Below, piece by piece: positions 1 to 23,462 of a stretch of 23,462 nucleotides of DNA. Made by a program: the position numbers and the translations under genes. The stretch lies in IMG/VR virus record IMGVR_UViG_3300022752_001877, positions 1-23,462 of that record, one strand, 5' to 3'. The notes under the pieces were generated by a model. The model saw nothing but the letters and a program-made list of their open reading frames with translations, was not told the DNA's origin and made no database searches. This DNA comes from a virus. Numbering within the stretch: the first letter of the stretch is position 1; every line of letters starts with the position of its first letter.

Positions 1-1
1 A

Positions 2-109
2 GTATATTGGGACGAAGATTTTCATACAGACGACTGGGGCAACATAGAACAAGAAGTTACATGTAAGGCATGTAATCACTCATACACAATCAAAAGAGAG
101 GCGGAATAA
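2..109 (+). CDS. C-terminal end of a small CxxC protein (partial)
   Basis: An open frame enters from the left edge and ends in TAA at 107-109, giving 35 visible residues. It is acidic at first and then carries CKAC followed by NHSYTI, half of a zinc-ribbon-like motif; any partner cysteines would lie outside the window. Its stop overlaps the next start as TAATG, which supports translation in an operon. The start is not visible and the family is not recognised. Confidence 0.6.
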   Translation, partial: VYWDEDFHTDDWGNIEQEVTCKACNHSYTIKREAE

Positions 110-366
110 TGACCGATACGACATACGAAGGTTGGAAAAACTACGACACATGGAATGTATCGTTATGGATTAACAATGACGAAGGCATATACAGGGGCGC
201 AGTAGATTTTATGAAAAACGAAAATCCTGACAAAGATAACCCATATAAAGCGTTTGTAATATCTTGCGGGTTAGAAGCCCAAAGCACACCCGATAATGTC
301 GCATACATGGCAGACAGCCTTGATTATGACGAACTAAATAACATGATGAAGGAGTTAGTAGAATGA
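109..366 (+). CDS. Small acidic phage protein with NYDTWNVSLWINND motif
   Basis: This 85-residue protein has an N-terminal stretch (about residues 8-26) reading GWKNYDTWNVSLWINND. That aromatic 'N-x-x-TWNV-LW-NND' signature recurs in small phage-encoded proteins of unknown function; I believe it matches a DUF7249-type family but cannot check. The rest is acidic and probably helical, with no catalytic motif, signal peptide or membrane segment. The start overlaps the upstream stop (TAATG) and the stop overlaps the next start (ATGA), placing it in a translationally coupled row. The role is unknown. Confidence 0.8.
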   Translation: MTDTTYEGWKNYDTWNVSLWINNDEGIYRGAVDFMKNENPDKDNPYKAFVISCGLEAQSTPDNVAYMADSLDYDELNNMMKELVE

Positions 367-608
367 GCGATTACACATTTAGCATAGCGGTTGCCGAAGA
401 TAATGAGAAAACCGAGTACTATCGTTATGGCAACGCGATTGACGCGGTAAATGCCTATAACTCATTTAATGATTACGGAACGGCAAAAGAGATTCGAACA
501 ATTGTTCTAAGGGAGCCTAATGGGCAATTACACCAAAAAATGTTTAGACCGCCACGCAGGCTCACAACGGTAATTAAAAGAGAGTCTTATTCAATTACAG
601 TAAAATAA
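363..608 (+). CDS. Hypothetical protein
   Basis: An 81-residue protein starting in an ATGA overlap with the previous gene. Residues 1-50 look like a small mixed alpha/beta domain, with alternating hydrophobics in YTFSIAVAED and IRTIVLREPNG. The C-terminus is basic (RPPRR, then KRES). I do not recognise the family. Size and position fit the small accessory genes found early in siphophage genomes. The tight overlap, good coding composition and lack of a competing frame support it being real. Confidence 0.7.
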   Translation: MSDYTFSIAVAEDNEKTEYYRYGNAIDAVNAYNSFNDYGTAKEIRTIVLREPNGQLHQKMFRPPRRLTTVIKRESYSITVK

Positions 609-640
609 ACCTGTCCATTCCCAACCCGAAAGGAACAAAA

Positions 641-730
641 ATGGATAACCAATTAGATAGATGTAAATATGGCGCTTGGCACTATGGTGACCAACTCTGC
701 GGGGTTTGTATTAAGGAGCGCAAGGGGTAG
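641..730 (+). CDS. 29-residue cysteine-containing mini-protein
   Basis: ATG at 641 is preceded by a good ribosome binding site (AAAGGA, about 630-635). The frame runs 29 residues to TAG at 728-730. The peptide has Cys8, Cys20 and Cys23 (CGVC), with His14 between, so it could be a minimal zinc knuckle. It overlaps the 5' end of the next frame (669 onward), and its own ribosome binding site is far better than that gene's. Function is unknown. Very short genes of this type are commonly missed by gene callers. Confidence 0.55.
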   Translation: MDNQLDRCKYGAWHYGDQLCGVCIKERKG

Positions 731-1139
731 CCCAGTTAAGCGCAAAATACAAATCCTTTTAATAGCCGTTTTGACGGTAGGGCTTGTATCAGTAAATACA
801 AGTATTGCGCAATCGCCTTTACTTAAACCTTATGCCAATTTGACCCCTAAAGAATATGCCTATCAAATGGCATTTTCTGAATACGGTTGGGGCAAAGAAG
901 AGCAGAAATGCCTTGGAATGATGTGGGGCAAGGAATCAGCATGGGATTACACCGCAATATCCCCAAGCGATGATTACGGAATACCCCAACGACACATGCG
1001 GAACGACTCTAAAGAAGAGAGGGACGCATTCATGCAAGACCCTCAGACCCAAATTACATGGGGATTAAATTATATTGAGAGGCGATATAGTAGCCCTTGT
1101 AAAGCATGGACATTTTGGCAGGAGAACAGGTGGTATTAA
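669..1139 (+). CDS. Exported lytic transglycosylase (lysozyme-like, SLT fold)
   Basis: This is a peptidoglycan-cleaving enzyme. Counting from ATG 669, residues about 24-46 form a signal peptide: basic VKRK, a hydrophobic core, then a plausible signal peptidase site before Q48 (TSIA-Q). Residues 60-156 form a goose-lysozyme-like transglycosylase domain, with WGKESAWDYTA giving catalytic Glu89, then SDDYGIPQ, and a C-terminal WGLNYIERRY...PCKAW. Cys81 and Cys144 could form a disulfide outside the cytoplasm. This closely resembles transglycosylases of actinobacteria and their phages. The start is uncertain: 669 has no ribosome binding site, and 684 (ATG GTG) gives a shorter n-region. It may act in lysis or entry. 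No holin is seen beside it. Confidence 0.85.
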   Translation: MALGTMVTNSAGFVLRSARGSPVKRKIQILLIAVLTVGLVSVNTSIAQSPLLKPYANLTPKEYAYQMAFSEYGWGKEEQKCLGMMWGKESAWDYTAISPSDDYGIPQRHMRNDSKEERDAFMQDPQTQITWGLNYIERRYSSPCKAWTFWQENRWY

Positions 1140-1241
1140 ATGGGATTCTTAACTCCAATAGTGCCTTTAACAATAGACGCACCTTGGGACACGGATTTTG
1201 GAGATGAAGAAGACTACGAAGAAATCCCCGAAGAAATCTAA
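1140..1241 (+). CDS. 33-residue acidic mini-protein
   Basis: ATG at 1140 directly follows the transglycosylase stop. The frame runs 33 residues to TAA at 1239-1241. The N-terminus is hydrophobic (GFLTPIVPLTIDAPW); the C-terminal half is very acidic, with a run of Asp and Glu ending in PEEI. It overlaps the HNH gene start in another frame. Abutting position and strong composition suggest a translated, coupled gene. An antirestriction-like, DNA-mimic or partner role is possible but unsupported. Confidence 0.45.
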   Translation: MGFLTPIVPLTIDAPWDTDFGDEEDYEEIPEEI

Positions 1242-1566
1242 AGAAGCATTTAATATAGTCGCTGAGCGGGCAGGGAATTACTGCGAAGTATGCGGACTGC
1301 CCGAACAGTCAGACATGGCATTTCATCACCGCAAATTGCGCTCTAGGGGCGGAAAAGATACCGCCTCAAACTTGATACGGATTCATCATGGGTGTCACAA
1401 CCTGAACACAAATAGTATTCACTTAAACCCTAAAGCGTCTTTAGAAAAAGGACACATGGTTCCCTCATGGGCAGAACCCGAAGATTATGGTTTTGCCAAA
1501 CCTGACGGAACCGTTGTATTATTACAAAATGACGGAACAGTCATCATAACGAAGGAAGGCTCATGA
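1198..1566 (+). CDS. HNH endonuclease
   Basis: A 122-residue protein with a basic lysine-rich N-terminus and an HNH fold at about residues 25-70: zinc ligands Cys29/Cys32 (CEVC), the His pair at 43-44 (FHHRK), the linker RSRGGKDTASNLI with Asn58, and the final IHHGCHN (Cys66, His67). The order matches metal-dependent HNH nucleases, which nick or cut DNA and often assist terminase in packaging. The tail after residue 75 has no recognised motif. The start is TTG 1198; ATG 1204 two codons on is an equal alternative. The stop overlaps the SSB start as ATGA. Confidence 0.88.
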   Translation: MEMKKTTKKSPKKSKEAFNIVAERAGNYCEVCGLPEQSDMAFHHRKLRSRGGKDTASNLIRIHHGCHNLNTNSIHLNPKASLEKGHMVPSWAEPEDYGFAKPDGTVVLLQNDGTVIITKEGS

Positions 1567-1916
1567 GCATACCTGTAACAATAAAAGGCAATGTTGGAAC
1601 TGAACCCGAGATTAAGTTTGTAAAAGAAAACTTAGCACTCACAACTTTTTCTTTGGCTTATACCCCGCGTATTCAAAAAAATAAAGAATGGATTGACGGA
1701 GAAACTATGTGGTTCCGCGTAGTCCAATTTGGCGATAAAGCCGAGCAACTTGTAGACAATGTTAAAAAAGGCGATACCGTAATGGTTCAAGGCAGTATGC
1801 GTCAAAATACATTTACAGGTAAAGACGGAACAGAAAAAACTTCTTTAGAAATTAACGCAACCGACATAGGTATCGTGCCACGCGCCAAAAAGAAACAAGA
1901 GGCTCCGTCATGGTAG
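1563..1916 (+). CDS. ssb: Single-stranded DNA-binding protein
   Basis: A 117-residue OB-fold protein. N-terminal VTIKGNVGTEPEIKF, the central TMWFRVVQFGDKAEQ and then VKKGDTVMVQGSMR are the classic bacterial SSB signatures. It binds single-stranded DNA during replication and recombination. It is short: the usual glycine-rich linker and acidic tip are absent, and it ends KKKQEAPSW, so it may not recruit host SSB partners in the standard way. It overlaps the HNH gene by 4 bases and the following helix-turn-helix gene by 7. Confidence 0.93.
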   Translation: MSIPVTIKGNVGTEPEIKFVKENLALTTFSLAYTPRIQKNKEWIDGETMWFRVVQFGDKAEQLVDNVKKGDTVMVQGSMRQNTFTGKDGTEKTSLEINATDIGIVPRAKKKQEAPSW

Positions 1917-2134
1917 ATAACGCTGAATGGATTACAGCCGAAGATACTGCCAAAACTCTTGGTATAACCATAAACAATTTAAGACAAATCCAATTTAGGG
2001 GCAACCTTAAATGGGTTAAGCGCGAAGGACGAAAAGTGTTTTATTCGTTAGAACAGGTTTTGTTATATGCTGAAAAACGCAACAAACGCAAAAACAAGAA
2101 AAACCAAAGCGATTCTGAGTATAGTTTTGGTTAA
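1910..2134 (+). CDS. Small helix-turn-helix DNA-binding protein
   Basis: A 74-residue protein. Residues 7-32 (WITAEDTAKTLGITINNLRQ) form a winged helix-turn-helix of the MerR/excisionase type, followed by a wing-like VKREGRKVFYSLEQVLLYAEKR. The C-terminus is strongly basic (KRNKRKNKKNQ), favouring DNA binding. It lies between ssb and a 58-residue gene with overlaps on both sides. It may be a regulator or a helper-primase-like factor; without an integrase here, an excisionase role is less likely. Confidence 0.75.
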   Translation: MVDNAEWITAEDTAKTLGITINNLRQIQFRGNLKWVKREGRKVFYSLEQVLLYAEKRNKRKNKKNQSDSEYSFG

Positions 2135-2310
2135 TGTTAAATGTTAAAGAAGACGAGATTACGGTTGCCGAACTTGACGAGGCAATCCGTTATATCAGCG
2201 AGCAATTAAAAGACCGATACGGGAATAGGGTTACGGCAAACAGGCGAAAATTGCTTATGGACAGTATTGACGACTTGCTTGAAGCAAGGAGCGCGTTAAC
2301 AAAAAAGTAA
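2134..2310 (+). CDS. 58-residue helical protein
   Basis: ATG at 2134 overlaps the stop of the helix-turn-helix gene (TAATG), and the frame runs to TAA at 2308-2310. The sequence is charged and almost wholly helical, with two amphipathic segments (ITVAELDEAIRYISEQLKDRY, and LLMDSIDDLLEARSAL after a basic ANRRK turn), so it looks like a helical hairpin. It fills an otherwise unexplained gap exactly and is likely a genuine small gene of unknown function. Confidence 0.65.
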   Translation: MLNVKEDEITVAELDEAIRYISEQLKDRYGNRVTANRRKLLMDSIDDLLEARSALTKK

Positions 2311-2319
2311 GAGGGCAAT

Positions 2320-2640
2320 ATGGAAATCTTAGAAATGCCGAGCGATGTACAGGCTTGGGTACGCAATTTTATAGAAAACAGATTTTGGAAGTTTGCTCGC
2401 ACATACGCTAAAACCGCTCCGCACTCATACACCGTAAGAGATTGGGTATTAGACCCCGAAGACGATTTCTCTACAATGGTTAGACTTATTAGAGAATACG
2501 GTAGAGCAGAAAGATTTTATTCTAAAACTTATTATTACCTTTATCTTGACGGACAAAAATACTGGACAATGGGCGAACCCGTAGAAACAACAATACTTAT
2601 AAATAGGTGCGACTGGGGAAATTATTATGGTGCAGCCTAA
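2320..2640 (+). CDS. Conserved phage hypothetical protein
   Basis: A 106-residue protein rich in aromatic residues. Residues 10-40 (VQAWVRNFIENRFWKFARTYAKTAPHSYTVRDW) include the PHSYTVRDW signature that I associate with small bacterial and phage proteins of unknown function. The middle carries RLIREYGRAERFYSKTYYYLYLDG and the end INRCDWGNYYG. No catalytic motif is evident. A purine-rich ribosome binding site (AAGAGGG) precedes ATG 2320, and the stop lies inside the next gene (14-base overlap). Confidence 0.75.
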   Translation: MEILEMPSDVQAWVRNFIENRFWKFARTYAKTAPHSYTVRDWVLDPEDDFSTMVRLIREYGRAERFYSKTYYYLYLDGQKYWTMGEPVETTILINRCDWGNYYGAA

Positions 2641-3013
2641 AATTGCGCCATGCTCATATTTAGAAATTGAACATTTAGTCGCGCAAGCCAAAAAAGAAAG
2701 AATAGGCATTACACCTAATACCAAATTCTATTGCGCTAAATATAACGAAAAGGTTATTGGATTTTGCGGGATAGTATTTAAGCAAGGATACGCGGTTGTA
2801 AAAAATATCTATGTAACGCCCGAATACAGAAAACAAGGATTAGGCGAAGAAATTATTAAATACCAATTTAGGGTAGTTAAACAGGCTGGCTACCCTTATG
2901 CGCTTGCTTATTGCACCCCAATGAGCATAAACATATTTATAAAATTAGGCGCAAAGGTAATAAAAGAATATAAAAAATCTACGGTTGTGCGTATAGACAT
3001 GAGCAAACAATGA
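2627..3013 (+). CDS. GNAT-family N-acetyltransferase
   Basis: A 128-residue GCN5-related acetyltransferase, expected to move an acetyl group from acetyl-CoA to an amine. The central strand KVIGFCGIVF, then VKNIYVTPEYRKQGLGEEII at about residues 58-77, is the acetyl-CoA pyrophosphate-binding motif A (R68-x-x-G71-x-G73). The late segment IFIKLGAKVIKEYKK matches the usual C-terminal strand and helix. The substrate is unknown. It overlaps both neighbours, including a 4-base ATGA junction with the glycosyltransferase-like gene, so it probably belongs to the same accessory cassette. Confidence 0.87.
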   Translation: MVQPKIAPCSYLEIEHLVAQAKKERIGITPNTKFYCAKYNEKVIGFCGIVFKQGYAVVKNIYVTPEYRKQGLGEEIIKYQFRVVKQAGYPYALAYCTPMSINIFIKLGAKVIKEYKKSTVVRIDMSKQ

Positions 3014-3609
3014 TTGCGGGAGTAATTACAACCCCGAACCGCCAAAAGTATCTAAATGACCTCATTAAACTTATAGCCCCAAAGGTAGATAAGTTTGTCA
3101 TATTTAACGACCAACATAGGCAAGGGCATACTTGGAACTATAAAAGGTGTGTTAGAGAAGCAACCGCCTTGGCTAAAACAGATGAACCTGTCCTAATTAT
3201 GACGGACGATGTAACTACCGTACCTGATTGGCGCGATAGGTTTGAGGCTTTACAATACAAAGTGCCGAATGATATTTATACCTTTTTTACACGCCAAAGG
3301 CACATGATTAAATACTCTGAGGCTGGATACGCAAAAGGCTGTTTTGCTCGTGGATTTTATGACCAAGCGGTCATATACATAAACCAACAAGATTTAATGG
3401 ACAAGGTAGAGGCGTGGTTTGATGAAAAGGGCAAAACAATTATGAACCCTAATAGAGCAAAGCATTTTGATGTTGTGGTGCAAGATTATTTGATAGATGT
3501 TGGGCATGAATGGGTTGTAACCGTGCCAACGCTATTTGACCATATAGGCGAAGAGTCTACAATGGGACACGATATAGGCGGTTCAATAGCGTACATAGGG
3601 GCGAAATGA
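3010..3609 (+). CDS. Glycosyltransferase-like protein (GT-A-type)
   Basis: A 199-residue protein. It begins with a strand-loop MIAGVITTPNRQKYL typical of nucleotide-sugar transferases. LIMTDDVTTVPDW at residues 62-74 places an acidic metal-binding DxD-like motif (TDD, 65-67) after a hydrophobic strand. Later FDVVVQDYLI and the C-terminal TLFDHIGEESTMG resemble acceptor-side motifs of phage and actinobacterial glycosyltransferase-like proteins. It likely transfers a sugar from a nucleotide donor to DNA, protein or a surface glycan; the acceptor cannot be read from sequence. Four-base overlaps on both sides tie it to the acetyltransferase and PP-loop genes. Confidence 0.75.
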   Translation: MIAGVITTPNRQKYLNDLIKLIAPKVDKFVIFNDQHRQGHTWNYKRCVREATALAKTDEPVLIMTDDVTTVPDWRDRFEALQYKVPNDIYTFFTRQRHMIKYSEAGYAKGCFARGFYDQAVIYINQQDLMDKVEAWFDEKGKTIMNPNRAKHFDVVVQDYLIDVGHEWVVTVPTLFDHIGEESTMGHDIGGSIAYIGAK

Positions 3610-4745
3610 AAATATACAAAAATGAAACGGTGTTTGAGGAATCGCTAAACCGCATACGCCTTATCTATGACGAGTTCCCCGAAGTAATTGTTTCTTTTTC
3701 GGGTGGCAAAGACAGTACGGTAATTTTAGAATTAGCAAAAATAGTAGCCCGCGAAAAGGGTAGATTGCCCGTTCCCGTGTTTTGGCTAGACCAAGAATGC
3801 GAGTTTGCTTCTACCGTTGAATATGTAAAAACGGTCATGTATGACCCCGAAGTAAAACCACTTTGGTATCAGATACCTTTTAGATTACAGAACGCTACTT
3901 CGGCTAATGAATTATGGCTAAATTGTTGGGGCGAAGGAGAAGAGTGGGTTAGAGATAAAGACCCAATATCTATTAAAGAAAATACTTTTGGTATTGACCG
4001 CTTTGTTGCTTTAATGGAGGGAATAGTTAGTCAGACTTACCCTAATACTGCGGTTGCAGCGCTTACTGGAGTTAGGGCAGAAGAAAGTCCCACAAGATTT
4101 ATGGCTGTTACGGAAGACGCAACCTATAAATGGATTACATGGGGTAACACAATAAACAAAGGATTAAAACATTTTAATTTTCACCCTATTTATGATTGGT
4201 CATACCTAGATATATGGAAAGCCATTTACGACAATAACTGGAATTACAACAAACATTATGACGCTATGTTTCGTTATGGCGTCCCAGTAAAGAAAATGCG
4301 GGTGTCTAACTATCACCACGAAACCGCAGTTCACAGTTTATTTATGCTCCAAGAGATTGAACCCGAAACCTATCAGGCTGCAACCCGTCGTATATCGGGC
4401 ATAGATACGGCTGGCAAAATGGGTAAAGCGGATTGGTTTGTGTATGAAGTGCCTTTTATGTTTAAGGATTGGGTTGAGTATCGGGATTATCTGTTAAAAC
4501 ACCTGATTCCTGACCCTAAACACCAAGAAAAGTTTGCTAAAAAGTTTGCTTCTATTGAGCGTAGATATTCTCGTTCGGTGGGTCCTGAACTTTATAAATC
4601 GCAGGTAAACTCAATTTTGTGTAATGATGTTGAACTTACTAAACTGGGTAACTGGGAAGCCCGCAATTATAATGACGCCCAATTAGCAAGGAAGGAAGCC
4701 CAAAGTGCCAAGTTTGCCAACCACATTAACAGTTCCGCTATTTGA
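3606..4745 (+). CDS. PAPS-reductase-family PP-loop enzyme, IbrA-like
   Basis: A 379-residue adenine-nucleotide alpha hydrolase. The PP-loop SFSGGKDSTVI (SGGKDS at 32-37) follows strand VIVSF and would bind ATP or a PAPS-like nucleotide. VPVFWLDQECEF and ALTGVRAEESPTRF (about 153-166) are the other usual family blocks. Length and the C-terminal half (MRVSNYHHETAVHSL, then RRISGIDTAGK) point to the IbrA/phage branch rather than assimilatory CysH. In this family, and in DndC, PP-loop enzymes activate sulfur or act on nucleic acids. The adjacent IbrB-like ParB gene reproduces the known IbrA-IbrB pair. The actual reaction is unknown. Confidence 0.87.
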   Translation: MKIYKNETVFEESLNRIRLIYDEFPEVIVSFSGGKDSTVILELAKIVAREKGRLPVPVFWLDQECEFASTVEYVKTVMYDPEVKPLWYQIPFRLQNATSANELWLNCWGEGEEWVRDKDPISIKENTFGIDRFVALMEGIVSQTYPNTAVAALTGVRAEESPTRFMAVTEDATYKWITWGNTINKGLKHFNFHPIYDWSYLDIWKAIYDNNWNYNKHYDAMFRYGVPVKKMRVSNYHHETAVHSLFMLQEIEPETYQAATRRISGIDTAGKMGKADWFVYEVPFMFKDWVEYRDYLLKHLIPDPKHQEKFAKKFASIERRYSRSVGPELYKSQVNSILCNDVELTKLGNWEARNYNDAQLARKEAQSAKFANHINSSAI

Positions 4746-5385
4746 GGCGTTTAACGCTTCTGAGAACAAACAAGAATTCTTAAACGAGGTAAAAAAATAT
4801 CTGTTTGCCCTATCCCCTCGCAAAAATCAACCAATAGATAATGTCCAATGGGTGCCGATAGAAAAAGTCCAAGCCAATGATTACAACCCAAACAGCGTAG
4901 CCGATAACGAAATGCGTTTGTTATATGTATCTATTAGCCATGACGGTTATACCCAACCAGTAGTTACCTTTTATGATGACGAACTAGAAAAATACATTAT
5001 CGTAGACGGCTTTCACCGTTATACAACTATGCGTCGCAATAAAGACCTTTATGACTTAAATGACGGCAAACTGCCCGTTGTGGTTATTGACAAAAATATA
5101 AATGACCGTATGGCTTCTACTATTCGCCATAATCGCGCTCGCGGTAAGCATTCTGTTGCAGGAATGGGTCAAATAGTGTTTAATATGTTAAAGAACGGTG
5201 CGTCAGATGAAGAAATCTGTTCGGAAGTGGGCTTGGAAGCGGAAGAATTAGCACGATTAAAGTATGTAACGGGGTTTGCTAAGTTGTTTGACAATGTTAA
5301 GTATGGTCAGGCTTGGGAAACCCACAAACAAATAAAGATTAGAAAAGATTACATGGAGGCGCAAAATGGAACAGAAAAGTCTTAA
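4705..5385 (+). CDS. ParB-like nuclease-domain protein, IbrB-like
   Basis: A 226-residue protein. A ParB/sulfiredoxin-fold domain covers about residues 45-150: VPIEKVQANDYNPNSV, then ISHDGYTQPVV, then IIVDGFHRYTTMRR, the ParB active-loop equivalent of GExR, then IRHNRARGKH. A small helix-turn-helix-like region follows (GASDEEICSEVGLEAEEL). The pattern matches IbrB, partner of the PAPS-reductase-like IbrA encoded just upstream. The start is GTG 4705, supported by an AAGGAAGG ribosome binding site about 8-10 bases upstream, giving a 41-base overlap with the PP-loop gene. ParB domains bind CTP or ATP; the target is unknown. Confidence 0.85.
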   Translation: MPSLPTTLTVPLFEAFNASENKQEFLNEVKKYLFALSPRKNQPIDNVQWVPIEKVQANDYNPNSVADNEMRLLYVSISHDGYTQPVVTFYDDELEKYIIVDGFHRYTTMRRNKDLYDLNDGKLPVVVIDKNINDRMASTIRHNRARGKHSVAGMGQIVFNMLKNGASDEEICSEVGLEAEELARLKYVTGFAKLFDNVKYGQAWETHKQIKIRKDYMEAQNGTEKS

Positions 5386-5941
5386 TGTTCAAACCGTAAG
5401 CATAGATAGCCTTGTTCCATACTGGAGAAATCCGCGTAAAAACGAGATAGCCGTAGAGAAGGTCAAAGCCTCTATTGCTGAGTTTGGTTATCAGACCCCA
5501 ATTATTGTAGATAAAGAAATGGTTATAATTACAGGGCATACTCGTTATCGTGCCTTAAAAGAACTAGGCTATTCGGACATACAAGTAATTATTGCTGACC
5601 TTCCCCAAAAGAAGGCTAAAGAGTTCCGTATCGTGGATAACAGAACCTCAGAATATGCTACTTGGACAAGCGACCTAGCCTTGGAGTTAAAAGAGTTTAC
5701 AAGCCCTGAGTTCCTAGACATTTTCTTTCCCGATATTAAATTAGACCCTGATTTTCTAAAGGTTACAGACGGCAACAGTCAAACAGACATAAATGAGGTT
5801 GCAGCAAACCTAGAGAAGAAGTTTGAGGCATTTTCGCAAGATAGAGAGAACGAGCCAAAGATTACTATTCCATGCCCTCATTGTGCCGAAAGCATTACAA
5901 TGCTTAAAAGAGATTTGTTAAATGAAAAGAACTGGAACTAG
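5366..5941 (+). CDS. Second ParB-like protein with C-terminal CxxC
   Basis: A 191-residue protein. Its ParB-like domain starts SIDSLVPYWRNPRKN (12-26), continues with IAEFGYQTPIIVD, and has the nucleotide-loop motif ITGHTRYRALKELG at 55-68. VDNRTSEYATW follows (90-100), as in phage ParB proteins encoded beside terminase. The C-terminus adds CPHC (170-173), one zinc-knuckle half that may pair between subunits. GGAGG lies 8 bases before ATG 5366, inside the previous gene. It sits two bases before the small terminase, so a role in packaging, DNA marking or host transcription control is plausible. Confidence 0.85.
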   Translation: MEQKSLNVQTVSIDSLVPYWRNPRKNEIAVEKVKASIAEFGYQTPIIVDKEMVIITGHTRYRALKELGYSDIQVIIADLPQKKAKEFRIVDNRTSEYATWTSDLALELKEFTSPEFLDIFFPDIKLDPDFLKVTDGNSQTDINEVAANLEKKFEAFSQDRENEPKITIPCPHCAESITMLKRDLLNEKNWN

Positions 5942-5943
5942 TC

Positions 5944-6369
5944 ATGGCGGGCAGAAAACCTAAACTAACTAAAGAACTGATAGAAAACCTGCGAAAAGCG
6001 TTAGAAGCGGGTAACTATATTGAAACTGCTTGCGATTATGTAGGTATCAGTCGCACAACTTTATATCGTTGGCTTGCAGAAGGTGAGCAGGATAAGGCTA
6101 AACCTCTATTTCGGGAATTAAGTAACACAGTAACCCGTTCACGAGCCGTTGCGGAAATGCGTAATGTTTATAAAATCCAACAGGCTGCGGAAGAATCTTG
6201 GCAGGCTGCGGGCTGGTGGCTAGAGCGTTCTCATTCAAAGAAATGGGGCAGACAACAAAAGGTAGAATTATCGGGCGTTGAAGGCGCACCTATTAACATT
6301 TCGCTTGACGCTAAAGAGCGCCTACTAGAAATAATTAGACAAAAAAACGCTCAAAAATCTGAGGAATAA
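5944..6369 (+). CDS. terS: Terminase small subunit
   Basis: A 141-residue DNA-recognition component of the packaging motor. Residues 5-45 carry a helix-turn-helix (LEAGNYIETACDYVGISRTTLYRWLAEGEQ) typical of small terminases, followed by a helical oligomerisation region (RSRAVAEMRNVYKIQQAAEESWQAAGWWLERSHSKKWGR). This last 'WWLER--P/S-KWG' block is a strong family marker. Its stop overlaps the large terminase start (TAATG). It would bind the packaging initiation site; no obvious pac or cos sequence was recognised. Confidence 0.9.
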   Translation: MAGRKPKLTKELIENLRKALEAGNYIETACDYVGISRTTLYRWLAEGEQDKAKPLFRELSNTVTRSRAVAEMRNVYKIQQAAEESWQAAGWWLERSHSKKWGRQQKVELSGVEGAPINISLDAKERLLEIIRQKNAQKSEE

Positions 6370-7802
6370 TGTCTAAAAGCCTTGCCGAAGAGGTTGCGTC
6401 ATGGACACTAGAAGAACAAGAGGCGTGGGCTAAATCACTTACGCAAGATGAAGCCCTTGCTTACACGCAAGACCCATGGTGGTACATAGGCAGACCCGAA
6501 CAACAAGAGCCCGAAGGTAAATGGGTTGTATGGCTAATTCTCGCTGGTCGTGGTTGGGGCAAAACTAGAACAGGTTCAGAGTGGCTTATTGACCGAGTAT
6601 TAGAAACACCTACCGCACCTGACGGAGCGCCTACCGAGTGGGCGATTATTGCCGAAACCTTTGGAGATTGCCGTGTGATGTGTGTTGAGGGTCCAAGCGG
6701 AATACTCAGAGTTTTAATGCGCAAAGGGCTAGTTAATGGCGAGGACTTTGAATATAACCGCTCATCTTGGCAAATTAGACTTAAAGACGGACAGAGAATA
6801 CACATGTTTGGCGCTGATAACCCTGACGCTGGTCGTGGATTTAACCTAAGCGGAGTATGGGCAGATGAAATAGCCAAATGGCGATACCCCTTTGAAACAT
6901 GGCACGAAGGTATTGCTCCCGCTTTGCGTATTGGCAAAATGCCAAGAGCGGTAGTTACTACAACCCCAAAACCTATTCGGATTTTAAGAGAGTGGGTAAG
7001 CCGTAATGACGGCTCGGTTCATGTAACACGAGGGTCTACCTTTGATAACTCCTCAAACCTATCTCAGGCTGCACTCATAGAATTACAAGCCCGATATACG
7101 GGTACTAGAACGGGCAGACAAGAACTATATGGCGAATTATTAGACGATATTGAGGGTGCACTATGGAATAGAAAAATGATAGACGACATGCGCCTAGCGA
7201 CAGCACCTCAACTAATGCGTATAGTTGTAGCCATAGACCCCGCAGTAACGAGCGGAGAAGATTCAGACGAAACAGGCGTTGTCGTTGCGGGGCTATCTAA
7301 TGACGGCAAGTTTTATGTATTGGCAGATTATTCAACCCGAACAACCCCTGACGCATGGGCGCGGGTAGCAATAGACGCTTATAAAGAGTTTAAGGCAGAC
7401 CGTATTGTTGCCGAAGTAAATAATGGTGGAGATATGGTTAGCATTTTATTACGGACAGTAGACCCAACAATCCCAGTTAAGAAAGTTACAGCGAGCAGAG
7501 GCAAAAGAGTAAGAGCCGAACCTATTTCTGCCTTATATGAACAGGGCAGAGTTCACCATGTTGGCGAGTTTGTTAAATTAGAAGAACAAATGATTAGTTG
7601 GACACCCGATATGTTGCGCTCGCCTGACAGAATTGACGCACTTGTATGGGCATTAACAGAACTAAACGAGGGAAGCGCAAGCATGGTATCGCTATCTGCT
7701 ATGGCTATCTTTTGCTCAAATTGTAAAATGCCTTCACCGAAATCGGCAGTTATATGCGCTAAGTGCGGAACGCCATTACAACATGAACCAAAACCGCTAT
7801 GA
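6369..7802 (+). CDS. terL: Terminase large subunit with C-terminal zinc ribbon
   Basis: A 477-residue packaging ATPase and nuclease. Walker A is LAGRGWGKTRTG at 59-70. Walker B is SGVWADE at 161-167, with catalytic Glu167, followed by coupling motif VVTTTP at 195-200. The RNase H-like nuclease has acidic residues Asp290 (AIDPAVTS), Glu349 (VAEVNNGG) and Asp423 (DRIDALVWA). The enzyme normally ends about where ALTELNEGSASM falls. Here a 30-residue extension carries Cys449-x2-Cys452 and Cys463-x2-Cys466, a compact zinc ribbon, which is unusual. It pumps DNA through the portal and cuts the concatemer. Confidence 0.95.
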   Translation: MSKSLAEEVASWTLEEQEAWAKSLTQDEALAYTQDPWWYIGRPEQQEPEGKWVVWLILAGRGWGKTRTGSEWLIDRVLETPTAPDGAPTEWAIIAETFGDCRVMCVEGPSGILRVLMRKGLVNGEDFEYNRSSWQIRLKDGQRIHMFGADNPDAGRGFNLSGVWADEIAKWRYPFETWHEGIAPALRIGKMPRAVVTTTPKPIRILREWVSRNDGSVHVTRGSTFDNSSNLSQAALIELQARYTGTRTGRQELYGELLDDIEGALWNRKMIDDMRLATAPQLMRIVVAIDPAVTSGEDSDETGVVVAGLSNDGKFYVLADYSTRTTPDAWARVAIDAYKEFKADRIVAEVNNGGDMVSILLRTVDPTIPVKKVTASRGKRVRAEPISALYEQGRVHHVGEFVKLEEQMISWTPDMLRSPDRIDALVWALTELNEGSASMVSLSAMAIFCSNCKMPSPKSAVICAKCGTPLQHEPKPL

Positions 7803-7836
7803 TTACTCACAGCCTGATTCATAAGGGGCGCAAACT

Positions 7837-7842
7837 AAGGAG
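7837..7842 (+). promoter_or_regulatory. Strong ribosome binding site of portal gene
   Basis: AAGGAG (within TAAGGAGAT) lies 6 bases before ATG 7849. Unlike most junctions here the portal gene is separated from its upstream neighbour by 46 bases, so this site decides its start. Confidence 0.8.
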
Positions 7843-7848
7843 ATACAC

Positions 7849-9669
7849 ATGGGTCTACGCGACCGTATCGCAAAAATAATCGCTACAAATCAAATAGAAA
7901 AAGCACCTAACTTACCTGCTGGTGCAACAACTATGACCGAACAAGAAATGCGCAATCGCGCTGGTGGTTCTATTGGACAGTCATACGGCAACAATGTTCC
8001 GCTACAACGCAATCCTTGGTTAGCAATGGTTCCATTTGGACCAGGTTTACCAATTACACCTGGTGCTATAAATCCATTACGAGAAGACGGCAGACCTGAC
8101 CCAAGGCGTTATGAATATCAGGTAGCACAAAATATCAACATAACCGAAACACGGTTTACACCATTTAAGACGCTAAGAGCGAGCGCAGACCAAATAGATA
8201 TTCTTCGTCGTTGTGTTGAAGTTATTAAAGCAAAAATTATTGGATTAGAATTTGATATTGTTTTAGGTCAAGACGCTGCTGAGAAAATTGGAGCAGAAGC
8301 AGGCATAGACCACATTCGCGCTATGGCGCAAGCAAGACAAAAGTTTAACAATGAGATTGACCGCGTAAGAACCTTTTGGGAAAATCCTGATAAGGCTAAC
8401 GGATTAACTTTTGCGGATTGGTTAAATATCGCATTAGAAGAAATCTTAGTTATTGACGCATGGGCAGTATGGCCTCAAAGAACAGTAGGCGGAGATTTGT
8501 TTGGCTTACAAATACTTGACGGCTCAACTATTAAACCTTTATTAGACGATAGAGGTATGCGACCAATGGCACCAGCACCCGCATATCAACAGATACTTTA
8601 TGGTTTTCCTCGTAGCGAGTTTTCTGCTAACAATGATGACCCAACCGCAGACGGTGAATTTACCTCAGATGATTTGGCTTACATGGTTAAAAACCGCAGA
8701 ACAACTAGCGTTTATGGTTTAAGCCCTGTTGAACGCGCATTACCTTTGGCGGATATTTATTTACGCAGACAACAATGGCTAAGAGCAGAATATACAGACG
8801 GTGTGCTACCCGAACTTATGTTCGAAACAGACGCTACATGGGGAACAAACCCTGACCTTATTCGCGCTTATGAAAATATCCTTAACGATGACCTTTCAGG
8901 ACAAACAGAACAACGCAAACGCGCAAGACTATTACCTGCTGGTATTAAGCCATTACAATTTGACGGATATGGCGAGAAGTTTAAGGACACTCTTGACGAC
9001 TTTTTAATTGCTTCTATTTGTGGACACTTTGGCGTTCAACCAACAGAGATTGGCTACAACCCAAAGGCAGGATTAGGCGGAGCAGGATTTGAGAGCGGTA
9101 AAGCACAAAACGCAGAACTATTAGGTGCGCAACCCCTAGTTAACTGGGTAGGCAAAATGCTTACCAATTTGTCTTATACCTATCTAGGCATGCCACGCGA
9201 ATTAGAGTTTAAGTTAATGATGTCTAAGCGCACAGATGACGAGGCTAGTGCAAGAAAAGCGCAGATTGAAGTTACTTCTGCTGGCAAAACTATTAACGAG
9301 CGTAGGTCAGAAATGGGCTTGCCGTTATTAGATACTCCACAAGCGGATATGCCAATACTTGTAGCGGGGGCGGGAACCTATTTATTCTCACCCGAAGGAA
9401 TTATTAACGCGCAAGATGTAGTTACAGCGCCCGTACTAGAACAAGACGGTCAAACACCCGTTGGTTCTGAACAACAAAGTATTGAGGAAGTAACTGCTGA
9501 AGCCCAAACAGAGGTCAAAGCATTTCTAAAATGGGTTAAAAAAGGTAATCGCGGTAGAAACTTTGAGTTCAAATCTATTGACCCTATTGTTGGCGAAGCA
9601 TTAAATAGGTGCGCATTAGATGATGATTTAGATACCGCAAGAGCGTTAGCCAAAGCCTATTTAGCATGA
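7849..9669 (+). CDS. Portal protein
   Basis: A 606-residue portal, which forms the dodecameric DNA channel at one capsid vertex. Residues about 100-150 (FTPFKTLRASADQIDILRRCVEVIKAKIIGLEFDIV) give the conserved portal start. LNIALEEILVIDAWAVWPQR, LDGSTIKPLLDDRG, the YGLSPVERALPLADIYLRRQQW crown/stem block (about 288-310) and the helical wing FGVQPTEIGYNPKAGLGGAG follow in the usual order. The C-terminal 100 residues add an acidic, glutamine-rich linker and a final basic/helical patch. Its stop overlaps the MuF-like gene start (ATGA). Position directly after terminase is standard. Confidence 0.95.
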   Translation: MGLRDRIAKIIATNQIEKAPNLPAGATTMTEQEMRNRAGGSIGQSYGNNVPLQRNPWLAMVPFGPGLPITPGAINPLREDGRPDPRRYEYQVAQNINITETRFTPFKTLRASADQIDILRRCVEVIKAKIIGLEFDIVLGQDAAEKIGAEAGIDHIRAMAQARQKFNNEIDRVRTFWENPDKANGLTFADWLNIALEEILVIDAWAVWPQRTVGGDLFGLQILDGSTIKPLLDDRGMRPMAPAPAYQQILYGFPRSEFSANNDDPTADGEFTSDDLAYMVKNRRTTSVYGLSPVERALPLADIYLRRQQWLRAEYTDGVLPELMFETDATWGTNPDLIRAYENILNDDLSGQTEQRKRARLLPAGIKPLQFDGYGEKFKDTLDDFLIASICGHFGVQPTEIGYNPKAGLGGAGFESGKAQNAELLGAQPLVNWVGKMLTNLSYTYLGMPRELEFKLMMSKRTDDEASARKAQIEVTSAGKTINERRSEMGLPLLDTPQADMPILVAGAGTYLFSPEGIINAQDVVTAPVLEQDGQTPVGSEQQSIEEVTAEAQTEVKAFLKWVKKGNRGRNFEFKSIDPIVGEALNRCALDDDLDTARALAKAYLA

Positions 9670-10517
9670 TATGGGGAGCGCATAAGGCGGACATGCGTAT
9701 CGCTACTAAAAATGCTCCTAAAATTAGGGCAGCGATAAAACAATCCTTTGACGCTTTAATGGCTTATGAGGGTTATCTTGATACGCACCCTAACCCTGAC
9801 GAGAAACTATCTATGGCTAGGGCTAAGGCTCGCGCATGGGCAATTATGAACATTAAGTTTAATAGGCAACCCATGGAAGTTGTGCTTAAACGAGTATTGG
9901 CAGACGGTTTTGTATTAGGCAGAACCTCGGCAAATGACGCATTACGCAAAACTAAAAAATATAAAGCCAAAGGCGTTAAGAACGACAACCTAGAAGGCTT
10001 TATAGATTGGGAAAATTGGAAACCTGGTTCGGAATCGGCTGCATTACTATTAAAACCAACAGGCGCATTTAAGAAAATGTTAGATGACTTAAATATAAGC
10101 ATTAAAGGTATTAACACGGCTGATTACGATAAATTAGGCTCCGCGCTCGCTGATTCCATTGCCCTTGGATTAGCACCTAATCGCGCTGCAAAGTTAATTG
10201 AAAATATAGTAGCAAGCCCTTCTCGCGCTTTAACTATTGCCGTAACAGAACAAAGCAGAGCAATAAATACTGCAACCGTAGAGCGTTATCAAGAAATGGG
10301 TGTTGAGGAAATGGAATGGATTTCCGCTATCCCGTGTGATGATTGCGCTGAAAATGAAGGGGAAGTAAGAGCGGTAGGCGAGGCGTTTCCTTCGGGCGAT
10401 ACTGAACCACCTGTTCACCCTAATTGCCGTTGCGCGTTATTACCTATACCTTCCGAGTTCCCTATGACCTTAGATAGCGGTTATGGTATGGATTTGGTAG
10501 ACATTTCCGAATACTAA
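9666..10517 (+). CDS. MuF-like head morphogenesis protein
   Basis: A 283-residue minor head protein. The C-terminal MuF signature is clear: TEQSRAINTATVERYQEMGVEEMEWISA, then CDDC (224-227) and HPNCRCAL at 251-258, a His/Cys cluster typical of the domain. The N-terminal 180 residues are largely helical and basic. MuF proteins follow portal genes and are packed into the prohead, where they may aid capsid morphogenesis or be injected. Here it overlaps the portal stop by 4 bases. No toxin domain is attached. Confidence 0.9.
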   Translation: MIWGAHKADMRIATKNAPKIRAAIKQSFDALMAYEGYLDTHPNPDEKLSMARAKARAWAIMNIKFNRQPMEVVLKRVLADGFVLGRTSANDALRKTKKYKAKGVKNDNLEGFIDWENWKPGSESAALLLKPTGAFKKMLDDLNISIKGINTADYDKLGSALADSIALGLAPNRAAKLIENIVASPSRALTIAVTEQSRAINTATVERYQEMGVEEMEWISAIPCDDCAENEGEVRAVGEAFPSGDTEPPVHPNCRCALLPIPSEFPMTLDSGYGMDLVDISEY

Positions 10518-10540
10518 TTGGTATTCTAATCTTATTAACT

Positions 10541-10546
10541 AAGGAG
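10541..10546 (+). promoter_or_regulatory. Ribosome binding site of the 93-residue head gene
   Basis: AAGGAG stands 6 bases before ATG 10553 in a 35-base intergenic space. It is one of the few strong stand-alone sites here, as expected for an abundantly made structural protein. Confidence 0.7.
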
Positions 10547-10552
10547 AAATAA

Positions 10553-10834
10553 ATGGCATTTAAGCATGTAAACGCTAGCACTCTAACAACCGCGTCAATT
10601 CTTTTCCAAGTAGATAAAAATGCACAACCATTAACACCTGTAAATATCTACAATGGACACAGCGCTGCAATCTTTATTGGCGATAGCACTATTACTACCT
10701 CAGGTGCAACTATTGGTAGAACTATTGCTAACGCCACTTCACAAATATTTTATGTAAATGCAGGCGATATTGTTTACGCTATTTCTGCTGCGGCTTCTGC
10801 TGCAGGCGCAATAGTAATTACCTACACAGCATAA
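10553..10834 (+). CDS. Small beta-rich virion protein (candidate decoration or head protein)
   Basis: A 93-residue protein made almost entirely of short beta strands: SILFQVDKNAQPLTPVNIYNG, AAIFIGDSTITTSG, IFYVNAGDIVYAI and a final AIVITYTA. Such compact 'VNIYN...VFIGDSTVT...' proteins recur in siphophage head modules between the portal/MuF genes and the capsid gene, and have been proposed as head decoration or fibre-like proteins; that role is inference. It has its own strong ribosome binding site, consistent with high expression, and its stop abuts the composite protease gene. Confidence 0.7.
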   Translation: MAFKHVNASTLTTASILFQVDKNAQPLTPVNIYNGHSAAIFIGDSTITTSGATIGRTIANATSQIFYVNAGDIVYAISAAASAAGAIVITYTA

Positions 10835-12892
10835 ATGGCAGAAGGATTTGTTCCACCGCAAGCAGTTAGAAATAACGCTAAACGGGGACTTGAATTACGG
10901 AGAGAACATGGACGAGGTGGCACAGAAGTAGGTGTTGCTCGCGCTCGCTCTTTATCTAACGGACAGTCAATACCTTTAGAAACTATTAGGCGCATGGTGT
11001 CTTATTTTGCTAGACACGAAGTAGATAAAAAAGGCGAAGGGTGGGGGAAAGACAGCGCAGGTTACATTGCATGGCTATTATGGGGTGGTGACGCAGGTAG
11101 AACTTGGGCAAACGGGATTTCCGAAAGAGAAAAGAAAAAGGACAAAGCAAACATGTCAAACTTAACAACAGCGTTTTTCAGTATTATTAAAGCCGACAGG
11201 AACGCAGACGGCACGCTCATGGTGTATGGCAAAGCGACAGATGATTCGGTAGATATTGACCAACAGATTTGTGATGATGTTTGGCTTGACGCTGCAATGC
11301 CCGAATGGTTTAAGTCAGGTGGCAATATCCGTGAACAACACTCTCAAATTGCTGCAGGTGTAGCAAAAGAATATGAGAAGAAAAAAGACGGACATTATAT
11401 TTTAACTCAGGTTGTAGACCCTATTTCAGTTAAGAAGGTTGAAACAGGAGTGCTTAAAGGTTTTTCTATTGGTATCAAAAACCCACGCGTAGTCCGCGAC
11501 ACAAAGGCTGCTAATGGTCGGATTATTGACGGGCAAATTGTAGAGGTGTCTTTAGTAGATAGACCCGCAAATCCTAACTGCCAACTGGTATTGGCTAAGT
11601 CTGTTGAAGGCGAAACTGGCATGTGGAAAGTAGAAGAACTGATTGAAAAAGAAGATAAGCCAAATTACGAAGATATAAATTCAGGTGGCGGGAACTCAGA
11701 ACCAGCCGACAAAGAATTATATAACCGCATAAAAAGAGAGGCTAAACGAAAGTTTGATGTTTACCCTTCTGCCGTAGCCAATGCTTGGGTGGTTAGGGAG
11801 TATAAATCCCGTGGCGGTAAATATAAAAAGAAGACCGAAAAAACCTCAAATACATTACAATTATCAACAACGAGCGATAAGGACACCATGACCGATTTAG
11901 TAAAAGAAATTATGGATTTATCTAAATCCTATAATGGTAATAAATTGCTCAAATTTGATAGACAAGCGTATGATTCTGCTCGTCAAGCACTAGCGACTTT
12001 GATTCAGGTCGAAGCAGGCGAAATGGGTGACGGTAGCAACGAAGAATATTCGCTTCAACATTTATTATCAGCCGTACATCACCTTTTTGCTTGGTACGAA
12101 GGTGAAGAGCAAGAGGGAGAAGTTATGGAAGAAACAATGGAAATGTCCTTGGACAAAGATTCACACATTAAATCAACAGTCGGTTGCGATTGTGCTGGTT
12201 GCGAATCATGTGGCAAAGCAGGTGGTTGCGATTCTAAAATGTGCAAAGAGCATGACGGAAAGTCAATGACTAAGACAGATGATGAAGAACCTGTTGATGA
12301 TGAGGCAGAAAAATCTGCTAAAACTCATAAGTGTTTAGAATGTGGTTGCGGAACTCCGCAAGATAATCATGGCGCAACAACAACAAATGATTTTGCTAAT
12401 GTTGCTAAGCCTTCAAATGTATCTACCGCACAAATGGTTTCGCCTTCCGAAACCCCTAAGTCAGCAGAGGGAGAAGAAACCGTTGCGGAAACACCTGTAA
12501 CCGATACCCCTGTTGAGGAAACCAAAACAGAAGAAACAAAAGAGAATTCTGAGGAAGAAATATCCGCAGATGTAGAAGCAATTGTAGAAAAGGCTGTACA
12601 AAGTGCTACTGATTCAATAAGAGCAGAGATTGCGTCACTTGTATCCGCAAAAGAGGCGGTAGAAGCGAAAGCAGTATCTTTAGAGTCTGAGTTAGCAAAG
12701 GCAAAGTCTTTGGTTGCGGGTGGTGGTCCAAAGCGGACACACAAACCAGCAGACGCTTCTAACGATTTACTAACGAAAGCCAATGTCTATCAGGCAAAGG
12801 CTAACGCGTCTACCGACCCACTATTGGCAAAGGGATACAAAGAATTGGCTAAAGAGTTTTTAGCCAAAGCAACTACCCCTGACGCTAACTAA
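10835..12892 (+). CDS. Composite prohead protease and scaffold protein
   Basis: A 685-residue multi-module protein. Residues 1-95: a phage domain (VRNNAKRGLELRREHG through IRRMVSYFARHEVD to AWLLWGGDAGRTWA). Residues 110-255: an XkdF/HK97-like serine protease with likely His169 (IREQHS), Ser211 (KGFSIGI) and acidic E237 or D242 in VEVSLVDRPANP. Residues 290-333: a basic motif domain (RIKREAKRKFDVYPSAVANAWVVREYKSRGGKYKKK). Residues 352-425: a helical domain. Residues 451-505: nine cysteines. Residues 545-625: an acidic coiled coil of scaffold type. It would mature the prohead and guide capsid assembly. Internal ATGs at 11153 and 11888 follow ribosome-binding-like sequences. Confidence 0.88.
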   Translation: MAEGFVPPQAVRNNAKRGLELRREHGRGGTEVGVARARSLSNGQSIPLETIRRMVSYFARHEVDKKGEGWGKDSAGYIAWLLWGGDAGRTWANGISEREKKKDKANMSNLTTAFFSIIKADRNADGTLMVYGKATDDSVDIDQQICDDVWLDAAMPEWFKSGGNIREQHSQIAAGVAKEYEKKKDGHYILTQVVDPISVKKVETGVLKGFSIGIKNPRVVRDTKAANGRIIDGQIVEVSLVDRPANPNCQLVLAKSVEGETGMWKVEELIEKEDKPNYEDINSGGGNSEPADKELYNRIKREAKRKFDVYPSAVANAWVVREYKSRGGKYKKKTEKTSNTLQLSTTSDKDTMTDLVKEIMDLSKSYNGNKLLKFDRQAYDSARQALATLIQVEAGEMGDGSNEEYSLQHLLSAVHHLFAWYEGEEQEGEVMEETMEMSLDKDSHIKSTVGCDCAGCESCGKAGGCDSKMCKEHDGKSMTKTDDEEPVDDEAEKSAKTHKCLECGCGTPQDNHGATTTNDFANVAKPSNVSTAQMVSPSETPKSAEGEETVAETPVTDTPVEETKTEETKENSEEEISADVEAIVEKAVQSATDSIRAEIASLVSAKEAVEAKAVSLESELAKAKSLVAGGGPKRTHKPADASNDLLTKANVYQAKANASTDPLLAKGYKELAKEFLAKATTPDAN
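11888..12892 (+). CDS. Possible nested in-frame scaffold protein
   Basis: ATG 11888 is codon 352 of the composite gene. AAGGA (11879-11883) lies four bases upstream, and the start falls exactly at a domain boundary after the basic YPSAVANAW domain. The 334-residue product would contain the helical domain, cysteine cluster and acidic coiled coil without the protease. Lambda makes its scaffold Nu3 from an internal start in the protease gene C, so the arrangement has a precedent. Spacing is a little short and translation is not proven. Confidence 0.35.
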   Translation: MTDLVKEIMDLSKSYNGNKLLKFDRQAYDSARQALATLIQVEAGEMGDGSNEEYSLQHLLSAVHHLFAWYEGEEQEGEVMEETMEMSLDKDSHIKSTVGCDCAGCESCGKAGGCDSKMCKEHDGKSMTKTDDEEPVDDEAEKSAKTHKCLECGCGTPQDNHGATTTNDFANVAKPSNVSTAQMVSPSETPKSAEGEETVAETPVTDTPVEETKTEETKENSEEEISADVEAIVEKAVQSATDSIRAEIASLVSAKEAVEAKAVSLESELAKAKSLVAGGGPKRTHKPADASNDLLTKANVYQAKANASTDPLLAKGYKELAKEFLAKATTPDAN

Positions 12893-12906
12893 CGAAAGGA
12901 AACCAA

Positions 12907-14574
12907 ATGGCAGAAATGCCTCGCGCAACCGATTTATTCGGTGACGCCTCTCCAAGAGAGGCTGCAGAGCGCCACGAAGAGTACCTAGGTTCTCTTGGTA
13001 AGTCCCTTAGCCGTGCGCAAACCGTACCTGGTTTAGCACCTGAGTCAGACCCAGTCGCTCAATTAGAACAACTAACTCTATCCAAAGGTCTATCTGCTGA
13101 CGCAAGCGCAAGTCTAAACAACGCGCTTACTGCTCAGAGAATGGCTATGCAGGAAATTCAGAAAGATATTACTTTAACAAGTCCTCTTTCAACTTCTTTC
13201 GCTGCATTTGATTTGGAAGCACCAGCAAAACTCCTAACCCCTCGTCCAACACCACTTCGCAATCGCATTCCGCGTAAGAAGGGTGTAGGAACCTCACACC
13301 GTGTCAAGAGAATTCTTGGTTACACAGGTACAGGAACAGGTGGAGTAGGCAACACATGGCCTGGAATTACTGAAAGCACTACAACTGCATTCGGTTCAAT
13401 CAACTTTGAGCGTGGTCCAAAAATTGCTTACGCTGCAGATGATTTAATCCTGCCTTACAACTCATACTCACTATCTGACAGCGTGTCATTTGACGCTAAC
13501 TTCTCAGGTTTGGGTTATCAAGACCTTCGCCAACTATCATCAACCTCAACTCTATATGCAACAATGCTTATGGAAGAGCGCATGATGTTAATGGCACGCG
13601 GAACTGCGTCAGGATATTCAGGCGCACTATCTGCACCAACATTTACAAAGGCTTCACCAGTAGCAAGTGGTTCACAAACTGCTTTGGCTGCAAACACCTA
13701 TTACATTAACGTAACTGCAGACGCAGGTATTTCAGGTTCAGGTTTTGGTGAGTCAATTCTAGGAACTGAAGTTTCAGAAACAGTTGCTGCAGGCGATGTT
13801 CTAACAGTTACAGTATCAACCGCAGTATCAGGTGCACTTGGTTACAACATTTATGTTGGAACAGCAACAGGCGCAGCAAACTTGAAGTATCAAGGAACTC
13901 TAAAGGGAACTGGTACATTTACAATTCAAGGCGCTTCTGCAACTGGTCTAACTGGCAACAATGCAGCCTTTACAACAACTGGCGCTGCAGCCAGCCGTGC
14001 TAGCGCAGATACTTCTGCTTACGCAACTGGATATGACGGCATTTTGCCAACAGTTCTAGGTGCTAACAGCGGATACAACAACTCAATTAACAGCACATTC
14101 TCAACCTCTAACCCAGGTTCTGAATATCAGACCGTGTTTGCTCAACTTTACGCAAGTGTAAAGGCTGACCCTGACATGGTATTGCTAAACGGAAATGACC
14201 GTAAGCAACTATCTGACGCAATTAAGAGTGGTTCAACTGCTAACTATCGCTTAGTAATTAACGAACCAGGTACAAGTGGAACAACTTACGGTTCAATCGT
14301 AACTGGACTACAAAATGAAGTAACAGGTAAAGCGGTAGACCTAATGGTTCACCCATGGTTGCCACAAGGCGTATCACCTGTTCTATCATTTACACTTCCA
14401 ATCCCTGACACAGAGGTCTCAGATGTTTGGGCTAACTTCCTAGTACAGGATTACATGGGCATTCAATGGCCTGTAACCCAGTTTGCTTATGAGTTCAGCA
14501 CTTACTTCCGTGGCACTTTCTTCTGCACCGCTCCAGCATGGAATGGCGCAGTTTCAGGAATCGTAAACGCTTAA
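12907..14574 (+). CDS. Major capsid protein with Ig-like insertion
   Basis: A 555-residue HK97-fold capsid subunit. Residues 1-95 are helical and probably act as a scaffold-like delta region removed by the protease. The mature fold starts near SFAAFDLEAPAKLLTPRPTPLRNRIP (98-122), with the long-helix block LSSTSTLYATMLMEERMMLMARG (210-232). A glycine/threonine-rich beta domain (about 242-365, YYINVTADAG to TGTFTIQG) interrupts it and resembles an Ig/fibronectin-type surface insertion. The fold resumes at GYDGILPTVLG through DPDMVLLNGNDRKQL, ending VTQFAYEFSTYFRGTFF. Codons favour CTA/CTT Leu, AAC and TTC, unlike neighbours. AAAGGA lies six bases before ATG. Confidence 0.93.
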   Translation: MAEMPRATDLFGDASPREAAERHEEYLGSLGKSLSRAQTVPGLAPESDPVAQLEQLTLSKGLSADASASLNNALTAQRMAMQEIQKDITLTSPLSTSFAAFDLEAPAKLLTPRPTPLRNRIPRKKGVGTSHRVKRILGYTGTGTGGVGNTWPGITESTTTAFGSINFERGPKIAYAADDLILPYNSYSLSDSVSFDANFSGLGYQDLRQLSSTSTLYATMLMEERMMLMARGTASGYSGALSAPTFTKASPVASGSQTALAANTYYINVTADAGISGSGFGESILGTEVSETVAAGDVLTVTVSTAVSGALGYNIYVGTATGAANLKYQGTLKGTGTFTIQGASATGLTGNNAAFTTTGAAASRASADTSAYATGYDGILPTVLGANSGYNNSINSTFSTSNPGSEYQTVFAQLYASVKADPDMVLLNGNDRKQLSDAIKSGSTANYRLVINEPGTSGTTYGSIVTGLQNEVTGKAVDLMVHPWLPQGVSPVLSFTLPIPDTEVSDVWANFLVQDYMGIQWPVTQFAYEFSTYFRGTFFCTAPAWNGAVSGIVNA

Positions 14575-14587
14575 CAATTAAATAAAG

Positions 14588-14623
14588 AAGGGGTGTGTCC
14601 GATAAAAAGGCGCACCCCTTTTT
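14588..14623 (+). terminator. Rho-independent terminator after the capsid gene
   Basis: Immediately downstream of the capsid stop, 14588-14599 pairs with 14609-14620 in a 12-bp stem (AAGGGGTGTGTC against GGCGCACCCCTT, two G-T pairs) with a loop of about nine bases, followed by a run of five T (14619-14623). This is a near-ideal intrinsic terminator for the + strand. It would end or reduce transcripts after the highly expressed capsid gene. Confidence 0.9.
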
Positions 14624-14642
14624 AATAAGTTAGGAGAGGCAA

Positions 14643-14918
14643 ATGGGAAGATATGTAGCACCCGATAGAGGTGTAAGGGAAACAGTAATTGGCGGAACAA
14701 CTTATCGCCCCGATAAAGGTGGCATTTATAATGTTGAAAGTCCTAGTCATGCTCGGGCTATGAAATCAGAAGGTTACTTTGAGGCTTCATTAAATCCTCA
14801 TTCTAAAGGCGACAACAAAAGAGGATTTACTTGCGTAGAATGTGGTTTTAACGGTTGGTTTCGCAAATGCGGGCGTTGTGGAATTGAATCTAACGATATA
14901 GCAACAGACGGAGAATAA
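14643..14918 (+). CDS. Small zinc-ribbon protein of the head-tail module
   Basis: A 91-residue protein. The N-terminal half (YRPDKGGIYNVESPSHARAMKSEG) matches small phage proteins found just after capsid genes. The C-terminal half has two zinc-binding pairs, Cys64-x2-Cys67 (CVEC) and Cys76-x2-Cys79 (CGRC), around NGWFRK. It would be cytoplasmic or a minor virion part; function is unknown. TAGGAGAGG just after the terminator is its ribosome binding site. Its stop abuts the connector gene start. Confidence 0.8.
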   Translation: MGRYVAPDRGVRETVIGGTTYRPDKGGIYNVESPSHARAMKSEGYFEASLNPHSKGDNKRGFTCVECGFNGWFRKCGRCGIESNDIATDGE

Positions 14919-15806
14919 ATGGCAACGGGTGTAACAAGCAATACGGGGTTTAACGAATACCCATATTTAACAATAGCCGAGTATAAAAATGCTCCTACCT
15001 CTATTGACTTTGACAATCTTGTTGTAGGCGGAAACTCAGGAGCGCAAGACGCAGAATTGGCGCGCGTTATTCTTCGCGCTACTTCATACTTAAATGAGTA
15101 TTTAAATCAAGATTTGACCGCACAAACTCGCACCGAAACACAAAGAACTAGATTTAATAATCAAGGCTATATTGCTTTACACCCAAACCACAATCCGATA
15201 ATTTCTTTAAGCAGTTTTCAATACGGCTCAACACCTAACAATTTAACTACTTTGACTGACCCCTCAACATGTTGGTTCGAAGACCAGCAAATCATTATTC
15301 CCGTATCAGATAGCCAACTCACCTATTCAAGTCAGGGACCGCTAGCATTTGGGGGCGTAGGGGCGCGTACACCTATCTTTACTAAATACACCTATGTTGC
15401 GGGCTATGTAAACACAACAATAGTTACAGCAACAGCCACACAGACAACACTCACAGTTTTAAGTGGGGCAGGATTTATTGCAGGTGAGTCATACCGCATA
15501 TTTGATGGTGCAAGTAGCGAAACTATTACCGTAGCAAGCACATACACTTATGGCTCAACAACAGTTCCCTTAACCTCAGCATTAACATATACACACACAA
15601 GCGGAGTAGCAATAGGTAATTTACCTAATGCAATAAAACAAGCGACCATATTGGCTACAACCGCTCTTATTAAAGTTCGCGGAGATAATTCTTTGACCAT
15701 GGCTATAACTACACAAGCGTCAGGGAATGTAAATGGCGCACAACGATTTGGCTCAGACTTAGCCCTAGCCTTAGATATGGTTGCTCTTTACAGAAGGATT
15801 AGATAA
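14919..15806 (+). CDS. Head-tail connector (adaptor) protein with beta insertion
   Basis: A 295-residue protein in the slot normally held by the gp6/gp15-like adaptor that binds beneath the portal. The N-terminal helices (YLTIAEYKNAP, then DAELARVILRATSYLNEYLNQ) and C-terminal helix (LPNAIKQATILATTALIKVRG, then ALALDMVALYRRIR) are typical. Between them residues 165-234 form a Thr/Ser/Gly-rich beta domain (TLTVLSGAGFIAGESYRIFDG to LTYTHTSG), making the protein longer than minimal adaptors. It shares its terminal A with the next start (TAATG). Confidence 0.82.
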   Translation: MATGVTSNTGFNEYPYLTIAEYKNAPTSIDFDNLVVGGNSGAQDAELARVILRATSYLNEYLNQDLTAQTRTETQRTRFNNQGYIALHPNHNPIISLSSFQYGSTPNNLTTLTDPSTCWFEDQQIIIPVSDSQLTYSSQGPLAFGGVGARTPIFTKYTYVAGYVNTTIVTATATQTTLTVLSGAGFIAGESYRIFDGASSETITVASTYTYGSTTVPLTSALTYTHTSGVAIGNLPNAIKQATILATTALIKVRGDNSLTMAITTQASGNVNGAQRFGSDLALALDMVALYRRIR

Positions 15807-16294
15807 TGGCAGGTCGCACAGGCGTTCGCTCTACGCTATACACATTTCTTACAACCCCGCCTATTGCTACCTTAAATCAAGTTTTTACTTCTTTTCCTAA
15901 GCGTATTAACTATCAGGTTGGCTCAACAGCAGGTCAGTTATCACGCGCAGCCGTTGTTATTTATATTCAAAGCGAAAGCGAAACTCGTTTGGCTATTGGG
16001 GGCGCAACTAGCGGTTGGAAGCGCGTAGATTACAGCGTTATCCTGCAAGTCTTCCAACACTCCTTACAACGCAACGCAGAAGACGCTATGACCGACTTTG
16101 ATACTTTAATAGACAACATTAAAACAAGATTACGCTCAGACCATAGGTTTGGGGATACAACAGGCACTCTTGTATGGCAAGGAGCGGAGCCAGTAATAAG
16201 CACAACCTATGGAGAACCAAGCACTAGCAATGAAGGCGCAACAGAAACCTTTGCTGAGATACAATTTGATGTAACGGAAATGATTCAAGCATAG
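15806..16294 (+). CDS. Tail terminator protein (candidate)
   Basis: A 162-residue protein. Pattern and position (after the connector, before the tail tube gene) fit the gpU/gp17-like terminator that caps the tail tube at the head end. It begins GRTGVRSTLYTFLTTPP, has strands RAAVVIYIQSESETRLA and KRVDYSVILQVFQH, a helix AEDAMTDFDTLIDNIKTRLRSD, and ends with a strand FAEIQFDVTEMIQ, an order seen in this alpha/beta family. The fold assignment rests on order and general pattern, not on a strict motif; a neck protein is the alternative. Confidence 0.7.
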   Translation: MAGRTGVRSTLYTFLTTPPIATLNQVFTSFPKRINYQVGSTAGQLSRAAVVIYIQSESETRLAIGGATSGWKRVDYSVILQVFQHSLQRNAEDAMTDFDTLIDNIKTRLRSDHRFGDTTGTLVWQGAEPVISTTYGEPSTSNEGATETFAEIQFDVTEMIQA

Positions 16295-16301
16295 GAGAAA
16301 C

Positions 16302-16490
16302 ATGACAAAATATAGATACAATGGCTATGACGAACGCGTATTTCCTACGCTTGGAATTACCGTTCAACCCGATTCAGAGTTCGAAGCACCCGAAGGTTTT
16401 GCAGCCGAAGGTGTGGCATTAGCCTCTACGGGAAGCACGAAACCAAAACCAACCATGTCTGCCCCGTCAGACAAGACCGTAGGAGAGTGA
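16302..16490 (+). CDS. Small hypothetical protein before the tail tube gene
   Basis: A 62-residue protein. The first part (YNGYDERVFPTLGITVQPDSEFEAPEGF) is a short strand-rich 'Y-RVFPTLG-TV-PG' motif common in actinobacteriophage tail modules. The rest is a low-complexity Ser/Thr/Pro/Lys tail. The ribosome binding site TAGGAGA overlaps the upstream stop. Function is unknown; it may be a minor connector or a tail tube accessory. Confidence 0.7.
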   Translation: MTKYRYNGYDERVFPTLGITVQPDSEFEAPEGFAAEGVALASTGSTKPKPTMSAPSDKTVGE

Positions 16491-16491
16491 A

Positions 16492-17478
16492 ATGTCAGTA
16501 CAAAATTCCGTACGCAGTTATATAGGTATTGCTAAGGAAGCAACTAAGGGAACTGCTGTTGCACCAACAGACTTTATCCCAGTCATGGCTGATTCATTAA
16601 AGCCAGTAGATATTATTGACCCATTATTTGATAAGGGTCTTCGTGGTTCTCTTGTAGAAAACTACAACTATATTCCAGGTCGTACTCGTTCCACTTTTGA
16701 TTTTGGTGGCTCAGTATTTCCTGACACAGTCGGTTATTCAATCGCTGGAATTATGGGTTCAGTAGCAACAACGGGCGCGAGCGCACCATTTACTCACACC
16801 ATATCTCTAAAGAACTCACAAGCAACAGGCGCAGACGCACAACCAATTTCTTACACATTAACTGATTTTTATGCAGCCGAGTGTCGCAAGTATGCTGGTA
16901 TCCAATTTCATGATTTCTCATTAAAGTTTAATGCTGACGGAATGCTTGAATATGATACAAAAGCAACAGGTTGGGCTTCTGCTTCCGCTACAACACCAAC
17001 ACCTTCATTCTCATCAGTCTTACCAACCCCAGTTTGGCAAGGAACAGTATCTATCGGTGGTTCAACAGTATCTAATTCCGTAAGCGGAAACCTAGATATG
17101 ACCCGCCCAGTTACACCTATCTACGGCATTTCGCAGACACAAAATCCTTACAATGTGTTTGTAGGCGCACTAGATGTAACAGGCAAGTTCACCTTCATTA
17201 TGGAAGACAACACAGAACTTACCCGTTTCTTAACAAATACTCAGCCTGCTATTGTTCTTAACTGGCAATACGGTACTGGCGCAGCCCTAGTTCAATTACA
17301 AGCAACCATTACAAGGGGTGCTTACACGGCTGCAGCAATTGACCGTGGTGCTGATTTTGTTCAAATCATGGTTGATGTAAACGGTATCGGTAACACAACA
17401 GACGCTGGTTCAACAGGCGGTCAAGCCCCAATCAAATGGGTATTACAGAACGCCAAAGCAAGCGGTACATACGCATAA
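16492..17478 (+). CDS. Major tail tube protein
   Basis: A 328-residue protein matching phage tail tube subunits. It starts SVQNSVRSYIGIAKEATKGTAVAPTDFIPV (residues 2-31), the hallmark N-terminal strand and loop of this family, followed by a beta-sandwich with FDFGGSVFPDTVGYSIAGIMGSV, KYAGIQFHDFSLKFNADGMLEYD and a late MVDVNGIGN. These subunits stack as hexameric rings around the tape measure. GGAGAG lies just before the ATG. The gene is followed by a hairpin and then the chaperone genes, the standard siphophage order. Confidence 0.9.
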   Translation: MSVQNSVRSYIGIAKEATKGTAVAPTDFIPVMADSLKPVDIIDPLFDKGLRGSLVENYNYIPGRTRSTFDFGGSVFPDTVGYSIAGIMGSVATTGASAPFTHTISLKNSQATGADAQPISYTLTDFYAAECRKYAGIQFHDFSLKFNADGMLEYDTKATGWASASATTPTPSFSSVLPTPVWQGTVSIGGSTVSNSVSGNLDMTRPVTPIYGISQTQNPYNVFVGALDVTGKFTFIMEDNTELTRFLTNTQPAIVLNWQYGTGAALVQLQATITRGAYTAAAIDRGADFVQIMVDVNGIGNTTDAGSTGGQAPIKWVLQNAKASGTYA

Positions 17479-17487
17479 CTAATCTCA

Positions 17488-17542
17488 GAGTAGGAGCGGT
17501 CAGGTTGAAGCGCACGCCTTCCCGCTTCCCGCGCTCCTACTC
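17488..17542. other. Two-tier intergenic hairpin
   Basis: A perfect 11-bp inverted repeat, GAGTAGGAGCG (17488-17498) and CGCTCCTACTC (17532-17542), encloses a 6-bp inner repeat, GAAGCG (17507-17512) with CGCTTC (17523-17528). It lies alone in the 110-base gap between tail tube and chaperone genes. No T-run follows, so it is not a textbook terminator. It may be a U-tract-less terminator of the type reported in actinobacteria, an RNA-processing site, or a stabilising element at the end of the tail tube transcript. Confidence 0.75.
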
Positions 17543-17588
17543 CCAATAAGATAAGATATTGGAAGGCAAACTAAACTATGGAGGCATA

Positions 17589-17942
17589 ATGAGTAAAAAA
17601 ATAACATTACCGTCAGGCGCAACAGTTACATTAAAAGACCCAAAAACACTTCGCGTCAAAGACCGTAAAAGAGTTGTAATGGCAAGCGATTCAGCACAGG
17701 GCGATTTATCTAAAGCACTTGCATTAGGTGACGCACTTGTTGCTATGTTAATTCAGGATTGGTCTTTTGATTTAATCATTCCTTCAATAGCAATAGATTC
17801 TCTTGGCGAATTAGAAATGGCAGATTATGATTTCCTTGTTGAAGAAACTAAAGACGCTCAAAAAGCGTTATTCCCAAACCTCTCCGAAACCCCTGAATCA
17901 GCCCAAAATCCTGATAGCCCTTTCGTCAACTCGAAAGACTAA
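17589..17942 (+). CDS. Tail assembly chaperone, short form (gpG-like)
   Basis: A 117-residue protein in the slot between tail tube and tape measure that encodes tail assembly chaperones. It starts SKKITLPSGATVTLKDPKTLRVKDRKRVV, followed by helices (LSKALALGDALVAMLIQDW, then ELEMADYDFLVEETKDAQKALFP). ATG 17589 is chosen over an upstream in-frame ATG at 17559 because GGAGG sits four bases before it. Near its end CCCTTTC gives a -1 frameshift site, and the normal stop TAA (17940-17942) follows six codons later. It should hold the tape measure soluble during tail assembly. Confidence 0.82.
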   Translation: MSKKITLPSGATVTLKDPKTLRVKDRKRVVMASDSAQGDLSKALALGDALVAMLIQDWSFDLIIPSIAIDSLGELEMADYDFLVEETKDAQKALFPNLSETPESAQNPDSPFVNSKD

Positions 17943-18139
17943 AATGGTTGGTCGAAGGGGGAACGAGAAGCGATAGGCTCGTTTACCCCGACGAATACTG
18001 GTATTACTATCAAATGGCAGACAGATTTGGTTGGACACCTCAGCAAGTAGATGAGTTACCCGCCATTACCTCTGACTGGTTGTTAGCAATATCTAGCATG
18101 ATAGATAAAGTCAAAGCCGAAAGGATAGAACGCGCATGA
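17589..18139 (+). CDS. Tail assembly chaperone, frameshifted form (gpGT-like)
   Basis: A -1 shift at 17918-17924 joins the 112 residues read through the slip site to 71 residues in the downstream frame, about 183 in all. The second part begins RQLERLKWLVEGG and carries YPDEYWYYYQMADRFGWTPQQVDELP then LLAISSMIDKVKAE, a T-domain typical of siphophages. The downstream frame has a TAG at 17915-17917, just before the heptamer, and no convincing start of its own (TTG 17948 without a ribosome binding site). It is therefore probably made only by frameshifting, as in lambda G-T. The stop overlaps the next gene (ATGA). Confidence 0.8.
17918..17924 (+). promoter_or_regulatory. Slippery heptamer CCCTTTC for -1 frameshift
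   Basis: In the upstream frame the site reads C CCT TTC, an exact X XXY YYZ pattern. Slipping back one base re-pairs the Pro and Phe tRNAs with CCC and TTT. It is the only such heptamer in the short overlap between the two chaperone frames (17918-17942). Confidence 0.78.
17957..17989 (+). other. Stem-loop downstream of the slip site
   Basis: AACGAG (17962-17967) pairs with CTCGTT (17978-17983). The preceding GGGG can pair with CCCC (17986-17989) across a two-base TA bulge, giving up to 10 bp around a 10-base loop. It begins about 33 bases after the slippery site, farther than usual for a frameshift stimulator, so its role is uncertain. Confidence 0.4.
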
Positions 18140-18567
18140 GTTTTCGTATTAAAAATCTATCCGAAGTGTTAAAAGGTTTAGACCTAGAGGAAAAAAACAT
18201 AGAACTTGCTGCTAAATATGCTATTGGCAAAGTGGGTATAGCAGTAGAAAATCAAGCCAAACGCAACGCAAAAACAGGGGTACATAAACCAGGTGAGCCT
18301 AGAATTGCGGGTTCAGGACCAGGTCCAAACTATGTAACGGGCAATTTGTTTAGAAACATTACTTCTGAGGTCAGAGTTGGTTTTGGTTCGTATGTTGCTG
18401 TTGTATCCTCTAATGCTGAATATGCGCGGGCGGTTGAATTTGGCTCATCTCGTTGGAAATCAGGAGTAAAATATCCTTATATGGTTCCAGCCGTAAACAA
18501 ATTAAAGAAAGACGGAACGCTAAACAGAGTGCTTACTCAGGCGTTTCGTTCCAAAATGAGGGGATAA
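18136..18567 (+). CDS. HK97 gp10-like tail-completion or minor virion protein
   Basis: A 143-residue protein of the HK97 gp10 type. An N-terminal helix (LSEVLKGLDLEEKNIELAAKYAIGKVGIAVENQAKRNAK) is followed by GEPRIAGSGPGPNYVTGNLFRNI, the strand segment VGFGSYVAVVSSNAEYARAVEFGSSR, and YPYMVPAVNKLK; the last three blocks are the strongest family markers. These proteins usually sit between connector and tail terminator genes, but here the gene lies after the chaperones and before the tape measure. It overlaps the frameshift product stop by ATGA and ends two bases before the tape measure start. Confidence 0.85.
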   Translation: MSFRIKNLSEVLKGLDLEEKNIELAAKYAIGKVGIAVENQAKRNAKTGVHKPGEPRIAGSGPGPNYVTGNLFRNITSEVRVGFGSYVAVVSSNAEYARAVEFGSSRWKSGVKYPYMVPAVNKLKKDGTLNRVLTQAFRSKMRG

Positions 18568-18568
18568 A

Positions 18569-21220
18569 ATGGCAAGCGCAATTCCCCCAATTCTCATTGA
18601 ATTACAATTAGAAACTAGCAAGATACGAGCGAGCCTTGCGAATGTAGAAAAACAAATGAAGGGTCTTGGCTCAACAGTAGAAAAACAGGGCGCAACATTT
18701 ACACGCCTTAAAACACTTATGGCTGGTGTGTTCGGGGGCAATTTATTAACACAAGGATTTAATGCTTTAAGCGGAACAGTTAGAGGCGCAATACAAGACG
18801 CACAAGATTATGAAAAAGTATTAAAAGATACCCAAGCAGTTATTGCCACAACTGGAAATATTGCTGGTATTAGCGTAACGGGAGTAAAAGAATTAGCAGC
18901 GTCATTAGAGGCTTATGGTGTTGCAGATGAGAACGCAATTATTAAGAGCCAAAACTTAATTGCTACTTTTACCAATGTGCGAAATGTGGTTGGCGAAGGA
19001 AACGATATATTTAATCAGGCTACAAAGGCTGCACTAGATATGTCTGCTCGTTTTGGCGGAGATGTAACTTCCTCTGCCGTTCGTTTAGGCAAAGCGTTAA
19101 ATGACCCGATAAAAGGCGTTATGGCATTATCTAAAATGGGCGTTCAATTTACCCAAGCGCAAAAAGACCAAATTAAAGCGTTGGTTCAGGCTGGCGATGT
19201 TATGGGTGCGCAGAAACTTGTATTAAAAGAATTAACAATACAAACAGGAGGCGCTGCAAAGGCTGCAGGCGATACTTTTGCTGGCGCAGTATTTAGAGCC
19301 AAAGATAAAGTTCAAGATTGGGCGCGTGATTTGGTTACGAGCCTACAACCAGCCCTTCTTAAATTAGGCAAGATTATTGGCGACATAATAAATAAATACA
19401 TTAAACCCCTTATATCGTTTATTAGCAAAAATAAAGAAGCAATATTGGGTTTTGTAGCCACTATTTTAATTGCGGTTACAGCATGGAAAACATATACAAC
19501 AGCCGTCAAAGTGGCTACCGCTATTCAGGGTTTATTTAATAAAGTGGCTGCTATGAACCCAACTACTTTAATTATCATAGCCGTAGTTGCAGCAATTGCT
19601 TTATTAGTAGCGGGCTTTATCAAAGCGTGGAATACCTTTGAGGGTTTTCGCAAAACAGTAATTAAAGGATTACAACTTGTTATAAATGCTATTGGGTATG
19701 TAATTGGTGGAATCGGCACAATGCTTAACCTCATAACCAAAATCCCTGGCATAGGCGAAAAGTTTAAGGGGATAGCCAAGGCAGTAAATGAATCAGCAAA
19801 TGATGTAAGAAAGTTTGGCGATAACTTAGACAAACTATCTAACAAAAAAATCAGCATGCCTTCCCTTCCTAAAGTAAAAGACATAACAGGCGGGTTAATG
19901 GGTGGCGCGCTTGCCCCTGACGGCAAAGGTATGGTCGGAAGCAAAAAGAATGCAGAAGACGCTAAAAAAGAATTAGAAAAAAACCTTGAAACCTTAAAAG
20001 GTTATTACGGGGATATGAAAGATTTAGAGGCTAAAGCCCTAGATACAACTACCGAATATAACCGTGAAGTAGGTAAACGCAACGCTAAATACGCTGACGA
20101 TTATGCCAAATTGGTAAAAGACCGCGATAAGAAAATTGTTGAAGCAACTAAGCGTGCACAAGAGGCTGAAATATCTGCTCGCAAAAACTATGCCGAAACC
20201 AAACTAAAGATTGAATTAGATAATCAAAAGGCTATTCTCCAAGCCAATAAAGAGGCTGCCGATAAGCGTCAAAGCATTATTCAGACCTCTATTGACCGTT
20301 TAAGAGATGTATTTAGGTCTGCCTCAGCCTTAGACATAGGCAAGGCATTTAGCGACCTTCTAGGAGGCGATAAGCCCGAAGACGCTACCGTAGGCAATAT
20401 CATTCAGAAACTTAAAGATAAACTGGCTAGTTCAAAGGCGTTACAAACAGGCGCTCAGGGACTAAAAGAAAAAGGATTTAGTCAAACCTTTATTGAACAG
20501 GTTGTTGGTCAGGGAACCGAGGTTGGCTCACAATTAGCCAAGCAGATAAATGAAGCAACCCCCGAAGCCATAACCGAATTACAAACACTATTTGCTCAGG
20601 TTGAGGAAACCTCTAATCATGGCATAGATACTTTAGCCCTAAGTATGAATACTGGGCTTACCTTAGCCACCGAAGAATTAACCAAAGCCTACGCGCAGGT
20701 AACAACTGACTTAAATTTGACCTTAGCCGAATTAGCAACAGAATTCACAAGTAAAATGGCTGAGGCTCAAAAACAATTAACTGAGGACTTAGCAGAAATA
20801 CAAAAAGAATTAACCGACACGCTTGCCGAAATTGCTTTAGATTTCCAAGAGGCTTTTGCCGAACTACAAAAAGATTTAGCAGCCGACCTAGCGGAAATGG
20901 CTTATGACTTTAATAAAACCATGGCAGGTATTAACGCAGATATAGATTCAACCATATCAAAAATAACCGAACTTATGGCTTTAATGGCTGGCTTTGGCTT
21001 TACTAGCGGTGGCGTAAGCGGTGGCGGTGCTTATTCTGATAATTCTTTGTACGGTAAAACTACAACAAGCGACTTACAAAGATTTCGCGAAAGTGAAAGA
21101 AATAACGGTTCAACATTTAACATTACAAATAATGTGTCATCAAATGTTGATGCAGACGAAATTACACACATGACCGTGCGAGCAATTAAATACGGACAAA
21201 CTGTTACGGTAGGCGCCTAA
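18569..21220 (+). CDS. Tape measure protein
   Basis: An 883-residue protein that sets tail length and is expelled before DNA. The N-terminus (LETSKIRASLANVEKQMKGLG) is coiled-coil. Residues 50-230 form the conserved phage tape measure region (LMAGVFGGNLLTQGFNALSG to GKALNDPIKGVMALSKMGVQFTQAQKDQIK). Hydrophobic membrane-active segments lie near 290-310 and 331-352. A lysine-rich helical region follows, with nine 11-residue repeats at 702-800. The C-terminus is Gly/Ser-rich with a short strand domain (FNITNNVSSNVDADEI). At the usual 1.5 angstrom per residue its tail would be at most about 130 nm. It overlaps the next start (TAATG). Confidence 0.93.
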   Translation: MASAIPPILIELQLETSKIRASLANVEKQMKGLGSTVEKQGATFTRLKTLMAGVFGGNLLTQGFNALSGTVRGAIQDAQDYEKVLKDTQAVIATTGNIAGISVTGVKELAASLEAYGVADENAIIKSQNLIATFTNVRNVVGEGNDIFNQATKAALDMSARFGGDVTSSAVRLGKALNDPIKGVMALSKMGVQFTQAQKDQIKALVQAGDVMGAQKLVLKELTIQTGGAAKAAGDTFAGAVFRAKDKVQDWARDLVTSLQPALLKLGKIIGDIINKYIKPLISFISKNKEAILGFVATILIAVTAWKTYTTAVKVATAIQGLFNKVAAMNPTTLIIIAVVAAIALLVAGFIKAWNTFEGFRKTVIKGLQLVINAIGYVIGGIGTMLNLITKIPGIGEKFKGIAKAVNESANDVRKFGDNLDKLSNKKISMPSLPKVKDITGGLMGGALAPDGKGMVGSKKNAEDAKKELEKNLETLKGYYGDMKDLEAKALDTTTEYNREVGKRNAKYADDYAKLVKDRDKKIVEATKRAQEAEISARKNYAETKLKIELDNQKAILQANKEAADKRQSIIQTSIDRLRDVFRSASALDIGKAFSDLLGGDKPEDATVGNIIQKLKDKLASSKALQTGAQGLKEKGFSQTFIEQVVGQGTEVGSQLAKQINEATPEAITELQTLFAQVEETSNHGIDTLALSMNTGLTLATEELTKAYAQVTTDLNLTLAELATEFTSKMAEAQKQLTEDLAEIQKELTDTLAEIALDFQEAFAELQKDLAADLAEMAYDFNKTMAGINADIDSTISKITELMALMAGFGFTSGGVSGGGAYSDNSLYGKTTTSDLQRFRESERNNGSTFNITNNVSSNVDADEITHMTVRAIKYGQTVTVGA
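20672..20968 (+). repeat. Nine 11-residue coiled-coil repeats in the tape measure
   Basis: Nine consecutive 33-base units encode 11-residue repeats without gaps, for example TDLNLTLAELA, KQLTEDLAEIQ, KELTDTLAEIA, KDLAADLAEMA, with consensus xxL/FxxxLAExx. The hendecad period predicts a right-handed or near-straight coiled coil. Base sequences have diverged, so this is an old, selected protein repeat. Confidence 0.88.
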
Positions 21221-22071
21221 TGCCAATAACAACCCAATATCAGTTTTCATTTAATAGCCAAACTTTTGGTGGCGCTGGTTCTCCTTTTCAGATATTAAGC
21301 GTAGACGGATTAGAGGGTTTGCCTGTTATCCGAAACCAAGATGATAACCGTGGCTATAACGACGGCATGTTTACTGGTCAGGATTTCTTAGGTAGCAGAA
21401 CTATAAGTATTATTATGAATGTCTTTGGTTCAGGAGCGACCTCAGCACAAACAAACTTAAATACTTTACAAAGGGCTTTGCTTCCCCAAGTATCAGGAAC
21501 TACCCCACTTTACTTTTTATTACCTGCACCGAATAATGAACAATTTATAAATGCCCGTGTTCGCGCATTTAGAACTACTATTGACCCTAACTACACCTAT
21601 GGCTACATAACTTGCCAAGTAGATTTTTATTGCCCTATTCCAATTATTTACGACACTACTTTACAAACCGCTACCATGTCCCTTGGCGGGGCATTAGGGC
21701 GCACATATAATCGAACATATAATTTGGTATATCTCAACGGTAGTGGACCATTTACTAGCGTATTAAATAGCGGTTGGGCAACTACTTATCCAACAATTAC
21801 ATTTAGCGGTCCAATAGTAAATCCAGTATTTGGAAACTACACACAGGGTCAATATATGTTTTTCAATTACACCTTTGTAGACACCGATGTTTGCGTTATT
21901 AACCTATTAGATAGGCTTGTTACCTTAAATGGGTCACCTGCTAGAAACCTTTTAACGGCTACCTCTACTTGGCTAACTGCCCCACCTGGTACAAGCCAAT
22001 TTTATTATTATGGAACGGGTACAACAGGTGCTACTTCCGCTACAATAACTTGGCGTAACGCCTACCTCTAG
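21220..22071 (+). CDS. Distal tail protein (Dit-like)
   Basis: A 283-residue protein directly after the tape measure, the standard place for the distal tail protein that forms the hub at the tail tip. N-terminal YQFSFNSQTFGGAGSPFQILSVDGLEG and VIRNQDDNRGYNDGMFTGQDFLGSRTISI (about 39-65) match the conserved tail-tube-like domain (the 'G-R-I-' loop). The middle VRAFRTTIDPNYTYGYITCQVDFYCP and C-terminal beta strands suggest a second galectin-like domain. Few charged residues and many Thr/Tyr/Asn fit a structural beta protein. Confidence 0.85.
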   Translation: MPITTQYQFSFNSQTFGGAGSPFQILSVDGLEGLPVIRNQDDNRGYNDGMFTGQDFLGSRTISIIMNVFGSGATSAQTNLNTLQRALLPQVSGTTPLYFLLPAPNNEQFINARVRAFRTTIDPNYTYGYITCQVDFYCPIPIIYDTTLQTATMSLGGALGRTYNRTYNLVYLNGSGPFTSVLNSGWATTYPTITFSGPIVNPVFGNYTQGQYMFFNYTFVDTDVCVINLLDRLVTLNGSPARNLLTATSTWLTAPPGTSQFYYYGTGTTGATSATITWRNAYL

Positions 22072-22079
22072 GAGAATAA

Positions 22080-22772
22080 ATGGCACTTAGAACCCCGCCC
22101 AGTTGGTTACAAAATGGTAGCCACACGGCTGAAAATGACAGATTAACTGCCAATCAAATTGTTTGGGCGCAATCAGGTGTTCGCAGAACTAACGATTTAG
22201 CCGTATCCCAATCAGCCTCTCCTGCTATGAGCGTATCTATTGCAACAGGTTGGGGAATTATTGTTGGTGATTTTACAAGCAATATGGGTGCATATAGTTT
22301 TTATAACGACGCTGCAACAACAGCCACAATTACCGCAGCCGACCCAACTAATCCTAGAATTGACCGCGTTTGCGTAACAGTAAGTGATTCTGCTTATACG
22401 GGCACAACTAACACTATTGCTTTTAATGTTGTAGCGGGAACTCCAGCAGTCAGTCCTACTGCCCCAGCAACTCCAACTAACTCCATTTCTCTAGCCACCG
22501 TAGCGGTGGCTGCAGGCGCTACTTCAATCGTAAACGCAAACATTACAAATACTAGACTTCGCACCGAGATAGACGAGGTTGTATTAGGCGCTTCTACTAA
22601 CGCACTTGTGCCAGTTCGCATTCAATTATTAGCGGGTCAAACAGGTAATGCATTACAGATTGTCAATAGTTCAGGAACAGTCCTGAACGGATTTGATTCT
22701 AGTGGTAATCTACTCACAGGTGGCATAGACGCTGCAAGCCTTGAATACGAGTTCATTATGGGAGCATACTAA
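22080..22772 (+). CDS. Minor tail protein / baseplate component
   Basis: A 230-residue protein. The start RTPPSWLQNGSHTAENDRLTANQIVW then GVRRTNDLAVSQSASPAMSVSIATGWGIIVG is a strong signature of actinobacteriophage minor tail proteins. NPRIDRVCVTVSDSAYTG follows, and a Pro/Thr-rich linker (about 120-140) leads to a C-terminal strand domain ending LEYEFIMGAY. It probably sits at the tail tip and may help in host recognition. TAGGAGA lies just before ATG. Its stop abuts the next gene. Confidence 0.8.
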   Translation: MALRTPPSWLQNGSHTAENDRLTANQIVWAQSGVRRTNDLAVSQSASPAMSVSIATGWGIIVGDFTSNMGAYSFYNDAATTATITAADPTNPRIDRVCVTVSDSAYTGTTNTIAFNVVAGTPAVSPTAPATPTNSISLATVAVAAGATSIVNANITNTRLRTEIDEVVLGASTNALVPVRIQLLAGQTGNALQIVNSSGTVLNGFDSSGNLLTGGIDAASLEYEFIMGAY

Positions 22773-23462
22773 ATGGCAACTAATACACCGGCAGTTTTTT
22801 ACAGAGGCAATCCTGCTTACGGCACAACAAATGTGAACCGCACGGTTACTACGGCAGCGCTTACATCTAACCTTGTTACTTTAACTTTTGGCTCTAACCA
22901 CGGACTTACTCAGGTTGGCACACTTATTTCAGTTCAAGGCGTTGGCGCTTCTTATGACGGATTATTTCCAGTAAACTCTTTTGCTGGATTAAACACTTGC
23001 ACTTATGTTGTAACAACGGGAAATATTGGTTCAGCCTCAGTAACTCCAAATGGTTCAGCAATTTTTAATTCAGGCGTAACAGTAGGCGGAACAATTTCAA
23101 ATGTGGCGGTTGTTGCTAATACGGCAATTATTACAACTGGCTCTGCGCATGGTTTGGCTATTGGCGATATTGTTCGCGTAAATGTTGGGCAAACAGCAAC
23201 AGACGGAACTTATGTTGTGACCGCAGTGCCTTCATCAACACTATTTACTTATATTTCAGCAACAACAACTCTTGCTTCAACCGCTATTTCTCAGGGCGCG
23301 TTTTGTAAATATCCTGATAACTATACACTTGCTGCTTCAACTAACGGCATTGTAACTAACGCGATATTTTCTAATCCAACAGCAAATGCTGCGCAAGTAA
23401 ATATGACTATTGACGGAATGGCGGTTGCTAAACAATTATCTATTGCTGCTAACGCTTCAACA
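22773..23462 (+). CDS. Tail protein with tandem beta domains (partial, 3' end missing)
   Basis: ATG at 22773 follows the previous stop directly, and the frame stays open for 230 codons to the window edge. The N-terminus (MATNTPAVFYRGNPAYGTTN) precedes two related domains of about 65 residues: SNLVTLTFGSNHGL through TYVVTTG and ANTAIITTGSAHGL through LFTYISAT. Both have the HGL-x-x-G-x-x-(V/I) and DG-x-(F/Y)-V blocks found in repeated surface domains of phage tail fibres. After them comes CKYPDNYTLAASTNGI. A virion surface or receptor-binding role is likely. Confidence 0.75.
   Translation, partial: MATNTPAVFYRGNPAYGTTNVNRTVTTAALTSNLVTLTFGSNHGLTQVGTLISVQGVGASYDGLFPVNSFAGLNTCTYVVTTGNIGSASVTPNGSAIFNSGVTVGGTISNVAVVANTAIITTGSAHGLAIGDIVRVNVGQTATDGTYVVTAVPSSTLFTYISATTTLASTAISQGAFCKYPDNYTLAASTNGIVTNAIFSNPTANAAQVNMTIDGMAVAKQLSIAANAST
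22845..23300 (+). repeat. Two diverged HGL-type beta domains
   Basis: Two copies of an approximately 65-residue module lie in tandem in the partial tail gene (roughly 22845-23060 and 23100-23300). Shared positions are an N-terminal V/I-x-T strand, NHGL or AHGL, a central V-V-G loop, DG(L/T)(F/Y)-V and a terminal TY or FTY strand. Confidence 0.6.

Follow-up and report, generated by a model that had tools for sequence, protein, structure and literature searches.

A conserved IbrA-IbrB core with interchangeable group-transfer genes in a phage cassette that may modify DNA

For years IbrA and IbrB have been recorded together as regulators, with nothing said of their biochemistry. What, then, could this pair be doing in a phage, in a run of overlapping genes that also encodes an acyltransferase, a glycosyltransferase and a second ParB-like protein? 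The window, by which we mean the whole stretch of DNA analysed, takes in the whole of one IMG/VR virus record, 23,462 bases long. It is a fragment of an uncultured tailed phage and also codes for SSB, HNH, terminase, portal, head and tail proteins; there are no tRNA genes in it. The cassette supplies the pair with an enzymatic context, and we consider it somewhat probable that the whole is a phage system for modifying nucleic acid, most likely DNA and probably after replication, in which an ATP-activating core works with interchangeable tailoring enzymes.

Gene order and protein families of the cassette

The cassette and its downstream context are laid out as follows.

2320..2640, + strand: g08, an uncharacterised domain of 106 aa (PHxYT...KYWTMG...INR)
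2627..3013, + strand: GNAT-family acyltransferase, a variable tailoring gene (PF00583, 4.8e-11)
3010..3609, + strand: GT-A-fold glycosyltransferase (GT), the commonest variable tailoring gene (phrog_854, 1.4e-6; AlphaFold2 model)
3606..4745, + strand: IbrA-like PP-loop ATP pyrophosphatase, core (PAPS_reduct and DUF3440)
4705..5385, + strand: IbrB-like protein of the ParB/Srx superfamily, core (phrog_2159, 9.1e-75)
5366..5941, + strand: ParB2, a second ParB-like protein, core (PF02195, 4.6e-9; phrog_620, 5.4e-38)
5944..6369, + strand: terminase small subunit (TerS), context (phrog_4102, 1.2e-36)
6369..7802, + strand: terminase large subunit (TerL), context (PF17289, 9.8e-21; PF03237, 2.5e-17)

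The initial annotation had described five genes with overlapping ends at 2627-5941, and all five reading frames are indeed intact and open on the + strand, with overlaps of 4 nt (GNAT/GT), 4 nt (GT/IbrA), 41 nt (IbrA/IbrB) and 20 nt (IbrB/ParB2); g08 overlaps GNAT by 14 nt. The start codon of IbrB is a GTG at 4705, with AAGGAAGG upstream of it. The claimed position between replication-type genes and the terminase holds as well: SSB and HNH genes lie upstream, while TerS, which is separated from the end of ParB2 by 2 nt, and TerL, whose C-terminus is a double zinc ribbon (DZR, 0.003), lie downstream. Pfam and PHROG searches agree with the families given there: they return a GNAT protein, a distant glucosyltransferase-like protein, IbrA, IbrB and a second ParB-like protein with a CxxC. 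The list of five did not include g08, whose conservation in the cassette exceeds that of both GNAT and GT.

IbrA has the domain order that defines its family, a PAPS_reduct PP-loop domain (PF01507, 3e-18, 66.8 bits against a cut-off of 22.5) followed by DUF3440 (PF11922, 2e-9, 37.8 bits against 25), and it matches phrog_2302 (5e-79). The motifs SGGKDS and GVRxEES are near-invariant, and DQExE is also kept. No column of the 87 IbrA sequences holds a conserved cysteine, the best being position 107 (55/87), which speaks against a thiol mechanism like those of DndC, ThiI or CysH. With no conserved cysteine and low model scores, we rejected IbrA both as an assimilatory PAPS reductase (CysH; TIGR00434, 20.7 bits against a cut-off of 165.1) and as a DndC sulfurtransferase (TIGR03183, 24.5 bits against 290.4). 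The DndC-like sulfur chemistry first suggested for this locus is therefore not supported, and sulfur modification by the cassette is disfavoured on the sequences at hand. The nearest relative of IbrA in the PDB by sequence is CysD (1zun, 2.3e-7, residues 10-71), the adenylylating subunit of ATP sulfurylase; next comes an FAD synthase, over a short stretch. PADLOC assigned no defence system; its only matches were weak and partial, with IbrA aligning to BrxP/DndC and ParB2 to the ParB portion of an MTase_II model.

The gene directly after ibrA is ParB-like and belongs to phrog_2159, as expected of IbrB. Its residues D101-G102-F103-H104-R105 are found in 100% of 86 sequences and conform to the DGxHR-type signature, by which IbrB falls into the ParB/Srx NTPase branch of DndB, GmrS and Srx; the counterpart is DGQHR in DndB and DGQQR in GmrS (PMC4619093). 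IbrB scores below the Pfam ParB_N cut-off (24.2 vs 26.3 bits). ParB2 carries GHxR and a C-terminal CPxC, each at 95-100% in 80 sequences, the window copy reading CPHC. It falls short of the model for ParABS partition ParB proteins (TIGR00180, 41.4 vs 58.45 bits), and no ParA was seen among the window proteins scanned, a set that leaves out some small ORFs.

Conservation of the core and variation of the tailoring genes

IbrA loci were gathered from IMG/VR by a single-sequence scan (12 loci) and an alignment scan (80 loci), and profiles made from the window proteins were run over 87 loci. Dropping loci with IbrA at 85% identity or above, and those too short to judge, left 38 non-redundant loci. 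IbrB adjoins IbrA in all 38, ParB2 is present in 37 and g08 in 34. The position of ParB2 varies, being downstream of ibrAB in the window and upstream in two other loci (L010, L013). Around this core the enzymes change from locus to locus: GT occurs in 21/38, a second GT family in four more, GNAT in nine, a methyltransferase of the kind also found fused to g08 in 12, a DPPW methylase-like family in 11, a CEPPF methylase-like family in six, a cupin-like family in four and an AdoMet decarboxylase in one. A separate AdoMet-decarboxylase homologue precedes ibrA in L079 and L082. Every one of the 38 loci has at least one group-transfer (tailoring) enzyme, in 18 combinations of which some are without any GT, a total that holds partly by construction as the profiles were trained on these same neighbourhoods. 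The counts for g08, IbrB and ParB2 are less affected by this training, as is the scarcity of distant matches: the tailoring profiles gave about 69 matches near IbrA (287 kb) and two elsewhere in the same loci (251 kb).

Since the core is kept in 38 non-redundant loci, the clustering goes beyond chance. The initial annotation had named neighbour conservation across phage genomes as the check on its cassette, to be abandoned if the genes were carried independently; the co-occurrence is strong, and the cassette is not refuted on this count. The block around IbrA-IbrB is supported. The five genes as a unit are not, as GNAT and GT vary among loci and occur together in only 5/38. Pairwise identities point the same way: those of IbrB and ParB2 follow IbrA to some extent (Spearman 0.47 and 0.34), while those of GT do not track it (0.04), from which it appears that GT genes have been exchanged between cassettes. 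The methylase-like enzymes that can fill the variable slot resemble DNA amino-methylases (DPPW...D..G.G; N6_N4_Mtase, 6.7e-6; phrog_67 and phrog_498, annotated 'DNA methyltransferase').

The AlphaFold2 model of the window GT has a pLDDT of 91.8 and gave 96 Foldseek matches in the PDB at E<=0.001. Those listed are GT-A-fold glycosyltransferases and nucleotidyltransferases, the best being mimivirus R655 (6.8e-7). D67 is invariant, so that the predicted fold together with an acidic metal-binding motif places it among the GT-A enzymes. The window GT had no tblastn match in named phages, and the single-sequence scan of IMG/VR returned only one locus (L002) plus one weak match. Its fold neighbours include protein glycosyltransferases (the PBCV-1 capsid GT at 1e-4, POMGNT1 and GLT25D1), which counts against modification of DNA. 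They would fit a cassette in which GT, GNAT and methyltransferases act on capsid or tail proteins or on a glycan of the host, and IbrA provides some metabolite in activated form. The cassette abuts structural genes, and in a study of mycobacteriophages the presence of GT genes led to the inference that capsids are glycosylated (PMC11256854). However, decoration of virion or host-surface glycoconjugates explains neither the obligate IbrB/ParB2/g08 core nor the DNA-methylase-like alternatives, and it sits poorly with the GT-free cassettes; we regard it as improbable.

Cultured phages also carry the cassette. In Microbacterium phage Hendrix it extends across the arbitrary genome start, with a GT (profile match, 3e-28), a second GT, g08 joined to a methyltransferase, and an N-acyltransferase, then IbrA, IbrB, two CPxC ParB-like proteins and a further gene, followed by TerL. 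Microbacterium phage Leaf resembles Hendrix over the examined part of its genome. No hydroxymethylase or thymidylate-synthase-like starter gene is annotated beside the cassette or in about 60 of the 98 kb of Hendrix, and the window is a fragment. Akoma, Salgado, 031MP002 and L338C have ParB-IbrA-IbrB, in some cases near a terminase or methyltransferase, with no match to the g08 profile. In Gaia, XCL1123 and D4276, IbrA-IbrB is found alone or with a cupin, without g08 or the tailoring genes of the cassette.

These last isolates, like ybdNM of E. coli, count against the DNA-modification reading. Another explanation is a regulatory device, in which IbrA and IbrB would co-activate gene expression as reported for E. 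coli and the other genes would be independent cargo. IbrA and IbrB are labelled co-activators of prophage gene expression (PMC4490671), and deletion of citR raises ybdNM along with changes in cys and flagellar genes (PMC9068703). However, tight conservation with GT, methyltransferase, GNAT and g08 genes would not be expected of cargo, and regulation could itself follow from DNA modification. We therefore give this explanation a small chance, marginally below that of glycoconjugate decoration.

The g08 domain in phages and beside restriction genes

The g08 protein has no match in Pfam or PHROG. Its AlphaFold2 model (pLDDT 92.7) retrieved nothing from the PDB at E<0.001 and a single match, a viral protein, from BFVD. 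Three loci (L005, L006, L010) encode the domain as a fusion with a class I SAM methyltransferase, and L011 encodes it as a fusion with an AdoMet-decarboxylase domain. For scanning, alignment A4 was used in place of the wide alignment A2, which was too diverse. A reverse search of viral sequences, with the g08 motif KYWTMGx[PL] alone as query, found IbrA within the fetched flank in 76/80 loci. Part of the 80 had already been collected in the first survey and some contigs are almost the same, so that fewer than 80 events are independent. Of the four others, two start some 100 bases ahead of g08 and retain ParB2, one stops right after g08, and one (L108) has g08 only.

Late operons are a frequent place for the insertion of accessory genes, and GT and GNAT genes are individually common, so unrelated morons might have gathered next to the terminase by chance. 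The 38 diverse loci, the result of the reverse search and the near absence of distant matches to the same profiles contradict this, and we give it almost no weight.

In cellular genomes the linkage is different. A scan of GTDB genome contigs gave 39 g08 loci, of which four, all phage-like, have IbrA. A whole-genome search for IbrA in seven cellular g08 genomes found none in six and a marginal match of 57 residues in the seventh. As a general rule, then, g08 as a strictly IbrA-linked partner was rejected. Pfam was run on 76 proteins, comprising neighbours of cellular g08 and a few g08 fusion proteins; the matches were GmrSD_N (10), WYL (7), HIRAN (6) and GmrSD_C (5), together with PD-(D/E)XK and UvrD. 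GmrSD_N-like genes lie within a few kb of g08 in nine Prevotellaceae-type loci, which are mutually related and so represent fewer independent events; HIRAN or WYL genes are near it in others. These genomes have only 0-5 GmrSD_N matches each in 2-4.6 Mb. In one archaeon, g08 forms a fusion with an ADP-ribosylglycohydrolase. Regulators of the WYL type are found together with systems of defence against phages (PMC9122601), and GmrSD cuts its target, DNA with glucosylated hmC (PMC4619093). This company ties g08 to conflict over DNA, and for the phage cassette, too, DNA becomes the most likely target. It is also left unexplained by surface decoration. The suggestion of the initial annotation that the set acts on nucleic acid is upheld to this extent, through the DNA-methylase-like alternatives and the cellular neighbours of g08, the sulfur part excepted.

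The same enzymes might instead modify tRNA or mRNA, or make a modified nucleotide or small-molecule signal. The known PP-loop base modifiers TilS and ThiI act on tRNA. Some cassettes have an AdoMet-decarboxylase homologue, and the SpeD homologues of phages can use ornithine or arginine as substrate, giving putrescine or agmatine by decarboxylation (PMC10407285). Against this stand the DNA-methylase-like alternatives, the adjacency to terminase, the position of g08 by DNA restriction genes and the lack of tRNA genes in the window; we rate the RNA or signal explanation as unlikely, if a little less so than decoration of glycoconjugates.

Proposed mode of action and relation to known systems

The fixed ATP-using core, the swappable decorators, the DNA-methylase-like alternatives, the domain shared with restriction loci and the adjacency to terminase together lead us to favour a DNA modification cassette. 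We infer the chemistry from the protein families. The PP-loop of IbrA would adenylate an oxygen on the base (or on DNA), and AMP would be displaced by a nucleophile other than sulfide; the rare decarboxylase homologues, and they alone, suggest that this could be an amine. IbrB, as a DGxHR ParB/Srx NTPase, may power or gate the reaction, as has been proposed for DpdB and DndB, while ParB2 (GHxR and CPxC) and g08 may engage DNA. Decoration would follow, on the newly added group or at a position next to it, by GT and GNAT here and in other cassettes by methyltransferases, by a cupin-like enzyme, or by a homologue of AdoMet decarboxylase that possibly supplies the amine. The position beside terminase suggests that modification precedes packaging. 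In this proposed scheme of substrate and steps, the benefit to the phage would be escape from restriction.

A bolder version, which we put forward tentatively and think rather less likely, is that bases in DNA are modified after replication by systems of a class so far unrecognised, with IbrAB as their ATP-activating core and with modular, horizontally swapped decorations, and that g08 is a new domain binding DNA or modified bases, directing modification in phages and guiding GmrSD restriction in bacteria. An uncharacterised domain would then be common to phage cassettes and host restriction loci. The predicted chemistry, sulfur-free activation followed by interchangeable decoration, is testable in the cultured phages. 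If true, the cassettes would offer DNA-modifying enzymes that are diverse and widespread in the environment, and would add a new arm to the contest between phages and restriction.

Our literature search found no paper linking IbrA/IbrB to DNA modification, and the polyamine-virosphere paper mentions neither ParB nor DNA modification. A survey published in NAR in 2013 reportedly predicted lysidine-like and modified-SAM systems among the DNA modifications of phages, and may touch on related operons.

The closest relatives of the core are IbrA-IbrB of E. coli and its prophages (YbdN-YbdM in K-12), where both families recur side by side with overlapping ends (phrog_2302/2159). However, E. coli ybdNM lies next to citR, lacks g08, ParB2 and tailoring enzymes, and has only regulatory roles on record (PMC9068703). 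Dnd phosphorothioation also pairs a PP-loop ATPase (DndC) with a DGxHR ParB/Srx protein (DndB), but IbrA, as described, has neither the cysteines nor the score of DndC, and no DndA, DndD or DndE neighbours were seen. In the Dpd 7-deazaguanine system, a ParB-like ATPase, DpdB, serves the insertion of dPreQ0 into DNA and is paired with a base-modifying enzyme, as in the cassette (PMC12839542); no TGT/DpdA transglycosylase was found among the window proteins scanned, and the PP-loop enzyme would here take the place of base exchange. GmrSD type IV restriction shares the ParB/Srx fold with a DGxxR motif and adjoins g08 in cells, but it degrades modified DNA, and no counterpart of its HNH partner GmrD was found in the phage core. 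The hypermodifications of phage DNA (glucosyl-hmC of T4, Mom and modified thymidine) likewise join a core modification to transferable GT- or GNAT-like decoration and are likewise engaged in an arms race with type IV restriction; what sets the present cassette apart from them is its IbrAB core.

The GNAT and terminase genes of the window

Among 19 aligned members of the GNAT subfamily to which the product of window 2627-3013 belongs, a Cys and a Ser (positions 96 and 100) are invariant. These residues are unusual, such that a special type of acyl transfer is conceivable and worth checking. At its C-terminus, the terminase large subunit (window 6369-7802) carries a double zinc ribbon (CxxC...CxxC; DZR 0.003).

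Modules around the IbrA-IbrB core

Phage-like regions of three MAG contigs (L185, L186 and L199) have the order MTase, IbrA, g08 (the 106-aa domain that usually partners IbrA in phages), DPPW methylase-like protein, IbrB and TerL, which is a rearrangement of the modules around the core. The slot before ibrA is occupied by a cupin-like family in several IMG/VR loci. By annotation, IbrB is also fused or adjacent to an ectoine-synthase-like cupin in Mycobacterium phage Gaia (L089) and Pseudoalteromonas phage XCL1123 (L091).

Cellular g08 domains and IbrAB homologues

Nine Prevotellaceae genome contigs (L196, L205, L203, L202, L200, L192, L207, L190 and L216) carry g08 without IbrA, adjoining genes for GmrSD-like DUF262 proteins, HIRAN proteins and WYL regulators. 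In these contigs the domain may be a component, so far uncharacterised, of type IV restriction loci. One archaeal protein (L178:934-2388) combines an ADP-ribosylglycohydrolase (PF03747 5e-81) with g08, and two long cellular proteins contain fused g08. Read by eye, L206:6001-7467 looks like a PD-(D/E)XK fusion, and L212:3135-4214 may have a nuclease-like N-terminal part.

In a citR mutant of E. coli, a rise in ybdNM, the IbrAB homologues, was tabulated alongside changes in cys-regulon and flagellar genes (PMC9068703). This may reflect a link between these homologues and sulfate assimilation.
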